Of a DNA stretch of 64,000 nucleotides, positions 1 to 64,000 are shown piece after piece. The notes below the pieces were generated by a model. The model searched no databases, was not told the DNA's origin, and worked only from the letters and a program-made list of their open reading frames with translations. Location: contig NZ_CP007033.1 of NCBI RefSeq assembly GCF_000512895.1, forward strand, positions 1,475,001 to 1,539,000, read 5' to 3'. The position numbers and the translations under genes are program-made. Within the stretch, counting starts at the first letter, position 1. Each line of letters starts with the position of its first letter. The stretch is from Dehalobacter restrictus DSM 9455. Its GTDB lineage: Bacteria > Bacillota > Desulfitobacteriia > Desulfitobacteriales > Syntrophobotulaceae.

Positions 1-112
1 ATAATAAAAGGTATCTTTTTAAAATTTAGGATAAGAATAATACTGTTCATTAAAAATAATAAAAAGGTATTCGAACTCTTCGAATTAAGCATTACACGTG
101 AGGTGATATTAC

Positions 113-1603
113 ATGAATAAAGATTCGGGAGATTTCAGTTTTTCTTTTAAGGCTCTCGGCTCCATTGCAGCCATTTTAACAGCTGGTTACGCCATAGGAC
201 ATCACAAAGAACAAAAGTCCCTAAAAATCCGCCGCTCAAGAAATCGAAAAATAATGCTGGCATCTTTACCGCTAGCTTTATTAACTACCGGACCACTAAC
301 GCGTAAGTTAATTCAAAAAAATGTAGCAAAAGCAATTACTATTTTAACAACAGATGAATACGGTAAAAACGTCATGGAGCTATGGACTGCCATTCATCGG
401 GCCGGTGTTCAAAACATTGTTGAAAACAACTTAAGGGCAACACAAGGGACAACGATTAACAGGCCAATTGGCAGTTCAAAAAGGTTTGACGGGTTCGATA
501 ACCTTATGTTTGTTCCACCTCAAATGACGATGCTCTCTAAATCAGGCGATACCGCAGTTGACATGAAAGTGACACTGGGCCCTAAGGCAACCAAGCCTCT
601 TACGGTCAATATACCTCTTCTTATTTCTGGAATGGCTTATGGAATCGCTCTAAGCGAGCCAGCAAAAATAGCTTTAGCCAGAGGAGCAAAACTAGCAGGG
701 ACAGCTACAAACTCCGGTGAAGGCCCCTATCTGAAAGAAGAACGCGATGAAGCGGATAAATATATTCTGCAAATTGCCAATTGGCCATGGGGATTACGCA
801 CGGATCAAGAGATTGCCTCTGCGGACATGCTGGAAGTACATATTTCGCAAGGAGGGCAGAAAGGCGTCTTCTATGTAGCTCCGGATGAAATTAAAGGCAA
901 AGCACGTAAACTTATGGGCTTATCCCCCAATCAAGGGATATCGGGTCTACCTGCTCCTCCCGGTGTACAAAGTGCCGCAGATTGGCCCATACTGGTCAAT
1001 AACCTGCGTAATAAAGCGAATGGAATACCTATTGCTCTGAAATTGATGTCCACAGACAAAATTGAAGAAGATTTAGGTTTAGCTGTAGATGCAGGGTTTG
1101 ATGTCATTGCCGTCGACGGAACGCAAGGCGGATCGCTTGTTTCCAACCCCACGATGCAGGATGACTTTGGAATTCCCAGTCTCCATGCGTTAGTTCGCGC
1201 GGTCCGTTACTTACAAAACCGCGGAGTTCGAGAGCAGATAAGTCTGATTGTCTCTGGCGGCTACTTTAATCCCGGAAGCTGTTTAAAAGCACTTGCGCTT
1301 GGTGCCGATGCTATTTATCTGGGTACCGTCCCCTTATATGCCTTAGCCAACAAGCAGCATCAAAAAGTAATCCCCTGGGAACCTCCTACAGTCCTTGTTA
1401 GCTATGCATCGAAATATAACAAAAAGCTAAACATAAACTTAAGCGCTGAAAGAGTATCCAATGTCTTACGTTCTATGGCTGTTGAAATGGAACAAGCCAT
1501 TCGTGGCTTGGGGAAAGCTTCTGTTAAAGAGCTAAGCCCTAGCGACTTAGTGGCGCTTGATACGTTCTCTGCTGAATTAGCAGGGGTAAAAAGAGCATAT
1601 TAG
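113..1603 (+). CDS. FMN-binding glutamate synthase family protein
   Basis: A 496-residue protein whose N-terminus has a hydrophobic segment (about residues 14-30), a basic stretch and a second short hydrophobic segment (about 48-60), suggesting membrane anchoring. The rest resembles the FMN/TIM-barrel domain of the glutamate synthase large subunit: GMAYGIALSEPAKIALARGA, NSGEGPY, DMLEVHISQGGQKG, VDGTQGGSLVSNP and ALGADAIYLGT. It lacks the glutamine amidotransferase domain, so it is a stand-alone member of the family, whose substrate is generally unknown. The ATG at 113 follows a GAGGTGAT ribosome binding site. The 112 bases upstream are AT-rich and show no gene. The next gene is convergent. 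Confidence 0.85.
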   Translation: MNKDSGDFSFSFKALGSIAAILTAGYAIGHHKEQKSLKIRRSRNRKIMLASLPLALLTTGPLTRKLIQKNVAKAITILTTDEYGKNVMELWTAIHRAGVQNIVENNLRATQGTTINRPIGSSKRFDGFDNLMFVPPQMTMLSKSGDTAVDMKVTLGPKATKPLTVNIPLLISGMAYGIALSEPAKIALARGAKLAGTATNSGEGPYLKEERDEADKYILQIANWPWGLRTDQEIASADMLEVHISQGGQKGVFYVAPDEIKGKARKLMGLSPNQGISGLPAPPGVQSAADWPILVNNLRNKANGIPIALKLMSTDKIEEDLGLAVDAGFDVIAVDGTQGGSLVSNPTMQDDFGIPSLHALVRAVRYLQNRGVREQISLIVSGGYFNPGSCLKALALGADAIYLGTVPLYALANKQHQKVIPWEPPTVLVSYASKYNKKLNINLSAERVSNVLRSMAVEMEQAIRGLGKASVKELSPSDLVALDTFSAELAGVKRAY

Positions 1604-1608
1604 TTTAA

Positions 1609-1782
1609 TTATAAACCTAGAATTTGCTTGAATTCTTCTTTTAACTGTTTCTTAAACTGTAGATTCGGCTTCACGGTTACCTTATTTTCGCGCAATTGAG
1701 GCAGAATCTTGAGGAACCCGTAGTATTCTTTTTCAGCTGTTTCAATAATTTCCTTTACCTTATAAGATTTTCGCATATTCAT
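1609..1782 (-). CDS. Small basic protein downstream of a membrane sensor-like gene
   Basis: A 57-residue, lysine- and glutamate-rich, probably helical protein starting MNMRKSYKVKEI. I do not recognise the family. The start at 1782 is chosen because a GGGGAGGGGATTG-type ribosome binding site lies just before it; a longer reading to 1815 would overlap the end of the upstream gene. It lies 16 bases downstream of the gene at 1799-2653 on the same strand and is probably cotranscribed with it. No signal peptide, cysteine pair or known motif is visible. It could be a small accessory protein of its neighbour. Confidence 0.5.
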   Translation of the reverse strand: MNMRKSYKVKEIIETAEKEYYGFLKILPQLRENKVTVKPNLQFKKQLKEEFKQILGL

Positions 1783-1798
1783 CAATCCCCTCCCCCTC

Positions 1799-2653
1799 TT
1801 AAATATCTCGTTCACGATTAATTACCAATTCCTCATAGGCTTCGTTGTTATGACAGATGTTGTTCCAGATACTATCGATGATCATAGCATCGACCTGCTG
1901 AAACAGATACTTTTCGCTTTGAACGTAGATGATGGCGCATATCTCACTTCTAAAGAATAAGGGAACAGCCATAATTGATGCGTCGTCGCTGATCCTAAAG
2001 TCCTTATTAATAATCGATTCCTGAGCCAGCTCCTTTAATGTGGCTCTATTCACAATCGGTACATTATTATATGAGGCAATCTCTTCAGATACAATCAGAT
2101 AATTGCAGTGTGTCTTTCTAATAGTATATAGTTTAAATTGGATATTGATTACCTTTGTTATACTTTTAATAAAATATGGATCCGTAATTTCTTTTCCAAT
2201 GTTTTTAATATCTTCAATCATTTCCATTATCGATGCGTTATTTAAGATTCTTAATATCCCCATCAAGGCAACACTGATTTCATTCAGCATGGCATTTTTA
2301 ATAACAGCAGACTCAGACAATATAGCCTCCATGCTAAGCTCTCCATAAGGTGTTTTAATGCCAATTGTTTTAAAACTTATAAACGGCAGCTTAATCATTA
2401 ATAACCATAATAAAATATATAAGACGATTCTTATCGCTTGAAATACGGGTGCTTGAAGAATTTGGGCAAAAACACCTAAATGATCTATATTTATCCCTAC
2501 AGGATTACTTAGAAATAACTCCTCACAGAAATAAAGGCCAATGAATATTGCGATCAGTGCGATGAATATCCCCCATATTTGTCTGGCATTTAGCCGTTTT
2601 AGCTGATAAAGTGTTTTAGACAAAAACATTTCAAATATGTCTTTTATAATCAA
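1799..2653 (-). CDS. Membrane protein with C-terminal GAF-like domain
   Basis: A 284-residue protein with two membrane segments (about residues 24-46 and 72-94) and a cytoplasmic part containing a helical region (about 100-165) and an alpha/beta region that reads like a GAF domain (DASIMAVPLFFRSEICAIIY, about 223-243). No kinase, cyclase or output motif is visible, so it may be a sensor fragment or regulator acting with another protein. Translation probably starts at TTG 2653, seven bases after GAGGG. An in-frame ATG lies at residue 9. The family is not recognised with certainty. Confidence 0.55.
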   Translation of the reverse strand: MIIKDIFEMFLSKTLYQLKRLNARQIWGIFIALIAIFIGLYFCEELFLSNPVGINIDHLGVFAQILQAPVFQAIRIVLYILLWLLMIKLPFISFKTIGIKTPYGELSMEAILSESAVIKNAMLNEISVALMGILRILNNASIMEMIEDIKNIGKEITDPYFIKSITKVINIQFKLYTIRKTHCNYLIVSEEIASYNNVPIVNRATLKELAQESIINKDFRISDDASIMAVPLFFRSEICAIIYVQSEKYLFQQVDAMIIDSIWNNICHNNEAYEELVINRERDI

Positions 2654-2766
2654 ATTATTGCCCTCACTTTTATCCGATTACAACATCGGTACCAATATAT
2701 GGTAAAGTATAGTCAAAAATAACTCCTTGTGAAAAAGTAGAAATAATTTCTAATATATAAATATAT

Positions 2767-2823
2767 AAACAGCTCCTTCCAGGCAGTATCCTCAACAGGA
2801 TCCACTTCAGAAAGGAGCTGTTT
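2767..2823. terminator. Hairpin between two leftward genes
   Basis: Perfect 12-base arms AAACAGCTCCTT and AAGGAGCTGTTT enclose a 33-base loop. It lies just after the stop codon of the leftward mtrH-like gene (2863) and upstream of the gene starting at 2653. It is probably a terminator for the first gene, although the following T-run is weak. Confidence 0.5.
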
Positions 2824-2862
2824 GTCCCATACATTCATTTACAAAATTACGACAATTGTTTT

Positions 2863-3816
2863 TTATTTCGTTTTATCGAATTCTACCAGTTTCTGTGCGA
2901 AATCATAAAAATATTTATTCAACGGATGAGTAGGATTAGCCGGCAGCTCCTGGCTTTCGTCATAAGCCAAAGTTGAAACTATCATCGAAGCTGCCGCTAC
3001 AGCAGGCAGTACGCTTGGAGCCGCTTTGATCGGACCATAAAATAAGAAATCGCTCCACAGGACGGCCGATACTGCATGCACTGCAGCATTCATGGCGGAA
3101 AAGCCTTCCCCACCCCACATCTCCCGACTTTCTTTCCACATATACGTCCCATTAGCAGGAGCTGATCCAACCGGCCAACCGGTTTCCGCTTTGATTTGTT
3201 TGCCTGCCAGGGATGAAAAAGAAATGGACGGAAGATTCATTACTGTCGTATCGATTAAGACCGAGGCAAAATCTTTCGCTCCAATGGCTTTCAGCATTTC
3301 ACGGCATGCCTGTACCCTGCCGGAAGGAGTCTGGTTCGTTTCATCGAATACTTGCAGGACCACGTGTTTGATTTTCAATTCTTTTAATGCCGCTGCCTGG
3401 CCGATGCTGTCTTTATCCCAGGGTGTAATGCTGTTATATAGAATTTTGTCCTGAATACCAAGACTGGCAGCATATTCTGCCGCGTCAAGACGCGCTTTTT
3501 CGCCCCAAATGTCTATAGCAAAAGGGCGGTTGCTGATTGTAAGATAAAAATCAATATATTCCTTCATTTCATCTGCGGAAACCGCTGTCAAAGCTACTAT
3601 GGCAGGTATCCCTGTCTGATCGGACAGCTCTTCCTGCCTGAGAATGTATGAACGGGCTTTTTCACGGTCAAATTTCCTGTCACGGCGGCTTTCCAGAATA
3701 CGGTCTCCGTTATGAAACATTGAAGATATAAGCAGAGGCGGATTATCTCCAGCTTGGCCACCGACAATCATGTCACAGATGCGGCAAACTTTTGGTGTTA
3801 AGTCATATTTAAACAT
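2863..3816 (-). CDS. MtrH-like corrinoid-dependent methyltransferase
   Basis: About 317 residues, resembling tetrahydromethanopterin S-methyltransferase subunit H, the TIM-barrel subunit that moves a methyl group between a corrinoid protein and a pterin or folate. Family-like stretches include GQAGDNPPLLISSMFHNGD near the start, PFAIDIWGE, ILYNSITPWD and GWPVGSAPANG. In bacteria without methanogenesis such proteins usually act as methyl-corrinoid:tetrahydrofolate methyltransferases, and that is inferred here. The ATG at 3816 follows GGGAGAAGAA and is preferred to the ATG at 3828, which has no ribosome binding site. The gene is divergent from the cobalamin-riboswitch cobT, which fits corrinoid use. 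No methyltransferase I or corrinoid protein lies beside it. Confidence 0.75.
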   Translation of the reverse strand: MFKYDLTPKVCRICDMIVGGQAGDNPPLLISSMFHNGDRILESRRDRKFDREKARSYILRQEELSDQTGIPAIVALTAVSADEMKEYIDFYLTISNRPFAIDIWGEKARLDAAEYAASLGIQDKILYNSITPWDKDSIGQAAALKELKIKHVVLQVFDETNQTPSGRVQACREMLKAIGAKDFASVLIDTTVMNLPSISFSSLAGKQIKAETGWPVGSAPANGTYMWKESREMWGGEGFSAMNAAVHAVSAVLWSDFLFYGPIKAAPSVLPAVAAASMIVSTLAYDESQELPANPTHPLNKYFYDFAQKLVEFDKTK

Positions 3817-3855
3817 TTCTTCTCCCATATCTGTTTGGATGATTTAGCAAATCGT

Positions 3856-3861
3856 ATTATA
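3856..3861 (-). promoter_or_regulatory. Candidate -10 box of the mtrH-like gene
   Basis: On the minus strand the sequence reads TATAAT 40 bases before the chosen start codon at 3816. A good -35 box is not obvious 17 bases further upstream (TGGTTA). Confidence 0.35.
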
Positions 3862-3934
3862 CCATATATCATTAAAAATAACCATTAATTAACAGTAATT
3901 GCCAAATTGAGTGAGTATTTTGAATTAATTAGAC

Positions 3935-3963
3935 TTGACTTTATTGATGATTTTCGTTATCTT
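3935..3963 (+). promoter_or_regulatory. Sigma-A promoter of the cobalamin riboswitch-cobT transcript
   Basis: TTGACT at 3935-3940 and TATCTT at 3958-3963 are separated by exactly 17 bases. The predicted start lies about 20-25 bases before the first conserved riboswitch block. Confidence 0.6.
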
Positions 3964-3989
3964 AATAGAAGTTAAATATATTTATATAA

Positions 3990-4147
3990 TCTTAGGTGCC
4001 CCACTAAGGGAGAATAGGAAAATCGGTAATAATCCGATACGGACCCACCACTGTATAGACGAGTCCCCGCTGATCCACTGGCGTATGCTGGGAAGGTGCG
4101 TTCAGGACGTTTGAGTCTGAGTCAGGAGGCCTGCCTAAGAGGTAAAA
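3990..4147 (+). ncRNA. Cobalamin (AdoCbl) riboswitch
   Basis: The conserved blocks of the B12 aptamer appear in order: AGGTGCC, AGGGAGAATAGGAA, CCGATACGGACCCACCACTG, CCACTGGCG, CTGGGAAGGTGCG, GACG, and the B12 box GAGTCAGGAGGCCTGCC. The intrinsic terminator at 4186-4222 follows directly, so the likely mechanism is transcription termination when cobalamin is bound. It controls cobT. Confidence 0.93.
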
Positions 4148-4185
4148 GTCTTTCCTGGGTAATGGAAAGCGGCGGTGATGACGGC

Positions 4186-4228
4186 AAAATCCCGACCACA
4201 AGAAAATTTGTGGCGGGGTTTTATTTAT
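4186..4228 (+). terminator. Riboswitch expression-platform terminator
   Basis: AAATCCCGACCACAA pairs with TTGTGGCGGGGTTTT around an AGAAAA-type loop and is followed by a T-rich run. It lies between the B12 aptamer and the cobT ribosome binding site, as expected for a termination-type riboswitch. Confidence 0.8.
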
Positions 4229-4256
4229 TTTTAAATATTTTATTGGAGGTTTTTAA

Positions 4257-5375
4257 ATGAGCAGTCTTACAAAATTTCATGGTTTGGAAAATTTAAAAAA
4301 TGCGACTGGGCAGGAACTTGAAATTGCCTTGCAAGAACTGATGGGCGGAATCAAAGCGCTCGATCAGGAAGCCTTGGCAGGCATGCAAAGCCGTGTAGAT
4401 GCGAAAATTAAGCCCCTCGGAAGCTTAGGTGTCTTAGAGGATATTGCACAACAGCTCGCAGGCATATTTGGCACCACGCATCCAAAAATCAATAAAAAAG
4501 CAGTCCTTCTTATGGCCGGAGATCATGGTGTTGTCGTCGAAGGCGTCAGTGCTGCACCTCAGGAAATCACGAAACAAATGTTCTATAGTTACCTGAATGG
4601 CGGTGCCGGCATTAATGTCCTCGCCCGGAATGCCGGAGCAGATGTTATCAGTACGGACATCGGCATTGCCACCCCATTGGACGCTCCTGAGCTTATGGCC
4701 TACCGGGTTAAAAACGGAACAGACAATATGGCGAAAGGACCGGCAATGACCCGTCAAGAGGCCATGCTTGCAATACTGACAGGTGCAAGAATTGCGGCCA
4801 ATGCGATTGACTCTGGTGTTAATCTGTTAGCAACAGGTGAAGTCGGTATTGGCAATACAACGCCGAGCGCTGCCTTGATCTCTGTGTTTACCGGTCACTC
4901 TGTTGAGGATGTTACCGGCCGCGGAACTGGCTTAAAAGATGATGCCCTGATTAATAAGCAAACCGTGATTAAATGCGCAATCGAAATTAATCAGTGTAAT
5001 CCTGACGCTCCAATCGATACCCTGGCCAAAATTGGCGGACTCGAAATTGCTGCGCTCGTTGGAGCAATCCTCGAAGCTTCCTATCAGCATGTACCAATTA
5101 TTCTCGACGGCATCATTTCATCTGCTGCAGCAATCACTGCAGCAAAACTGGCACCCCTGTCCACTTCCTATATGATTGCTTCTCATAGTTCAGAAGAGCT
5201 TGGACAGCATCTAGCTCTTCATCAGCTTGGGCTCAAACCCAGACTTGACTTCCATATGAGACTTGGAGAAGGCACAGGTGCCGCTCTGATGTTCCCGATG
5301 GTCGAGGCAGCCCTTAAAATCGCTGATGAAATGGCCACATTTGAACAAGCTGCAGTTACCACTGGAGACTTCTAA
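4257..5375 (+). CDS. cobT: Nicotinate-nucleotide--dimethylbenzimidazole phosphoribosyltransferase
   Basis: CobT activates the lower-ligand base of cobalamin by transferring phosphoribose from nicotinate mononucleotide, forming alpha-ribazole phosphate. The 372-residue protein shows the family hallmarks KPLGSLG, LMAGDHGVV, NGGAGINVLAR, ATGEVGIGNTTPSAAL and, near the C-terminus, the catalytic-glutamate region MRLGEGTGAAL. The ATG at 4257 follows TTGGAGG. It is a single-gene unit behind the cobalamin riboswitch. No other cobamide genes are in the window, so it may serve scavenging and lower-ligand exchange as much as de novo synthesis; that part is inference. Confidence 0.95.
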   Translation: MSSLTKFHGLENLKNATGQELEIALQELMGGIKALDQEALAGMQSRVDAKIKPLGSLGVLEDIAQQLAGIFGTTHPKINKKAVLLMAGDHGVVVEGVSAAPQEITKQMFYSYLNGGAGINVLARNAGADVISTDIGIATPLDAPELMAYRVKNGTDNMAKGPAMTRQEAMLAILTGARIAANAIDSGVNLLATGEVGIGNTTPSAALISVFTGHSVEDVTGRGTGLKDDALINKQTVIKCAIEINQCNPDAPIDTLAKIGGLEIAALVGAILEASYQHVPIILDGIISSAAAITAAKLAPLSTSYMIASHSSEELGQHLALHQLGLKPRLDFHMRLGEGTGAALMFPMVEAALKIADEMATFEQAAVTTGDF

Positions 5376-5392
5376 AATCTGCAAAGAAAGAT

Positions 5393-5432
5393 GAAAAAGA
5401 CATGTGCGAAATAATCCGTGCATGTCTTTTTT
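5393..5432 (+). terminator. Intrinsic terminator after cobT
   Basis: AAAAAGACATG(TGCG) and (CG)TGCATGTCTTTTTT form a stem with a short loop and T-run immediately after the cobT stop codon. The A/T tails also allow use from the leftward agrB side. Confidence 0.75.
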
Positions 5433-5469
5433 GCATAATCATCGATAACGGAAACTCTTGATAGTTTAA

Positions 5470-5934
5470 TTAGATCCCAATCTTTTGCATCAGCTTGTCA
5501 CTTGCTAATACAAAATTCTTGCCGATAGCTGTCTGCATAAACGCCTGAAAAAAAATTCCGATGTTTGCAGGGATAAGGATCACTTCGATCAATGGATATA
5601 CGTTAATTTGAGATGCGATCCATCTGGCAGCCAATGACAACCCGGTAAAGAAAGCCATGGAAAAAACCAGACAGCGCCGGTAGCTGGAACAATGAGAACC
5701 GCCGGTAAATACCCGTAAAGCCAAAGCGGAAAATATTATCACGAGCGTATACACAATGGTACCGAATATTGCAGATACCCCTACGGTTAGAATTAATTCG
5801 ATTATTACTCCAAGAAGCAAGGCTAAACCATATTCTATTTTCGCTTTATGGACAGCGTCCATTTCTTCACCTTTTACCATACGATTTGTCAAATGATGTG
5901 CAACACCCTCGAAATCAAACAATTGTTCACCCAT
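5470..5934 (-). CDS. AgrB-like accessory gene regulator protease
   Basis: A 154-residue, multi-spanning membrane protein of the AgrB family, membrane cysteine peptidases that cleave and cyclise AgrD-type autoinducing peptides. The catalytic pair is present with the usual spacing: His81 in FTGGSHC and Cys88 in YRRC. It is shorter than typical AgrB (about 190), mainly at the C-terminus. No AgrD-like short ORF, AgrC kinase or AgrA regulator was found on either side. The annotated start is uncertain because GGAGG directly abuts the ATG, and a TTG 12 bases downstream would be better spaced. The gene may act on a peptide encoded elsewhere. Confidence 0.75.
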   Translation of the reverse strand: MGEQLFDFEGVAHHLTNRMVKGEEMDAVHKAKIEYGLALLLGVIIELILTVGVSAIFGTIVYTLVIIFSALALRVFTGGSHCSSYRRCLVFSMAFFTGLSLAARWIASQINVYPLIEVILIPANIGIFFQAFMQTAIGKNFVLASDKLMQKIGI

Positions 5935-6107
5935 CCTCCAGTCCGTGTTTAGGAAAATCGTTTAGGAAAATGATCCAAGATCAATTACCTTTCTGTGGAT
6001 AATGTAGAAAATATAACCATACAAGATATATAATTCTATATATCTTTGGTATTTCCTGCTAAATTGTTTGTTGGAATTACATAATAGTCCTATATGAAAT
6101 GCGCATA

Positions 6108-6141
6108 TAAAAAACGCCTCGTATTTTTTACGTGGCGTTAA
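6108..6141 (-). terminator. Terminator of the exported-protein gene
   Basis: On the minus strand AACGCCACGTA pairs with TACGAGGCGTT and is followed by a T-run, about 25 bases after the stop codon at 6166. Confidence 0.7.
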
Positions 6142-6165
6142 TCTTCGATATTATGCTATTTATTA

Positions 6166-6642
6166 TTACACACCTTGGTTTTGCTCAAGATTATATTTGA
6201 AATCTGCGACACGTTGGACATAACTATCTGGATCAGCTGAGCCGCCGTCTTCCATCTGCTTTTGACAGCCTTCAAGGCCGTAGTGATTAGACAACAGCAT
6301 CAGATCAAAGACGAACTCATCGGCATAGCCCCGAGCCGCCCAGTAATTCCTGTAGTATGCCAACTTTTCAATCTCTGATTTTGCGGTGTCAATGGTGATA
6401 TTATCAATTCCTTCTGCCTGATAAACTGCTAAAACCAACGCATACGATAAATTGTTTTGCTCACAAAGACTCCGGATCGCGCCCTGCGGGTCTTCCGGCA
6501 GGATGCCCTGACCTGCTGGGATCTCCTGAACGGTAGCAGACTTACCTTCTGCTTGTTGAATGGAATGAGCACAAACGGATATAAGGATAACGAGAGGGAT
6601 GATAACGGATAAACTACGAATAAAACCTCTTCTCATAAACAT
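6166..6642 (-). CDS. Secreted or membrane-anchored protein of unknown function
   Basis: About 158 residues with a clear N-terminal signal or anchor (MRRGF then a hydrophobic run SLSVIIPLVILISVC at about residues 9-23). The mature part is acidic and helical, with aromatic-rich segments LSYALVLAVYQAEG and KLAYYRNYWAARGY that recall lytic-transglycosylase or lysozyme-like folds, but no catalytic motif can be named. The start at ATG 6642 is supported by GGAAGGTG eight bases upstream. The gene has its own terminator and lies between agrB and the divergently oriented motA. Confidence 0.5.
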   Translation of the reverse strand: MFMRRGFIRSLSVIIPLVILISVCAHSIQQAEGKSATVQEIPAGQGILPEDPQGAIRSLCEQNNLSYALVLAVYQAEGIDNITIDTAKSEIEKLAYYRNYWAARGYADEFVFDLMLLSNHYGLEGCQKQMEDGGSADPDSYVQRVADFKYNLEQNQGV

Positions 6643-6958
6643 GATGCCCACACCTTCCCATATATTTATTTCCTGGATACCTCAATCCCCTTTCGCGAAA
6701 TACAATAAAGTTCTTCATTCACCGTTCATATATTCTTATATATATTCTCTCCATAATATATTGTTTTTAATAGAAAAATAGTTTTGCTATCATATTTTTA
6801 AGGATATTTTTTAATTAGACGCATTTTGTCGTGGTGATCTGATAACTGGTTTATTAAAAATTTTAATTAATTATCTGGTTAAAGAATCCGCATAATGTTA
6901 CAATATTTTTATCCTTCGCAGATTATTTGTAGATAAAAATTTGATAAAGGGTGTAAGA
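6643..6958. other. Intergenic region between divergent genes
   Basis: About 315 AT-rich bases between the exported-protein gene and motA. They must hold both promoters. I saw no strong consensus promoter, RNA structure or conserved ORF. Confidence 0.4.
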
Positions 6959-7759
6959 ATGGACATTTTTTTAATTATTGGAATCGTTGTAGGTGCTCTT
7001 GCCGTAGTCGTAGGCATGATTGTCAAAGGAGCCAATGTAGCTGTGCTATTGAATCCAGCTGCGGCCATTATTATTCTGATCGGGACAACTGCAGCCGTGA
7101 TGAACTCATTTCCAAAAAAAGAATTCTTGAACATTCCAAAAGTATTAGGTGCCCTTTTTCGAGAAAAACAACCGTATGATGCGGTGTCGTTGATTGAACT
7201 TATCACCGATATGGCGATGACAGCCCGTAAAGACGGTTTATTGTCCCTCGAACAGACGATTATGGAAATTGAAGACCGTTATTTGCAAAAAGGGCTAAGC
7301 CTGGTAGTTGACGGATTGGAGCATGACTATATTCAAGAGATCATGGAAATGGAAATTGATAATATGGAGGATCGTCACCGTGCCAATGCCTCGATATTTT
7401 CTGCGGCAGGCAGCTATGCTCCGACGTTGGGAGTATTAGGCGCAGTCGTAGGACTAATCGGAGCGCTCGGCAATTTAAATGATACGGAAAAACTTGGTCA
7501 TATGATCGCCGCCGCATTCGTTGCGACATTGTTTGGTATTTTTCTCGGCTATGTTGTCTGTCACCCGATCGCTTCCCGCTTAAAAAGAAAATCAGCTGCC
7601 GAAACTAAGAATATGCGCATTATCGTTGAAGGGGTTCTGGCCCTTCAGGCCGGAGAGAACCCCAGCAGTATTAAAGTAAGATTGACTGGCATGCTCGATC
7701 CGAAAGAAAGAAAAATCCTAGAGGAAAAAGAAAAAAATAAACAAGGCAGCGGTGAATAA
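6959..7759 (+). CDS. motA: Flagellar motor stator protein MotA
   Basis: MotA forms, with MotB, the ion-conducting stator of the flagellar motor. The 266-residue protein has four membrane segments (two near the N-terminus, two at about residues 150-205) and the cytoplasmic loop between them. The second pair carries the motif YAPTLGVLGAVVGLIGAL. ATG 6959 is chosen over the upstream TTG 6941 because AAAGGGTG lies six bases before it. It is followed after three bases by motB. Ion type (H+ or Na+) cannot be decided here. Confidence 0.92.
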   Translation: MDIFLIIGIVVGALAVVVGMIVKGANVAVLLNPAAAIIILIGTTAAVMNSFPKKEFLNIPKVLGALFREKQPYDAVSLIELITDMAMTARKDGLLSLEQTIMEIEDRYLQKGLSLVVDGLEHDYIQEIMEMEIDNMEDRHRANASIFSAAGSYAPTLGVLGAVVGLIGALGNLNDTEKLGHMIAAAFVATLFGIFLGYVVCHPIASRLKRKSAAETKNMRIIVEGVLALQAGENPSSIKVRLTGMLDPKERKILEEKEKNKQGSGE

Positions 7760-7761
7760 GG

Positions 7762-8490
7762 ATGTCCAAGAAAAAGCAACACCATGAAGAACATGTTGAT
7801 GAATCCTGGCTGCTGCCTTATTCCGACCTGCTGACGCTTCTGCTTGCGCTTTTTATCGTTATGTTTGCCATTAGTCAAGTTGATAAAGTAAAACTGCAGC
7901 AGTTGAGCGAGTCTTTCAAAGAAATCTTCGCAGGCGGGGCCAGCTTTTTAGAAAAGGAAAGCGACCAAGTGGTAGAACTTGAACCATCCAGTTCTGAGAA
8001 TGATTCTGCTTCTGCTCTTGAACAGGATAAGATGGCGGATATAAAGAAACAGCTCGAAAAGGAAATCTATGAAAGCGGTTATTATAATAACGTCAAAGTA
8101 AATCTGGATAAGGAAGGTTTGCAGATCGTTATTCAAGATGTGATGCTGTTTGCGTCGGGTGACGCGGAAATCCTTGATGCGTTCTCCCCTCTCCTTCTGC
8201 AGATCGGGAAAATGTTAAATGATATGGACAATGATATAAAAGTCGTAGGCCACACGGACGACCGGCCCATCCATACTGAGAAGTTTCGTTCCAACTGGGA
8301 ATTAAGCGCGATTCGCGCGATCAACGTCATGAATTTCCTGGTTGATCAGGGTGGAATGAATCCTGAAAGATTTTCAGTCCAGGGTTACGGGCAGTACTCC
8401 CCTATTTCCGATAATACGATTGAGGAAGGCCGGGCAGAAAACAGGCGCGTCGAGATCTTCCTTCTTCGTAAGTACCCTGTTGCAGAATAA
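7762..8490 (+). CDS. motB: Flagellar motor stator protein MotB
   Basis: A 242-residue protein with a single N-terminal membrane helix containing the proton-accepting Asp (LLPYSDLLTLLLALF), a plug/linker region, and a C-terminal OmpA-like peptidoglycan-binding domain with VVGHTDDRPI, NWELSAIRA and GRAENRRVEI. It anchors the MotA ring to the cell wall. It is the second gene of a two-gene operon, starting three bases after the motA stop and followed by an intrinsic terminator. Confidence 0.93.
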   Translation: MSKKKQHHEEHVDESWLLPYSDLLTLLLALFIVMFAISQVDKVKLQQLSESFKEIFAGGASFLEKESDQVVELEPSSSENDSASALEQDKMADIKKQLEKEIYESGYYNNVKVNLDKEGLQIVIQDVMLFASGDAEILDAFSPLLLQIGKMLNDMDNDIKVVGHTDDRPIHTEKFRSNWELSAIRAINVMNFLVDQGGMNPERFSVQGYGQYSPISDNTIEEGRAENRRVEIFLLRKYPVAE

Positions 8491-8518
8491 GAAACTTGGT
8501 CTAAGAAAACATGATTAT

Positions 8519-8556
8519 TGAAAAAACACGATTGCATTCAGACAATCGTGTTTTTT
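8519..8556 (+). terminator. Terminator after motAB
   Basis: AAAAAACACGATTG and CAATCGTGTTTTTT form a strong stem around an eight-base loop, with a T-run, 28 bases after the motB stop. Confidence 0.85.
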
Positions 8557-8583
8557 AATATATTCAGGAAAATTAAAATCTAC

Positions 8584-8612
8584 TTGACAGTAGTATAATG
8601 TTGAAATATCCT
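8584..8612 (+). promoter_or_regulatory. Promoter of the diguanylate cyclase gene
   Basis: TTGACA at 8584-8589 and TATCCT at 8607-8612 with a 17-base spacer, about 48 bases before the chosen start codon. Confidence 0.5.
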
Positions 8613-8659
8613 GAAAATAGTCGAATCGTTACATCCAGGTGAGAGCGCAGGTGAGATTT

Positions 8660-10210
8660 ATGATGGCCATGTCTTATATATCAATGATTGTCGCGTATAC
8701 TTTTGTCTTATTTGGTCTCTACATTTTAAAATTGAATCATAAGGAAACCTTAAACAGATTGTCAGCCTCTCTGAATTTCTGTTTTGCATACTGGTCGTTC
8801 ATTTATTCATTCCTTTATCTAGCCCCAAGTCCCGAGAGTGCTTTATTCTGGCATCGGATCGCGGCTATTGGTTGGGTGATGTTCTGTCCGCTGGCTACTC
8901 ACTTTTTCCTGGTTCTATCGGAAAAAACAAAAAATATTCATGGTATCCACTGGTATATCCCCTTGTATGGCCTGCCGACAATTTTACTGTTAAAAACACT
9001 GTTGACAAATGAATCGCTGGTGGCGAAAGTCTTTGTTCAGAGTACAAGTGGCCTGGGCTGGACGTATGAACTCAATACGGGCTCAGTCTGGTTCTGGCTG
9101 TATTGGCTTATGCTTGTCGTTTACATCGGAGTTTCACTTTTTTTCACCTTAAGATGGGGCAAAAACAGTCAAAGACCGAGGTTCATTAAACAAGCCAAAA
9201 GTATTTCGATTCTGGCGGGCGTCATGATGCTGATCGGGATCGGCACTGATTTTATCCTCCCTTTGATCACTCCGTTTATTCCGCCTTTATTTCATTTTTT
9301 CTCGATCTTCTGGGGATTTGGCGGCATCTTTATGATCAGAAGGTATAAACTGATGGATGTGAATATAGCGGTGACTCCAGACATTATTTTGGAAACAGTG
9401 ATGGATCCGATCGTTCTGCTTGATAATAAAGGAATTATCCGTAAATGCAACCAGGCCACATTTGACCTGCTGAAATATGATGCCAGTGAAATGCTCGGCC
9501 GGAGATTCTCAGATTTTTTTAAAGCCCAAAAGTATAACCTGCAAAGAACAGATTTTTTGTTCAAAAACAAGTTTTTGCGCAATATTGAGTTTGATATGGT
9601 TGATTCGACGGGTAAAGTTATCAGCATTATAGCATCATTCTCTGTGGCCGAAACCGAGCTTGACGGAATTGTCGGCGTTGTTGGCAATCTTCATGATATT
9701 ACAGGATACAAAGCTATGTCCAAAGAACTGGAAAAGATGGCCAATTACGATAAACTGACCAATCTTCCGAACCGCAGGATGTTCTACAATAAATTGGAGA
9801 AGGCCATTGAGAAATACCATAAGCATGATCAGCAATTTGCGTTGGTATTTATTGATTTAGATGGGTTTAAGGTCATTAATGATACCTTTGGCCACGACAT
9901 CGGTGACCAAATGCTGATGAAGGTTTCGTCGCTCCTGGCCGGGGTGGTCAGACGGCAGGATGTGATAGCGCGTCTGGGCGGCGATGAATTTGTTCTATTG
10001 TTTTCCAGATTGCAGGATATGACAGAGCTTGACGGAATTATGCAGAGAATGCAGGAAAAACTTGTCAAACCCATCATGATAAACAATAAGATTTGCAGGG
10101 TTGGAATGTCGTTTGGGATTAGTATATGTCCGGAGGATGGAATGACCCCTGACGAACTTTTGAAAACAGCTGATCTACGCATGTATCGGGAGAAAAAATA
10201 TTCAAGTTAA
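8660..10210 (+). CDS. Membrane diguanylate cyclase with PAS domain
   Basis: About 516 residues. The N-terminus has seven to eight membrane helices resembling the 7TM sensor region seen before histidine kinases (about residues 1-230). A PAS domain follows (DPIVLLDNKGIIRKCNQATF, about 250-350) and then a GGDEF domain (about 355-516) with the intact active site RLGGDEFVLLF. It should make c-di-GMP from GTP in response to an unknown membrane or PAS signal. No RxxD product-inhibition site is evident just before the GGDEF motif. ATG 8660 is favoured because AGGTGAG lies five bases upstream; a GTG at 8639 would add seven residues. The 3' end overlaps the convergent NYN gene by four bases. Confidence 0.9.
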   Translation: MMAMSYISMIVAYTFVLFGLYILKLNHKETLNRLSASLNFCFAYWSFIYSFLYLAPSPESALFWHRIAAIGWVMFCPLATHFFLVLSEKTKNIHGIHWYIPLYGLPTILLLKTLLTNESLVAKVFVQSTSGLGWTYELNTGSVWFWLYWLMLVVYIGVSLFFTLRWGKNSQRPRFIKQAKSISILAGVMMLIGIGTDFILPLITPFIPPLFHFFSIFWGFGGIFMIRRYKLMDVNIAVTPDIILETVMDPIVLLDNKGIIRKCNQATFDLLKYDASEMLGRRFSDFFKAQKYNLQRTDFLFKNKFLRNIEFDMVDSTGKVISIIASFSVAETELDGIVGVVGNLHDITGYKAMSKELEKMANYDKLTNLPNRRMFYNKLEKAIEKYHKHDQQFALVFIDLDGFKVINDTFGHDIGDQMLMKVSSLLAGVVRRQDVIARLGGDEFVLLFSRLQDMTELDGIMQRMQEKLVKPIMINNKICRVGMSFGISICPEDGMTPDELLKTADLRMYREKKYSS

Positions 10211-11067
10211 CGTTTGATGGACTTCATGCGGGAGCGGACATTCGGTTTAACGCGATAGTCTTCAGGAGACACGATTGCTTCGGGCGTTCGTGTTTTTTTA
10301 TTGCCTGTTTCAGCCTCAGCTTTGTTACGGATATATTTATGGCTGATGTTGGGATTGCTGGTTCTGCGGGATTGAATCTCAAATTGTTTTAAGGAAGCAA
10401 TCAGCGGTGTCAGCTTAACGTGGCCGTAGTTTCTGGTATCAAAATCAGGATAGCGCTTATTCAGCTTGATGCCGACTTCACCTAAAAATGCCCAGCCATC
10501 TTCATCGGAACTTTCAGTGACGATAATTTTGATTGCTTCAATAAGTTCATCAATGCTGGCCATTCCTTCCTGAGGTGTCCCCTGCACCCGCGTTTTAACC
10601 TGTTCGTTTGTCTCATAGGGACTTGCCGGAATGACACCTAGAACCTCAAGGTATTTGAACTTTTCACAGGCAGCGATAAACGGCTGCGGCGTTTTCTTCT
10701 CGCCCATACCCATTACATACATGCCGGCTTCCCTGAGTCTGGAGGCTAGTTTGGTAAAATCACTGTCGCTGGAGACGATGCAAAAGCCATCAACGCTTTT
10801 GGAATATAAAATGTCCATCGCATCAATGATCAAGGCAGCGTCGGTAGCATTCTTTCCTGTTGTGTAGCTGTATTGCTGTATCGGTGTGATCGAATAGTTT
10901 AGAAGCACTGTTTTCCAGGATGCGAGGTTCGGCTTTGTCCAGTCTCCGTAGATCCGTTTATAGGTTGGGGTGCCATGATTCGCAATTTCATCGAAGATGT
11001 ATTTGATATATTTTTCTGAGACATTGTCTGCGTCAATTAGCACGGCAATCTTTTTATCATTTTCCAT
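10207..11067 (-). CDS. NYN-domain / OST-HTH (LOTUS) protein
   Basis: About 286 residues. The N-terminal NYN (PIN-like, DUF88) domain carries the acidic residues of this RNase fold: VLIDADNVSEKY, DAALIIDAMD and FCIVSSDSDFTKLA. The C-terminal part (about residues 165-245) fits an OST-HTH/LOTUS domain (SDEDGWAFLGEVGIKLNKRY), which binds RNA in related proteins, followed by a basic tail. A role in RNA processing or decay is inferred from the fold. The start at ATG 11067 is set by AGGAG seven bases upstream. Confidence 0.8.
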   Translation of the reverse strand: MENDKKIAVLIDADNVSEKYIKYIFDEIANHGTPTYKRIYGDWTKPNLASWKTVLLNYSITPIQQYSYTTGKNATDAALIIDAMDILYSKSVDGFCIVSSDSDFTKLASRLREAGMYVMGMGEKKTPQPFIAACEKFKYLEVLGVIPASPYETNEQVKTRVQGTPQEGMASIDELIEAIKIIVTESSDEDGWAFLGEVGIKLNKRYPDFDTRNYGHVKLTPLIASLKQFEIQSRRTSNPNISHKYIRNKAEAETGNKKTRTPEAIVSPEDYRVKPNVRSRMKSIKR

Positions 11068-11098
11068 ATGCATTCTCCTATTCTTTCCTTTTTATTTA

Positions 11099-13165
11099 TT
11101 AATCTTTGTTCTGTTTATTCAGAGCCTCTTTAAGCAAATCACCAAGATTACTGCCAATATTTTGATGGTCACTGTATTGGGCAATCAGTTTTTGGTTAAC
11201 CTGGCTTGCTCTCTTGGAACTGGTAAAGCCGGTGTCCCGTTCTTTTTCCGGCTGACGGTGGCCGCAGGCCCGGTCCTGACAAACCAGCATTTTGCCGCGT
11301 TTACCGTTGACCAGCAGCATGTATTTTTTGCAGACCGGACACCTGGTTTTCGTCATATTGTCAGCATGGTATGTGGCGCTGTCCGAGGCGACACTGTGAA
11401 CCAGTTCACTGGCTTTAGTCCTGATCCCTTTAATGAATTCAGTCTTGCTTCCGTTCCCTTTAGCAATGTCTGTTAAAGCTTGTTCCCACTGGGCAGTCAG
11501 CTCAGGACTCCGAAGCTCAGGAGCCACAAGGCTGATCAGCTGACGGCCTTTGGATGTAGGCACCAATTCTTTCCCGCTGCGTTCAATATAACTGGTATGC
11601 AGCAGTTTTTCAATAATTTCCGCTCTTGTAGCCGGAGTACCGAGACCGCTCCCCTTCATCGTTTCCCGGAGCTCCTCATCTTCAATGAATTTCCCCGGAT
11701 TTTCCATTGCAGTGAGTAGGGTGGCTTCTGTATAGCGTGCCGGTGGTTTCGTCTTCCCTTTTTGGGGCTTCAGGTTTTTTAGCATCCGTTCCTCGCTCTG
11801 CTCCAGTTTCCCGAGCGTTTGTTCAGGCAAAGCATCCTCCCTGCTTTCTTCTGATTCCGTCTGATGGGAAGTGATAGAGCGCCAGCCCTGGTCTTTCATC
11901 ACTTTTCCCGTTGCATAAAACATTTCGCCATTAATACCGGCAATAACCGTCAGTTGGTCATAGCGGTACGGCGGAGAGAGGACGGCCAGAAAACGTCGTA
12001 CGATCAGGTCATACAAAGATTTTTCATCATGGGTCAGATCCCCGAGCTTCAAAGGCTGCTCAGTCGGAATAATCGCATGATGATCCGTTACTTTACTGTC
12101 GTCCACCAGTCGTTTCGTCGGCTTGTAAGGCTGTGCCAACAGCTTTTTGGCCGTTTCGGCATAAGGCCCTGCAGCCAGACCTTTGAGCCTGGACGGCAGA
12201 GTCGGTACAATATCGGCGGAGAGATAGCGCGAATCTGTACGCGGGTAGGTAACCAGTTTATGCCGTTCGTATAAATTCTGCAGCGTACTGGAAGTTTTCT
12301 GGGCGGAAAAGCTTAGTTTGCGATTCGCATCACGCTGCAGTTCAGTAAGGTCATAAGCCAGTGGGGCTGGTTCGCTTTTACTCTCGCGCTTGACCTGCAT
12401 AATTCTTGCAGATTGCTTCTCCAGCTTGCCCAGCAGGGCTTCAACCTGCTGGTAATCATAAATCCGGCTGCCGTCTTTGCCACGCCAGTCAGCAAAAAAG
12501 TCGCCGAAGTCCGCTCGGATTGTCCAGTAATCAACGGGAACAAACTTTCTGATCTCATCCTCCCGCTGAACGATCATGGCAAGTGTTGGGGTCTGTACTC
12601 TTCCTGAATTCAGCTGGGCATTATACTTACAGGTTAAAGCCCTGGTCACATTCAGGCCGATCAGCCAATCCGCTTCGGCTCTGCAAACAGCGGCATCGTA
12701 AAGATCATTATATTCGGGTCCGGGCTTTAATCTCGCGAAGCCTTCCAGGATGGCGGCATCGGTCTGGGAAGAAATCCAGAGACGTTTGAAAGGTTTCTTC
12801 CAGTTGCTCAGTCTCATGATCCAGCGCGCGACCAGTTCGCCCTCTCGTCCGGCATCGGTGGCTATAATTAGTTCGTTGATATCGTTTCGTTTCATCAGTT
12901 TGCTTACCGTCTGATATTGCTGGGAAGTCTGACGGATCACCTTGAGCTTTAACTGTTCCGGAAGCATTGGCAGATCTTCCATTCGCCATTCTTTATATTT
13001 CTGGTCATAATCCTCCGGTTCTGCTAACGTGACCAGGTGTCCCAAAGCCCAAGTAACGACGTATTGTGGCCCTTCGATAAAACCCTTGTTTTTGATATTG
13101 CATTTAAGAACCCGGGCAATTTCCCGGGCCACACTCGGCTTTTCAGCCAGAACCAACGATTTCAT
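11099..13165 (-). CDS. topB: DNA topoisomerase III (first copy)
   Basis: Type IA topoisomerase of 688 residues: a TOPRIM domain (VLAEKPSVAREIARVL; TDAGREGELVARW), the DNA-binding arch, the motif SGRVQTPTL, and the catalytic tyrosine in TYPRTDSRYL. The C-terminus has a zinc-ribbon-like segment (CPVCKKYM ... CQDRACGH). It relaxes negative supercoils and decatenates DNA through single-strand passage. GGAGGAATATGC precedes the ATG. A second, divergent paralogue lies 78 bases upstream on the same strand, so the two are probably cotranscribed. Confidence 0.93.
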   Translation of the reverse strand: MKSLVLAEKPSVAREIARVLKCNIKNKGFIEGPQYVVTWALGHLVTLAEPEDYDQKYKEWRMEDLPMLPEQLKLKVIRQTSQQYQTVSKLMKRNDINELIIATDAGREGELVARWIMRLSNWKKPFKRLWISSQTDAAILEGFARLKPGPEYNDLYDAAVCRAEADWLIGLNVTRALTCKYNAQLNSGRVQTPTLAMIVQREDEIRKFVPVDYWTIRADFGDFFADWRGKDGSRIYDYQQVEALLGKLEKQSARIMQVKRESKSEPAPLAYDLTELQRDANRKLSFSAQKTSSTLQNLYERHKLVTYPRTDSRYLSADIVPTLPSRLKGLAAGPYAETAKKLLAQPYKPTKRLVDDSKVTDHHAIIPTEQPLKLGDLTHDEKSLYDLIVRRFLAVLSPPYRYDQLTVIAGINGEMFYATGKVMKDQGWRSITSHQTESEESREDALPEQTLGKLEQSEERMLKNLKPQKGKTKPPARYTEATLLTAMENPGKFIEDEELRETMKGSGLGTPATRAEIIEKLLHTSYIERSGKELVPTSKGRQLISLVAPELRSPELTAQWEQALTDIAKGNGSKTEFIKGIRTKASELVHSVASDSATYHADNMTKTRCPVCKKYMLLVNGKRGKMLVCQDRACGHRQPEKERDTGFTSSKRASQVNQKLIAQYSDHQNIGSNLGDLLKEALNKQNKD

Positions 13166-13243
13166 GCATATTCCTCCGGTTTAAGATCCTATGTATCATT
13201 ATAGCATAATTGTATAAGGATTTTTTTATAAAGAAACGGCCTG

Positions 13244-15622
13244 TCAATCATGATTAAACGCGAATTTAAGTTTTCCATTAGCGGCATCCTCCCAGACCAG
13301 ACAGGCGTTGAAAGATTTCCCGCTTTTGGATTTGAATCCTTTGATCAAGGGTGTTTTACCTTTCTTCAGCAGGCTTTTCATCTGGGCCTGGCTAAGTGTC
13401 TTACCGCAAATCGGTGTTTTCCAGACCACAAATCCACAGCCGCTTTTCCAGTTGGAGCAGCCGTAACCTTTATTGCCTTCAATGACACCTTCCCCGCACC
13501 GCGGACAGGGCCCCAGTTTTTCAGGTCCGCTTTCCCGGGCTGCCGAAGAACCATTTTCTTCTTTGGCGCCCTTTGTTTTTTTAGCCGACTTGTCTGTTTG
13601 ATCTGATTGATCTTCCGAAGATGTGTGAACTTTCTTGGAAGATTTCGCAGATTCGGCAGATCTGGCTGACCTGGCCGGAGCCTGGGCCAACGGCGTTTTG
13701 CCATATTTTTGTTCATAGGCCCGAAGTTCATTAATGATTCGTATCACCGCTTCTTCGACCTCAGACATGTATTTTTCCAGCGCCAGTTCGCCTTTTTCAA
13801 CCTGCGCCAGGTCATATTCCAGCTGACCGGTCATTTCAGCGCTGATCAGCAGGGCGGCATGCGGAAGCCTGTTTTGAATTAATGAAATCAGCTGGGTTCC
13901 CTTTTCTGTCGGCCGCAGCGTTTTTTGCTCCTGTCTGATATAGCCACGCTGAAGCAGATTTTCAATGATCGCAGGCCGGGTAGCCACTGTCCCGAGGCCC
14001 TTCCCTTTCAGCTGCTGGCGCAGAACATCGTCTTCAATTTGTTTGCCCGCACTCTCCATCGCTTTAAGCAGGTCTCCCTGGGTAAAACGTTTCGGGGGTT
14101 TGGTACTCTTTTCGTCGATCCGGACTTCGGTCGTCTGAACAGAGTCACCCTGACTGACCGCCGGAAGTTCTGTGTTCTCTTCTTGCTGGTTCTCGCGATT
14201 CTTATTTTTTCTCCTGGTCTTTCCTGTTGTTCCGCTGCTTTCAGCCTGAGGATCCTGAGCGTCTTCGAAATCATAGACCATTTTCCAGCCTGAGCTGAGC
14301 AGAATCCTGCCTTTGGAGCGAAAATGTTCCTGGGCCGCTTCCGTAACGATTTCCGTCTGCTGATACCAGGCAGGAGGAAACCAGACAGCCAGAAAACGCC
14401 GTGCGATCAGGTCAAAAAGTTGACGTTCGGCTTCCGGCAGCTTATTCAAATGAACAGTTTCTGTCGTTGGAATGATCGCATGGTGAGCCGTAATTGTGTT
14501 GATGACCCGTTTGTTTTGAGGCACACTATAGGTCATTGCTTCATCTACATTTTCCTGATAAGGCTCCTGACGCAGGGCTTTCAAATGGGCTGGCAGCTTT
14601 GGAATCATATCCGCGGGTAAATAAGCACAATCCGTACGTGGGTAGGTAATGGCCTTTTTATCATAAAGAGACTGGGCTAGTTCCAGGACCTTTTCGGCAC
14701 TAAATCCGAATCGTCTGGAAGCTGTGACAGTCAGGCTTGTCAAATCGAAAAGCAAGGGCGGAGCTTCGGAAACCTTTTTTTGTTCAGCCCGGATGATTTT
14801 CCCTGGCTGCCCCTGTGTTCTCGCAGCAATGTGTTCGGCAGTTTCCCTGTCGGTCAGGCGTCTGTTTTCCTGAGCCGGATCAAACCAGCGTCCGGTGTAT
14901 TGTCCCTGCTCCGCAGAGAAGGCTGCACTGATTTCAAAATAGGTTTCAGCAACAAATTGCTCAATTTCCCACTCTCTGCGGACAATCAGCGCCAATGTCG
15001 GGGTTTGTACTCTGCCGATGGAAACCACATTCGGCTTTTTGCGGACTGTATCGAAGCTGCCAAATAAAGAGGTGAAGCCTTCGGTCAGATTCATCCCAAA
15101 GTCCCAGTCCGCAAAGGCTCTGCCGTTGCCTGCGGCTGACAGACCTTCCACGGCCTGACCCGGTCTTAACTGATTCATGCCTTCCAAGATAGCCTCTCGC
15201 GTCAGCGAAGAAATCCAGAGCCGGGAGAGCGGTTTTGTACATCCCACCAAATCCCAGACTTCCTGAAAGAGAAGCTGCCCTTCCCTGTCGGCGTCCGTTC
15301 CGCAAATAACCTGTGTGATTTCAGAAGATTTCAGCCATTTTTGTAAAACTTGAAATTGTTGGCGCGTTTGGGATTTGATTGTACGCCGAAACGAATCGAC
15401 AGCTGGCAGAACGGGCAGACGTTTCAGACTCCAGCGTTTCCCGACGTGTTCCAGATCCATATAGCCTTCCGGCCTTTCCAGCTCCAGAAGATGACCGATA
15501 CACCAGGTTATCACATACTGGTCATTTTCGAGCCAGCCTTGTCCTTTACCTTTTACCCCCAGGGCTGCAGCATATTCCCGGGCCTGAGCCGGTTTTTCAG
15601 CAATAATCAGTATTCTTTCCAT
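13244..15622 (-). CDS. DNA topoisomerase III-like protein (second copy)
   Basis: A 792-residue type IA topoisomerase, a divergent paralogue of its downstream neighbour. TOPRIM residues (IIAEKPAQAREYA; GTDADREGQLLF), SIGRVQTPTLALIV and the catalytic tyrosine in TYPRTDCAYL are all present, so it should be active. It has an insertion rich in charged residues near 465-495, a low-complexity Lys/Ser/Ala linker (about 650-695), then a zinc ribbon (CPRCGEGVI ... CSNWKSGCGF) and a small C-terminal topoisomerase-associated domain. Tandem topB genes suggest specialised roles for the two enzymes; which process each serves cannot be told from the window. Confidence 0.9.
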   Translation of the reverse strand: MERILIIAEKPAQAREYAAALGVKGKGQGWLENDQYVITWCIGHLLELERPEGYMDLEHVGKRWSLKRLPVLPAVDSFRRTIKSQTRQQFQVLQKWLKSSEITQVICGTDADREGQLLFQEVWDLVGCTKPLSRLWISSLTREAILEGMNQLRPGQAVEGLSAAGNGRAFADWDFGMNLTEGFTSLFGSFDTVRKKPNVVSIGRVQTPTLALIVRREWEIEQFVAETYFEISAAFSAEQGQYTGRWFDPAQENRRLTDRETAEHIAARTQGQPGKIIRAEQKKVSEAPPLLFDLTSLTVTASRRFGFSAEKVLELAQSLYDKKAITYPRTDCAYLPADMIPKLPAHLKALRQEPYQENVDEAMTYSVPQNKRVINTITAHHAIIPTTETVHLNKLPEAERQLFDLIARRFLAVWFPPAWYQQTEIVTEAAQEHFRSKGRILLSSGWKMVYDFEDAQDPQAESSGTTGKTRRKNKNRENQQEENTELPAVSQGDSVQTTEVRIDEKSTKPPKRFTQGDLLKAMESAGKQIEDDVLRQQLKGKGLGTVATRPAIIENLLQRGYIRQEQKTLRPTEKGTQLISLIQNRLPHAALLISAEMTGQLEYDLAQVEKGELALEKYMSEVEEAVIRIINELRAYEQKYGKTPLAQAPARSARSAESAKSSKKVHTSSEDQSDQTDKSAKKTKGAKEENGSSAARESGPEKLGPCPRCGEGVIEGNKGYGCSNWKSGCGFVVWKTPICGKTLSQAQMKSLLKKGKTPLIKGFKSKSGKSFNACLVWEDAANGKLKFAFNHD

Positions 15623-15866
15623 AGGATCTTCTTTCCATATAATTTTTTTTGCATGTGAATCTTACAGACATCAAGTACCATGTTAGCTCTAAAATGCATG
15701 TAACATTGAAAAAAAGTTTAGCTTAATTTTCCATAATACTCAGTATAGCATAAAATTAACCGGTACTTTGAGATAAAGAATGTCAACTTTTCTGTTGAAA
15801 GCTGAAACTTTTTATTATTTCATGTGTATTAATAAGTGTGAATATGAAAAGGGATGGTCAGGTGCT

Positions 15867-16597
15867 ATGTTCTTGTTAACAATCCTTGGCTATATGTTGC
15901 TGGGTCTCGTGATGATTCTGGCAGCTATGATCTTTATACCTTACCATTATCAGGCTGCTGCAGAGAATCTTGGCCATTCTCAAATGAAGGGGTCCGTTTC
16001 CTGGCTCTTTGGCGGAATCAGGATGGAGTTTGTCAAATATCCTAAACGTAAGGCTGAAACGACGTTGATGATTCTGGGTCTGACTAAAAAATTCCAGGAA
16101 CGGCCAGACTCTAAGAAAGAAGATCAACAGAAGTCCGGAACAGCGTCCAAGAACAATGCCAAAAAAGATCTGCACGCTGATTCTGTGAAAGACTTAATAT
16201 CTTCCAAAAAAAACATCAAAATGAATTTGGTATTCGTCAATTCCTGCGGACCGATGTTTTGAAAAAAATCCTGGCATCCCTGAGGAAAATCGCCAGGCAT
16301 ATCCTGCCGGATCAGCTGATCGTAAACGTCAAAATAGGCTTTTCTGATCCAATGTATACCGGTTTCCTGTTGGTACTGCTGACTCAGGGATACCTTTGGT
16401 ATGACAGATTTGATATTGCTGTCGAACTTGTATTTGGTCAGGAAATGCTGGAAGGAAGGTTTTTCATTGGCGGAAGGATCTGGCTGCCCTATCTGCTCTC
16501 TGTAATCATCGGGCTTCTGGTCACGAAACCAATTCGCAATATCATGTTAACGAACTTAAAAATCAAATTTAAAGGAGGATCCCCCTATGTCGGATAG
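15867..16597 (+). CDS. YtfI-like DUF2953 protein, frame changed by -1 at an A-tract
   Basis: The first part (MFLLTILGYMLLGLVMIL, then a Lys/Ser-rich stretch) ends at a TGA at 16260-16262. The second part, in the -1 frame, continues the family sequence without a gap: FLRTDVLKKILASL, ARHILPDQL, IGFSDPMYTG, a membrane segment and a C-terminal membrane helix. The join fits at the 8-A run at 16206-16213, where frame 0 reads TCC AAA AAA AAC. The gene overlaps ytfJ by 11 bases, the same neighbour as in Bacillus (ytfI-ytfJ). The full-length product would have about 243 residues. It is either an inactivated gene, a sequencing indel, or a product made by slippage. ATG 15867 is the likely start. Confidence 0.7.
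16208..16214 (+). other. Slippery heptamer A AAA AAC at the frame change
   Basis: In the upstream reading frame the heptamer is phased as X XXY YYZ, the arrangement that allows -1 ribosomal slippage, and it sits inside an eight-A homopolymer that could also cause transcriptional slippage. A -1 move gives exactly the frame of the downstream half of the DUF2953 gene. Confidence 0.5.
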
Positions 16598-16952
16598 TTT
16601 TAACATTGGCGAAAATATCACCAACATCTTTGAAAAACTGGAAAGCTTTCTGAAGACCAAGACCGTCGTCGGCGAACCTATGCAGGTCGGAGAAATCATT
16701 CTTGTTCCATTCATCGATTTTACATTTGGTCTGGGTACGAGCGGCGGAAGCGGCATTGAACAGAAAAACAACCAAGGCTTGGGTGGCGGTGCCTGTAGTG
16801 GCGGCCGTATTTCGCCAACAGCAGTTCTGGTTATCAGAGGCGATCAGGTCGAACTGCTGCCAATTGAAAAATCAGGAGGGCTCGAAAAACTAATCGATAT
16901 GGTTCCCGAGATCGTGAATAAAGTCAAAGATCAAAAATGCAGTGAAGAATAA
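16587..16952 (+). CDS. ytfJ: Sporulation protein YtfJ (GerW family)
   Basis: A 121-residue GerW-family protein with the central signature FTFGLGTSGGSG, GLGGGACSGGRISPTAVLVI and a C-terminal helix. In Bacillus the family is made in the forespore and is needed for normal germination. This supports a spore-forming host. AAAGGAGGATC precedes the ATG, and the start overlaps the end of the DUF2953 gene, indicating translational coupling. A strong terminator follows. Confidence 0.93.
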   Translation: MSDSFNIGENITNIFEKLESFLKTKTVVGEPMQVGEIILVPFIDFTFGLGTSGGSGIEQKNNQGLGGGACSGGRISPTAVLVIRGDQVELLPIEKSGGLEKLIDMVPEIVNKVKDQKCSEE

Positions 16953-16970
16953 ATCATATGTCTAATATTT

Positions 16971-17015
16971 AGTGGTGCTTCCCGGCGGACGAAAAGTTCA
17001 CCAGGAAGCACCACT
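16971..17015. terminator. Bidirectional terminator between ytfJ and cheV
   Basis: AGTGGTGCTTCC pairs perfectly with GGAAGCACCACT across a 21-base loop, between two convergent genes. Confidence 0.75.
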
Positions 17016-17086
17016 TCTAATTTAAATCATGCGTGTTCATTCTATTAATGGAATGTAATCATTCCGTAGACATGCATCTTTTGTTG

Positions 17087-17992
17087 TTAAGAAAGCAGTA
17101 TTTTATCAACTAACACGATCAATTGTTCGATTTCTGGCTTCGTGATTTGGGCATAGGCGCCGAGCGACTGCCCTTTCCTTTTTAGCTCTTCACTGATCAT
17201 CGAGGAGAAGATAATGACGGGCAGCTCTTTAAGTTTGTCATCCTCTTTTATTTTTTTGATCAGATGATGACCATCCATTTGGGGCATTTCAATGTCTGTA
17301 ATGACCAGCTGCACTTTATCCTCGATCGAACTGCCGTCAGCAATCATTTTGTTCAGACTATCCCATGCTTCCAGACCATTATCGTTGGGAATCACATGAT
17401 AACCTGCAGCGCTAAGTGTTCTGATTAGTAGTTCCCGAAGAACGCGGGAATCCTCTGCGATTAATATTGTTTTTGTCTTTCTGAGGCCGTCCATTTCTTC
17501 AGCTACCGCGGGTATCGTTGATAATCTTTTGTTCATGGTCGGATCAATCTCAGAAATAATCTTTTCGAAATCGATCAGAACGATGATTTTTTCTTCCAGC
17601 TTAACGACACCGACTGCAAAGTCCGAACCGGCAATATCCGACAAAGGTTCCATCTGGGTCCAGGATACGCGGTAGATCCTCGTGACTTCATCAACTCTGA
17701 AGCTGATCATTTCACCATTGATTTCACAAACAATGATCTGCTGGTTATCTGTGACCTGCTTAACGCCGGTTAGGCATCGCGTCAGATCAACAAGCGGAAT
17801 GATCTTATTCCGTAAAGTAAATAGTCCCTCTATATATGGATGTGAACCTACCAGGTGTGTCACCTTGACATTGTTGATAATTTCCCTTACTTTGGCGACG
17901 TTAATCCCATAGAATTTCCCGTCTACGGTAAACTCGATAATTTCAAACTCATTGGTTCCGGATTCCAGCAAAATTCCTTTATCATCCTGCAT
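17087..17992 (-). CDS. cheV: Chemotaxis protein CheV
   Basis: A 301-residue CheW-receiver fusion. The CheW domain (about residues 15-160) contains FYGINVAKVREII and LRNKIIPLVDL. The receiver domain (about 173-300) has the acidic pocket (LIAEDSRVLREL), the phosphoacceptor Asp in VITDIEMPQMDG and the conserved Lys in TKPEI. CheV couples CheA to receptors and takes part in adaptation by phosphorylation. It stands alone, with no other che genes in the window except the motAB pair 10 kb away. GGAGAC precedes the ATG. Confidence 0.93.
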   Translation of the reverse strand: MQDDKGILLESGTNEFEIIEFTVDGKFYGINVAKVREIINNVKVTHLVGSHPYIEGLFTLRNKIIPLVDLTRCLTGVKQVTDNQQIIVCEINGEMISFRVDEVTRIYRVSWTQMEPLSDIAGSDFAVGVVKLEEKIIVLIDFEKIISEIDPTMNKRLSTIPAVAEEMDGLRKTKTILIAEDSRVLRELLIRTLSAAGYHVIPNDNGLEAWDSLNKMIADGSSIEDKVQLVITDIEMPQMDGHHLIKKIKEDDKLKELPVIIFSSMISEELKRKGQSLGAYAQITKPEIEQLIVLVDKILLS

Positions 17993-18133
17993 CGTCTGTC
18001 TCCTCTTCCCTGGAGTATTTATATCTTGTATTTTCGCTAAAGAAGCTCCAAAATCCTTCAGAATTCGTCTTTTCTACAATTAATTATTTCGGTTTATTTC
18101 AATAAATACAGTTTTATTATGACATTTGAGCAT

Positions 18134-19579
18134 TCAGCGATTCACTTTTCTTACTTTCCGCAGTTTACCTTTGAGCGGCGTTGTTTGCAAGGCTTCAAGG
18201 ACAAGTGACCCTTTAAAGTTCAGGATTTCCACATAACTCAATTCATCCAAAATATTGATAATCCCGATGTCAGCCGCAGTCATACCCGCAATATTCGTCA
18301 GTGCGCCCACAATATCCGCCGGCCGGATCTTGGATTTCTTTCCGGCATTGATCTGGAGCTTCATGATTTCCAAATTGATCCGGGTGCCTTTCATGGCTTT
18401 ATTATCCGGCAAAACGGTTATTTTCTCCTGAAAGACGGCTTCGGCATTGCGGACAGTATCCTGAGAAGGTCTTTGTTTCAGTGGGATCTCCTGTCCAACA
18501 TATTTCTGTATATCCTGCAGGTAAATGTCATCTTCTTTGGTAACAAAAGAGATTGCTTTGCCGTTTTTATTCAAACGCCCTGTTCTGCCAATCCGGTGTA
18601 CATAGCTTTCCTTTTCCTGCGGCAGATCAAAGTTAATGACGAGTGAAATATCTTCGATATCAATCCCCCGGGCTGCCACATCTGTTGCAATCAGGTACCG
18701 AAAATAACCCCGTTTAAAATCATCCATGACACTCAGGCGGTGCCCTTGTTCCATACCGCCATGAATTTTGGCGCAGGGATAATCGAGCAATTTCAATTCC
18801 GCATAGACCTCATCCACCTGATGTTTGGTATTGCAGAAAATCAGACAGCTATCGGGATTCTCAGTGACTGAAAGATCTTTAAGAAGCTTTATTTTATCCT
18901 GTCTGGCAATGAGGTATCTTTCCTGGGAGATTCTTTCCGCAGCGGATGTTTCTTCTTGCGTTTCTACATAGACTGGCTCGCGCAAATAATGATCACACAG
19001 TGTTCTGACATCAGAAGGCATCGTGGCCGACAGCAGGGCTGTTACGCGGTCGGCAGACAAGCTGCCAAGGATGGTTTCCGTCTGTTCCAGAAAGCCCATA
19101 TTCATCAGTTCATCCGCTTCGTCAATAACCAGGTATTTGATACAAGAAGTATCCAGCGTCCCTTTCTGAAAATGATCGATCAGCCGGCCAGGCGTTCCCA
19201 CCACAATATGCGTTTTTTGCTTCAGCTCTTTCTCCTGATAATAGAAAGGAGATTTGCCGTATACCGCAGCAATTTTTAGTCTTTTAAAACGGCCGATATG
19301 AAACAGATCCTCTTTGACCTGGATGGCCAGTTCTCTCGTTGGCGTGATGATCAGGGCCTGGGGTTTATTTTCTTCCCAATCCACCATCTGGCAAAGCGGA
19401 ATAGCAAAAGCGGCCGTCTTGCCGCTGCCGGTCTGAGATTTAACAATCACATCTTTTTGCGCCAGAAACAATGGGATGACCTGTTTCTGGACGTTCGTAG
19501 GCTTGTCATAGTTCAGCAGCTGAAGGGCTTTTAATATTTCCGGACTTAACGGATATTGGTCAAAAGAAACCTGGTGCAT
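18134..19579 (-). CDS. DEAD-box ATP-dependent RNA helicase, DbpA/YxiN type
   Basis: A 481-residue helicase with Q motif and motifs I (SQTGSGKTAAFAIP), Ia (PTRELAIQV), II (IDEADELMNMG), III (SATMP) and VI (HRIGRTGR). The C-terminal ~75 residues (TRINLEIMKLQINAGKKSK onwards) look like the DbpA RNA-binding RRM, which in DbpA and YxiN targets hairpin 92 of 23S rRNA. A role in large-subunit assembly is therefore likely. AAAGAGATGA precedes the ATG. The gene is monocistronic by spacing. Confidence 0.88.
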   Translation of the reverse strand: MHQVSFDQYPLSPEILKALQLLNYDKPTNVQKQVIPLFLAQKDVIVKSQTGSGKTAAFAIPLCQMVDWEENKPQALIITPTRELAIQVKEDLFHIGRFKRLKIAAVYGKSPFYYQEKELKQKTHIVVGTPGRLIDHFQKGTLDTSCIKYLVIDEADELMNMGFLEQTETILGSLSADRVTALLSATMPSDVRTLCDHYLREPVYVETQEETSAAERISQERYLIARQDKIKLLKDLSVTENPDSCLIFCNTKHQVDEVYAELKLLDYPCAKIHGGMEQGHRLSVMDDFKRGYFRYLIATDVAARGIDIEDISLVINFDLPQEKESYVHRIGRTGRLNKNGKAISFVTKEDDIYLQDIQKYVGQEIPLKQRPSQDTVRNAEAVFQEKITVLPDNKAMKGTRINLEIMKLQINAGKKSKIRPADIVGALTNIAGMTAADIGIINILDELSYVEILNFKGSLVLEALQTTPLKGKLRKVRKVNR

Positions 19580-19641
19580 GCGGTCATCTCTTTCTTTATC
19601 AGGAGTATGTATAAAAGGAATATTATAAATTTTTTAGATTT

Positions 19642-19767
19642 ACTCGGGCTCGTCAACGTAATGGATGGCCGCTTTCGGTCGTTGTGTCATCCTGACACAA
19701 AATCCCGCGCTTCGCAATCCATGCTCCGCTTGACGCTGTCCATCCATTACGTTGACTTAGTCTGGAG
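19642..19767. repeat. Inverted-repeat element in an intergenic region
   Basis: GTCAACGTAATGGATGG at 19652-19668 is perfectly repeated, inverted, at 19740-19756, and weaker pairing (ACTC..G.CT) extends a further ten bases outward. The 71-base interior has its own small palindrome (TGTCATCCTGACA). No ORF is visible. It is a candidate MITE, repetitive palindrome or structured RNA. The surrounding 19580-19929 stretch otherwise shows nothing I can name. Confidence 0.6.
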
Positions 19768-19929
19768 TTAGTAAGTTGTTTTTTATTCTATTTAGTATTA
19801 TTTCTGCAGATCAGGAATCAATTCCTTTATTCTTTCAAGTACCTTATTAACGTTAAATGCACAGCAGCAAGCTAAACAAATACGACCCCCTTGCAGAAAG
19901 GAGGCCGTAGTCCGCGCCATGGATTTAAA

Positions 19930-20160
19930 TTACATATTTGCAGCAAGCGCATGAAAGGACAGATCATCTGATCTTTCAGCGATATGGTTCAAAACCTTGA
20001 TAATGGTTGCAGGGGAAGATGTCTGTTTGACAACTTTATACTCTCTGGAGGTTTCACCATATATATTTTCAAGGACGACGAGTACATCTTTTTTGACGGC
20101 CGCAAATTGATCCGCTTCAAAAGCCTTCGCCAGCTTTTTAAGTTCATGACAAAAACGCAT
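19930..20160 (-). CDS. Small protein of unknown function
   Basis: A 76-residue protein starting MRFCHELKKLAKAFEADQ, probably all helical, rich in Ala, Lys and Val, with no membrane segment. The family is not recognised. Support comes from an AAGGAGGTG ribosome binding site eight to nine bases before the ATG and from reading-frame integrity. Confidence 0.55.
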   Translation of the reverse strand: MRFCHELKKLAKAFEADQFAAVKKDVLVVLENIYGETSREYKVVKQTSSPATIIKVLNHIAERSDDLSFHALAANM

Positions 20161-20300
20161 AAAAAAAACACCTCCTTCTCACATGCTCCAATACTTCAGG
20201 GAGTGTTACTTCAATATTTCAGAATTCAGTAAAACAATGATGTAAATGAAATCTTGATGTCCGTAAAAATACTCCGAAATGTATTATATAGAAGGAATAA

Positions 20301-21005
20301 CGATGTGTCAACCATCTTTTACGGCAGCATACACTTGATCTTCAGCGCAAGCTGATAAAGCAATATCACATGAAAGTGAGGTTTGTCGCTGAGAAAATTG
20401 AAACGCGGGAAGAATTTCAGCGCGCTTATGAAATGGGATATGATTATTTTCAAGGTTATTTTTTCAGCAAACCTTCGATCATTAATTCTAAAGAGATTGT
20501 ATCACTGAACAGCAATATATTGAAAATCATTCAGGAACTCAAAATGCCTGAACCGAACTATACGGTGATTGGCAATATTGTTCAAAGTGATCTCGGCCTG
20601 ACCTATAAAATTTTTAAACTTGCCAACTCCACATATCTTGGGACAAAAAATAAAATCAATTCTATCCCACAGGCGCTCGCCCACCTTGGCTTAAAAGAAC
20701 TGTACCGCTGGAGCTCAATCATCATGCTGAAAGATCTGCAAAATATCGAAAACGCGGAACTGATCAAATTGTCACTTATCCGAGGAAAACTAATGGAACT
20801 TTTAGCTTCAGAACTGGGAGATAAAACGAGCAGTTCTGAATTCTTTTTTACTGGGATGTTTTCTTCCATTGACATTCTGCTGAACAAAAGCATGGAGCAG
20901 GTGCTCCATGGCCTTTCCCTACCGGATCATGTAAAACTGGCCTTGCTCGGCCAGGATAATAAACAACGGCGCTTATTGGATTTCATCATTGACTTTGAAA
21001 AGTGA
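20301..21005 (+). pseudogene. 3' remnant of an EAL-HDOD (YuxH-like) signalling gene
   Basis: The readable part begins inside the last motif of an EAL domain (FVAEKIETREEF, then MGYDYFQGYFFSKP), followed by a nearly complete HDOD domain (NYTVIGNIVQSDLGLTYKIF; INSIPQALAHLGLKEL). Intact YuxH-type proteins have about 400 residues, with the EAL catalytic motifs upstream; here a stop at 20298-20300 closes the frame and no EAL start is found. The in-frame codons from 20325 (LDLQRKLIKQYH) still look like EAL sequence, which shows a true 5' deletion rather than a natural short gene. An ATG at 20370 could still yield a 211-residue product, but it has only a weak ribosome binding site. Confidence 0.75.
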
Positions 21006-21025
21006 AGTCGTATCATTGGAGCGTA

Positions 21026-22834
21026 TCATTCGAGCAAAGACAGGAATGAAAAGTTCAGACAATCAATCAGTCCACGGTTCGTCAGGCGCAGTTCCGGGAT
21101 AACAGGCAGACTTAAGAGCGCCATGGTCATAAATGGCGAGGCCAAACTGCATCCAAGCTCTTTCCAGGCTTTATCAAGCTGAGTCACCATTCCGGCCACT
21201 TCCTCGACCGGTCTGTCCGACATTAAGCCGGCGATCGGCAGTGGCAGTATGGCCAGCACTTTCCCATCCCTCACAGTGGCCATACCGCCGCCAAGGTCTG
21301 CCAGTGTATTGCCGGCAAGCGCCATATCCGCGTCATTTACACCGATGATGATCAGATTATGACCGTCATGAGCCACTGTTGATGCGACTGCCCCGCTCTT
21401 CATCTGGAAACCCTTGACATACCCGAGGCCGTAATTTCCCGGGCCGCCGTGCCTTTCCAGGACCATAACCTTGGCAATATCGGCTGTAATGTCAGGACAT
21501 ACCTGCCCTTGCGCTGTTCCCATCTCGATCACGCGATGAAGGGTTCCGGCCTGGGCTTCTTTGATCTCGATGACGTGCGCCCTGACCGTCGTTCTTCCTT
21601 CCGGAGCTTTGATGATGAAGTCTCCGGATTTCAGTTTATGGGACAGATGAACGGAACTGCGGAACTTCTCCGGATAGCTGACGGACGAAATTTCAGCCAG
21701 CATCCGTCCTTGTTCTGCTATGATTTCCCCGTCTATCATTACTTTTTCTACGGTGACTTCCGCGAGGTCACGCAGAAAAACAATATCTGCACATCTGCCA
21801 GGTGAGATACTCCCGAGATGCCGGTCAAGCCCGAAACACTGAGCAGGATTAATGGTTGCCATTTGAATCGCCGTAACCGGATTGACACCCTGGCGAATCG
21901 CCTGGCGGATCACATGGTTGAGGTGTCCTTTGGCCAAAAGGGTATGCGGATGCACATCGTCCGTCACCAGCACGGCATACCGGGAATCTACTTTGTTTTC
22001 AGTAATGGCCCGGACGGTTTCCTTAACGTCCTGCCAGGCTGAGCCTTCCCGCAGTTTGGCATACATACCGAGACGCATCCGGGCCAGGGCATCCTCCCTG
22101 GTCGTACTTTCATGGCAGGACAGGATCCCGGCTGCTGCATAAGCCTGCAATCCTTTTTCGAGATCAGCAGAAGCGTAATGCCCGGTAACCGGCTTGCCGG
22201 CGTTCAGCGTTACCTTTAATTCGGCATGAACCTGCGCATCACCAGAGATGACTGCCGGATAATTCATCATTTCCCCGAGCCCGATGATCCTGCTGTCCTG
22301 CAAGGCTTCTTCGATTTCAGCCGGGCCGATGATCGCTCCGGCATCTTCAAAACCCGGAGCAGCAGGTACACAGGACGGCATTGTTGCAAATACTTTAAGT
22401 GGCATGGCCTGTCCTTCTTCGACCATCATCTTAACGCCTTCCAGACCGAAGACATTGGCAATCTCATGCGGGTCCATCACAATGCACGTCGTTCCCTGCG
22501 GCAGGACAGCTCTGGTGAATTCCCTCAGCGTGACCATGCTGCTCTCGACATGCAGATGTCCGTCCAGAAAACCCGGTGCCAGCGTATAGCCCGAGGCATC
22601 GATGATCTTCGTCTGTTCCCCGATAGCAGGCGCGGCATTACCGACTAGGACAATCCGGCCGTGTTTGATCGCGACGTCCTTGTTTTCTTCGATTTCACAA
22701 GTATTTACATTGATGATGCGGCCGCCCCGGATCACCGTGTCCGCTTTCAGGATACCCATGGCGGTTTGAGCCAGTTCGGCTGTTTTCTCCTGAAAATCTT
22801 TCACGAGAAAATTGAGTACACAATCATTCAACAC
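21026..22834 (-). CDS. ade: Adenine deaminase
   Basis: Converts adenine to hypoxanthine and ammonia in purine salvage. The 602-residue protein is of the amidohydrolase superfamily and has the family pattern GFLDGHLHVESSM (metal-binding HxH), VMDPHEIANV, GLGEMMNYP, GHYASADL, CHESTT and VLVTDDVHP. GTG 22834 is the start, six bases after GAGGGG. The ~80-base gap to the upstream acyl-CoA synthetase gene shows no terminator, so it may be the last gene of that leftward operon. The region before it was checked for a purine riboswitch and none was seen. Confidence 0.93.
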   Translation of the reverse strand: MLNDCVLNFLVKDFQEKTAELAQTAMGILKADTVIRGGRIINVNTCEIEENKDVAIKHGRIVLVGNAAPAIGEQTKIIDASGYTLAPGFLDGHLHVESSMVTLREFTRAVLPQGTTCIVMDPHEIANVFGLEGVKMMVEEGQAMPLKVFATMPSCVPAAPGFEDAGAIIGPAEIEEALQDSRIIGLGEMMNYPAVISGDAQVHAELKVTLNAGKPVTGHYASADLEKGLQAYAAAGILSCHESTTREDALARMRLGMYAKLREGSAWQDVKETVRAITENKVDSRYAVLVTDDVHPHTLLAKGHLNHVIRQAIRQGVNPVTAIQMATINPAQCFGLDRHLGSISPGRCADIVFLRDLAEVTVEKVMIDGEIIAEQGRMLAEISSVSYPEKFRSSVHLSHKLKSGDFIIKAPEGRTTVRAHVIEIKEAQAGTLHRVIEMGTAQGQVCPDITADIAKVMVLERHGGPGNYGLGYVKGFQMKSGAVASTVAHDGHNLIIIGVNDADMALAGNTLADLGGGMATVRDGKVLAILPLPIAGLMSDRPVEEVAGMVTQLDKAWKELGCSLASPFMTMALLSLPVIPELRLTNRGLIDCLNFSFLSLLE

Positions 22835-22913
22835 TTTAATCCCCTCGTTTTATTTCATGGATGATTCCTTTTGCTATGATTACTTTTATCAATGGATTTT
22901 TTCATCTCATTGA

Positions 22914-24554
22914 CTATAGACTGTTTTCTGTCTGGGCGGCAATCAGGGTGGCTGCCCCGTATTTTTCCCTTAAACGCGGTTTCTCAATCTTACCGGTTGG
23001 ATTGCGCGGGACCTTGTCGAAGATAATCCGGCGCGGACGTTTATAGCGGGGCATTGGTGCACAGAAAACGCTGATATCTTCTTCTGTGCAGATACTTCCC
23101 GGTTTGAGTTCGATGATTGCTGCGGTAATCTCACCCAGGCGCGGATCAGGCAGACCAATCACTGCGACATCCTTAATCGACGTATGTGCACGCAGGAAGT
23201 CTTCGATCTGAACCGGATAAATATTTTCGCCGCCGCTGATGATCACATCTTTTTTCCTATCGACCAAATATATAAAGCCGGCCTCATCCATCCTGGCCAC
23301 ATCACCGGTCAGCAACCAGCCGTCTTTCAGGGCTACAGCCGTGGCTTCAGGGTCGTTGTAGTAGCATTTCATGACACCCGGACCTTTGACCCTCAGTTCC
23401 CCTACCTGACCCTGTTGGACCGGACAGCCGTTTTCGTCAGTAATTTGAACTTCCCACTGATAACCGGGTACCCCAATCGCGCCCACTTTATGGATGTTCT
23501 CTAGGCCAAGATGCACACAGCCCGGTCCGATGGACTCACTCAGGCCGTAATTCGTATCGTACAGATGATTTGGAAAATAGTTTTTCCAGCGGCGGATCAG
23601 GCTGGGAGGTACCGGCTGGGCCCCTATATGCATCAGGCGCCATTGAGAGAGCTCATAATCCTCCAGCTTAACTTTGCCGCTCTCAATCGCATCCAGGATA
23701 TCCTGGGCCCATGGAACGAGAAGCCAGGCGATGGTGATTTTTTCCTCGCTGATCGTCTTCAGAATCCACTCCGGTTTGACGCCGCGCAGCAGGACAGCTT
23801 TGCTGCCTGAGAGCAGGCTGCCGAACCAGTGCATTTTGGCACCGGTGTGATAAAGCGGCGGTATGCACAGGAAATTGTCGTCACGGGTCTGTCCATGATG
23901 GTTTTGTTCCGTATAACAGGCCGACATTAAGCTCCGGTGTGTATGGAGGATGGCTTTCGGGAAGCCGGTCGTCCCGGAAGAAAAGTAGACGGCCGCATCA
24001 TCATCGTCAGACAGTACAACTTGCGGCACCTCCGAGGAACTGTTCGCTGCCAGCCGGTCGTAATTCTCTGCGAAGGACGGACGGTTTTCACCCGCAAATA
24101 AAAGCGTTTTGACTTTAGGGATCTGATCGTAAATCGTTTCCACACGGCCAATAAATTCCGGTCCAAAGATCAACGCAATTGTATCGGACAATTCCAGGCA
24201 GTATTTGATTTCTTCAGCTGTGTAGCGAAAATTTAAAGGGACTGCAACGGCGCCGGATTTTAAGATACCGAAGTAAATCGGCAGCCATTCCAGGCAATTC
24301 ATTAATAAAATGGCGACTTTATCGCCTTTCTTAATGCCTCTTTTCAGAAGCAGATTCGCCATACGGTTCGCTTTCTCGTCAAAAACCCGCCAGGTCATTT
24401 CCAGCCGGTATTCCCCTGCCGGATTATTTTCGATCAGTTCATACTCTCTCCAGGTGATTTTATGGCTTTCCTGAAGATCCAGATTAATCTCGGTCAGACA
24501 TTTCTCCTGTCCGTACAACGCTGCGTTGCGTACCAACAATTCAGTAATGGGCAT
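22914..24554 (-). CDS. AMP-forming acyl-CoA synthetase
   Basis: A 546-residue member of the ANL superfamily. The adenylation P-loop YFSSGTTGFPKAI, the motif YDTNYGLSESIGPG, the hinge DGWLLTGDVARMDEAGF and the C-terminal lysine in NPTGKIEKP are all present. It activates a carboxylate to its CoA thioester with ATP. The substrate is not evident; position downstream of iorAB and paaK suggests an aromatic or branched-chain acid. GGGAGGAG precedes the ATG. Confidence 0.85.
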   Translation of the reverse strand: MPITELLVRNAALYGQEKCLTEINLDLQESHKITWREYELIENNPAGEYRLEMTWRVFDEKANRMANLLLKRGIKKGDKVAILLMNCLEWLPIYFGILKSGAVAVPLNFRYTAEEIKYCLELSDTIALIFGPEFIGRVETIYDQIPKVKTLLFAGENRPSFAENYDRLAANSSSEVPQVVLSDDDDAAVYFSSGTTGFPKAILHTHRSLMSACYTEQNHHGQTRDDNFLCIPPLYHTGAKMHWFGSLLSGSKAVLLRGVKPEWILKTISEEKITIAWLLVPWAQDILDAIESGKVKLEDYELSQWRLMHIGAQPVPPSLIRRWKNYFPNHLYDTNYGLSESIGPGCVHLGLENIHKVGAIGVPGYQWEVQITDENGCPVQQGQVGELRVKGPGVMKCYYNDPEATAVALKDGWLLTGDVARMDEAGFIYLVDRKKDVIISGGENIYPVQIEDFLRAHTSIKDVAVIGLPDPRLGEITAAIIELKPGSICTEEDISVFCAPMPRYKRPRRIIFDKVPRNPTGKIEKPRLREKYGAATLIAAQTENSL

Positions 24555-24643
24555 TGTTTAATCTCCTCCCGTTCTACCATGACAATATTTGTTTGTGATG
24601 AAATAAATTGACTTATATAAAACTGTAAATTTAAAATGCAAAA

Positions 24644-25882
24644 TTAATAGCGGTTATCAAAGATGCGGGTCGATTTCTTTTCGCTCCGGGGAAGTTCCCC
24701 GATAGCTACGGCTTTCGGGACGACGGAAATCCCAATTTTTGCTTTACAATGCTGTTTGACGTCTTGTTCGAGCTGCTTTTTATCTGCATTGTTTTCGGTC
24801 TCAAAGAACAGCGTCATAATATCTTTGCCGCTTAAATGGTCAATCATGACCTGGTATTCACTGCTGGCACCTTCTACTTCGCGCAGAAGCTCGTCAATCT
24901 GACCCGGGAAAATATTCACACCCTTGACTTTGACCATATCATCGGTACGGCCGATAATGGTATCGATTCTGGGGTGAGCCAGACCGCAGGCACATTCTCC
25001 TGGCAGGAAACGGGTTAAATCATGGGTGCGGTAGCGAATCAGCGGAGCACCTTCCTTCTTTAAGGTCGTGATCACCAGTTCCCCAATTTCGCCTTCCGGT
25101 ACCTGCTGGCCGGTATGCGGGTCGATAATCTCAAAGTACAGATAATCATCCCAATAATGCATGCCGCATTCGTAATCGCAGCTCATCGCAATGCCCGGTC
25201 CGTAAATCTCAGTCAAGCCATAGATATCGTATAATTGAACGCCCAGTTCACCGGCGATGCGTCGGCGCATTTTTTCGCCCCAGCGTTCCGAACCGATGAC
25301 ACCTTTGCGCAGGTGGATTTTGTCCTTGACTCCCCTTTTGGAGATCTCTTCAGCCAGGAGCAAGGCATAGGATGAAGTCGCGCACAAAACGGTACTTTTT
25401 AAATCAATCATCATTTGAATTTGTTTATCGGTATTGCCAGGGCCCATCGGAATAACCATGGCCCCTAAAAGCTCAGCTCCGTTCTGAAAGCCGATGCCTG
25501 CTGTCCATAAGCCGTAGCCCGGCGTAATATGGACCCGGTCCAGGTTGGTCAAACCGGCTGTTTCATAGCAGCGTTTAAACATGATGGCCCAGTCTTCGAC
25601 ATCCTGCCTTGTATACGGAATAATGACCGGGGTGCCGGTGGTTCCGGAAGAGGAATGAATCCGGACAATCTCACTGTCGGGAACAGCCTGCAGGCCAAGT
25701 GGATAAGCTTCTCTCAGATCATCTTTATTGGTAAACGGTAGTTTTTCAAAATCTTCCTGGCTTTGCATGCTCTGAAGTAGTTCGTACCCTGCAAATTTCT
25801 TGCTGTAAAAACCGTCGAGACTGCAGAGTTTGGTCAGATTTTTTCTAATCGCTGCAAACTGGGTTTCATTCATCCGTTTCAT
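24644..25882 (-). CDS. paaK: Phenylacetate-CoA ligase-type aryl-CoA ligase
   Basis: About 412 residues with the PaaK pattern: FTNKDDLREAYP, HSSSGTTGTPVIIPYT, IYGLTEIYGPG, GELVITTLKKEGAPLIRYRT and IGRTDDMVKVKGVNIFP. It makes an aryl-acetyl-CoA from the acid, CoA and ATP, or could run in reverse for ATP gain. ATG 25882 overlaps the iorB stop as ATGA, indicating translational coupling to indolepyruvate oxidoreductase. That points to phenylacetate or indoleacetate derived from aromatic amino acids. Substrate is inferred. Confidence 0.88.
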   Translation of the reverse strand: MKRMNETQFAAIRKNLTKLCSLDGFYSKKFAGYELLQSMQSQEDFEKLPFTNKDDLREAYPLGLQAVPDSEIVRIHSSSGTTGTPVIIPYTRQDVEDWAIMFKRCYETAGLTNLDRVHITPGYGLWTAGIGFQNGAELLGAMVIPMGPGNTDKQIQMMIDLKSTVLCATSSYALLLAEEISKRGVKDKIHLRKGVIGSERWGEKMRRRIAGELGVQLYDIYGLTEIYGPGIAMSCDYECGMHYWDDYLYFEIIDPHTGQQVPEGEIGELVITTLKKEGAPLIRYRTHDLTRFLPGECACGLAHPRIDTIIGRTDDMVKVKGVNIFPGQIDELLREVEGASSEYQVMIDHLSGKDIMTLFFETENNADKKQLEQDVKQHCKAKIGISVVPKAVAIGELPRSEKKSTRIFDNRY

Positions 25883-26475
25883 ACACAAATATTCCCCTCT
25901 TCTATGTTTTGGGCACCGGCCCGAAGGGCCTGAATGTTCATGTCCAGCAGTTTAGCCGGCAATACGCTTTCCAGAGCAGTTTCCATGTCCGTAAGTGTAA
26001 AGCCAAGTACACCGCTGCCTGCTGCTGCACCGAGTAAGGCAGTGTTTAAGACTTTTGGTGAGCCGCAGACAGAACAGACTGCATCGCTATCCACAATATA
26101 GAACCGGCTGACACTGTTTTGCAGATAGTCCAGCATCGTCTTCCCCTCATAACCTTCAGCCGAGAGTGAAGCTGTGACCGGTTTAATCGCTTTTTGACTG
26201 ACAATGACGGTCCCTTGCGGCTTTAAAAAAGGAAGCGCCCGTACAGCTTCCGCGGGTTCAAAGCCTAGCACCAGATCAGCTGTCTTCAATGCTACCAGCG
26301 GAGCGTGAATATTTTCACCGATCCTTACATGGCTGACGACGCAGCCACCCCGCTGGGCCATGCCGATCGTCTCCGCTGTACGAACTTTTAAGCCTTTTTG
26401 CATCGCGGATTGGGCAATAACTTTGGAAGCCAGGACAATTCCCTGACCGCCTACCCCAGCTAAGATAATATTCAT
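25879..26475 (-). CDS. iorB: Indolepyruvate:ferredoxin oxidoreductase, beta subunit
   Basis: A 198-residue gamma-type domain protein of the 2-oxoacid:ferredoxin oxidoreductase family, with GVGGQGIVLASKVIA near the start and MAQRGGCVVSHVRIG. It forms the complex that oxidatively decarboxylates aryl pyruvates to aryl-acetyl-CoA while reducing ferredoxin. Its ATG overlaps the iorA stop codon (ATGA) and is preceded by GGAGGTGAG, and its own stop overlaps paaK. Confidence 0.92.
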   Translation of the reverse strand: MNIILAGVGGQGIVLASKVIAQSAMQKGLKVRTAETIGMAQRGGCVVSHVRIGENIHAPLVALKTADLVLGFEPAEAVRALPFLKPQGTVIVSQKAIKPVTASLSAEGYEGKTMLDYLQNSVSRFYIVDSDAVCSVCGSPKVLNTALLGAAAGSGVLGFTLTDMETALESVLPAKLLDMNIQALRAGAQNIEEGNICV

Positions 26476-28406
26476 ACCGGCTCACCTCCTATCGCAGCAA
26501 AAGAACAGACTTGTGTACAGAGTGAGCAACCGTAGCATAAAGCCGAATCAATTTCAGCCTTATCTACTTTCCAGGTAATGGCCGGACAGCCCAATTCTTT
26601 GATACAGCGCTTGCAGCCGCTGCATTTTCCGGGATCAACTGTGAATTGCGGCCCTGGTTTGGCTATTGCAATGCACGGATATTCAAAGATCACCGCTGAA
26701 ACGCCACGCACCGCTGCAGCATCTTGGATGGCAGCGACCGCTTGTTTTAAGTTGAGCGGATTGCATGTCGTAATCTGTTTAACACCCAAGGCTTGAAGGA
26801 CAGCCGGAATACTAATTTTTTCAGCGATATTTCCCATCATGGTTTTCCCGGTGCCCGGGTGTGGCTGATGACCTGTCATCGCCGTTGTCGAATTGTCGAG
26901 AATGATCAATACGATATCGGTTTCATTGTAAACAGCATTAATCACACCGGCAATGCCTGTATGAAAAAAGGTTGAATCACCGATAAATGCAAAATTAACC
27001 GTATCCGGTTCAGCGCGGTGCAGTCCCTGGGCAATCGTAATGCCTGCACCCATGCAGAGGCAGGTGTCAACCATCTCCAGCGGACTTGCATTACCAAGTG
27101 TATAGCAGCCGATGTCACCGGAAAAGACCGCTTTCTTACCTTTCATGGCTTTTTTCACCGCGTAAAAAGAAGCGCGGTGCGGACAGCCGGCACAGAGTAC
27201 CGAAGGCCGGACCGGCAGAGCCGGCTGCTCAGGCTGTATAACTTCTACAGTCTGTTGATCCTCTTCAGCTATGCATTCTTCTTTATTGTTTATATCCTCA
27301 TGTTTAGCATTCAATGTGGAGAGATTTAGACGGCAGTCTTCATCCTGATTAGGCTTCTTTAAGAATTTCGTGATTGCCTTGCGCGCGATTTCAATGCTGT
27401 TTTCCCCAGCCTGAGGGGTATGGCCGCTCAGTTTGCCGAAGACTTTGACAGGCAAATGGTATTGGCCGCACAGGAAAATCAATTCTTTTTCAATCACTGG
27501 ATCCAGTTCTTCGATCACCAGTACTTCATCGAGGCCGCTTAAGAATTCCAGGGCCAGTCTTACCGGAAAAGGATGCGGCGTTGAAACTTTGAAGAGTTTA
27601 TAGTCAATATCCGAACTATTCTTCTGAACATCGTTTTCGCGTTGACGGCACTCCTTTAGCGCCTGGATCGCTTCACACGTATAAGCATAACTGATGCCGC
27701 CTGTGGCAATACCTTTTTTACCGCTGCCGGTTAATATATTGCAGGGATAGGAGGAAAAGTCCGCTTCCAGTATTGGACGTCTGGCTTCAATTTGCAGATG
27801 CTTTTCATAAGAAAGGCGAGGAAAAATCGTCCATTTCGGATTTTTGACAAAAGCGCCGGCCGAAGAAGCCGCCTGGGCGGGTTCGAGTACGATAGAGGCG
27901 CTGCCATGACAAACACGCGTGGTTGGACGAAATAAGACCGGGGTCTTGTATTCTTCCGAATAGGCAAACGCATCGCCAATCATCTGATAAGCTTCTTCCG
28001 GTGAAGATGGGTCAAAGACAGGCAGTTTGGCAAAAGAAGCAAAATGACGGGTATCCTGCTCTGTCTGGGAAGAAATAGGTCCGGGATCATCGGCAACAAC
28101 GATGACCATTCCCCCCTCTACCCCGATATAAGCGAGGCTCATTAATGGATCGGAGGCAACATTAAGACCAACTTGTTTCATGGTGACCATCGTTCTGAGA
28201 CCAGCATAGGCTGCACCAGCCGCAACTTCCAGCGCGGATTTTTCATTGACGGACCATTCAACATAAATATTCCCGGGATTCTTCCGGGCGACTGTTTCCA
28301 ATATTTCAGTGGAAGGCGTGCCTGGATAGCCGGTTACAACCGCAACGCCGGCCCGGATAGCTCCCATGGCAATTGCCTCATTCCCCATTAAGAGTACTTG
28401 TTCCAT
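26472..28406 (-). CDS. iorA: Indolepyruvate:ferredoxin oxidoreductase, alpha subunit
   Basis: A 644-residue protein with an N-terminal pyruvate-ferredoxin-oxidoreductase-type domain (VVTGYPGTPSTEI), a thiamine-diphosphate-binding domain (GDIGCYTLG; AFIGDSTFFHTG; LIILDNSTTAMTGHQPHPG) and two C-terminal [4Fe-4S] ferredoxin motifs (CSGCKRC and CYGCSLCTQVC). It is the catalytic subunit for aromatic 2-oxoacid oxidation. It is the first gene of a leftward cluster iorA-iorB-paaK-acyl-CoA synthetase(-ade). AGGAGGACGATTC precedes the ATG. Confidence 0.94.
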   Translation of the reverse strand: MEQVLLMGNEAIAMGAIRAGVAVVTGYPGTPSTEILETVARKNPGNIYVEWSVNEKSALEVAAGAAYAGLRTMVTMKQVGLNVASDPLMSLAYIGVEGGMVIVVADDPGPISSQTEQDTRHFASFAKLPVFDPSSPEEAYQMIGDAFAYSEEYKTPVLFRPTTRVCHGSASIVLEPAQAASSAGAFVKNPKWTIFPRLSYEKHLQIEARRPILEADFSSYPCNILTGSGKKGIATGGISYAYTCEAIQALKECRQRENDVQKNSSDIDYKLFKVSTPHPFPVRLALEFLSGLDEVLVIEELDPVIEKELIFLCGQYHLPVKVFGKLSGHTPQAGENSIEIARKAITKFLKKPNQDEDCRLNLSTLNAKHEDINNKEECIAEEDQQTVEVIQPEQPALPVRPSVLCAGCPHRASFYAVKKAMKGKKAVFSGDIGCYTLGNASPLEMVDTCLCMGAGITIAQGLHRAEPDTVNFAFIGDSTFFHTGIAGVINAVYNETDIVLIILDNSTTAMTGHQPHPGTGKTMMGNIAEKISIPAVLQALGVKQITTCNPLNLKQAVAAIQDAAAVRGVSAVIFEYPCIAIAKPGPQFTVDPGKCSGCKRCIKELGCPAITWKVDKAEIDSALCYGCSLCTQVCSFAAIGGEPV

Positions 28407-28636
28407 GAATCGTCCTCCTAAAACAGATCAAGACCAATAGACTAATATTGACGAACAAACCAATAAGCTTGCCCTTTAAAGAAAGACAAGCTTTGAAATT
28501 GCAAATAACATATTTAAGTATAATTCTTTTTTGGCATGATCGTCAACGACATTACTGTTTTTAAGGCAATTTTTTAAGAATTTTTATCGATTTGCTTCGG
28601 TAATGATCTGATTACGCTCCATTGACAGAAGACACT

Positions 28637-30139
28637 TTATTTTATATAGCTGTTATCCTTCAGAAGGACGTCATGTGAACCGCCTTCCACGATGCTTGTT
28701 GCGGATACGAGCGTGAGTTTGGCATTTTTGTGCAGTTCTGGAATCGTCAAAACCCCACAGTTGCTCATGGTTGAACGGACTTTGTTCAGGCTCAGGGTTA
28801 CGTTGTCTTTTAAACTGCCGGCGTATGGCACATAGGAGTCAACGCCTTCTTCAAAAGAAAGCTTGCCGTCACCGCCGAGATCGTAGCGCTGCCAATTCCT
28901 GGCACGGTTAGAGCCTTCTCCCCAGTATTCCTTCATGTAGCTGCCATTGATATTGACTTTGTTCGTCGGGCTCTCATCAAAACGTGAAAAATACCGGCCA
29001 AGCATGATAAAATCGGCCCCCATCGCCAGCGCCAGTGTAATATGGTAATCATGGACGATACCGCCATCCGAGCAGACGGGGATATAAATTCCGGTTTCCT
29101 TGAAATATTGATCGCGCGCATTGGCAACTTCAATCAACGCGGTAGCCTGTCCGCGGCCTATCCCTTTTTGTTCGCGGGTAATGCAGATCGACCCGCCGCC
29201 AATGCCGACTTTGACAAAGTCGGCCCCCGCTTCGGCCAGGAATAAGAATCCCTCGCGGTCCACGACGTTCCCGGCGCCAACCTTTACGGATTCACCGTAT
29301 TTTTTGCGGATAAAATCGATCGTCCTTTTCTGCCATTCCGAAAAGCCTTCGGAAGAATCAATGCAAAGAACATCTGATCCGGCATTAACCAGCGCAGGCA
29401 CTCGTTCTTCATAGTCCCTCGTATTAATCCCTGCTCCGACAATATACCTTTTGGAGGCGTCCAGAAGTTCCCTTTCGTATTCTTTATGGGAATCATAGTC
29501 TTTGCGGAAGACCAGATACTTAAGGTTTTGGTCTTTATCGATCAAAGGTAAAGCATTCAGCTTATGGTCCCAAATAATATCGTTGGCTTCACTCAGGGTG
29601 ATCTGATCACTTCCGCAGATCAGATCCTCAAACTTTGTCATGAATTCTTTGACTTTCGTATCTTTGGACATTCTGCTGACGCGGTAATCTCTGGTCGTAA
29701 CAAGACCCAGCAGCTTACCCGTAGCTGTACCGTCTGAGGTCACCGCCACTGTGGAATGATCCGTTTTGGCTTTCAGGGCCAAAATGTTCGCCAGCGTGCT
29801 GTCCGGGGTTATATTGGAATCGCTGGTCACAAAACCTGCCTTATAGTTTTTGACCCGCGCAATCATCTGAGCCTGGGTATCAATCGGCTGAGAACAATAA
29901 ATAAACGAAATACCGCCTTCTCTGGCCAGAGCAATTGCCATTTTATCGTCCGAAACAGACTGCATGATTGCCGATACCAGAGGAATATTCGTATTAATGG
30001 AAGATTCCTCACCTTTTTTGTATTTTACAACGGGAGTCTTCAGACTTACATTTGTCGGGGTACAGTCTGCCGAAGAATACCCGGGTACTAATAAATATTC
30101 TCCAAAAGTATGGGAAGGTTCATCAAAATAAGTTGCCAT
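28637..30139 (-). CDS. guaB: Inosine-5'-monophosphate dehydrogenase
   Basis: Catalyses NAD-dependent oxidation of IMP to XMP, the first step to GMP. The 500-residue protein has the TIM barrel with the substrate loop and catalytic Cys ([12 protein letters not shown]), the phosphate-binding segment CSDGGI, and a paired CBS region (about residues 105-230). ATG 30139 (MATYFDEP) is chosen because AAAGGAGAG lies six bases upstream; an ATG 11 codons earlier has no such site. The roughly 200 bases upstream show no G-box or other riboswitch. Confidence 0.93.
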
Positions 30140-30338
30140 ATCAATCTCTCCTTTGTCATTAATAATAATCATTCAAAACATTTTTATTGCATAAAGCTTG
30201 TACTTCTTCATTTATATATCAGGCGCCAGCTAAGTCTTCTTTAAAATCAATAACGAAGATATAACCATAAATATTCTTATTCGCTAAATATTATCACATT
30301 CCCTTCAAAAATCAAGATGTCAGTAGAAATTCAGACAA

Positions 30339-30351
30339 TTTTAAATGTTAA
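30339..30351 (+). repeat. 13-bp direct repeat, left copy
   Basis: TTTTAAATGTTAA here is repeated exactly at 32121-32133. The two copies flank a 1,769-bp region with internally inverted ends and look like a target-site duplication. Confidence 0.6.
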
Positions 30352-30458
30352 CCTCAATTGACTTTGTAAATGCAACCTATACATTACTGGGTGATTGCAT
30401 TTAAATCTTCAAACAGGATAGTGGCATTAAGTCTTACAATCGAAAGTCTCCTTTTTCT

Positions 30459-30480
30459 TCACTCCCCCATGGGGGAGTGA
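30459..30480. repeat. Perfect 22-bp palindrome
   Basis: TCACTCCCCCATGGGGGAGTGA is self-complementary over its full length and lies 38 bases from the left IS30-type terminal repeat. IS30-family transposases often insert at or near palindromes. Confidence 0.6.
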
Positions 30481-30517
30481 TTGCATTTAGTCTGGCAATA
30501 TTCCGACAAGAACTTTA

Positions 30518-31887
30518 GGATGTGTTCTGCGGGAATCTTTGAGTCAAAGGAGAATTTACCATGGCAAAAAACAAGCATCTCACTGATTCGGAGCGTCTAC
30601 AAATTGAGCAGCTACTGCGAGAGGGCGTATCTCTTAAGCGGATTGCCGTCACCCTTGAAAAAAGCGCATCCACCATTTCCCGTGAAATTCGCGCCCGCGC
30701 CATTGAAAGCAATAAATATGCGCCATACCGTATCCATAACCGCTGCGCCAATCTCAATGTCTGCCAAAAAATGCAGATCTGCTCCGACAAGCCTAATTGC
30801 ACAAGAAAGTGTTCCCGCTGTAATTACTGCAATGCCGTATGCGAGGAATTCGAGGAGCGACGCTGCCACAGGCTTTATGATCCACCGTATGTCTGCAACG
30901 GTTGTCTTGAAGCTTACCAGTGTGTCCTACGGAAAAAGTATTACCTCCACAGAAATGCTCATGAGGCATACCGAGAGATGCTGGTGGAATCCCGCTCCGG
31001 TGCAAATATTACCGAGGATGAACTGCTCTACCTTGACGAATGGATCAGTCCCCTCATCCAGCGTGGGCAATCTGTTCATCACATCGCAGTCCACAATGCC
31101 GACAGGCTTATCGTCAGTGAGAAATCCATCTACCGCTATGTTTCCGGCGGACTCTTTAAGGCGAGAAACATTGACATGCCCCGGGTCTGCCGCCTTAAGC
31201 CCAGAAAAACCAAAACGGTGGAGCATAAAATCGACAGCACCTGCAGGCTTGGCCGCACCTACGCCGACTTCCTGGCCTTTACGGAAGCATCAGACGCTCC
31301 GGTCGTTGAGATAGATTCAGTTATCGGGCGTGTCGGTGGAAAGGTCCTGCTCACGATGATGTTCAAGTCCTGTGACTTGATGCTGGCCTTCATCAGGGAA
31401 CGCAATACCTCCCAGTCCGTTATCGACGTCTTCAACTGCCTAGACGAAACTCTTAGCAGAGAGGTGTTCAGCCGCCTTCTTTCCGTTTGCCTCACTGACA
31501 ACGGTTCAGAGTTTTCAAACCCGAAAGCTTTGGAGTATGATGCACAGGGCCGCCGCAGGACGCGGCTGTACTACTGCGACCCATTCGCATCATACCAGAA
31601 GCCCAACGTGGAGTTGAACCACGAGTTCATTAGGAAAATATTGCCCAAAGGCACATCGTTTGACGCCCTGTGCCAAGGGGATATTGACCTTATGATGTCG
31701 CATATCAACTCCTATTCCAGGGAGAAACTGGGCGACAAATCGCCGTTGGATGTGTTTAGTTTCATCTACGGGTACGATGATGTCCTTAAAAACTGGGAAT
31801 CAGCAGGATTCCTGCTAATAAAATCCTGCTGAAGCCGTCGCTTTTGAAAAAATAATTTCAGTATCATTTAACCCGCAGAACACATCC
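30518..31887 (+). mobile_element. IS30-family insertion sequence
   Basis: Terminal inverted repeats GGATGTGTTCTGCGGG (30518-30533) and its complement (31872-31887) bracket a single transposase gene. The 1,370-bp length is close to usual IS30 sizes. No identical target duplication is seen right outside these repeats (TA versus AT). Confidence 0.7.
30561..31832 (+). CDS. IS30-family transposase
   Basis: A 423-residue transposase. The N-terminus has the HTH typical of IS30 (LTDSERLQIEQLLREG ... STISREIR), then a cysteine-rich segment (CSRCNYCNAVC), and a C-terminal DDE integrase core: first Asp in VVEIDSVIG, second in CLTDNGSEF and Glu in NVELNHEF. All three catalytic residues are present, so it may be active. 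AAAGGAGAATTTACC precedes the ATG. The reading frame is intact and the gene lies inside 16-bp inverted repeats. Confidence 0.92.
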   Translation: MAKNKHLTDSERLQIEQLLREGVSLKRIAVTLEKSASTISREIRARAIESNKYAPYRIHNRCANLNVCQKMQICSDKPNCTRKCSRCNYCNAVCEEFEERRCHRLYDPPYVCNGCLEAYQCVLRKKYYLHRNAHEAYREMLVESRSGANITEDELLYLDEWISPLIQRGQSVHHIAVHNADRLIVSEKSIYRYVSGGLFKARNIDMPRVCRLKPRKTKTVEHKIDSTCRLGRTYADFLAFTEASDAPVVEIDSVIGRVGGKVLLTMMFKSCDLMLAFIRERNTSQSVIDVFNCLDETLSREVFSRLLSVCLTDNGSEFSNPKALEYDAQGRRRTRLYYCDPFASYQKPNVELNHEFIRKILPKGTSFDALCQGDIDLMMSHINSYSREKLGDKSPLDVFSFIYGYDDVLKNWESAGFLLIKSC

Positions 31888-32020
31888 ATACCGATCCTGA
31901 TCAAGGGGACGCGGTTACTCTGTCCGAAAAACGATTTCCGGGTACCCCTTTTATTAGTATACTCTTTTTTAGAACTCGGCTGGCAGATTTTCACTCCATA
32001 TAATCTGAATCGGCTATTTT

Positions 32021-32041
32021 TAACAGGTACTATACCTGTTA
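32021..32041. repeat. Short perfect hairpin upstream of cysK
   Basis: TAACAGGTA and TACCTGTTA are complementary around CTA. It lies in the right flank of the mobile region; a regulatory role is unproven. Confidence 0.4.
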
Positions 32042-32120
32042 TTCCCAGTATTTTGACAGACTCAATGAAACCCCACTATATTTACTCTGTCAAAGGTTGC
32101 ATTTACTTTGACCGCTCACC

Positions 32121-32133
32121 TTTTAAATGTTAA
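32121..32133 (+). repeat. 13-bp direct repeat, right copy
   Basis: Exact copy of the repeat at 30339-30351, marking the right border of the putative outer mobile element. Confidence 0.6.
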
Positions 32134-32226
32134 GCATCGCAAAAAACAAAGGTTAGCAGGATTTCCCTGCCAACAAAGATAGTGTATAGTATTCATAGTA
32201 TTGATTGTTTAGAAAGGATGACGCCT

Positions 32227-33126
32227 GTGTACGATAATATTCTTGAGACCATTGGCCATACTCCGCTGGTCCGGATTAACAGATTAAATCCGAAGCCGCA
32301 CGTTGCGCTGTATGCAAAACTGGAGGGCTTTAATCCGACTGGAAGCATCAAAGACCGCATTGCCTTAAAAATGATCGAGCAAGCCGAAGCGTGTGGCTCG
32401 CTTGTCCCCGGCAAGACCATTATTGAACCGACTTCCGGAAACACAGGGATTGGCCTCGCCATGATCGGTGCCGTCAAAGGATATAAGGTAGAAATCGTGA
32501 TGAGCGAAGCCGTATCTCTGGAGCGCCGCAAAATGATTGAAGCTTTTGGTGCCAGGACAATCCTGACCGACCCATCCGAGGGAACTGACGGAGCGATCCG
32601 CAAAGCACACGAGCTCTGCAGGATGTATCCAGAGAAATATTTTATGCCAAACCAATTCTCAAACGAGTACAATAAGCTCGCCCATTATTATACGACTGCG
32701 CATGAAATATGGGAGGAGACCCACGGAAAAGTCACTCACTACGTTTCCGCACTTGGTACCTCAGGGACGCTCATGGGTGTTGGCATGGGTCTTAAGGACA
32801 AGAATCCTGCGGTTCAAATTATTGAAGCCCACCCTGAAAAGGGCCATTATATTCAGGGTCTTAAAAACATGGAAGAGGCTATTGTACCGGAAATCTATGA
32901 TCCCAGCAAGATAGACCGGACAGTCATGATTGAATCTGAGGCCGCTTTTGCCATGGCCAGAGCCATCGTTCTCCAGGAAGGCATCTTTGTCGGGATGAGC
33001 AGCGGAGCCGCAATGATTGCAGCTTTGGAATGCATCAAAGATATTGAGGAAGGATTGATCGTGGTCCTGTTTGCCGATCGCGGGGAAAAATATCTGAGTA
33101 CGAATCTATTTAATTTAGCTGAATAA
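32227..33126 (+). CDS. cysK: Cysteine synthase (O-acetylserine sulfhydrylase family)
   Basis: About 299 residues of the PLP fold-type II family. The PLP-binding lysine is in PTGSIKDRIAL, the substrate loop is TSGNTGIGLAM, and the glycine loop for the PLP phosphate is ALGTSGTLMGVG. It makes cysteine from O-acetylserine and sulfide; a related beta-replacement enzyme (CysM or cystathionine beta-synthase type) is possible. GTG 32227 (VYDNILETIGHTPLV) is favoured because AGAAAGGA lies eight bases upstream and the family begins here. Its upstream region has been separated from older DNA by the mobile element at 30352-32120, so its promoter may lie in the element. Confidence 0.88.
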   Translation: MYDNILETIGHTPLVRINRLNPKPHVALYAKLEGFNPTGSIKDRIALKMIEQAEACGSLVPGKTIIEPTSGNTGIGLAMIGAVKGYKVEIVMSEAVSLERRKMIEAFGARTILTDPSEGTDGAIRKAHELCRMYPEKYFMPNQFSNEYNKLAHYYTTAHEIWEETHGKVTHYVSALGTSGTLMGVGMGLKDKNPAVQIIEAHPEKGHYIQGLKNMEEAIVPEIYDPSKIDRTVMIESEAAFAMARAIVLQEGIFVGMSSGAAMIAALECIKDIEEGLIVVLFADRGEKYLSTNLFNLAE

Positions 33127-33235
33127 GCAGCAGATATAGGATGTTTGAACCAACACAGCACATGCCTAAGTGTATCAATATATTGTCAAGCGATCAGTTG
33201 TGAATCTTCGATACGACAAAATTTCTAAATTTAAA

Positions 33236-33257
33236 AAATTGTATACGTGTACAATTT
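33236..33257. promoter_or_regulatory. Near-perfect 22-bp palindrome of operator type
   Basis: AAATTGTA-TACGTG-TACAATTT has eight-base matching arms. It lies between the ends of convergent genes, so no target gene is obvious. Confidence 0.25.
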
Positions 33258-33291
33258 CTTGGATTAATGAAATAAAATGATCATCTTTTAC

Positions 33292-33330
33292 GGTATTATC
33301 CCTTGCCACGTAGTATTATGGGGTAATACC
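33292..33330. terminator. Terminator between convergent cysK and ABC transporter genes
   Basis: GGTATTATCCC pairs with GGGGTAATACC (one G-T pair) around a 17-base loop, just after the stop codon of the leftward ABC gene. Confidence 0.6.
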
Positions 33331-33334
33331 GATA

Positions 33335-35128
33335 TTATATTGTCTGGTTCTTGAACTGCGTGTCATACAGTTTTTTATAGATCCCGTCCCGTAACAATAA
33401 GTCCGCATGTTTTCCTACTTCTGCGATCCGTCCTTTTTCCACGACAAGGATCTGGTCGGCCGCCAGTACCGTGGAAAGCCTGTGGGCAATAATAAAACTT
33501 GTCTTCCCTTTCAGCAGCGGAACCATTGCTTTTTGAATGTACAGCTCCGACACCGAATCCAGGGAAGAAGTTGCTTCATCAAAGATAATGATCCGGGGGG
33601 TTTTTAAGATGACGCGGGCGATCGAGATCCGCTGCTTCTCCCCTCCTGACAGCTTGATGCCTCTGTTCCCAACCACTGTTTGGTATTTGTCCGGCAGCGT
33701 CATGATAAAATCATGGATATAAGCCGCTCTGCAGGCTTCTATCATTTCATCTACCGTGGCATCTTCCCGGGCGTATTTTAGATTTTCTTCAATTGTATCA
33801 TTAAATAAATAAGGCTCCTGCATCACAATGCCAATTTGTCTGCGCAGTGACTGAAGTGTTAGGTCCCTGATATCTTCTCCGTCAATTTTGACACAGCCGT
33901 TCACAACATCGTACAGTCTTGGGATCAGATTGGTAATGGTTGTCTTCCCTGCCCCGCTCGGACCGACCAGCGCGACCATGGTTCCGGACGCAACGGAAAA
34001 GTTGATATCCCGAAGAACGGGTATTTTACGGTCATACGAAAAAGAAACGTGTTCAAAGTCAACTTGACCGACAGCCGAGACGATTGTTTTCGCTTTGTCA
34101 CGGTCCACAATCTCGATCGGCTGATCAAAATAGTCAAAGATCCGCTGAAACAAAGCGAACGAACGGACAACGCTGATATGGATATTTGACAGCTGAGCTG
34201 CAGGGGTATAAAGCCTGGCCAACAGCGCTACAAAAGCCACAATTTCCCCGACGGTGATTTCACCCTGCATATAGAGGTAGCCGCCAAAAAAATAGATGAA
34301 CATCGGCCCGATAAAGGTAAAAATGCTGATGGTCATCGTAAACCATTGCCCGGCTAAAGACTCTTTCATCCGCAGACGGGATTCTTCCCGATTGACTTTT
34401 TCGAATTTCGTATAATCCGCTTGTTCTTTTGTAAAAATTTTCATCAAGATCGAACCGCTGATGCTGAACGTCTCCTGTAAGATCTGGTTCACTTCATCGA
34501 CCTTGGTCTGGGTCTGGGATACAATCTTCCATCTGACTTTGCCGACCTTGCGCGTCGGTATGACAAAAAGCGGAATGATCACGATGCCGACCATCGCCAG
34601 CTTCCAGTTCATCGAGATCAGTGCTGCAGCCGTGGCGACAAGCGTCAGGGTACTATTAAGCGTATTGATGATCGTGCTGTTCAGCATTTCCTGGACGCCA
34701 TTGATATCGCTGTTCATCCGCGTGATGATTTCACCCGGTTTGACCGTCGAGAAAAAACGCAGGGACATATGCTGGATATGGTCAAACATCTGGTTTTTCA
34801 TCTTATAGATAATATTGCGAGCAATCAGGGTTTTGAGATAATTCTGTCCAACCATCAACAAACCGCTTAAGACAACTGCCCCGATGGCCACCACCATCAG
34901 AATCGTCAGGTACTTCATATCATGCTGAGGCAGAGCCTCATCTAAAATACTCCGGGTCGCTAAAGGCGGTACGAGTCCAAGCAGCGCTGAAATGACCAGG
35001 GACAGGATGATCACAACGGTTTGTTTCCAGTACGGAATAAAGTACCGGAAGATTCTGGCCAGCATTTTGCCTGTAATATTCGGCATCTCCACTGAATCAT
35101 CTATAAAACGAACCCTGCCAAGACCCAT
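33335..35128 (-). CDS. ABC transporter, fused permease and ATPase
   Basis: About 597 residues: six membrane helices (residues 25-300) of the exporter type, then an ATPase with Walker A GPSGAGKTT, Q-loop MQEPYLFND, signature LSGGEKQRISIAR, Walker B IIIFDEATSSLD and switch His in IAHRLST. It acts as a homodimer or with a partner half-transporter not present here; substrate is unknown (lipid, drug or peptide). The start may be ATG 35128 or GTG 35140; GGTGG lies upstream of the former. The gene stands alone. Confidence 0.9.
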   Translation of the reverse strand: MGLGRVRFIDDSVEMPNITGKMLARIFRYFIPYWKQTVVIILSLVISALLGLVPPLATRSILDEALPQHDMKYLTILMVVAIGAVVLSGLLMVGQNYLKTLIARNIIYKMKNQMFDHIQHMSLRFFSTVKPGEIITRMNSDINGVQEMLNSTIINTLNSTLTLVATAAALISMNWKLAMVGIVIIPLFVIPTRKVGKVRWKIVSQTQTKVDEVNQILQETFSISGSILMKIFTKEQADYTKFEKVNREESRLRMKESLAGQWFTMTISIFTFIGPMFIYFFGGYLYMQGEITVGEIVAFVALLARLYTPAAQLSNIHISVVRSFALFQRIFDYFDQPIEIVDRDKAKTIVSAVGQVDFEHVSFSYDRKIPVLRDINFSVASGTMVALVGPSGAGKTTITNLIPRLYDVVNGCVKIDGEDIRDLTLQSLRRQIGIVMQEPYLFNDTIEENLKYAREDATVDEMIEACRAAYIHDFIMTLPDKYQTVVGNRGIKLSGGEKQRISIARVILKTPRIIIFDEATSSLDSVSELYIQKAMVPLLKGKTSFIIAHRLSTVLAADQILVVEKGRIAEVGKHADLLLRDGIYKKLYDTQFKNQTI

Positions 35129-35209
35129 GTTACCACCCACCCTTCCGATTAATTCTCTATGGGTAGATTAGCACGACTTGGCAGGATTGAAAAGTCCTTA
35201 ACAAATCTC

Positions 35210-37156
35210 CTAATACCAGTATTGCGTATACCCGTCCCAATTATCAAATGACATATAGAATGAGTCTCCGTAGTACATTCCACCGCTGAACGCATTCGAG
35301 CCATACCTTGTTTGAAGGTCATTCAGCATAGCCTCCAGCCACACAAGATAAGCATTGAAATGATTATCCAGCACGTCGGATTCAGCAGAATCTGTCTCAG
35401 GGGTAACCGTAAATACGATAAATGCACTTCCATCATGGGAAGTATCGGTATTACCCTGATAGGTAGTCACGGTAACGGCATATTTTATTGTTTGGCCTGC
35501 AATCACGTTTGTGCCGTAGGCATCCTGAATATAAGAAGCCATATTGGAAAAGACACTGTAAATGGCCGGGAGAATTTCCGGCAGCGTTTTATTAATATTC
35601 TCCGAGAGCATTGGTCTTAACAGGTTAATCGGAACTGCAAAGTTTAAGTTCTGGCCGCCATAATACACAGCAGCAGTGATACCAATAACTTTCCCCTGAT
35701 CATCCACCAGCGCCCCGCCGCTTGAACCGGAACTGATCGGAGCAGAAATCTGAATATATGTCGTTCCGTTAATATCTCTGGATTTTGTGCTGATTAAACC
35801 GTTAGATATAGTATCCTCCAATCCAAACGGGTTGCCGATCGCATAGATATTATCCCCTGTTTCAATCAGGCTGGAATCACCGAGGGAGACAGCAGTCAAT
35901 CCTGTCGCACTAATTTTAAGTATGGCCAGATCGGTTGTTTCGTTATAGCTTAAGACCTTTTGGACATCATAGGTTATTCCTGCAGCTGTTTTTACTTTCG
36001 CGCTGTACGAACCTTTAATGACATGATAGTTCGTCGCGACTTTGCCGCTGGAATCAACAATAAACCCGCTGCCGCTCCCCAAAGCATTCCCGCTGCTATC
36101 ATAGGTCTCAATGTAAACGATAGAAGGGCTGACCTTGGCAAAGATCTCTTTGGCGGTTAAGGTCCCTCCCGTTTCAATCCCAAGGTAACTGTTGACCAGG
36201 GATGATGAAATTGCAGCTTCCCCACCAAGTATATTCAGCTGTGTAATACTGGAGCTTAGGGCTGATAAGTAATTATTAATGCGGCTGTCCGATGTTTTTC
36301 CGGTCAAGATGATCGGTGAGCTCAATTTGGCGGCATAGGATGAGCCTGCCAAGGCATCGGCAAAATTATTACCGGTTGCTAAAAATGTATTGTCAAAGGC
36401 ATATTCGGACTCAAAAGCTTTCAAAACCGCTAGATTTGTTGCGTAGCGATCGGTGCCTTGAATGCGTGTCGGGCTTGGAAGCGCGTTGACGACTGAATCA
36501 TTGATCTCAGCAGTATTACCGATCACATAGGTTTGCTGAATACTGTTGTTTGCTACATATTGTTTCAGACTTTCACTGACCGTACTCTTGTCCACCAGGA
36601 TCATTGGAATTTGTTTTTTGCCGGCGTAGGATGAAACCGAAAGCGCATTCGGATAATCACCCCCGGGAGCGACGACAAGCATTCCGGATGTATTACCGAT
36701 ACGCTTAGCTATCTCAACCGAGGTATAATATCTGTCGCTTCCGGACAGTCGGGTAACTAAGATTCCCATCGACTTCAGCTGGGCTTCAACAGCCGTAGAA
36801 ACGACAGCTGTTCCACCGACAATATAGACATTCTTTGTGCCGAGCGCAGTCAGCGTGGACTTCGTAACTGCTGTTAGACTGTCTTTTTCCGTCAGTAAGA
36901 TCGGAGCATTATACTTGGCCGCCAGAGGGGTTGAGGCCAAGGCATCGGGAAAGTTACTTCCGCAGGCGATAATCGCCCACTGTGAACCTCCGGACCAACC
37001 TTCTTTGGCAATATTAGCGGCAGTGGTATATCGTGTATCCCCAGAAATCCGATGCGTAGAGATCGCGGATAATGCCAAAGCATCAGGGACAAATGCGCCC
37101 AGACATAAGATTAAAGTCAACGATACAAAAATGCATCGCTTTGCGTACATTTTCAC
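35210..37156 (-). CDS. Cell-wall-bound HtrA-like serine protease with CWB2 repeats
   Basis: 648 residues with a signal peptide (VSLTLILCLGAFV, cleavage after ALA), three cell-wall-binding type 2 repeats (about residues 35-125, 128-225 and 230-330; each with an RLSG/RISG/RIQG-D-RY motif) and a trypsin-like HtrA domain (about 340-525). The catalytic triad is intact: His in TNYHVIKG, Asp in TTDLAILK, Ser in SSGSSGGALV. No PDZ domain follows; instead there is an uncharacterised ~115-residue tail. CWB2 repeats bind secondary wall polymer, so this is a surface-exposed quality-control or processing protease. Start is GTG 37156, seven bases after AAAGGAG. Confidence 0.9.
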   Translation of the reverse strand: MKMYAKRCIFVSLTLILCLGAFVPDALALSAISTHRISGDTRYTTAANIAKEGWSGGSQWAIIACGSNFPDALASTPLAAKYNAPILLTEKDSLTAVTKSTLTALGTKNVYIVGGTAVVSTAVEAQLKSMGILVTRLSGSDRYYTSVEIAKRIGNTSGMLVVAPGGDYPNALSVSSYAGKKQIPMILVDKSTVSESLKQYVANNSIQQTYVIGNTAEINDSVVNALPSPTRIQGTDRYATNLAVLKAFESEYAFDNTFLATGNNFADALAGSSYAAKLSSPIILTGKTSDSRINNYLSALSSSITQLNILGGEAAISSSLVNSYLGIETGGTLTAKEIFAKVSPSIVYIETYDSSGNALGSGSGFIVDSSGKVATNYHVIKGSYSAKVKTAAGITYDVQKVLSYNETTDLAILKISATGLTAVSLGDSSLIETGDNIYAIGNPFGLEDTISNGLISTKSRDINGTTYIQISAPISSGSSGGALVDDQGKVIGITAAVYYGGQNLNFAVPINLLRPMLSENINKTLPEILPAIYSVFSNMASYIQDAYGTNVIAGQTIKYAVTVTTYQGNTDTSHDGSAFIVFTVTPETDSAESDVLDNHFNAYLVWLEAMLNDLQTRYGSNAFSGGMYYGDSFYMSFDNWDGYTQYWY

Positions 37157-37334
37157 TTTTTATCTCCTTTCACCTTACAGCTGATTATATCCTTACATAA
37201 TCCTCTATATGAAAGTGATTCTACCGTTATATTATATCATACCATTATTTACCGAAAAATAACGATCATAATTCTTTTTTTAAGCAGAAAATATGCAAAG
37301 AAATTTTGCGAGCATACCTGTGAGGCTCAAAAGG

Positions 37335-38447
37335 TTATCGGCTTAAACCGGAAGCCCAATGGATGGGATGAATCAAGATATAAAACGGGCCGGCGCTGCT
37401 TTCTTCGAGTTTTGGGTAAGGAAATGGTTCCCAGATACCGCCTGAATCGCTCATATAAGTGAAGTGTTGGATTATGGGTCCATAGGCAGTACCGATAATA
37501 CCATAATTGTGCGGATCTTCCCCGGCCATAATTGCCTGATAATTCGTAACGCCAAGCCTAATATTCTCTTCTGCCCCGTGGGAAGCAATGGTATATACTT
37601 TTCCAAATTGCTGTCGGAAATGAGCAATTTCCGACTTTAATCGTCTTTGCAACTCTTGTTTGACAGCCGGCGTTATATCCTGCGCAGATTTGAGATGATA
37701 TTGCAGGGAATAATCCGCCAAAGTCTCGTAATGCAGCCCAACTTCATGTCCTAGCGCCCTTACTTCTTTGAGAACTTCAGGATCAGCGGTGCCCCAACGA
37801 AAATAATAGGTACTTTTGACTCCTCTGAGATGTTCAATCTTTGCCATAGCTAAGGCATCCTCAGCGGATACATCCACATCATGCCTTAAAACAATAGTTT
37901 TCTTGGTAATCGGAACATGGTTATAGTAATCCATAACCCTTATAGGTTTGTAGCCAAGTAAGATAATTTCATCTAGAAATCCTTCATAGTTTTTTTGGTC
38001 CACCGGCAATATGATCTGTTTAATCGAAGCAGTTTCTGGCCGAAGTGTTAAATAGCGTATTGAGCTCACATGTCCGGGGTTTTTCGCCACAACCACATAT
38101 TTTCCTGCTGAAAGCCTTTTCTTAACCGGTGTTTTGCCAATGTACGTGTTATTGACATAGATTGGGATTCCCTGCGTCGTCGAATCGGTCTTGATGTCAA
38201 GATAATAGCTATCCAAGCCTGTTTGAACCGTAATTTCTTGGGCTTTCTCATCCAAAGTCACAATAGCCCCTATCTTTTCTAAATAATCACGGAAATAGAA
38301 AATAGTGTCCTGACTGAATAAGTGATTCGGAGTATGAAATTTAATGATATTAACTGGGATGAATAATTTTCCGGCCATTAGAACAACTGCCAGCAAAAGT
38401 ATGCCAACGATGGCTATCTGGGACTGTCGTGTAACGTTTAATTTCAT
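37335..38447 (-). CDS. Membrane-anchored PEGA-domain / polysaccharide-deacetylase-like protein
   Basis: 370 residues: an N-terminal membrane anchor (about residues 11-31), a short region resembling a copper-amine-oxidase-like fold (YLEKIGAIVTLDEKAQEITV), a PEGA beta-domain (YVNNTYIGKTPVKKRLSAGK), and a NodB-like domain with the metal-binding HDVD of VLRHDVDVS and HEVGLHYE. The C-terminal half matches deacetylase-like hydrolases of unknown substrate. It should act outside the membrane on glycans. It is separated from the CWB2 protease gene by 180 bases and could share a wall-related role. Confidence 0.7.
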   Translation of the reverse strand: MKLNVTRQSQIAIVGILLLAVVLMAGKLFIPVNIIKFHTPNHLFSQDTIFYFRDYLEKIGAIVTLDEKAQEITVQTGLDSYYLDIKTDSTTQGIPIYVNNTYIGKTPVKKRLSAGKYVVVAKNPGHVSSIRYLTLRPETASIKQIILPVDQKNYEGFLDEIILLGYKPIRVMDYYNHVPITKKTIVLRHDVDVSAEDALAMAKIEHLRGVKSTYYFRWGTADPEVLKEVRALGHEVGLHYETLADYSLQYHLKSAQDITPAVKQELQRRLKSEIAHFRQQFGKVYTIASHGAEENIRLGVTNYQAIMAGEDPHNYGIIGTAYGPIIQHFTYMSDSGGIWEPFPYPKLEESSAGPFYILIHPIHWASGLSR

Positions 38448-38685
38448 ATTCGCAGCTTTCCCCTGTCGTTCTTAAAAATATGTACCTGTCCATTTCTCAG
38501 AAAAAACATATGGCTTAAGACAAAATCATTTGTGAATTATCTTACAATATGATAATACGTATTATTTTTCATTATGTAAATATAAACTTTTCGGCTTCTA
38601 AAATAGGTTGACTGTATGATGCTGTGGAAAATTAACGAGCAGAACTTTATAATAAATACAACCAATTATTTGATTTGAGGTAGTT

Positions 38686-40230
38686 ATGAACAGAAAATCT
38701 TATGTTACCCGCATGCCTGATAAGACAGGAGCTTTCCTGCTCGCTTCCAAAATCATTGCCAAATACTGTGGCAATATTGTCCGCGTGAGCTACAATAAAG
38801 CGGTCGATCTTCACATGCTTTTTCTGGATGTTGAGGCAACAGCAGAAAACCATCAAAAGATCGCCAAAGAACTTGAAACAGTCGGCTACTTGAAAAATGA
38901 AATTTCTGAAACACGTGTCATTGAGGTCAATATCAAAATCCCGGATCAGCCTGGTGCCGTACTGCCTGTGCTGAAAATCCTGGATCTCTATAATATTAAT
39001 ATTTCGTATTTGAACTCGAGTGCCAACGGTACACCCTATCAGGATTTCAAAATGGGCCTGCTGATCGAAAATCCGGATATGATTAAAATGTTGCTCGATG
39101 ATATCAGCGTAGTTTATCAGATTGATATCATCGAATATGACGATTTTGAAAAGAATTTGGACAATACGATTTTCTATATCCGCCTGGCGAATGAAATGCA
39201 GCATATCCTTTCCTTAAGCACAGAGCAAACCATGGAATTCATCTCCGAATCCAACCGAATCCTCCAGATGCTGCAGGAAACCGGTGAGAGCCCCAAAAAA
39301 GTCTTTGGCTATATCCGTCGTTTTGCGTATTTTATCAGCAAGTACCGCGGCAGCCATTTCAGCGCCGACATCGATCAGGTCCAGATTAGCGAACAGGTCA
39401 CACTGTACAGCATTCAGCCGCCCTGTGGCAGCAACACCTATGTGCTTGCTTCAGCTGAAGAACTTGTTTTGGTTGATACCGGCTATGCAATCTATGCCGA
39501 AGAAATGTTCAAGATATTCAAGGTACTTTTCCCGGCCTGGGATACGCTGATTAAACGCGTCTTTATCACCCATGCCGATGTCGATCACTGCGGCCTGCTC
39601 TCCAAACTGGAAGGCATACGTATCGGCTTAAACCAAAAGAGTGCCGACAGTCTACGATGCCAAGCCGCCGGAATGCCCGACTACCGTGAAAACAGTGATC
39701 TGGGCTGGGGCTACAGCAAGCTCAGCCGGATCATCTCCGGCTATTCCCCGCCAAATCCCGGGCAGTTCGAGGTACTCGACGCCGACTCCCCGACCCCGGC
39801 ACCCGAAGAACACCAAGAACTGATCCCTATCGCGAAATTCACCGTTGCGGATCTGAAATTTCAGGTTTTCGAAGGCAGCGGTGGCCATCTTTACGGTGAG
39901 ATGATCTTTGTCTGCGAAGAATACGGTCTGGCATTTACCGGAGATAACCTCGTGAATATCAGCGGCTTCTCCGAGGAAAGAGCCGCGTTCAATTCCCTGG
40001 CACCTTACCTGATGCGGAGTGTGAACATCGACTCGCCAAAAGCAACCGAGATGCGCAGACAGATCATGAAGCTGCTGGGAGAATTAGAAGACAAAAATAA
40101 AAAGCCCTGCCTTGTCTGCTGTGGGCATGGACCCTTATCGGCACTGGAAAACGGGGAGCTTAAGGCTCTACAAAAGGCCAGGTTAAAACAGCCTCTAACT
40201 TGGTATTCACGCCAAATTTCAGGAGGATAA
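38686..40230 (+). CDS. ACT-ACT-metallo-beta-lactamase fusion protein
   Basis: 514 residues. Two ACT-like ligand-binding domains lie at about 1-75 and 80-155 (VTRMPDKTGAFLLASKI; VNIKIPDQPGAVLPVLKIL), then a helical linker and a metallo-beta-lactamase fold (about 240-495). The metal motif reads THADVDHCG, i.e. HxDxDH in place of HxHxDH; later ligands are GGHLYGEM, FTGDN and CCGHGP. A regulator or hydrolase controlled by an amino acid is plausible. GAGGT precedes the ATG. The last ~23 codons overlap, antisense, the end of the comA-like gene; see findings for a possible replaced C-terminus. Confidence 0.75.
   Translation: MNRKSYVTRMPDKTGAFLLASKIIAKYCGNIVRVSYNKAVDLHMLFLDVEATAENHQKIAKELETVGYLKNEISETRVIEVNIKIPDQPGAVLPVLKILDLYNINISYLNSSANGTPYQDFKMGLLIENPDMIKMLLDDISVVYQIDIIEYDDFEKNLDNTIFYIRLANEMQHILSLSTEQTMEFISESNRILQMLQETGESPKKVFGYIRRFAYFISKYRGSHFSADIDQVQISEQVTLYSIQPPCGSNTYVLASAEELVLVDTGYAIYAEEMFKIFKVLFPAWDTLIKRVFITHADVDHCGLLSKLEGIRIGLNQKSADSLRCQAAGMPDYRENSDLGWGYSKLSRIISGYSPPNPGQFEVLDADSPTPAPEEHQELIPIAKFTVADLKFQVFEGSGGHLYGEMIFVCEEYGLAFTGDNLVNISGFSEERAAFNSLAPYLMRSVNIDSPKATEMRRQIMKLLGELEDKNKKPCLVCCGHGPLSALENGELKALQKARLKQPLTWYSRQISGG
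40093..40134 (+). repeat. Direct repeat bordering the com cluster, left copy
   Basis: This 3' part of the ACT-metallo-beta-lactamase gene (AATAAAAAGCCCTGC ... GTGGGCATGG) is repeated with about 85% identity at 46308-46349, on the other side of the com-like cluster and in the same orientation. Confidence 0.55.
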
Positions 40231-40810
40231 TATTGATTCGTTCACTGAGAACACGAATCGACACGCCTAAAATGGAAGCTATCTCCTTATTGGACAACCT
40301 CTTGGTCAATAATCTCATGATTTCCTTTTCTTCAGGAGTTAATATATTTTTAAGAATTTCCACAGGCTTGACTGGAAAGTGCATTTCATCAATATCTATC
40401 TGAATTTTTGGAAAGGCTAAAGGACTTTGAAAAAAGTACGTTCTGCCATCCATGACCTTTAGAATGGCCTGGACCACTTCCCGGATATGCAAATCCTTTA
40501 TGATTACCCCCTGGGCCCCTTTACTCTTTGCTGCAATGACATACCCTTCCTGATTAAATTCAGTCATCAAAATGATTTTTACTGTGGGCGCAATTCGTTG
40601 GATTTGTTCGATCAAAGAGATTCCGTTGCTATCATTCAGATGGATATCCAGCAATACGACATCAGGCGGAGATTGACGGACAAAATCAAGGCATTCTTCC
40701 CCATTTTTTACAATCCCAACTGTTTCAATTTGCGGCTCCATGGAAAAAAGGAATTTGGTATTCTCCGCAAAAGGCCCGTGACTGTCAACAATTAAAACTT
40801 TAACGTTCAT
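40160..40810 (-). CDS. comA: ComA-like LuxR-family response regulator
   Basis: 216 residues: an N-terminal receiver with phosphoacceptor Asp55 (VVLLDIHLND) and switch Lys (VIIKD), and a C-terminal LuxR/NarL-type helix-turn-helix (LTPEEKEIMRLLTKRLSNKE). The usual second acidic residue of the pocket is Ser10 (IVDSHGPF). It is the cognate regulator expected for the ComP-like kinase; the name rests on cluster context more than on sequence. AGGTGGGTTAA precedes the ATG. It is cut off from comP by an IS110-type element, so its expression may no longer depend on the comXQP promoter. The 3' end overlaps the convergent metallo-beta-lactamase gene by 71 bases. Confidence 0.75.
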   Translation of the reverse strand: MNVKVLIVDSHGPFAENTKFLFSMEPQIETVGIVKNGEECLDFVRQSPPDVVLLDIHLNDSNGISLIEQIQRIAPTVKIILMTEFNQEGYVIAAKSKGAQGVIIKDLHIREVVQAILKVMDGRTYFFQSPLAFPKIQIDIDEMHFPVKPVEILKNILTPEEKEIMRLLTKRLSNKEIASILGVSIRVLSERINIILLKFGVNTKLEAVLTWPFVEP

Positions 40811-40859
40811 TTAACCCACCTAACTATCTCAATTTTTGAAATATATCAACGAATTACTC

Positions 40860-41201
40860 CGTCAATCGCAGTATTTCTTGAAACGCAATATTTTACATGA
40901 ATTTCGCCAGTGCTATCCAAAACTCACCCTATCATAACTCGCTGGGTCTATGCCCTTACATTCCTTCGTTCTGTTTATGGATAAAAGCGGAGATAGCGTT
41001 TAAGCTTTAATGCTGGGTCATGCCCTAATGGAGGTGATCTCCTTATCTCCGCTTTATCGGCGTGATTTCATGTTTCTTGCTTTGCTGTAACATAGCCACT
41101 TGCCTTGTCGGATGTCATGGGCGGCGCAGCCGTTTATATACCCTTGACATCTAGCACGTAACCAAAACCCTTGTAATGGGCTGTTTAAGCCGTATTTAGG
41201 C
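40860..41201 (-). ncRNA. Candidate structured RNA region of the IS110-type element
   Basis: The 3' non-coding flank has a 12-bp stem (AAAGCGGAGATA at 40984 with TATCTCCGCTTT at 41044), two similar segments GCTGGGTC-TATGCCCT (about 40941) and GCTGGGTCATGCCCT (about 41012), and a stem GCTGTTTAAGCC / GGCTTAAGCAGC at 41180-41211 overlapping the transposase stop. IS110-family elements encode a bridge RNA in a non-coding end; this is the best candidate region here, by inference only. Confidence 0.35.
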
Positions 41202-42491
41202 TTAAGCAGCTTGACTGCCAATTTGGTTCTTTCTGTATTCCCCAAGCACTAATTCTGCCTTGTATTCGGTTTGCTTTTTTACCAGATTGTATATTACTGT
41301 TATTACTTTTTTGGAAATAACAACAAGTGCTTGCTTCTTCTTAAGCGGATTGGTTTCACGCGTTTTCAGGTATTGGTAAAGTTCTTTCATTTCTTTGTTT
41401 ACCGCAACCATTGTCATGTCCATCAGGTATAAAATACTCCTTAAGTTTTTTCTTCCGCGCTTGGAGATTGCTGTTCCGCTTCTACTCTTGCCAGAGCTGT
41501 CTTCAACAAGGTTGTATCCGGCCATTTTGCTTATCTGACGCGGATGGTTAAATCTCATCGGATCGCCTATCTCGCCTAAAAAACTTGCTGCGGTGACCAC
41601 GCCTATGCCGGGGATGCTGAGAATTATTTCGCCGATTCCTGTCGCAGCCAGGGCCAGTTCCATTGTGTTTTCCACTTGTTCGAGCTGCTTTGTTAATAAT
41701 TCCAATTCCTCAATCATCAACTCTAATTTCAACTTTGACGACGCTGTTCCATAACTCACGCCTATGGAGTTTTGGGCTGCTTCTACAAGTTGCTGAGCCT
41801 TCTTCCTGCCTACTGTCTTTTTGACGACTTTCTTTATCTCGACAAGTACTCCCTCAACTCCCAATTCAAGTATCAGCGAAGGGAATGGACAGGTCTTTAA
41901 TATCTGCATGGACGCTTTCCCATTTAATGGACTTTTGAATACGAGTTTCATTTCAGGAAAGTATTCATCCATGACTGCTGTTATGGTATTTTTTAAAGCG
42001 TTATGCCGCTTCATCAGGCTGATCCTGGCGTTTGCCAACACTCTTAGTTCCGCGAATATATCCTGAGGCATATATACTTCGTAATACCTGCCGTCACGCA
42101 CAAGTTTCGCTATAGTTAGAGCGTCTTTCTTATCACTCTTGGTCTGGCTGTTGTCATCCAGCTCTTTGGCCTTTTTGGTGTGATAGGGATTAACCATGAC
42201 TACTTTTACTTCATGCATCAACAGATAGTTAGCCAGCGGCTTCCAGTAGTGCCCTGTGGGTTCCATTCCTACGATTACGTCGTCAAGTCTTTTGTTCTTG
42301 CAAATCACTTCAATGCTTGCTAAGATAGTTTCGAAGCCGGTTTTATCGTTCTGGAATTTCAGGGCTTTACCCAATTCTATGCCCCGATAATCTACGAACC
42401 GGGCCCACTGCGTTTCTTTGGCAATGTCGACTCCTACTATCAGTGTTTTAGGTGTTATTGCTTCTAGTTTTTGATTGTTACGGTTCTTCAT
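41202..42491 (-). CDS. IS110-family transposase
   Basis: 429 residues. The N-terminal RuvC-like DEDD domain shows the first Asp in VGVDIAKETQW, Glu in VGMEPTGHYW and the Asp pair in SDKKDALTIAKL; the C-terminal transposase_20 domain has IPGIGVVTAASFLGEIGD, FNHPRQISKMAGYN and the catalytic-serine region SGKSRSGTAISKRG. All look intact. GGGGGATGTAAACAG precedes the ATG. The family recombines DNA through an RNA-guided mechanism in characterised members. Confidence 0.92.
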   Translation of the reverse strand: MKNRNNQKLEAITPKTLIVGVDIAKETQWARFVDYRGIELGKALKFQNDKTGFETILASIEVICKNKRLDDVIVGMEPTGHYWKPLANYLLMHEVKVVMVNPYHTKKAKELDDNSQTKSDKKDALTIAKLVRDGRYYEVYMPQDIFAELRVLANARISLMKRHNALKNTITAVMDEYFPEMKLVFKSPLNGKASMQILKTCPFPSLILELGVEGVLVEIKKVVKKTVGRKKAQQLVEAAQNSIGVSYGTASSKLKLELMIEELELLTKQLEQVENTMELALAATGIGEIILSIPGIGVVTAASFLGEIGDPMRFNHPRQISKMAGYNLVEDSSGKSRSGTAISKRGRKNLRSILYLMDMTMVAVNKEMKELYQYLKTRETNPLKKKQALVVISKKVITVIYNLVKKQTEYKAELVLGEYRKNQIGSQAA

Positions 42492-42513
42492 CTGTTTACA
42501 TCCCCCTGATTCT

Positions 42514-42572
42514 CTGTGATTTTTGTGCGTTTGTCAGGCACACATAAAATCATAGCAGGGGGTTGTTTATTT
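42514..42572. repeat. Long imperfect hairpin on the 5' side of the IS110 transposase
   Basis: CCCCCTGATT...GTGATTTTTGTG pairs imperfectly with CACACATAAAATCAT...CAGGGGG. It lies immediately upstream of the transposase start and may be part of the element end or a transcript leader. Confidence 0.45.
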
Positions 42573-42617
42573 CTCAAAGATCATTTTCATTCATTACAGG
42601 AATGCTTCAATTGTATC

Positions 42618-44972
42618 TTAATATACCGGAATCGTAGCTTTAAGCGTTGTACCTCTCTGAAAGCCGGAACTGATCAGCATTTGTCCCCCTAGGCTCTCAA
42701 TACGTTCTTTCATGATTGCTAAACCGAAATGTGCCCCGCCTAACGATCCTTTTTCAAGTTGATCAGGATCGAAACCTTGTCCATTATCCTTCACCGTTAA
42801 TTCTAATTTATCTCCACTTAGTTCAACACGGACTGTCTGCTTCTTTGAACCGGAATAACGCAGTGAATTGATTATTGCTTTTTGTATAAAGCGGTAAGCG
42901 GCTATTTCGACGTCTTCTGAAAAATGATCATTTAACTCAATACCTTCTGTTTCCAGTATGATGAAATTTGGTTCCTTCAGCATAATATCCTGAAACAGCG
43001 ATTGTATGGCAGGAATTAAACCCAAATCCGATAAAACTGGCGGACGCAAATTGTGAACCGTTTGATTCAGATCATAGTTCAGATCATTGATTTGATTTCT
43101 GATCCAGGAAACCACCTGTTGGGTCGTATCATCACCGAGATTTTCTTTTTCCAATATTTTCAGCAGGCGGCTGATATCCAGAACACTCTGTACCGGGCCA
43201 TCCAATATTTCTTTGGACAAACTTCCTTTGCCTCGTTCAATCATTCGGATTAAGGAATTGGTAATACACTGAAGTTCCCGGTTTCTTTTTTGCGAGCTCC
43301 AGGATGTTAGCGTCAAGGCATTAATATCCTTGGTCAAGTTGTCGATAATCAGCAGCATCAGCACTTCGTAGGCCAGCTGACCGGCAAGCAAAGTAAGAAA
43401 AGGTAATTCAGACTTTTCAAATTTAATATGGGAATAGCGGTGCCCAAAGAAAATGCCGCAAGTGGAATTTTGGGAAACAAACGGCACAAAAATCTCAGCG
43501 GGACAATCATCCGAAAGAAATCTTGCTTCCAAATCTTGTTTTTGGTTTCGACTAAAATACGCTTCTAATTCGGACTGTTCTTGACGGTTTTTTCTAAACC
43601 GGCCGACCGCTTTTCTCAAACAGCCGGTCTGTTCATTTTCAACAATGATGAACACCCCGTCAATTCCTAACGTTTTGACAGCTTCTTCAAAAACATGGTC
43701 TTCAGAGATAAGGGAGGTCATGCTTTTGTTTAACTCCGCAACCCTTTGTTTCAAGCCGATATTTGTTTGGAAAAAGCTAAGCCTTTCCAATAATTTGCTG
43801 ATAATTAGCCGAATAAAATAAAGACAAACAAAAAACAGCAGGGATAGGAAAAACGCAGATAAATAAAATTCGATATTAATAGTATTGATAATTTTACAAA
43901 AGTAAAGAACGTACAAGGCAATTAAACTAATAAAAATTATTGTAAGGAAATTGGTAATTATTATTTTATACAACCTTCGGCTGTCCGGCAAATACTTGTT
44001 AACAATCGCATAATATAAAGAGACTGGCACGGCAGAAACAAAGATGGTACTAATCTCAGTGTAACCCAGCTTGTGCATATTAAAAATTGTTGGAAGGGCT
44101 ATTAATACTACGCTCGGTGAAAAACCAATCACCATTCCGGTTAGGACAATCCCTGCTTCATTTTTTTCCGGCCGGTCTTTGTGTAGCCTCATGACTTGGA
44201 CTAGGTTCCATACCGAAATAAGAATTCCGATAAGCATATTGGACAATGCCAGTTTTCTGATAAAACTCGCAAGATGGACTAACCCCAAAGACTGTAGGAC
44301 AGTCAGGATAAGAATAATCGCAGATAGAATAACAGCGATTTTACAGCTGTATGTATTGATCCAATTTTTATTGAGAACAGGAAAAATGGAAAAAAAAGCA
44401 ATCAACAATACAGGTGCTGCCGAAAACGCTATATACTCCAATTCTTTAGCGAAAAACAGACAACGGCCGGAAGCGTAGGTAAGAAGAATCACCAAGCCAA
44501 ACAACCATAGCAGCCAGAATAAAGTACGGGCCTGTCGCAGAAAAGGGCGTTTAATCCAGGTCAAAAAACCTAAAAGCCAAAAAATGAACCCTAAAAGAAA
44601 CGTAGGGCTTTCGCTCATAACTGTGAGTAAATCAAAGTGTTTGGGTATTATAATCTCCAGAGCTGAAAGTTCACCCTGCTTACAAAATTCAATCGAGGAA
44701 GTGCCTTCCATTAGATTCCATTTTTGAACTATATCGTATTCCCCTGGGTCCCCCCCGTTAATTTTCAGGATCTGGTCCCCCAGCTCAATACCGGAGCGAT
44801 AGCCTTCTCCGTGGGTATCGCAAAATGTTATCAGCCATTGACCATTGACGTTCTCTAAATTTAGCCCAATGTAAGGTTGCTGTAGGCAAGCAGAAAAATA
44901 AACCAGCCCCAACACAATAAAGACGATACTCGCAATATAATAAATTTGCCGGTTAATGAATCTACCCCACAA
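42618..44972 (-). CDS. comP: ComP-like membrane sensor histidine kinase with PDZ domain
   Basis: 784 residues: one membrane helix, an extracytoplasmic PDZ-like domain (about 35-105; GYRSGIELGDQILKINGGDPG), eight or nine further helices (about 110-400), a GAF-like region, a HisKA_3-type dimerisation segment (about 575-610) and an HATPase domain (VKDNGQGFDPD; GLAIMKERIESLGG). The PDZ-plus-many-helices plan is that of ComP, the ComX receptor of Bacillus. The phosphoacceptor position reads KEILDGPVQ, with Leu590 where ELHDG is expected. TTG 44972 is the start, overlapping the comQ stop region by 11 bases. The cluster order and overlaps indicate an operon comX-comQ-comP. Confidence 0.8.
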   Translation of the reverse strand: MWGRFINRQIYYIASIVFIVLGLVYFSACLQQPYIGLNLENVNGQWLITFCDTHGEGYRSGIELGDQILKINGGDPGEYDIVQKWNLMEGTSSIEFCKQGELSALEIIIPKHFDLLTVMSESPTFLLGFIFWLLGFLTWIKRPFLRQARTLFWLLWLFGLVILLTYASGRCLFFAKELEYIAFSAAPVLLIAFFSIFPVLNKNWINTYSCKIAVILSAIILILTVLQSLGLVHLASFIRKLALSNMLIGILISVWNLVQVMRLHKDRPEKNEAGIVLTGMVIGFSPSVVLIALPTIFNMHKLGYTEISTIFVSAVPVSLYYAIVNKYLPDSRRLYKIIITNFLTIIFISLIALYVLYFCKIINTINIEFYLSAFFLSLLFFVCLYFIRLIISKLLERLSFFQTNIGLKQRVAELNKSMTSLISEDHVFEEAVKTLGIDGVFIIVENEQTGCLRKAVGRFRKNRQEQSELEAYFSRNQKQDLEARFLSDDCPAEIFVPFVSQNSTCGIFFGHRYSHIKFEKSELPFLTLLAGQLAYEVLMLLIIDNLTKDINALTLTSWSSQKRNRELQCITNSLIRMIERGKGSLSKEILDGPVQSVLDISRLLKILEKENLGDDTTQQVVSWIRNQINDLNYDLNQTVHNLRPPVLSDLGLIPAIQSLFQDIMLKEPNFIILETEGIELNDHFSEDVEIAAYRFIQKAIINSLRYSGSKKQTVRVELSGDKLELTVKDNGQGFDPDQLEKGSLGGAHFGLAIMKERIESLGGQMLISSGFQRGTTLKATIPVY

Positions 44973-45909
44973 GATTGATCATCTTCTCCTTCTGTTTTTC
45001 CGGAACAGGAATGGTCTCTAGAATTTCCCGAGCTTTTTGACGGTAAATTTCAAACATTACGGAGCAGTACTGGGCAACCCCTTCTTCGGTAGCTATCTGC
45101 TTTAACAGATGTTTTTCTTTATCTCTAAACGCTTGTGATTCTCCGGTGTAACATTGTGTTAAACGCTTAAACTGTCCGGCTGTTTCACCCTTGAGTGTAT
45201 GACATAAATACACATACGGCAGGGTTTTCTTATTGCTAACAAAATCTTTCTTTTTTTCAAAATCCAGAAAATCATTGAGATCGTTACGGATTTGGTTCAT
45301 AATCCCGAAGTTGAGACCAAACTTGGCCATGGACTCTGCAAGCGTTTCCGTGGCATTTCCAAGGATGGCCCCAATTTTACAAGCACAAGCAGTTATACTG
45401 CCGGACTTTTGCCTTACCATATCAAAGTATTGTTCCAGCGATACCCGCTGGCTGTCAGTATAGAGAAACTCCAGGAACTGCCCGTTACTGGCCGTGGTTC
45501 CCATACGCTGCAGCGCTGTGCAGACTTCCCTGTAAATCCTATCATCCGGTATTGCGGCTATAGCCTCAAAACTCAGCATTAAAAGACAATTGGCCAAGTT
45601 AATGGCATTGGCCTCAGGGATCTGACGCCAGGGCAAATCATCATGATCCTTGTCCTGTATATCATCAAAAATATCCGCTGCCAGGGCAAATAACTCCATA
45701 CTTATGGCCCCTGGCAGCGCAGTCTCCGTATCCCCGCCTATACACTCACAGCACATACTGGTCAAATGAGCCCACCTAAACAACTCACCCGTTGGGCTGT
45801 CGGCATTTAGCGAAGCTTGGATTATTCGGCCCATTTCCAAACACAGTCCGGATGACCTTAAGATTCTTACAATTTCGGCATCAATAACTTGATCGGGCTG
45901 AAGGATCAT
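44962..45909 (-). CDS. comQ: ComQ-like polyprenyl-transferase family protein
   Basis: 315 residues of the isoprenoid synthase fold. The first aspartate-rich motif reads IFDDIQDKD and the second NDLNDFLDFEKKKDF, as needed for binding Mg-prenyl diphosphate. In Bacillus, ComQ prenylates a tryptophan of ComX. Here the gene starts six bases after a 64-codon gene whose last codon is Trp, and its 3' end overlaps the comP-like gene. A housekeeping geranyl/farnesyl/heptaprenyl synthase is the alternative, but context with a peptide, kinase and regulator favours ComQ. No strong ribosome binding site is seen, suggesting coupling to comX translation. Confidence 0.8.
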   Translation of the reverse strand: MILQPDQVIDAEIVRILRSSGLCLEMGRIIQASLNADSPTGELFRWAHLTSMCCECIGGDTETALPGAISMELFALAADIFDDIQDKDHDDLPWRQIPEANAINLANCLLMLSFEAIAAIPDDRIYREVCTALQRMGTTASNGQFLEFLYTDSQRVSLEQYFDMVRQKSGSITACACKIGAILGNATETLAESMAKFGLNFGIMNQIRNDLNDFLDFEKKKDFVSNKKTLPYVYLCHTLKGETAGQFKRLTQCYTGESQAFRDKEKHLLKQIATEEGVAQYCSVMFEIYRQKAREILETIPVPEKQKEKMINLVG

Positions 45910-45915
45910 GGCTTA

Positions 45916-46110
45916 TTACCACGTCTCAAGGATACCAACTTCAATTGCCACAGTACCCCCGGATACTTCGCATCGGGAAAAAACATTTTGTATGACAGAG
46001 AGCTCACTGGTTTTTACAGCATTTTTACCATACTTGTCATCCTTGGTCATTAAATTCTTGGGATTTTTGACACATTCATGAACCAAATTAGCAATACCTT
46101 CATAGTTCAT
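45916..46110 (-). CDS. comX: ComX-like pheromone precursor peptide
   Basis: A 64-residue peptide starting MNYEGIANLVHECVKNP and ending GILETW, so the terminal residue is Trp. ComX precursors have 50-75 residues, are highly variable, and carry a modified Trp within the last few residues; little else is conserved, so the call rests on size, the C-terminal Trp and the position directly before comQ. Two cysteines (13 and 47) are unusual but not informative. AAAGGGG lies upstream of the ATG. If real, the mature pheromone would be the last 5-15 residues, prenylated on the terminal Trp. Confidence 0.6.
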   Translation of the reverse strand: MNYEGIANLVHECVKNPKNLMTKDDKYGKNAVKTSELSVIQNVFSRCEVSGGTVAIEVGILETW

Positions 46111-46445
46111 CTTAAAAAACCCCTTTCATAATAAAAAAATTTACCGTTTGTCTTACTGAAAGTAGTCTTTAGTCAAAGTTCTCATTCATTTCTGGTACAT
46201 TTCCCTCAGCTTGATCAATTATAAGGAGAATTCTTCAAATAGCGCCAGATTCCTTCAGCGAATAATAGAATGTTTTGTCGAATTTTACATTTTATCCCAT
46301 ACAGTTCAAAAAATAAAAGCCCTGCCCCGACTGCGGTGGGCATGGGCCTCCTAAAACTCATCATAGGAATTGCAAAAAAATACTTGTAAAAATGTATATA
46401 TTGGGAATACTAATCTCAAACATTTATAAAGAGGTAGTACGAAAG
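46111..46445. other. Intergenic region upstream of comX
   Basis: About 335 AT-rich bases between comX and the divergently oriented membrane protein gene. It must carry the comX promoter and contains the vestigial metallo-beta-lactamase fragment at 46308-46349. I saw no ComA-box-like TTGCGG/CCGCAA dyad. Confidence 0.4.
46308..46349 (+). repeat. Direct repeat bordering the com cluster, right copy (vestige of a metallo-beta-lactamase 3' end)
   Basis: In one frame it reads KPCPDCGGHGPPK, matching KPCLVCCGHGPLS of the gene at 38686-40230. It has no open frame upstream of more than a few codons and so is a remnant. Confidence 0.55.
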
Positions 46446-46898
46446 ATGAAATACGATAAACCAACTTTAGCTATGTTTATGGGAGCTTTATCCACGATTC
46501 CCTATGAAATCGTGACAAGAATCCTCATGACTTTTGGGTTTGCCAAGTATAGTGTATATCAGCTTACTAGCTTTATGATAACATTGGACAGGCCTAATGC
46601 TATCCTGGGAGCGATATATTCCATCATATTAGGTTGTGTATTATCTCTTGTTTTTTACTACGCACTTAAATTCTTAAATCATGACTATTTTATAGTCAAA
46701 AGTATTGGCATTAGTTTATTAAACTGGTTAACATTAGAAGTCATTTTCATGTGGCTTATTGAAGGGCGTAACTTTATTCCGCCTAGACCGATCAATGATT
46801 ATTATTCAGAAATGATCGGTTCAATTGTGTTTGGGATTACGCTAGGACTACTGTTTCGCTATTATTTATTTAAAGGTTATAAGAAAAGCACATCATAG
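46446..46898 (+). CDS. Four-helix membrane protein of unknown function
   Basis: 150 residues with about four membrane segments (MFMGALSTIPYEIVT region, AILGAIYSIILGCVLSLVFY, IGISLLNWLTLEVIFMWLI, IVFGITLGLLFRYYLF). The overall look is of small uncharacterised Firmicute membrane proteins of the YqhR kind, but I cannot assign it. ATG 46446 is preferred over 46392 because GAGGT lies nine bases before it. It is monocistronic and convergent with the hydrolase gene. Confidence 0.6.
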   Translation: MKYDKPTLAMFMGALSTIPYEIVTRILMTFGFAKYSVYQLTSFMITLDRPNAILGAIYSIILGCVLSLVFYYALKFLNHDYFIVKSIGISLLNWLTLEVIFMWLIEGRNFIPPRPINDYYSEMIGSIVFGITLGLLFRYYLFKGYKKSTS

Positions 46899-46911
46899 GA
46901 ACATTTTGCAA

Positions 46912-47592
46912 TCACATTTGCAAAAAATCTTCAATACATAGCATCACCTGTTCAGCCGTCGGACTTAGAAGGATCAAATGACCGCCTTTTGGGAAATACC
47001 TAATCTTTTTCTTGTCCGACGACACATGTTTATTGATATAATCCACACTCTTTCTTCTTACAGTATCATCATCTTCAGCCTGAATAATTAGGATTGGACA
47101 ATTTATTTCCTTTAATTTTGGCTTTGTTTGGTGTAGTAATAACAAAAATTGGATCATAGACAAAAACGGTGAGATCTTTTTTGCTTGTAAATATCTCTTG
47201 ATATGGTTAGGCTTCTTGTTCTTCATATCATCCGCAATATTACGAAACACTTGGTATATATTCCAATAAAAGATGGGGGTATTGATTGTCACAATACCCT
47301 TAATATCATGTTTACAAGCAAGATTAAATGCAATCAGCCCTCCCATGGAGAACCCTATCAGCAGAATTTCTTCCCCAATTTCTTTCAATCTTAAAAGTTC
47401 ACGTTCAGCAGAATCTATCCAGTCCATGTAAGTTGATTTTTTCATTTCATGTCTGGTTGTTGAATGGCCTTTTAATATAGGACAAACAACATCATAACCA
47501 AGAGCAGTCAAATATTCGGCCAAAGGCTTCACTTCGTGTACCCCGCCACCAAACCCATGAATGATTAGGCATTTCGTTTTCTTATTATCCAT
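46912..47592 (-). CDS. Alpha/beta hydrolase (carboxylesterase / monoacylglycerol-lipase-like)
   Basis: 226 residues of the alpha/beta hydrolase fold with oxyanion region LIIHGFGGGVHE, nucleophile elbow GFSMGG (Ser), acid in IIQAEDDDTV and catalytic His in GGHLILL. It resembles Est30-type carboxylesterases that act on short acyl esters. ATG 47592 follows AGGTGAG; the GTG nine bases earlier is less likely. Substrate and role are unknown. Confidence 0.8.
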   Translation of the reverse strand: MDNKKTKCLIIHGFGGGVHEVKPLAEYLTALGYDVVCPILKGHSTTRHEMKKSTYMDWIDSAERELLRLKEIGEEILLIGFSMGGLIAFNLACKHDIKGIVTINTPIFYWNIYQVFRNIADDMKNKKPNHIKRYLQAKKISPFLSMIQFLLLLHQTKPKLKEINCPILIIQAEDDDTVRRKSVDYINKHVSSDKKKIRYFPKGGHLILLSPTAEQVMLCIEDFLQM

Positions 47593-47784
47593 AGAGCTCA
47601 CCTATCATTGCCCCTATTTTTACCTGTCACATTTATGATATATATCGATATCTTTATTATGTTCCAAAATTATAAGAAAATCATCACAGTAATCTTGAAG
47701 CGATACAGAGTAACCATTATTTTTTATATTTCTCTTTTTTAGCGATCGTTCCTCTTCAATCTTATATAAACTTGCAGAAAAATA

Positions 47785-47812
47785 CCCGCCGGTTCAAAAC
47801 CCGCGGGCATCT
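47785..47812 (-). terminator. Terminator after the ybjQ remnant
   Basis: On the minus strand GCCCGCGGG and CCGGCGGGT form an imperfect GC-rich stem followed by ATTTTT, 16 bases after the original ybjQ stop. Confidence 0.65.
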
Positions 47813-47827
47813 TTGGAATTCCGGGAA

Positions 47828-48138
47828 CTACTCTACTCTTACGGCGGTTCCGGAAGTGCTGACCATCAGCATGCTGCCGTTGGCTCTTAATCCAGGTCGA
47901 TGCCGACTACGGCATTAGCTCCCATCTGGAACGCCCGGTCTTCCATTTCTCGCAAGGCGATATTGCGGGCTTCCTGCAGTTTCTCTTCATAGGTGCCGGA
48001 ACGACCGCCGATCACATCGGTGATACTCGCAAAAATATCGCGGACAATATTGGCTCCCATAATGGCTTCTCCGGTAATCACCCCGTAATATTCGGTGATC
48101 CTGCGTCCTTCTACGGACGGTGTCGTTGTTAAAATCAT
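47828..48138 (-). pseudogene. YbjQ/UPF0145 (DUF74) gene with frameshift deletion
   Basis: Frame 1 from ATG 48138 encodes a normal UPF0145 protein ([39 protein letters not shown]) but stops at 47887. The family C-terminus RANGSMLMVSTSGTAVRVE is present just downstream in another frame, ending at 47828-47830. About ten bases, encoding most of the expected YEVL, are missing at about 47889. The intact protein would have about 106 residues; the truncated one 83. A GGAGG site precedes the ATG, but an IS element begins 24 bases upstream, so the promoter is also displaced. Confidence 0.85.
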
Positions 48139-48161
48139 GTTGGTTTCCTCCATTAAGTTAC

Positions 48162-49736
48162 TAACTCAACTTTCCCACCCTGTCGGGTAGGTTGAAACCT
48201 TGAAAGTCTTTGAAAGTATGGTTAAATACAACAAGGAAACCACCAAATCTGGTATAATGAGAATAACCACAAACCCAATAATACCAGTACTTTGGAGGTT
48301 TCCTATGACCAGTATTATACCAGATTTGACGAGTAACGAAAATGCTGTTTCCTCACGAATCGATCAATATTTTATCCAGAATTCATTTTCCAAGCTCCTT
48401 AAACGTTGCAATTTTTATAAAGAATCAGGAATTCCGTGTGTGACTATTTTAAAAGAACTTTTCACCCTTGTTTTTACCGGAAAGAATCTCTTTAGAACAC
48501 TTGAAATGAAACCCGAAGAATTATCTTTCCGTAAAAATACAGCCTATCGCTTCTTAAACTCCGGTCATTATAATTGGTCAAAACTCCTGTTGTTACTAGC
48601 ATCTAAGGTCATTGATTTTGTTAATGGTTTGACCAGTGATGATCGGAAATCGGTACTCATTGTTGATGATTCTCTTTACAGCAGAAGTCGAAGTAAGAAA
48701 GTTGAACTGATGACTCGGGTCTTTGACCACACAACCCATAAATTTGTGAAAGGCTTTCGAATGCTGACTTTGGGCTGGTCCGATGGAAACACATTTCTGC
48801 CTATTGGTTTTTCACTCTTAAGTTCCCAGAAACCGGAGAAGATCTTGAATCCGGCCAAGCCTTTGGATAAGCGAACGATTGCTTACAAAAGAAGAACCGA
48901 GGCGATGGGGAGTACAACCGATGCTTTGATTAATCTTCTCCACTGTGCTGCTCATATTCCAGCTAAGTACGTTCTTTTTGACAGCTGGTTTGCCCATCCT
49001 AAGACGATCTTAAGGGTCAAACAAGAAAAGCGCGATGTTATTTGCATGTTGAAGATTACAGAGAAAATTCATTACCACTATAACGGAAAATGGCAGCCCC
49101 TTCAGGAACTTCGTAAATTGGCAGGTGATATTGCTGATGCTAAAACAGGGATCATCGGTTCAATAACAGTTCAAATACGTGAGACCAAAAATATTCAAGA
49201 CTTAACCGATGTGAAAATTGTTTTTGTTCAGGACAGACGATCGAAAAACTGGCTGGCCCTCCTGAGTACGGACTTGGAGCTATCTGAAGAAGAAATTGTC
49301 CGTATTTACGGCAAACGCTGGGACATAGAAGTTTTCTTCAAAGTATGCAAGTCGTATTTGGCTCTGGCTAAAGAATACCAAGGACGAAACTATGATGCTC
49401 AGGTAGCCGCAACATCCATCGTATTTCTAAGATACATTATGTTAGCAGTTGAAAGCAGAAATACTCAGGATGATAGGACAATTGGAGAACTATTTTACTA
49501 TTACAGTGATGAAATGGAAGATCTCAAACTTTCTCAAGCATTAGTATTGTTAATCGACACTCTCAGGCGTGTTCTAAGCAATTTTCCTGTCATAAGCCAG
49601 GAATTAGCCAATATGATTATGGATACTTTTCTTAGCACTATTCCACGGTCTTTCAAAGAACGATTGTTGTTTGCAACCTGATGTGTCAGAAAAATCATGG
49701 CTTTAACCATTATTTAATGGTGGGAAAGTTGAGTTA
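48162..49736 (+). mobile_element. IS4-family insertion sequence
   Basis: Terminal inverted repeats TAACTCAACTTTCCCACC (48162-48179) and its exact complement (49719-49736) enclose one transposase gene, 1,575 bp in all. The flanks ATTAAGTTAC (left) and ATTACAGTTAC (right) are nearly identical, differing by one base insertion, and suggest a 10-11 bp target duplication, as in IS231-like members. Confidence 0.88.
48305..49681 (+). CDS. IS4-family transposase
   Basis: 458 residues of the DDE transposase type 1 (IS4/IS231-like): first Asp in LIVDDSLYSRS, second in YVLFDSWFAHP, and the YREK-type glutamate region in YGKRWDIEVFFKVCKS. The reading frame is complete. ATG 48305 follows GGAGGTTTCCT; an upstream in-frame extension to 48200 begins inside the terminal region and has no ribosome binding site. 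Confidence 0.92.
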   Translation: MTSIIPDLTSNENAVSSRIDQYFIQNSFSKLLKRCNFYKESGIPCVTILKELFTLVFTGKNLFRTLEMKPEELSFRKNTAYRFLNSGHYNWSKLLLLLASKVIDFVNGLTSDDRKSVLIVDDSLYSRSRSKKVELMTRVFDHTTHKFVKGFRMLTLGWSDGNTFLPIGFSLLSSQKPEKILNPAKPLDKRTIAYKRRTEAMGSTTDALINLLHCAAHIPAKYVLFDSWFAHPKTILRVKQEKRDVICMLKITEKIHYHYNGKWQPLQELRKLAGDIADAKTGIIGSITVQIRETKNIQDLTDVKIVFVQDRRSKNWLALLSTDLELSEEEIVRIYGKRWDIEVFFKVCKSYLALAKEYQGRNYDAQVAATSIVFLRYIMLAVESRNTQDDRTIGELFYYYSDEMEDLKLSQALVLLIDTLRRVLSNFPVISQELANMIMDTFLSTIPRSFKERLLFAT

Positions 49737-49743
49737 ATTACAG

Positions 49744-51417
49744 TTACCTATCATTCACAACAAGGTCTTCCTGCATAATCTTGTTAAAAACAGTAACCAG
49801 ATACGGATCAAATTGTTTGCCGGCGCACTTATTGATTTCAACAAGTGCACTATAGGGGTCCATGGCCCGTTTATAGGGCCTTTCATGCGTGATCACATCG
49901 TAGGAATCAACAATAGAAACTATCCTCGAGAACAGCGGGATTTCATCTTCTTTCAGCCCCTGCGGGTAACCTTTTCCATTCCACCATTCATGATGACCGA
50001 GAACGGCTTCTGAGACATGCGCTAATTCCCTGGACGACTGCGTGATCCGATAGCCGATTTCGGAATGTTTTTTCATAATGCTCCATTCTTCCGGGGTCAA
50101 GTCACCTTGTTTTTTTAAGATTTCCCCCGGAACACCGATCTTGCCGATATCATGCAGCATTGCAACTTGGACCAATTCGACGATCTCTCTTGGGGACAGG
50201 CCGATCTGACTGCCGAATTTACTGACCAGACTTTTCAGCCTCATGACATGGGCTTCCGTCTGATAATCTTTTTCCCAGAGCAGTTTTTCCAGGAACTCGA
50301 TGATGGCAAGGCGGGATTTCTTGCTTTCATTTAATTTGTTGCTATACATTTTTTCCTCAGCCTGGCTGATCATTTTTGCCAGGGGTTGTTCCCTGTTCTC
50401 ATAAACCGTCAGGCCAAACGAGATATCTATTGGTACCGTTTGCGGGCGGGAGATTTTTAAATTATTTTTAATATTGTTTAAAAACACGCCGGCCTGATCA
50501 AGCGGCACACCAGGCATGATAATGATAAATTCGTCCCCGCCCCATCGGATAATCACATTCTCAGTGCCGATCGTCTCTTGCATGATTCTGATCCCGTCAG
50601 CAAGCAATTCATCCCCTTTTTCATGACCAAAGGTGTCGTTGATCAGTTTCAGACCATTAAAATCCCCCATGGCCAATGTTGCAGGCATGAGGGTTTTATC
50701 AAGGAAATCTTCCAGCACATTTTCAAAATAGGTACGGCTGTAGGCCCCCGTTAATTTATCATAAATGACAAGTTTTCTGATATTTGCTTCTTTGCTTTCG
50801 AGCTCCTCCCGGATGCTTTGAAAATACAGGGCCTGCATATTAAGATAAGCAAGCAGACCAACAACACCGGCAACTAAATAACCTACAGACGGTGAAATAA
50901 CGTTAATTAATTTGCACAACGGATAAAGTAAAATCGACAAGGCCCAAAAAATATAGGTATAGCCAAGTATTATTCGGATCGGGCCTTGTGGTGTTTTTGC
51001 TTTTAAGCATGTCATAGCAGCTTTGGATAATAATGCAATGATCCAGACAACAGATAGAAGTAAAAGAGCGGTTGCCGAGATTCCCTGAACAGCAATACAT
51101 ATAAAAGCAACGATCAGAAAGCCCGTGCCGATATCCCAAAACACCGGGTAGCTTCTGCTAAAAAACAACAGCGTACCCTTGAATATCAGCCAGTACCCTG
51201 CGATCGAAGAGGCATAGTTGATAATCTGAAGCACCACGGACGGGCTGTCGGTTTCCAGCAATGCAGTTCTGGAAAGATAGGTTATCATGAGCATCAAGAC
51301 AGAAAGACTCCATGCTAAGAAATAATGTTTCTTCTCGGAAAAATATAAAAATCCGTAAGATATCAACAAGACCAGGGTAATTGAAATACTGGCTGCAACG
51401 ATGGAATCCGCTGTCAT
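49744..51417 (-). CDS. Membrane GGDEF / HD-GYP c-di-GMP protein
   Basis: 557 residues: about seven membrane helices (1-200), a GGDEF domain (about 215-375; RWGGDEFIIIMPG) and an HD-GYP domain (about 380-555; HDIGKIGVPGEIL, HHEWWNGKGYPQGL). Both active sites look complete, so it may make and degrade c-di-GMP, with one activity possibly dominant. It is preceded by a c-di-GMP-I riboswitch and terminator, giving product feedback on its own transcript. GAGGAGGGGATTTAAT precedes the ATG. The 3' end abuts the IS4-type insertion, whose putative target duplication overlaps the stop codon. Confidence 0.93.
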   Translation of the reverse strand: MTADSIVAASISITLVLLISYGFLYFSEKKHYFLAWSLSVLMLMITYLSRTALLETDSPSVVLQIINYASSIAGYWLIFKGTLLFFSRSYPVFWDIGTGFLIVAFICIAVQGISATALLLLSVVWIIALLSKAAMTCLKAKTPQGPIRIILGYTYIFWALSILLYPLCKLINVISPSVGYLVAGVVGLLAYLNMQALYFQSIREELESKEANIRKLVIYDKLTGAYSRTYFENVLEDFLDKTLMPATLAMGDFNGLKLINDTFGHEKGDELLADGIRIMQETIGTENVIIRWGGDEFIIIMPGVPLDQAGVFLNNIKNNLKISRPQTVPIDISFGLTVYENREQPLAKMISQAEEKMYSNKLNESKKSRLAIIEFLEKLLWEKDYQTEAHVMRLKSLVSKFGSQIGLSPREIVELVQVAMLHDIGKIGVPGEILKKQGDLTPEEWSIMKKHSEIGYRITQSSRELAHVSEAVLGHHEWWNGKGYPQGLKEDEIPLFSRIVSIVDSYDVITHERPYKRAMDPYSALVEINKCAGKQFDPYLVTVFNKIMQEDLVVNDR

Positions 51418-51440
51418 ATTAAATCCCCTCCTCAGAAAAA

Positions 51441-51470
51441 AAAATCGCGGCCAAAGCAGCCGCGGTTTTC
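51441..51470 (-). terminator. Expression-platform terminator of the c-di-GMP riboswitch
   Basis: On the minus strand AACCGCGGCTG and GGCCGCGA form a stem with loop CTTT, followed by nine T residues. It lies directly between the aptamer and the GGDEF/HD-GYP ribosome binding site. Confidence 0.85.
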
Positions 51471-51481
51471 ATCTTCTGTGT

Positions 51482-51557
51482 GCAACCCGACTGTCAATAT
51501 GCTTCAGCACTTAGACTCGTAGCTTTGCGTCCCTGCTTTTCAACAGGTTTGCCAATG
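51482..51557 (-). ncRNA. c-di-GMP-I (GEMM) riboswitch
   Basis: On the minus strand the aptamer hallmarks are in order: ATTGGCAAACCTG, AAGCAGGGACGCAAAGC, a short stem with TACGAGTCTAAG, and ACAGTCGGGTTGC. A terminator hairpin follows. It should control transcription of the downstream gene, which itself makes or degrades c-di-GMP. Confidence 0.9.
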
Positions 51558-51577
51558 GATCATATGATTTTAACTCA

Positions 51578-51606
51578 ATTATAGTAAAATACACGAAATC
51601 TGTCAA
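51578..51606 (-). promoter_or_regulatory. Consensus sigma-A promoter of the riboswitch-GGDEF/HD-GYP transcript
   Basis: On the minus strand TTGACA and TATAAT are separated by exactly 17 bases, both matching consensus. The predicted start lies about ten bases before the aptamer. Confidence 0.85.
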
Positions 51607-51670
51607 TAAATGTATGAATAATCAATAAATGTATGAATATTCAGAGTCTGACTATTCATACATTTATTGA
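51603..51670. repeat. 18-bp repeats overlapping the -35 box
   Basis: TCAATAAATGTATGAATA occurs at 51603-51620 and 51622-51639 in tandem and inverted at 51653-51670. The first copy overlaps the -35 box; the second and inverted copies form a hairpin with a 13-base loop. They could be operators of an unknown regulator or an AT-rich terminator of the upstream gene. Confidence 0.6.
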
Positions 51671-51735
51671 TTAATATTATGCAATAGATATTATCATCCA
51701 GATCAGATTCTTCTTACATGGTTTCCAAATTTAGT

Positions 51736-52230
51736 TCATGTTTTTTTCCTTTGGATGATCAGGATCAGACCTGCCAGAATCAGCAGGATCGGGACCACCA
51801 GGCCTAGATCTATATAGCGCTGAATTGACGTTACAAACATCCCAGTAAAGGATATGCACGCTAGAGCGGTTAGAATAAAAACAGGCACCAGCAGACCGCG
51901 CGGGCGTCCGGAAAATAAATAGAGTTGAAATAGACCGACTGCAACAGCCAGCGGATAGACCGGCCAGGTATATCCGGAAAATTGCCAGTGTGTAAAAGTC
52001 TCAAAGATGAACAACAGACCAATAACGGTAAGGATACCACCGGGAACTAGCAATCCGGGGCTTTCTTTCTTACTGAAATAGTTGAATTCAAAAGCAAGCC
52101 CGAGAATAAGGATCAATACCGGCCAAAGAAATTCCATACTGAAGATTTGCCAGTTGCCAAGATTATCTATAAGCAGCAAGCCTCCTGTAAGGATTAGAAT
52201 GATTCCCCAAAATAAGCCGCTTTTGTTCAT
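51736..52230 (-). CDS. Membrane protein of the LiaI/LiaF-TM (DUF5668-like) type
   Basis: 164 residues with about six short hydrophobic segments, beginning SGLFWGIILILTGGLLLIDNLG, a pattern shared by small cell-envelope-stress membrane proteins such as LiaI and the N-terminal part of LiaF. No soluble domain is present. AGGAGGCTCTAT precedes the ATG. Function is unknown; association with envelope stress is a family-level guess. Confidence 0.65.
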   Translation of the reverse strand: MNKSGLFWGIILILTGGLLLIDNLGNWQIFSMEFLWPVLILILGLAFEFNYFSKKESPGLLVPGGILTVIGLLFIFETFTHWQFSGYTWPVYPLAVAVGLFQLYLFSGRPRGLLVPVFILTALACISFTGMFVTSIQRYIDLGLVVPILLILAGLILIIQRKKT

Positions 52231-52308
52231 ATAGAGCCTCCTCTCACCTTATAAAGGTTAATAAGATACTCGAGATTTAAGAACTACAAATTCGTGTTAG
52301 ATAATGGA

Positions 52309-53190
52309 TTATTTTGATAAATAAAGTTCCCCGTCGTAGGAAGAAATCCTTCCATATAGATCAGGCCGGCGGTCTCTAAAGATCCCCCACTCCAGCCGCT
52401 GAACCTCGAGCTGGTCCAGATCAAATTCCGCGATTAGAACCGCTTCTTCGTTTCGTCCAGCCTCCGCTATCTTATTACCCTGCGGTCCGGCAATGAAAGA
52501 AGAACCATAGAAGGTGATTTTGGAATCATCCTCTTCCTCGACACCAATCCGGTTGGATGCGACCACAGGGATCAGGTTCGCGGCAGCATGGCCGAGCATG
52601 CAGGCCTGCCAATGGTCTTTGGAATCGATCGCCTGATCCATCGGTTCTGAACCGATGGCTGTCGGATATAACAGGATCTCCGCCCCCATCAGGGTCATGC
52701 AGCGGGCAGCTTCCGGGTACCATTGATCCCAACAGACGCCGACTCCAATCTTGGCGTAGCGCGTTTGCCAGACTTTAAAGCCTGTATCACCGGGGTTAAA
52801 ATAGAATTTTTCCTCATAGCCCGGCCCGTCGGGGATATGACTCTTTCTGTATTTGCCGAGGATCTCACCATCGGCATCAATCACGGCAATCGTATTATAG
52901 CGCGCGTAGTTTTTCTTCTCATAAAAACTGATCGGCAGGACGATCTCCAGCTCTCTGGCAATTTTCCGGAAATGTCTGACTGCTTGATTATCTTCTAGCT
53001 CTGCTGCATAAAGGTAAAAATCCGATTTTTCTTTCTGACAAAAATACGGGGTTTCGAACAACTCCTGCAATAGGATGATCTGCGCGCCCCGGGCTGCTGC
53101 CTCCCTGACCAGTGTCTCCGCCCCCGCAATATTTTCTTCAACGTTACTGGTGCAGCGCATCTGGGTTGCTGCCACTTTGACGTTTCTCAT
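52309..53190 (-). CDS. aguB: N-carbamoylputrescine amidohydrolase
   Basis: Nitrilase-superfamily enzyme of 293 residues that turns N-carbamoylputrescine into putrescine, CO2 and ammonia. The catalytic triad is visible: Glu in LLQELFETPYF, Lys in GKYRKSHIPDG and Cys in GVGVCWDQWYPEAAR. It lies downstream of agmatine deiminase on the same strand (230-base gap), completing the agmatine-to-putrescine route. GGAAGG precedes the ATG. Confidence 0.93.
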   Translation of the reverse strand: MRNVKVAATQMRCTSNVEENIAGAETLVREAAARGAQIILLQELFETPYFCQKEKSDFYLYAAELEDNQAVRHFRKIARELEIVLPISFYEKKNYARYNTIAVIDADGEILGKYRKSHIPDGPGYEEKFYFNPGDTGFKVWQTRYAKIGVGVCWDQWYPEAARCMTLMGAEILLYPTAIGSEPMDQAIDSKDHWQACMLGHAAANLIPVVASNRIGVEEEDDSKITFYGSSFIAGPQGNKIAEAGRNEEAVLIAEFDLDQLEVQRLEWGIFRDRRPDLYGRISSYDGELYLSK

Positions 53191-53420
53191 CGTTAATATT
53201 CCTTCCCAATGCCTGATTTCGGTGTGTTCTGAACCTGATCTTACAGGTGTTTCTACTATTTTGTTAATTTGTATGCATTTTCTATTTTACATGATGCAGA
53301 AAAAAACCACAACGCAGAAGAGCGCAACATATAACAGATGTATCTGCTACGTTCTCCTCTTTGTTTATATTTTTATTTCAGATTTTGGTATATATTGTCG
53401 GGCAATTCATACACTGACCT

Positions 53421-54452
53421 TCAATGGTTTACAGCAGGCATCTGCTGGGTTGTACAGTGAACATTGCCGCCTTCCCCAATAATTGCCATTCCATTAATGG
53501 TGCGGATCCGTCTTTCTGGAAAGATCCCGCTCAGGGTCCGAATAGCCAGGGCATCTGTTTCGGCAGCCTGGCCGCCAAATACAGGTAAAATAATTCCGCC
53601 GTTGACAAAGTAAAAGTTCAGATAACTCAGCGTCAGGCGTTTACCGTCGGCAAATACGGCGGGAGGCTGCTGTATTGGGATGATTTCAAAGGTTCTTCCT
53701 CTGGCATCCGTTTCTCGGCTTAACACCGCAAGGTTTTCCCGGGTAATCGCATAATTCGGATCGCAAGGGTCATCACAGACCTGAATCAGGATTTTGCCAG
53801 GCGAAGCAAAACAGGCGATATTGTCGACATGTCCGTCTGTTTCATCTCCACATAAGCCTTTTCCCAGCCAGATGACTTTGTGGATACTCAAATATTTCTT
53901 CAATAGTTCCGTAATCTGCTCCCGGGAAAGATCAGGGTTGCGGTTCGGATTGAGCAGGCATTCGGCCGTTGTCAAGAGTGTACCTTCTCCATCCACGTGC
54001 AACGAGCCGCCTTCCATAATCAGCGGCGCATCAAACGGTTTCAGGCCGAGGTGCTTCAATATTTGCGGTGCGACCTGGTTGTCCAGATCCCAGTCCGGAT
54101 ATTTGCCGCCCCAGGCATTGAAGTGCCAGTTGATGCCGGCTATATCTCCCTGATCATTGACGATAAACGTCGGCCCGTTATCCCGAAGCCAGGCATCATT
54201 ATGCGCCAACGGCAGGAGCTCGATCTGCCTGTTCCGAAAGCGGCCTTCGAGCAGCAATCGTTCTTTGGGGTTTACCAATACGGTGACGGGTTCAAATTCC
54301 CCGATAGCTCGAATAATGTCGGTATAACCCTCGCAAACAGCCTCGTAATTTTCCGGATGACACATTGATGCCCCGACCGGCCAGGAAATAAAGGTACGTT
54401 CGTGTCTGGCCCATTCCGCAGGCATTCTATATTTTAAATCGCTCGGAAACAT
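53421..54452 (-). CDS. aguA: Agmatine deiminase
   Basis: 343 residues of the peptidyl-arginine-deiminase fold. Catalytic features include ISWPVG near the start, WLRDNGPTFIV, GGSLHVDGEGTLL, GDETDGHVDN (His-Asp) and the nucleophile Cys in GGNVHCTTQQMPA. It hydrolyses agmatine to N-carbamoylputrescine. With aguB it makes putrescine; no arginine decarboxylase is present here, so agmatine comes from elsewhere. AAAGGAT precedes the ATG. Confidence 0.94.
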   Translation of the reverse strand: MFPSDLKYRMPAEWARHERTFISWPVGASMCHPENYEAVCEGYTDIIRAIGEFEPVTVLVNPKERLLLEGRFRNRQIELLPLAHNDAWLRDNGPTFIVNDQGDIAGINWHFNAWGGKYPDWDLDNQVAPQILKHLGLKPFDAPLIMEGGSLHVDGEGTLLTTAECLLNPNRNPDLSREQITELLKKYLSIHKVIWLGKGLCGDETDGHVDNIACFASPGKILIQVCDDPCDPNYAITRENLAVLSRETDARGRTFEIIPIQQPPAVFADGKRLTLSYLNFYFVNGGIILPVFGGQAAETDALAIRTLSGIFPERRIRTINGMAIIGEGGNVHCTTQQMPAVNH

Positions 54453-54572
54453 CAGTTTATCCTTTCTTTAGCAACAACATATATCATCATTACTTTCAAA
54501 TCTACTTTTGTCATGATGATTATTTATGGTTCATTTTACATGAAAATCCAACTACTTTTCAAGGCATAAAAT

Positions 54573-54595
54573 CACCCCACGATGATTGTGGGGTG
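54573..54595 (-). terminator. Hairpin after the acyl-CoA synthetase gene
   Basis: CACCCCAC and GTGGGGTG pair around a seven-base loop, 40 bases after the stop codon. The following T-run is weak. Confidence 0.5.
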
Positions 54596-54635
54596 CATCA
54601 GACAATATTCAATGATTGATGGGTATACGTTAAAG

Positions 54636-56318
54636 TTATTCTTTATCTTGAAACTTTTCCGTGTCTTCACGCCGGATCTGGGCGCGTTTGATCTTGCCGC
54701 CGATCGTCTTCGGCAGTTCGTCGACAAATTCGAGAATTCTCGGGTATTTATACGGAGCCGTCACCTTTTTGACATAGTTTTGGATCTCTTTTTTTAACAA
54801 TTCAGAAGCCGTATAGCCTTTGGCCAGCACAACAGTCGCTTTGACGACCGTTCCCCTAACAGCATCCGGCGCGCCGGTCACAGCACACTCCACGACTGCG
54901 GGATGCTCAATTAGTGCACTTTCAACTTCAAAAGGACTGATCCTATAGCCGGACGCCTTGATGACATCATCATTGCGGCCAACAAACCATAAAAAGCCGT
55001 GTTCATCCCAGTAGGCCATATCCCCTGTGTGGTATGTATCGTCATACCACACTTTATGGGTAGCAGTTTCATCCATGTAGTACCCACAGAACAATCCGGC
55101 AGGTTTATTGGAATCAGCCTCGCGGATGACCAGTTCTCCTTCGACTCCCGGAGGGCATGGAGCTCCGTTTTCATCGACCACATCGATCTTGTAAGCCGGG
55201 TTCGGTTTGCCCATTGCTCCCGGATAGATATCCAGCCATTCAAAGTTGGCAACCAGCACGGTTGTCTCGCTCTGGCCAAATCCATTTAAGATGCTTAAGC
55301 CGGTAATGCTTTTAAAACGGTTAAAGACATCCGGATTTAAAGGTTCTCCGGCTGTGGAGCAGTGAACAATCGAGGACAGATTATATTTTTCGAGATTGTG
55401 TTCAAGCAGAAAACGATAAATTGTCGGAGGTGCGCAAAACGTGGACAGCTTATATTTTTGCATCATTTCCAAAAGCTTTTCCGGGATAAACTTATCCATA
55501 TCATAGACAAACTGCACCGCACCGCAAATCCACTGGCCGTAAATTTTCCCCCAGCCGAATTTAGCCCAGCCGGAATCGGAAACCGTCAGGTGCAGCCCGC
55601 CGTCCACGACGCGCTGCCAGTATTTAGCCGTCACAATATGACCAAGCGGATAGGTGAAGCTCTGAATGGCCATTTTTGGCATGCTCGTGGTCCCTGACGT
55701 GAAATAGATGATCATTGTATCGTCATTCGTTGTCGCGTCAGCACCTGTCGGCCGGACCCAGTTTTCGGAAGCAGCCTCCATGCTGCTGTCAAAATCAACC
55801 CAGCCGGGACGCTTAGCACCGACCAGAAACAGCGTCTGGAGCGTTGATGATTCTTCCCTGGAAGCTTCGACATGGTCGAGAATTACCGGATCATGATAGG
55901 CGATGATCGCTTTAATCGATGCGGCATTATTTCGATAAATAATATCCTTCTGCGTAAGCTGATTGGAAGAAGGAATATAGATCGCGCCGATTTTGGCCAG
56001 AGCCAGAATCGCTATGTACACTTCATAACGCCTTCTCAGGATCAGCATGACTTTGTCGCCTTTACGGATCCCGGCTTCGCTTAACATGTTCGCCGTTTTA
56101 TCCGAGTATTTTTTCAGATCGGCAAAGGTAAATATCCGTTCATTATCGTGGTCGTCGCACCAGACCAGCGCTGGACGCTCTGGTTCCAGACGGGCATATT
56201 CATCGACGATATCATACGCAAAATTGAAATTGTCAGGTACTTTCACTTGATAATTCGCACAAAAATCTTCATAAGAATCAAAATCGGTTTTCCCGATATA
56301 TCTTGAAGCGAGGTTCAT
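54636..56318 (-). CDS. AMP-dependent acyl-CoA synthetase
   Basis: 560 residues of the medium-chain acyl-CoA/acetyl-CoA synthetase branch of the ANL superfamily: YFTSGTTSMPKMA, NGFGQSETT, HTGDMAYWDEHGF, GRNDDVIKASGYRI and the C-terminal Lys in GGKIKRAQ. It forms acyl-CoA from an unknown acid. It is the third gene of a leftward operon with a PilZ protein and an XRE-cupin regulator (gaps of -8 and 13 bases); XRE-cupin regulators often control such metabolic genes. AAAGGATGTGAACAG precedes the ATG. Confidence 0.88.
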   Translation of the reverse strand: MNLASRYIGKTDFDSYEDFCANYQVKVPDNFNFAYDIVDEYARLEPERPALVWCDDHDNERIFTFADLKKYSDKTANMLSEAGIRKGDKVMLILRRRYEVYIAILALAKIGAIYIPSSNQLTQKDIIYRNNAASIKAIIAYHDPVILDHVEASREESSTLQTLFLVGAKRPGWVDFDSSMEAASENWVRPTGADATTNDDTMIIYFTSGTTSMPKMAIQSFTYPLGHIVTAKYWQRVVDGGLHLTVSDSGWAKFGWGKIYGQWICGAVQFVYDMDKFIPEKLLEMMQKYKLSTFCAPPTIYRFLLEHNLEKYNLSSIVHCSTAGEPLNPDVFNRFKSITGLSILNGFGQSETTVLVANFEWLDIYPGAMGKPNPAYKIDVVDENGAPCPPGVEGELVIREADSNKPAGLFCGYYMDETATHKVWYDDTYHTGDMAYWDEHGFLWFVGRNDDVIKASGYRISPFEVESALIEHPAVVECAVTGAPDAVRGTVVKATVVLAKGYTASELLKKEIQNYVKKVTAPYKYPRILEFVDELPKTIGGKIKRAQIRREDTEKFQDKE

Positions 56319-56331
56319 CTGTTCACATCCT

Positions 56332-56880
56332 TTATAAAAGTATGACGGTTAAAAATTTTGCTGATCTTTTTTCGAGGGCTAGCATTTTATGTGGAATCAA
56401 GGAATTAAAATACAGAGAGTCTCCCGGGTCCAGCACATATTCCATACTGCCGATGATGACTTTCATCTTGCCTTCCAGACAGAAGTTAAATTCCTGTCCG
56501 TGATGGGAAACAAGTTCAGGACTATTTTCTGCATCCAGGGTCACCAGCAGCGGTTCAATTTTTCTGTTAACGTACTGATAAGCCAGACTCTGAAAATCAT
56601 ACTGGTCATACCGTTCAACTTTGAGACCCTTACCCTTTTTGATGAAGCAGACATCATGCAGTTTGGGCGAGACACCGGTAAGAACATCCGTTAAATCGAC
56701 CTGATAACAATCGGCAATTTCATAGAGAATACTGATCGGAATATCATCTTCTCCTTTTTCATACTTCAGATATTCTTGAACAGGTAGTCCGATTTTACGC
56801 GCAGCCTCTTCTTCGGCCCAACCGGTAAGTAATCTTAAGCCTTTAATTCTCTCGGCAATATCCCTCACCTTTTCATTCAT
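56332..56880 (-). CDS. XRE-family regulator with C-terminal cupin domain
   Basis: 182 residues: an N-terminal helix-turn-helix (about 5-60; KGLRLLTGWAEEEAARKIGL, YLKYEKGEDDIP) and a C-terminal small cupin (about 110-180; HHGQEFNFCLEGKMKV, LDPGDSLYFNSLIPHKM). Such proteins sense small molecules with the cupin barrel and repress or activate nearby metabolic genes. The gene overlaps the upstream PilZ gene by eight bases and precedes the acyl-CoA synthetase, which is its probable target. GAAAGGAAGG precedes the ATG. Confidence 0.88.
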   Translation of the reverse strand: MNEKVRDIAERIKGLRLLTGWAEEEAARKIGLPVQEYLKYEKGEDDIPISILYEIADCYQVDLTDVLTGVSPKLHDVCFIKKGKGLKVERYDQYDFQSLAYQYVNRKIEPLLVTLDAENSPELVSHHGQEFNFCLEGKMKVIIGSMEYVLDPGDSLYFNSLIPHKMLALEKRSAKFLTVILL

Positions 56881-57595
56881 CTTTCAAGCCTTCCTTTCGC
56901 GTGAAATAGTGGATCATGTAATGATCCTCGAGGTACAGCCAGCGGGCCTTACACCTTTGTTCCTGCACAACGGCATTTGTCTCGAGAAGATGATCCGCTT
57001 TTTTGGCATCTTCCAGCAGGCAGAATGGGCAGGCATGATGCCGTTTGGCGACCGTGGAATAACAGCGCTCGCCAAGTTTGACACCGCTGTCCTGCGCTGC
57101 CTTATTTGTGGCGACAACGATCCGGCGGCTGGTAATCAGATAAGCCGGTTCTTCGATCAGCTCCAAGCCCTTGACAAAGCATCCGATGTATTTCTGTTTG
57201 CGTAAATCAAGCTGAATCTTCATAAAGCGGGTGTGCTTGATTTTATATTGATTCAGACATCGGGTGATCCGGCTTTCATCTTTCTGGGAATGAAAAAGGA
57301 ATTTCATCCCGTATTCAAAGCCGTCATCTTTGGGGGTCTTGCGAATAATCAGCGCATTAAATGAAAATTCTTCATTTTCAAACGTAAACATGATATCGAT
57401 AATGACAATATTGACTGGAATATCCACTGGGAAAAAAGCATATATCCCACCTGTGCTCAAATCCAGGATTGCAATCGGAAATGTTTTCTCCACTTCGACC
57501 TTCCGGTTGTTAATCGAGGAAATCTTCGCTGTGGCTGGAATATCATGGATCAAATCGACACGGAAATACTTCCGCTTTTCCTGAAAGTCTTCCAT
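56873..57595 (-). CDS. PilZ-domain protein with C-terminal Cys-rich PAS-like region
   Basis: 240 residues. The N-terminal PilZ domain has both c-di-GMP-binding motifs, RKYFR (RxxxR) and DLSTGG (DxSxxG). The C-terminal half (about 130-235) has GERCYSTVAKRHHACPFC, a Cys/His pattern seen in some PAS-related sensor regions and possibly binding metal or a cofactor. It is the first gene of an operon with an XRE-cupin regulator and an acyl-CoA synthetase, linking c-di-GMP to acyl-CoA metabolism. GAGGTGATTGG precedes the ATG. Confidence 0.8.
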   Translation of the reverse strand: MEDFQEKRKYFRVDLIHDIPATAKISSINNRKVEVEKTFPIAILDLSTGGIYAFFPVDIPVNIVIIDIMFTFENEEFSFNALIIRKTPKDDGFEYGMKFLFHSQKDESRITRCLNQYKIKHTRFMKIQLDLRKQKYIGCFVKGLELIEEPAYLITSRRIVVATNKAAQDSGVKLGERCYSTVAKRHHACPFCLLEDAKKADHLLETNAVVQEQRCKARWLYLEDHYMIHYFTRKEGLKDE

Positions 57596-57737
57596 CCAAT
57601 CACCTCATGAAACAGTTTGAAAATCATGTCAATGCGTTTTTCTGATAAATACCATTTTACATGATGTTGGATAGAACCACAACGAATGTACCCGCAAAAA
57701 TTTGCGAATAATATGCCACGGATGAGTCCGGACAAAA

Positions 57738-57781
57738 AAATACCAAAGTCCAAACATTGATTTGGAGACTCTGGTATTGCT
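57738..57781 (-). terminator. Strong terminator downstream of a small gene
   Basis: On the minus strand AATACCAGAGTCTCCAAA pairs with TTTGGACTTTGGTATT and runs into seven T residues. It supports transcription of the small gene at 57832-57915. Confidence 0.8.
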
Positions 57782-57831
57782 AAAAAACACAATGCAGAAA
57801 TATTGAGTTTTATCGTTACAAGTTTTACAGA

Positions 57832-57915
57832 TTATTTTCCGGATAAAGTGTTTCGGGTTTCTTTTCTGTTTTTTCTTTTTTGTTTCATAATATTCTTTGG
57901 ATTTTTGTCGCCCAT
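57832..57915 (-). CDS. Very small basic protein (27 residues)
   Basis: MGDKNPKNIMKQKRKNRKE is followed by eight more residues to a stop; highly basic, no hydrophobic segment. Support is a GGGAGGAT ribosome binding site four to five bases before the ATG and the strong terminator about 50 bases after the stop. It resembles very short Lys-rich proteins with a DKNPK start that I recall from related Firmicutes, though I cannot verify this. An overlapping longer frame (57629-57931) is less likely. Function unknown. Confidence 0.45.
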   Translation of the reverse strand: MGDKNPKNIMKQKRKNRKETRNTLSGK

Positions 57916-57991
57916 ACCGATCCTCCCTCACATGTTATAGGATCATTTTATCCATATTATGGATATTCTATACATTGTAAAAGGGATGCTG

Positions 57992-58930
57992 TTAAAAATG
58001 AGACAGCACAAGTATCAGCAATGGAATTGATAAACAGCTAAGCAAGGTTGAAATCAGCACCGTCTGTGATGCCAGACGTGCATCATTTTTGTATTCAATC
58101 GCCATTAAAACCGTATTGGTTGCAATAGGCATGCCGGCCATGATGACCGGGATGGCAATTAGCCACATCTGATCAATCTGAAAGATATATTTGACCAAAA
58201 CCAGGGTTAATAACGGCATCACAAGCAATCTGACGACCGACAGGATATAAATACCGATATCACTGAACATCCGTTGAAGCGGCAGTTCACTTAATGTCGC
58301 CCCGATGGTCAGCATTGACAGAGGAACACAGGTATTTCCAATCGCATCGATCGTGCCGGTCATAAATTCGGGCAGCGGAACAGCGGTGATAAATAAAATG
58401 AACCCGATGATACTCGCACCCACGCCCGGATTAATAATTTTTTTCAGGTTTAGCCTTGTAGGATGTTCGGTTTTATTCGCATTCATGATTTTAATGCCAA
58501 GCGTATACAACAACAAGTTAAACATAATATTGTAGATCGCAGCATAAAATATTGCTTCTTTGCCATAGAGCGCCTGAAATATCGGAAAACCTAAAAAGCC
58601 TGTATTTGCAAAAACAATTCCAAAATTAAAGATGGCTTCTCTGGTCAGATCTTTGGTCAGGATCTTCGCTGTCAGTTTCCCGACGAGAAAGGCAAGACCG
58701 TAGCAGGGTATCGTAAGCAAGAAAACAAAAAGTGCCGTATGCAGCCTCTCCGTAGTAAAAGATACTCTCATCCCGGACAGGATCAAGGCCGGAAGTGCAA
58801 TTGTCAGGACAAATTTAGAAAAAACCTGAGTCGCTGCCGGTGGAATAATCTTCACTTTGGCCAGGACATAACCCAGTAAAATCGTTAAGAACAAAATCCC
58901 CAGTTGATTATAGACGCCTTGTAGTTCCAC
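57992..58930 (-). CDS. AEC-family transporter
   Basis: 312 residues with about ten membrane helices arranged in two five-helix halves, typical of the auxin-efflux-carrier family, which in bacteria includes malate, malonate or other organic acid permeases. Family-like segments include FVLTIALPALILSG, GFLGFPIFQALYG and AGMPIATNTVLMAI. Substrate cannot be predicted. GTG 58930 is the start, following GGAGAG. It is separate from mutY. Confidence 0.85.
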   Translation of the reverse strand: MELQGVYNQLGILFLTILLGYVLAKVKIIPPAATQVFSKFVLTIALPALILSGMRVSFTTERLHTALFVFLLTIPCYGLAFLVGKLTAKILTKDLTREAIFNFGIVFANTGFLGFPIFQALYGKEAIFYAAIYNIMFNLLLYTLGIKIMNANKTEHPTRLNLKKIINPGVGASIIGFILFITAVPLPEFMTGTIDAIGNTCVPLSMLTIGATLSELPLQRMFSDIGIYILSVVRLLVMPLLTLVLVKYIFQIDQMWLIAIPVIMAGMPIATNTVLMAIEYKNDARLASQTVLISTLLSCLSIPLLILVLSHF

Positions 58931-58985
58931 TTTTCTCTCTCCAATAGTTTAAGCTGAAATTTTACGAAAGTTATACAATTTATTA

Positions 58986-60068
58986 TTATATCATAAGCTG
59001 AAGTACTTTTTGAAATGCTTTTGGAATCGGCAGGTCCTTCAGTTTCTCCCGGGAAATCCAGGCAAGCCCTGATTTTACCTCCGAGTCCGGCTTGAGCGAG
59101 AACAAAATGACATCCATTTGCCAGACCTGATGTGTGAAAACATGCCGAACGCTGCCCAAGTATTTAATAAATCGGAGATCTAACTCCCAGTCGCGACGGA
59201 ACAGTTCTTCCGCAGAAGAACCAGATTCCTTTTGGACGAGCGGCAGTCCCCACATGTTGCCGAGCAGCTGTGTATTGCAGCGGTACTCCATTAGAATATC
59301 CCCGTCGTTACAGACAAGCGCCGTCCAGTAATTGAAGCAGGTTGCTTTTTTTGCTTTTTTCTTAACCGGCAGGACAGTCTCCCTGTGCGTACGATGGGCC
59401 GTACAGACGGTACGCCAGGGACAATCCCGGCAACCGGGAGTATTGGGTGTACAGCACATTGCGCCAAGTTCCATCAGCGCCTGGGTAAAATCCCCTGCCC
59501 TTTCCTTGGGAATCATCTCTTCGATGATTTCCGCAATTTGCTTTTGGATTTTTTGCTGGCTGATGTCATCTTCAAGTCCCAGCAGACGGGTTGCGACCCG
59601 CAGTACATTCCCGTCGACAGCCGGATAAGGCAGATTGTAAGCAATACTTGCAATAGCCCCAGCCGTATAGTCACCGATTCCTGGCAAAGCGCGGATTTCC
59701 GGAAAAGTGCGCGGAAAATTCCCAGCGTACCTGTCGCGGACCGTGATGGCAGCCTGATGAAGGTTCCTGGCCCGACGGTAGTAGCCGAGACCTTTCCATA
59801 AGGTTAAAACGTCTTCTTCATCTGCATCAGCCAGGCTGCAAATATCCGGGAACCGTTCCAGGAACCTCCGGTAATAATCTATAACCGTATCGACCCGTGT
59901 TTGTTGAAGCATGATTTCCGATAACCAAACCGTATAGGGGTCGTTCGTTCTTCTCCAGGGCAGATCCCTTTTATTTTGGTCATACCAGGTCAATAATAAC
60001 GCAGCAATCTCTAACGGTTTCTCCTGAATATCTTTTGGTTTATCTACTAGATCTGCTAATTTATTCAA
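58986..60068 (-). CDS. mutY: A/G-specific adenine glycosylase
   Basis: Removes adenine mispaired with 8-oxoguanine. The 360-residue protein has the HhH-GPD fold with catalytic Glu in IMLQQTRVDTV, hairpin LPGIGDYTAGAI, catalytic Asp in AVDGNVLRV, the [4Fe-4S] cluster motif (CCTPNTPGCRDCPWRTVC) and a C-terminal NUDIX-like 8-oxoG recognition domain. TTG 60068 is the start, preceded by GGGAGGCAGT. Full length and intact. Confidence 0.94.
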   Translation of the reverse strand: MNKLADLVDKPKDIQEKPLEIAALLLTWYDQNKRDLPWRRTNDPYTVWLSEIMLQQTRVDTVIDYYRRFLERFPDICSLADADEEDVLTLWKGLGYYRRARNLHQAAITVRDRYAGNFPRTFPEIRALPGIGDYTAGAIASIAYNLPYPAVDGNVLRVATRLLGLEDDISQQKIQKQIAEIIEEMIPKERAGDFTQALMELGAMCCTPNTPGCRDCPWRTVCTAHRTHRETVLPVKKKAKKATCFNYWTALVCNDGDILMEYRCNTQLLGNMWGLPLVQKESGSSAEELFRRDWELDLRFIKYLGSVRHVFTHQVWQMDVILFSLKPDSEVKSGLAWISREKLKDLPIPKAFQKVLQLMI

Positions 60069-60148
60069 ACTGCCTCCCTGTTATTTGCCTCAATGTTAGA
60101 TAATGCTAGTTACATGCATTTAGAGTTGACAAGTAACTGGTAAGAAGA

Positions 60149-61171
60149 TCAGGCATTGCTGCAGAGCTGATCAGCTATTTTCCGTAGTCTGGTATCCGCC
60201 GTACAAAAAATAACCTGACGGAAACGTGATAGTTCCTGCAGATAAGCCAGTGCTTTCTTCCAAAATCCCTCGGTTCCGTTCATTGATCCGGCCAGAAAGA
60301 ACAGAGGAATCTCAATGCTGCTGTCCTCAAGAGCGGCTTCAGCAAGGGCCAGACGGTAAGCAAAATAATACGAATAGGCTTCGGCCATCATCATTTCTTT
60401 TTTATCCGACAGGTTCAACGAAAATGCCCGCCTCAAAAACCGCTGCGCTTTAATCTTTAAAACAATGCCGTTCTCGGTCTGCCATTTTTGCAGCGAGGCT
60501 TCAAGCAGTTCCGCTGTATCATCAAGGGTATGCTGTAATTCCTGATAGGTCTGCCATTGCTGTTTTACGCTCCCAAGTTTTTTCTCCAGGTCATGGTCAA
60601 TTTTCACAGCCTGACTATCCTGAAGGTCTTTACGGATCTTCTGTAGCCGGCTGTTTCTCTCCGAAAGCGCCTGGCGGGAAGCCGCCAGGGCGGCCAACCT
60701 TTCTTCTTCTGGCAGACATGCTTCACGTTCCAGTTCGGCAAGCGGTTCCAAAGTTCTGGACAGTTGATCCAGATTCCGCTTATTTAAGGCGATATCATAC
60801 TGTTCTTTCAGTAAATCATATTCTTTTTCAGTTTCTTCTTTGATCCGCAGTTCACGCGCAATCAGCAGCACGGCCTCAAAGACCTCGTCGATATCGGCAT
60901 CAGACGAGATCCGGTTCTGCAATTTTTCGCGCAGTTGTGATGCATATTCCTGCAGTTTCTGTTCTGTTTCCTGCTGTTGTCCTGTCTGTGCCTGCAGCGT
61001 CTGAAGCATTTCCGTGATATGGCTGTTTTTTTGCTGGTACTCGTCCCAACCGCTTTTCCAGGACGGAAAATCGGCTGCATTAACCATCTTAAAAGCTTGT
61101 TGCAGCCGCTGACTGTGGGACAGGATGATTCTGAGCAGTCCTTTTTCCCTTGCAGCTTTTTTCCTGACCAC
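60149..61171 (-). CDS. C-terminal half of a degenerate SbcC/YhaN-like protein
   Basis: 340 residues, mostly coiled coil (about 30-230), ending in a segment that matches the C-terminal ATPase lobe of YhaN-like proteins: AEAYSYYFAYRLALAEAAL sits where the ABC signature (LSxGT..QLYLALRLALAE) is expected, and IPLFFLAGSMNGTEGFW replaces the Walker B LPLILDD. Thus neither motif is recognisable. GTG 61171 lies one base after the stop of the preceding gene and has no clear ribosome binding site; the frame is open upstream of it, so it could result from a frameshift in one longer gene. Confidence 0.6.
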   Translation of the reverse strand: MVRKKAAREKGLLRIILSHSQRLQQAFKMVNAADFPSWKSGWDEYQQKNSHITEMLQTLQAQTGQQQETEQKLQEYASQLREKLQNRISSDADIDEVFEAVLLIARELRIKEETEKEYDLLKEQYDIALNKRNLDQLSRTLEPLAELEREACLPEEERLAALAASRQALSERNSRLQKIRKDLQDSQAVKIDHDLEKKLGSVKQQWQTYQELQHTLDDTAELLEASLQKWQTENGIVLKIKAQRFLRRAFSLNLSDKKEMMMAEAYSYYFAYRLALAEAALEDSSIEIPLFFLAGSMNGTEGFWKKALAYLQELSRFRQVIFCTADTRLRKIADQLCSNA

Positions 61172-61172
61172 G

Positions 61173-62378
61173 TTATAATCCGTCTGCAGCCTGATATTTT
61201 TGCAGAAGCTTTGTCAGACGTGAAGCCAATCGGTCTTCAATACTGACTGCCCCGGACCGCCGGATGACCCTGCGGTCAATCATGCGTCCAAGTACAGAGT
61301 CCTGCCATTTTTTCAGACGTGCGTATGATCGGGCAAGTGAACGTCGGTCTTTGTCAGTCACACCGGCGATCAGCGCATATTTTTTGAGCTTGGCTTTTTC
61401 TTTAGAAAGAGACCTTTCCAGTTCCTTCGCGGTATCAGCCAAACCGGCAAAGCCTTCAAGCTCCTTCTGCGCGGCACGAAGCTCTTCTTCGGCGCTGCGT
61501 AAGTGCTGCTCCTCATTTTCCGGCAGTTGCCGATAGCCGGATGATCTTAGAGAATCCTGAAGCTCATGGATGGCCTGAGTCTGCCGGGTGATCAAAGCTT
61601 CGCCCTGTTCTGCCTCTTTTTGAATCAAGGCCCAGGCATAACACTCTTCCCGCAAACCTTCAATCATGTCCCAGTCAACCTGTTTATCCTGAACAACGGC
61701 CGTCAATCGAATCCCGGTATCCCTGCGCAGTTCTTCGAGGCGGGCAAGTTCCCCCTGCAGACGACGCAATTCCCGGTAATCAGGGTTCTCTCTCAGGATG
61801 ATAAGCCGCTGTTGAACCTTTTTCATCTCAGCAATTTTTTCTGTCAGGAGATGCTGTTCAGCCTGTAGGTTTTTGATTTCGATCTGCAGAAAGCGCTGTT
61901 CTTCCTGCCGGTGGTTTGCTTCTTCCCAATCTCGTCTTAATGCCTCATACTCGGCTTTGACCTGAGCCATTCCATCCGCCTGTTCTTCGACGCGTTCTTT
62001 TGCCCTGGCCAGGGCGTCATGCACCCGTACCAGGGAAAGCTCTTCATTTCCGACCTGCTGGAGATTGGAGACCCTTCGGTACAAACCATGCTTATTGGTA
62101 TCCGGCCAGACAATAAAGCCGCCCTGCCGGATTGCCTCAAAAGTCATATGCAAACCTGTCTGTTCACCGGAAAGCAGGATTTCTGACAATCCTTGTCTTT
62201 TCCGCTTGTCTGACGGTACCGCCGATACCCGGTCGTCATAGTATTCCTGCAGTAATTGATACAAAGCTTTTGCCAGTTCGGGTTCCTCCAGATGCAGCAC
62301 CGTAAAATCCCCGGGTAAGGACCACTCCGTATCCCCGAGCAGCGGATGCCCCTGCAGCCCAATCTTATCAATCCTCAT
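61173..62378 (-). CDS. N-terminal half of a degenerate SbcC/YhaN-like protein
   Basis: 401 residues. The first 45 residues align by eye with the N-terminal ATPase lobe of YhaN/SbcC proteins (MRIDKIGLQGHPLLGDTEWS ... LPGDFTVLHLEEPELAKALY), but the Walker A GPNEAGKST position reads HLEEPELAK, with no P-loop. Long coiled coils follow (about 120-350). ATG 62378 overlaps the stop of the nuclease-like gene upstream by 11 bases, preceded by GGGA. Together with the next gene it totals about 740 residues, near the size of a small YhaN. ATP binding seems lost. Confidence 0.6.
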   Translation of the reverse strand: MRIDKIGLQGHPLLGDTEWSLPGDFTVLHLEEPELAKALYQLLQEYYDDRVSAVPSDKRKRQGLSEILLSGEQTGLHMTFEAIRQGGFIVWPDTNKHGLYRRVSNLQQVGNEELSLVRVHDALARAKERVEEQADGMAQVKAEYEALRRDWEEANHRQEEQRFLQIEIKNLQAEQHLLTEKIAEMKKVQQRLIILRENPDYRELRRLQGELARLEELRRDTGIRLTAVVQDKQVDWDMIEGLREECYAWALIQKEAEQGEALITRQTQAIHELQDSLRSSGYRQLPENEEQHLRSAEEELRAAQKELEGFAGLADTAKELERSLSKEKAKLKKYALIAGVTDKDRRSLARSYARLKKWQDSVLGRMIDRRVIRRSGAVSIEDRLASRLTKLLQKYQAADGL

Positions 62379-63522
62379 AATCTTCCCGTCCCTGACTGAT
62401 TGCGGCCAATCCAATTTTCTGAACTAATTCCCAACGCCGCTGTTCTTCAGGCCGGTTTTCTGAAGAAAGGCGTTTTTGGATCTCTCTCCTGAATACTTCG
62501 GTTAAATCCGGGAAGCCGCTGGTTTGGCGTCTTATAACATTGCCATCGGCGCAAAGAGCCGGACCAGACTGGGATGTATGGTAAACCTCAAAGTAGCTGA
62601 AGTCTTCGGAGAGAAGCTGATGCAAAGTCTGGACTGTACTTTCCTGATCCAGATATGGCCCAGACAGAACAATCCGGAACAAATCCCTTTGCCGTTCTTC
62701 TTTCGTTGTATCCGCCAAAAGCCCGCTAGCAATCTCATTCGGTTCAGCCGCCTGCGGCCAGAACTTTTCAATATAGTTCCGTCTGCCAAGTTCCACAAAA
62801 TCAACCTGTGTCAATTTCCCGTCTGTTTCTCCAAAAAGCACGCCATGCGGTCCGCTGTCCTGAAAACTCCTGGCTTCAGGTGATCCGCAATCTGCCCAGA
62901 AAGTATCACCGATCTGATGCAGCCCACTGAATTTCTGCTGATGCCCTAACGCCAGATAGGTTAAACCACTTGCTGTAATCGTCTCTGGTTCCAGAGGAAT
63001 AAACCTATCCGTATTTTGTGGGGACGCTATCTCTGCATGGAGCAGCATCATCTGAATAGGTACGTTGTGTAAGGCAGGCTGAATCATCCCCAGATCAATC
63101 CGCTCCTGACGGTAATTCGTCCATCCCGAGCCATAGATGACAGTTCCTTTGGCCGGAATTTCAATATGGCTGACGCCCCCCGCAAAGATATGAACATTAT
63201 CGGGCCATTCAGCAAAACGGTAGGCCGAAGAAATGACCAAAGGATCCTTATCCCCAGGAGTGATAAAGACACGGGTGTCCTTCAAGCCGGAGAACGACCT
63301 GTAGACACGTTCGACCGTTTCTTTACGCGCATTCTCTTGGTCGAATAAATCCCCTGTCACATACAGAAAATCCACTTTTTCTTTTTGGCAAAGCGTCAGG
63401 ACGGCTTCGAAAGTATGCCATAAGTCCTGATTGCGCATTGCTGTCCAGCAAGCCGGTCCTTCCCAAGAACGGCTGTCAAATTGAAATCCGGCACAATGCA
63501 CAAAACGGATGGTACTCGCCAT
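62368..63522 (-). CDS. SbcD/YhaO-like metallophosphoesterase with degenerate metal site
   Basis: 384 residues of the Mre11/SbcD/YhaO family. Motif II (TGDLFD) and the motif IV His (LLHAEI) remain, but motif I reads HCAGFQFD (Gly12 and Gln14 in place of the Asp and His of ADxH), motif III reads PGDKDP in place of PGNHDP, and motif V reads LGHQQK in place of LGHxHK. Four or more ligands are thus changed, so nuclease activity is doubtful. ATG 63522 follows GAGGTG. It overlaps the SbcC-like gene, the normal SbcD-SbcC arrangement. Confidence 0.75.
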   Translation of the reverse strand: MASTIRFVHCAGFQFDSRSWEGPACWTAMRNQDLWHTFEAVLTLCQKEKVDFLYVTGDLFDQENARKETVERVYRSFSGLKDTRVFITPGDKDPLVISSAYRFAEWPDNVHIFAGGVSHIEIPAKGTVIYGSGWTNYRQERIDLGMIQPALHNVPIQMMLLHAEIASPQNTDRFIPLEPETITASGLTYLALGHQQKFSGLHQIGDTFWADCGSPEARSFQDSGPHGVLFGETDGKLTQVDFVELGRRNYIEKFWPQAAEPNEIASGLLADTTKEERQRDLFRIVLSGPYLDQESTVQTLHQLLSEDFSYFEVYHTSQSGPALCADGNVIRRQTSGFPDLTEVFRREIQKRLSSENRPEEQRRWELVQKIGLAAISQGREDYED

Positions 63523-63718
63523 TTTTTCACACCTCACCCTGATAACACCAAAACATCAATCGCTCGTCACTTACCAGCCATGTAAACATCGCAGCAAGCG
63601 GGCTGTTTGCAGCCAATACGATTTCCCAAGTATGCTGTTATGTTAGTTCTTGGAGACCCCGGCAAATTCCTGCTTACAATTGCAACTTACTTTTTAGCTC
63701 GATAAAAAATAGAAAATA

Positions 63719-63740
63719 AAAGCCAGAAATCTTCTGGCTA
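63719..63740 (-). terminator. Terminator after the partial gene at the window end
   Basis: On the minus strand AGCCAGAAGATTTCTGGCT folds into a stem with a short loop, followed by TTTATTTTC, about 35 bases after the stop codon at 63775. Confidence 0.75.
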
Positions 63741-63774
63741 AGATTCTGCATATTTTCATACAGAAAAACCGCAT

Positions 63775-64000
63775 TTAGACAGATTTCTGGTTGATTCGAG
63801 CCAAGCGTCTGCGGCGGACAGCGATCCTGTAAATCGCAAAAATAATCAGCGCTATAACAACAAGAACAACAGTGTAGACCGTCAGGGTTATTTTGTTCGG
63901 ATTGGCGAGCAGGGATATTGGATGATGACTGTTGTCTACCACTTTTCTTCCAAGTACCATGCCGTAATCATCGGAAATCGTTGGAACTCCGCCGACTTTA
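63775..64000 (-). CDS. Partial gene: C-terminus of a membrane-anchored protein
   Basis: The last ~75 residues of a gene that enters from beyond the window. The readable part runs VGGVPTISDDYGMVLGRKVV, then a single membrane helix (ITLTVYTVVLVVIALIIFAIY) and a basic cytoplasmic end (RRRRLARINQKSV). A secreted enzyme with a C-terminal anchor, for example a D-Ala-D-Ala carboxypeptidase, would fit this arrangement, but the visible part is too short to assign. The frame stays open to the window edge, so the ATG at 63960 is probably internal. Confidence 0.6.
   Translation of the reverse strand, partial: KVGGVPTISDDYGMVLGRKVVDNSHHPISLLANPNKITLTVYTVVLVVIALIIFAIYRIAVRRRRLARINQKSV

Follow-up and report, generated by a model that had tools for sequence, protein, structure and literature searches.

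In Dehalobacter restrictus DSM 9455, the gene of a putative c-di-GMP-metabolising enzyme is preceded by a c-di-GMP-I (GEMM-I) riboswitch leader and by an array of 18-bp repeats that reaches into its promoter. We consider it fairly probable that these are two separate things, an OFF riboswitch acting on the enzyme gene and a 19-bp minisatellite, and that the latter does not serve a conserved regulator as its operator. If this is true, a c-di-GMP riboswitch would control the turnover of c-di-GMP itself, in an obligate organohalide-respiring bacterium. Unless a genome label is given, positions refer to the window, the whole stretch of 64,000 nucleotides that was analysed.

The enzyme gene (49744-51417, minus strand, ATG at 51417) was identified as an open reading frame with Pfam matches and encodes a product of 557 amino acids, whose N-terminus appears hydrophobic by eye. 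A GGDEF domain spans residues 218-365 (Pfam, 1.5e-27) and an HD-GYP domain residues 376-539 (Pfam HD_5, 2.7e-35), which bears out the sequence-only reading of a GGDEF/HD-GYP gene downstream of the leader. The HD-GYP part could be aligned to the solved chain 4mcw with an E value of 1.8e-36. GGDEF, HDIGK and NGKGYP, which we take to be the catalytic motifs, were read in the translation, and both domains with their motifs look intact. By eye, there is no RxxD inhibitory site five residues ahead of GGDEF. We describe the product as a putative, bifunctional-looking c-di-GMP cyclase/phosphodiesterase, which probably makes or breaks c-di-GMP. A likely ribosome-binding site, AGGAGGGG (AGGAGG), is present at 51426-51433 on the same strand.

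Promoter, aptamer, terminator and enzyme gene all lie on the minus strand. The promoter scan found a -35 box TTGACA (51606-51601) and a -10 box TATAAT (51583-51578) separated by a 17-nt spacer, giving a sigma-A score of 12/12. Within 51380-51760 it returned four promoter-like sites against 1.9 in shuffled sequence, and TTGACA-17-TATAAT was the only one with a perfect score. Positions 51478-51563 match the Rfam model RF01051 (model 1-87) at 69.8 bits, above its curated gathering score of 35 bits. An intrinsic terminator was located at 51436-51464 (stem 51464-51446 and a U tract) by terminator scan and RNA folding; terminator-like sites in 51380-51760 numbered two against 0.2 in shuffles, the second being the same stem on the opposite strand. 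The perfect promoter, the GEMM-I aptamer and the terminator proposed earlier for this leader are all confirmed by these scans. With a promoter and an expression platform (terminator and antiterminator fold) recognisable from sequence and folding, the aptamer's assignment as a standard c-di-GMP riboswitch is supported, and ligand binding is predicted. In GEMM-I aptamers, selectivity over cGAMP is a matter of position 20.

The direction of the switch was approached by folding growing transcripts at every third length, as minimum-energy folds that leave out ligand energy and kinetics. Transcripts of 97 to 118 nt keep aptamer helix P3 in their minimum-energy fold. For those of 121, 124, 127 and 130 nt the minimum is an antiterminator in which the P3 segment CAGUCGGGUU pairs with AACCGCGGCUG, which includes the 5' arm of the terminator, and from 133 nt on the terminator itself is the minimum. 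The predicted antiterminator would thus draw its 5' arm from the 3' strand of P3 (CAGTCGGGTT, 51484-51493, minus) and its 3' arm from AACCGCGGCTG (51457-51467, minus), which includes the terminator 5' arm. Ligand binding should block this pairing, and hence we infer an OFF switch. In the proposed mechanism, the strong sigma-A promoter would drive transcription into the aptamer leader. At low c-di-GMP, the 3' strand of P3 and the terminator 5' arm would pair and the enzyme gene would be transcribed, while at high c-di-GMP the P3 strand would be held by the bound aptamer, the terminator would form and transcription would stop. The sign of the feedback would depend on the activity of the product, which carries both GGDEF and HD-GYP domains: an enzyme acting mainly as a cyclase would give negative feedback, and one acting mainly as a phosphodiesterase positive, switch-like feedback. 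Premature termination is also the mode of action of Cdi1_9 and Cdi1_12, two type I switches of C. difficile (PMC3649979). They resemble the present leader in having an aptamer followed by a terminator and in ligand-induced termination, which is predicted here, and differ from it in that the D. restrictus target is a c-di-GMP enzyme.

Orthologous leaders were compared between the D. restrictus genome containing the window (G000), the rest of a five-genome set of the genus (G001 to G004), and genomes of two other genera (G013 and G015). The orthologous enzymes share 92% (G001), 90% (G002) and 96% (G004) protein identity with that of D. restrictus, and the distant ones 56% (G003) and 63% (G013). 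In G015 the orthologue is 48% identical over residues 2-200 and stops at the end of the contig that carries the aptamer; a second contig, matching residues 195-553 at 69%, is probably the rest of the enzyme gene. All seven leaders examined have TTGACA-17-TATAAT (12/12) ahead of the aptamer, all seven keep the aptamer, the more distant G003, G013 and G015 included, and in all seven the eye picks out a terminator-like hairpin and T run downstream of it. The antiterminator is more variable. Out of four further leaders folded (G002, G003, G013 and G015), the G002 leader showed the same pairing of P3 with the terminator arm at intermediate lengths. In G003 the terminator arm pairs with the 5' strand of P3 and not with its 3' strand; in G013 the region of the P3 3' strand pairs with the terminator region in a different register, extending beyond the 5' arm; for G015 a downstream pairing was flagged, the fold obtained not being an antiterminator of the D. 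restrictus kind. The earlier suggestion of feedback on a c-di-GMP enzyme finds support in the riboswitch, promoter, terminator and intact-looking GGDEF and HD-GYP motifs, and in the retention of promoter and aptamer among orthologues.

Such feedback is a rarer target for a known kind of switch. D. restrictus has 14 c-di-GMP-I aptamers above the cutoff, two of them ahead of c-di-GMP enzyme genes. The second, at G000:2431223-2431308, is followed by an HD_5 gene (7.8e-27) with a GYP-like motif by eye; it is likewise a GEMM-I leader ahead of an HD-GYP-like gene, and the 18-bp unit is missing upstream of it. G001, G002 and G004 have aptamers of similar sequence, possibly at the corresponding position. 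Going by the translations, the remaining 12 D. restrictus aptamers precede secreted-looking or permease-like proteins or no clear nearby gene. In another genus of the same family, the aptamer at G010:3349353 has immediately downstream of it a PAS-GGDEF frame (3.8e-24), which runs on into a GGDEF/HD-GYP match, again a GEMM-I leader on a c-di-GMP enzyme, with no 18-bp unit at up to one mismatch. No GEMM-I aptamer above the gathering score was found at the 20 loci scanned, out of 80, of more distant GGDEF/HD-GYP relatives, in flanks of up to 3 kb (less at contig ends) that could miss a leader lying far upstream. A literature search turned up two papers naming both Dehalobacter and c-di-GMP, neither of them concerned with such a switch as judged by title and start of abstract, and PMC11477304 yielded nothing on c-di-GMP enzymes for the terms sought.

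Upstream of the promoter, the pattern search located three exact copies of an 18-bp unit, at 51603-51620 and 51622-51639 on the plus strand and, inverted, at 51653-51670 on the minus strand. In shuffled sequence the 18-mer gave a mean of 0.13 matches within three mismatches, and three matches were reached in none of 100 shuffles; exact repeats of this kind lie far outside chance expectation. The direct pair has a 19-bp period and forms the top-scoring Tandem Repeats Finder array of the window (score 75, the next being 57). It had been claimed that tandem 18-bp repeats and an inverted third overlap the -35 box; the three exact copies stand, whereas the overlap is confined to four bp of the proximal copy (51603-51606). 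A single 27-bp inverted repeat (51619-51645 / 51647-51673), whose arms are 96% complementary and 1 nt apart, takes in the second direct copy together with the inverted one. Where the proximal copy has the true -35 TTGACA, the distal copies read TTGATT or TTGATG, as is expected if the flank of the -35 box was the seed of the array.

The number and orientation of the copies vary between relatives. D. restrictus has two direct copies and one inverted copy, all identical. G001 has four identical direct copies and one inverted copy with a one-base insertion (4.2 copies in Tandem Repeats Finder), G002 two direct copies with one mismatch each, and G004 one exact copy and one degenerate copy with four mismatches. 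The array is therefore a variable tandem repeat in the sense that copy number differs between species. No unit within four mismatches was found at the fetched loci of G003, G013 and G015, which keep promoter and aptamer. Conservation at orthologues, proposed earlier as the decisive check, is thus split: the unit is present in four of the five genus genomes, that of the window included, and absent at those three loci. Across 73 genomes of the order, matches with up to one mismatch numbered 10, in four genomes and at the enzyme-gene locus only.

These comparisons have to be read against the history of the locus. In the 150 bases ahead of the start codon, differences from D. restrictus amount to 0/150 in G001, 2/150 in G002 and 6/145 aligned positions in G004 (5 gap columns), and in the first 150 coding bases to 17, 27 and 8, respectively. 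Along 49744-52230, D. restrictus and G001 differ by 0-5 changes per 150 in the 900 bases upstream of the start codon, by 13-23 per 150 in the first 750 coding bases and by 1-8 per 150 in the next 900, so that one border of the pattern is the start codon itself. This contrast indicates that the upstream segment was exchanged recently and that the locus is a mosaic, and because of this the repeat arrays of the two genomes are not independent. Fourfold sites of the enzyme gene, which differ by 15-20%, serve as a yardstick for the others and an unfair one for G001 on account of the mosaic. The proximal unit shows 0/18 changes in G001, 1/18 in G002 and 0/18 in G004, and the block from the end of the -35 box to the -10 box 0/25 in all three. 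Under drift alone one would expect more change in the proximal unit, which may therefore have a function; we regard it as probably constrained as a promoter flank. The nine bases ahead of the -35 box, ATACATTTA, agree by eye at seven of nine positions with AAACATTAA of G013 and G015, which fits an older promoter flank duplicated later within the genus.

We infer the mutational origin of the array and any effect it has on expression. Tandem duplication of the -35 flank within one genus would have produced the 19-bp minisatellite, and two members, D. restrictus and G001, would also have acquired an inverted duplicate and a flip of the centre. In D. restrictus the 17-nt centre of the hairpin reads as the exact reverse complement of the G001 sequence. 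A single inversion through strand switching within the hairpin would account for the three clustered differences, which three substitutions could also have produced. As for expression, the array would possibly tune promoter strength at most. It lends itself to testing whether a minisatellite next to a strong promoter can tune a signalling enzyme.

The alternative that survives best, although we hold it to be unlikely, is an operator array, in which a dedicated and perhaps single-target DNA-binding protein would repress or activate the promoter through the 18-bp units. The proximal unit does overlap the -35 box and is nearly invariant in four genus genomes, and the copies are identical to one another in D. 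restrictus and among the direct copies of G001; against this, copy number and orientation vary, a spacing of 19 bp does not correspond to an integral number of helical turns, and three orthologues that retain the promoter lack the unit. A search of the D. restrictus genome (one contig of 2,943,336 bases) with up to three mismatches gave nine matches, three of which are the array itself, against six for a reversed-pattern control, and none of the 13 remaining GEMM-I leaders has a unit within four mismatches in the 250 nt ahead of it, the best having five. The regulon expected from such a search did not appear: there is no excess beyond the array, and matches with up to one mismatch are confined to one locus. 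At up to two mismatches, the five genus genomes contain four matches off the locus, one each in G000, G002, G003 and G004, against none in the control. With three of these placed, G000:1542745 between genes and those of G003 and G004 inside coding frames, the searches did not show the same site upstream of several genes. The four matches, one of them intergenic in the organism's own genome, nevertheless weigh against dismissing a regulator. A domain scan of five neighbouring genes, including two upstream at 51736-53190, turned up no DNA-binding regulator domain; the HTH/cupin gene found roughly 4.9 kb upstream (56332-56880) is unlinked to the array by any evidence. The second, protein-based control layer of the sequence-only reading is thus not supported, given the variable copy number, the missing unit in distant orthologues and the lack of a regulon.

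A stronger form of the minisatellite reading would make the array a contingency locus, in which slippage among the 19-bp units, or a flip inside the inverted repeat, would alter promoter strength and with it the c-di-GMP set point in subpopulations. Neisseria and Haemophilus have contingency loci with variable-copy repeats upstream of genes. Tandem repeats upstream of genes in Mycoplasma hyopneumoniae likewise vary in copy number (PMC5179023). The present array differs from these in having a 19-bp unit beside a consensus -35 box, an inverted copy and a riboswitch. In favour of a contingency locus, D. restrictus and G001 carry two and four direct copies in nearby upstream DNA only 0-5 changes per 150 apart. 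That comparison is however one between species, with one genome per species, and the units lie upstream of a promoter which is already consensus, with a -35/-10 spacing of 17 in all seven leaders; we think a contingency locus rather unlikely. Two-tier control, in which a hypermutable 19-bp array would set promoter strength heritably, the riboswitch would provide fast feedback and lineages would differ in c-di-GMP set point, is similarly doubtful.

The 27-bp inverted repeat might instead terminate transcription of the LiaF-like gene upstream (51736-52230, minus), 3' of which it sits, or form the 3' end of its mRNA. The RNA of 51600-51690 folds very stably (-28.1 kcal/mol, z -7.1). Its stem is however A/T-rich and without a clean U tract, and the terminator scan, run over 51380-51760, did not pick it up; moreover, G002 and G004 keep the direct units while having neither the inverted copy nor the LiaF-like gene here. 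This makes such a role quite improbable. A mobile-element remnant with terminal inverted repeats, for which the inverted copies and a DDE transposase gene 3' of the enzyme gene (48200-49681) could be cited, is highly improbable and was rejected, since the unit with up to one mismatch is confined to a single locus in each of four genomes, the arms enclose no cargo and the transposase gene lies beyond the 1.7-kb enzyme gene.

Several other features were recorded in the surroundings. The LiaF-like gene is predicted to be a membrane gene and is found upstream in D. restrictus and G001, and the sequence at its place in G002 and G004, where it is missing, reads as the end of a carbon-nitrogen hydrolase gene. 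The transposase gene, assigned by Pfam, is on the plus strand just 3' of the enzyme gene. A PilZ-domain protein, a putative c-di-GMP receptor, is encoded on the minus strand at 56873-57595, roughly 5.5 kb ahead of the enzyme gene. Elsewhere in the D. restrictus genome, two tandem GEMM-I aptamers whose starts are 105 nt apart (G000:C1:1953873-1954053) precede a secreted-looking protein, with a third, similar one at 1951645. The window also contains a cobalamin riboswitch at 3977-4152 on the plus strand (87.7 bits).
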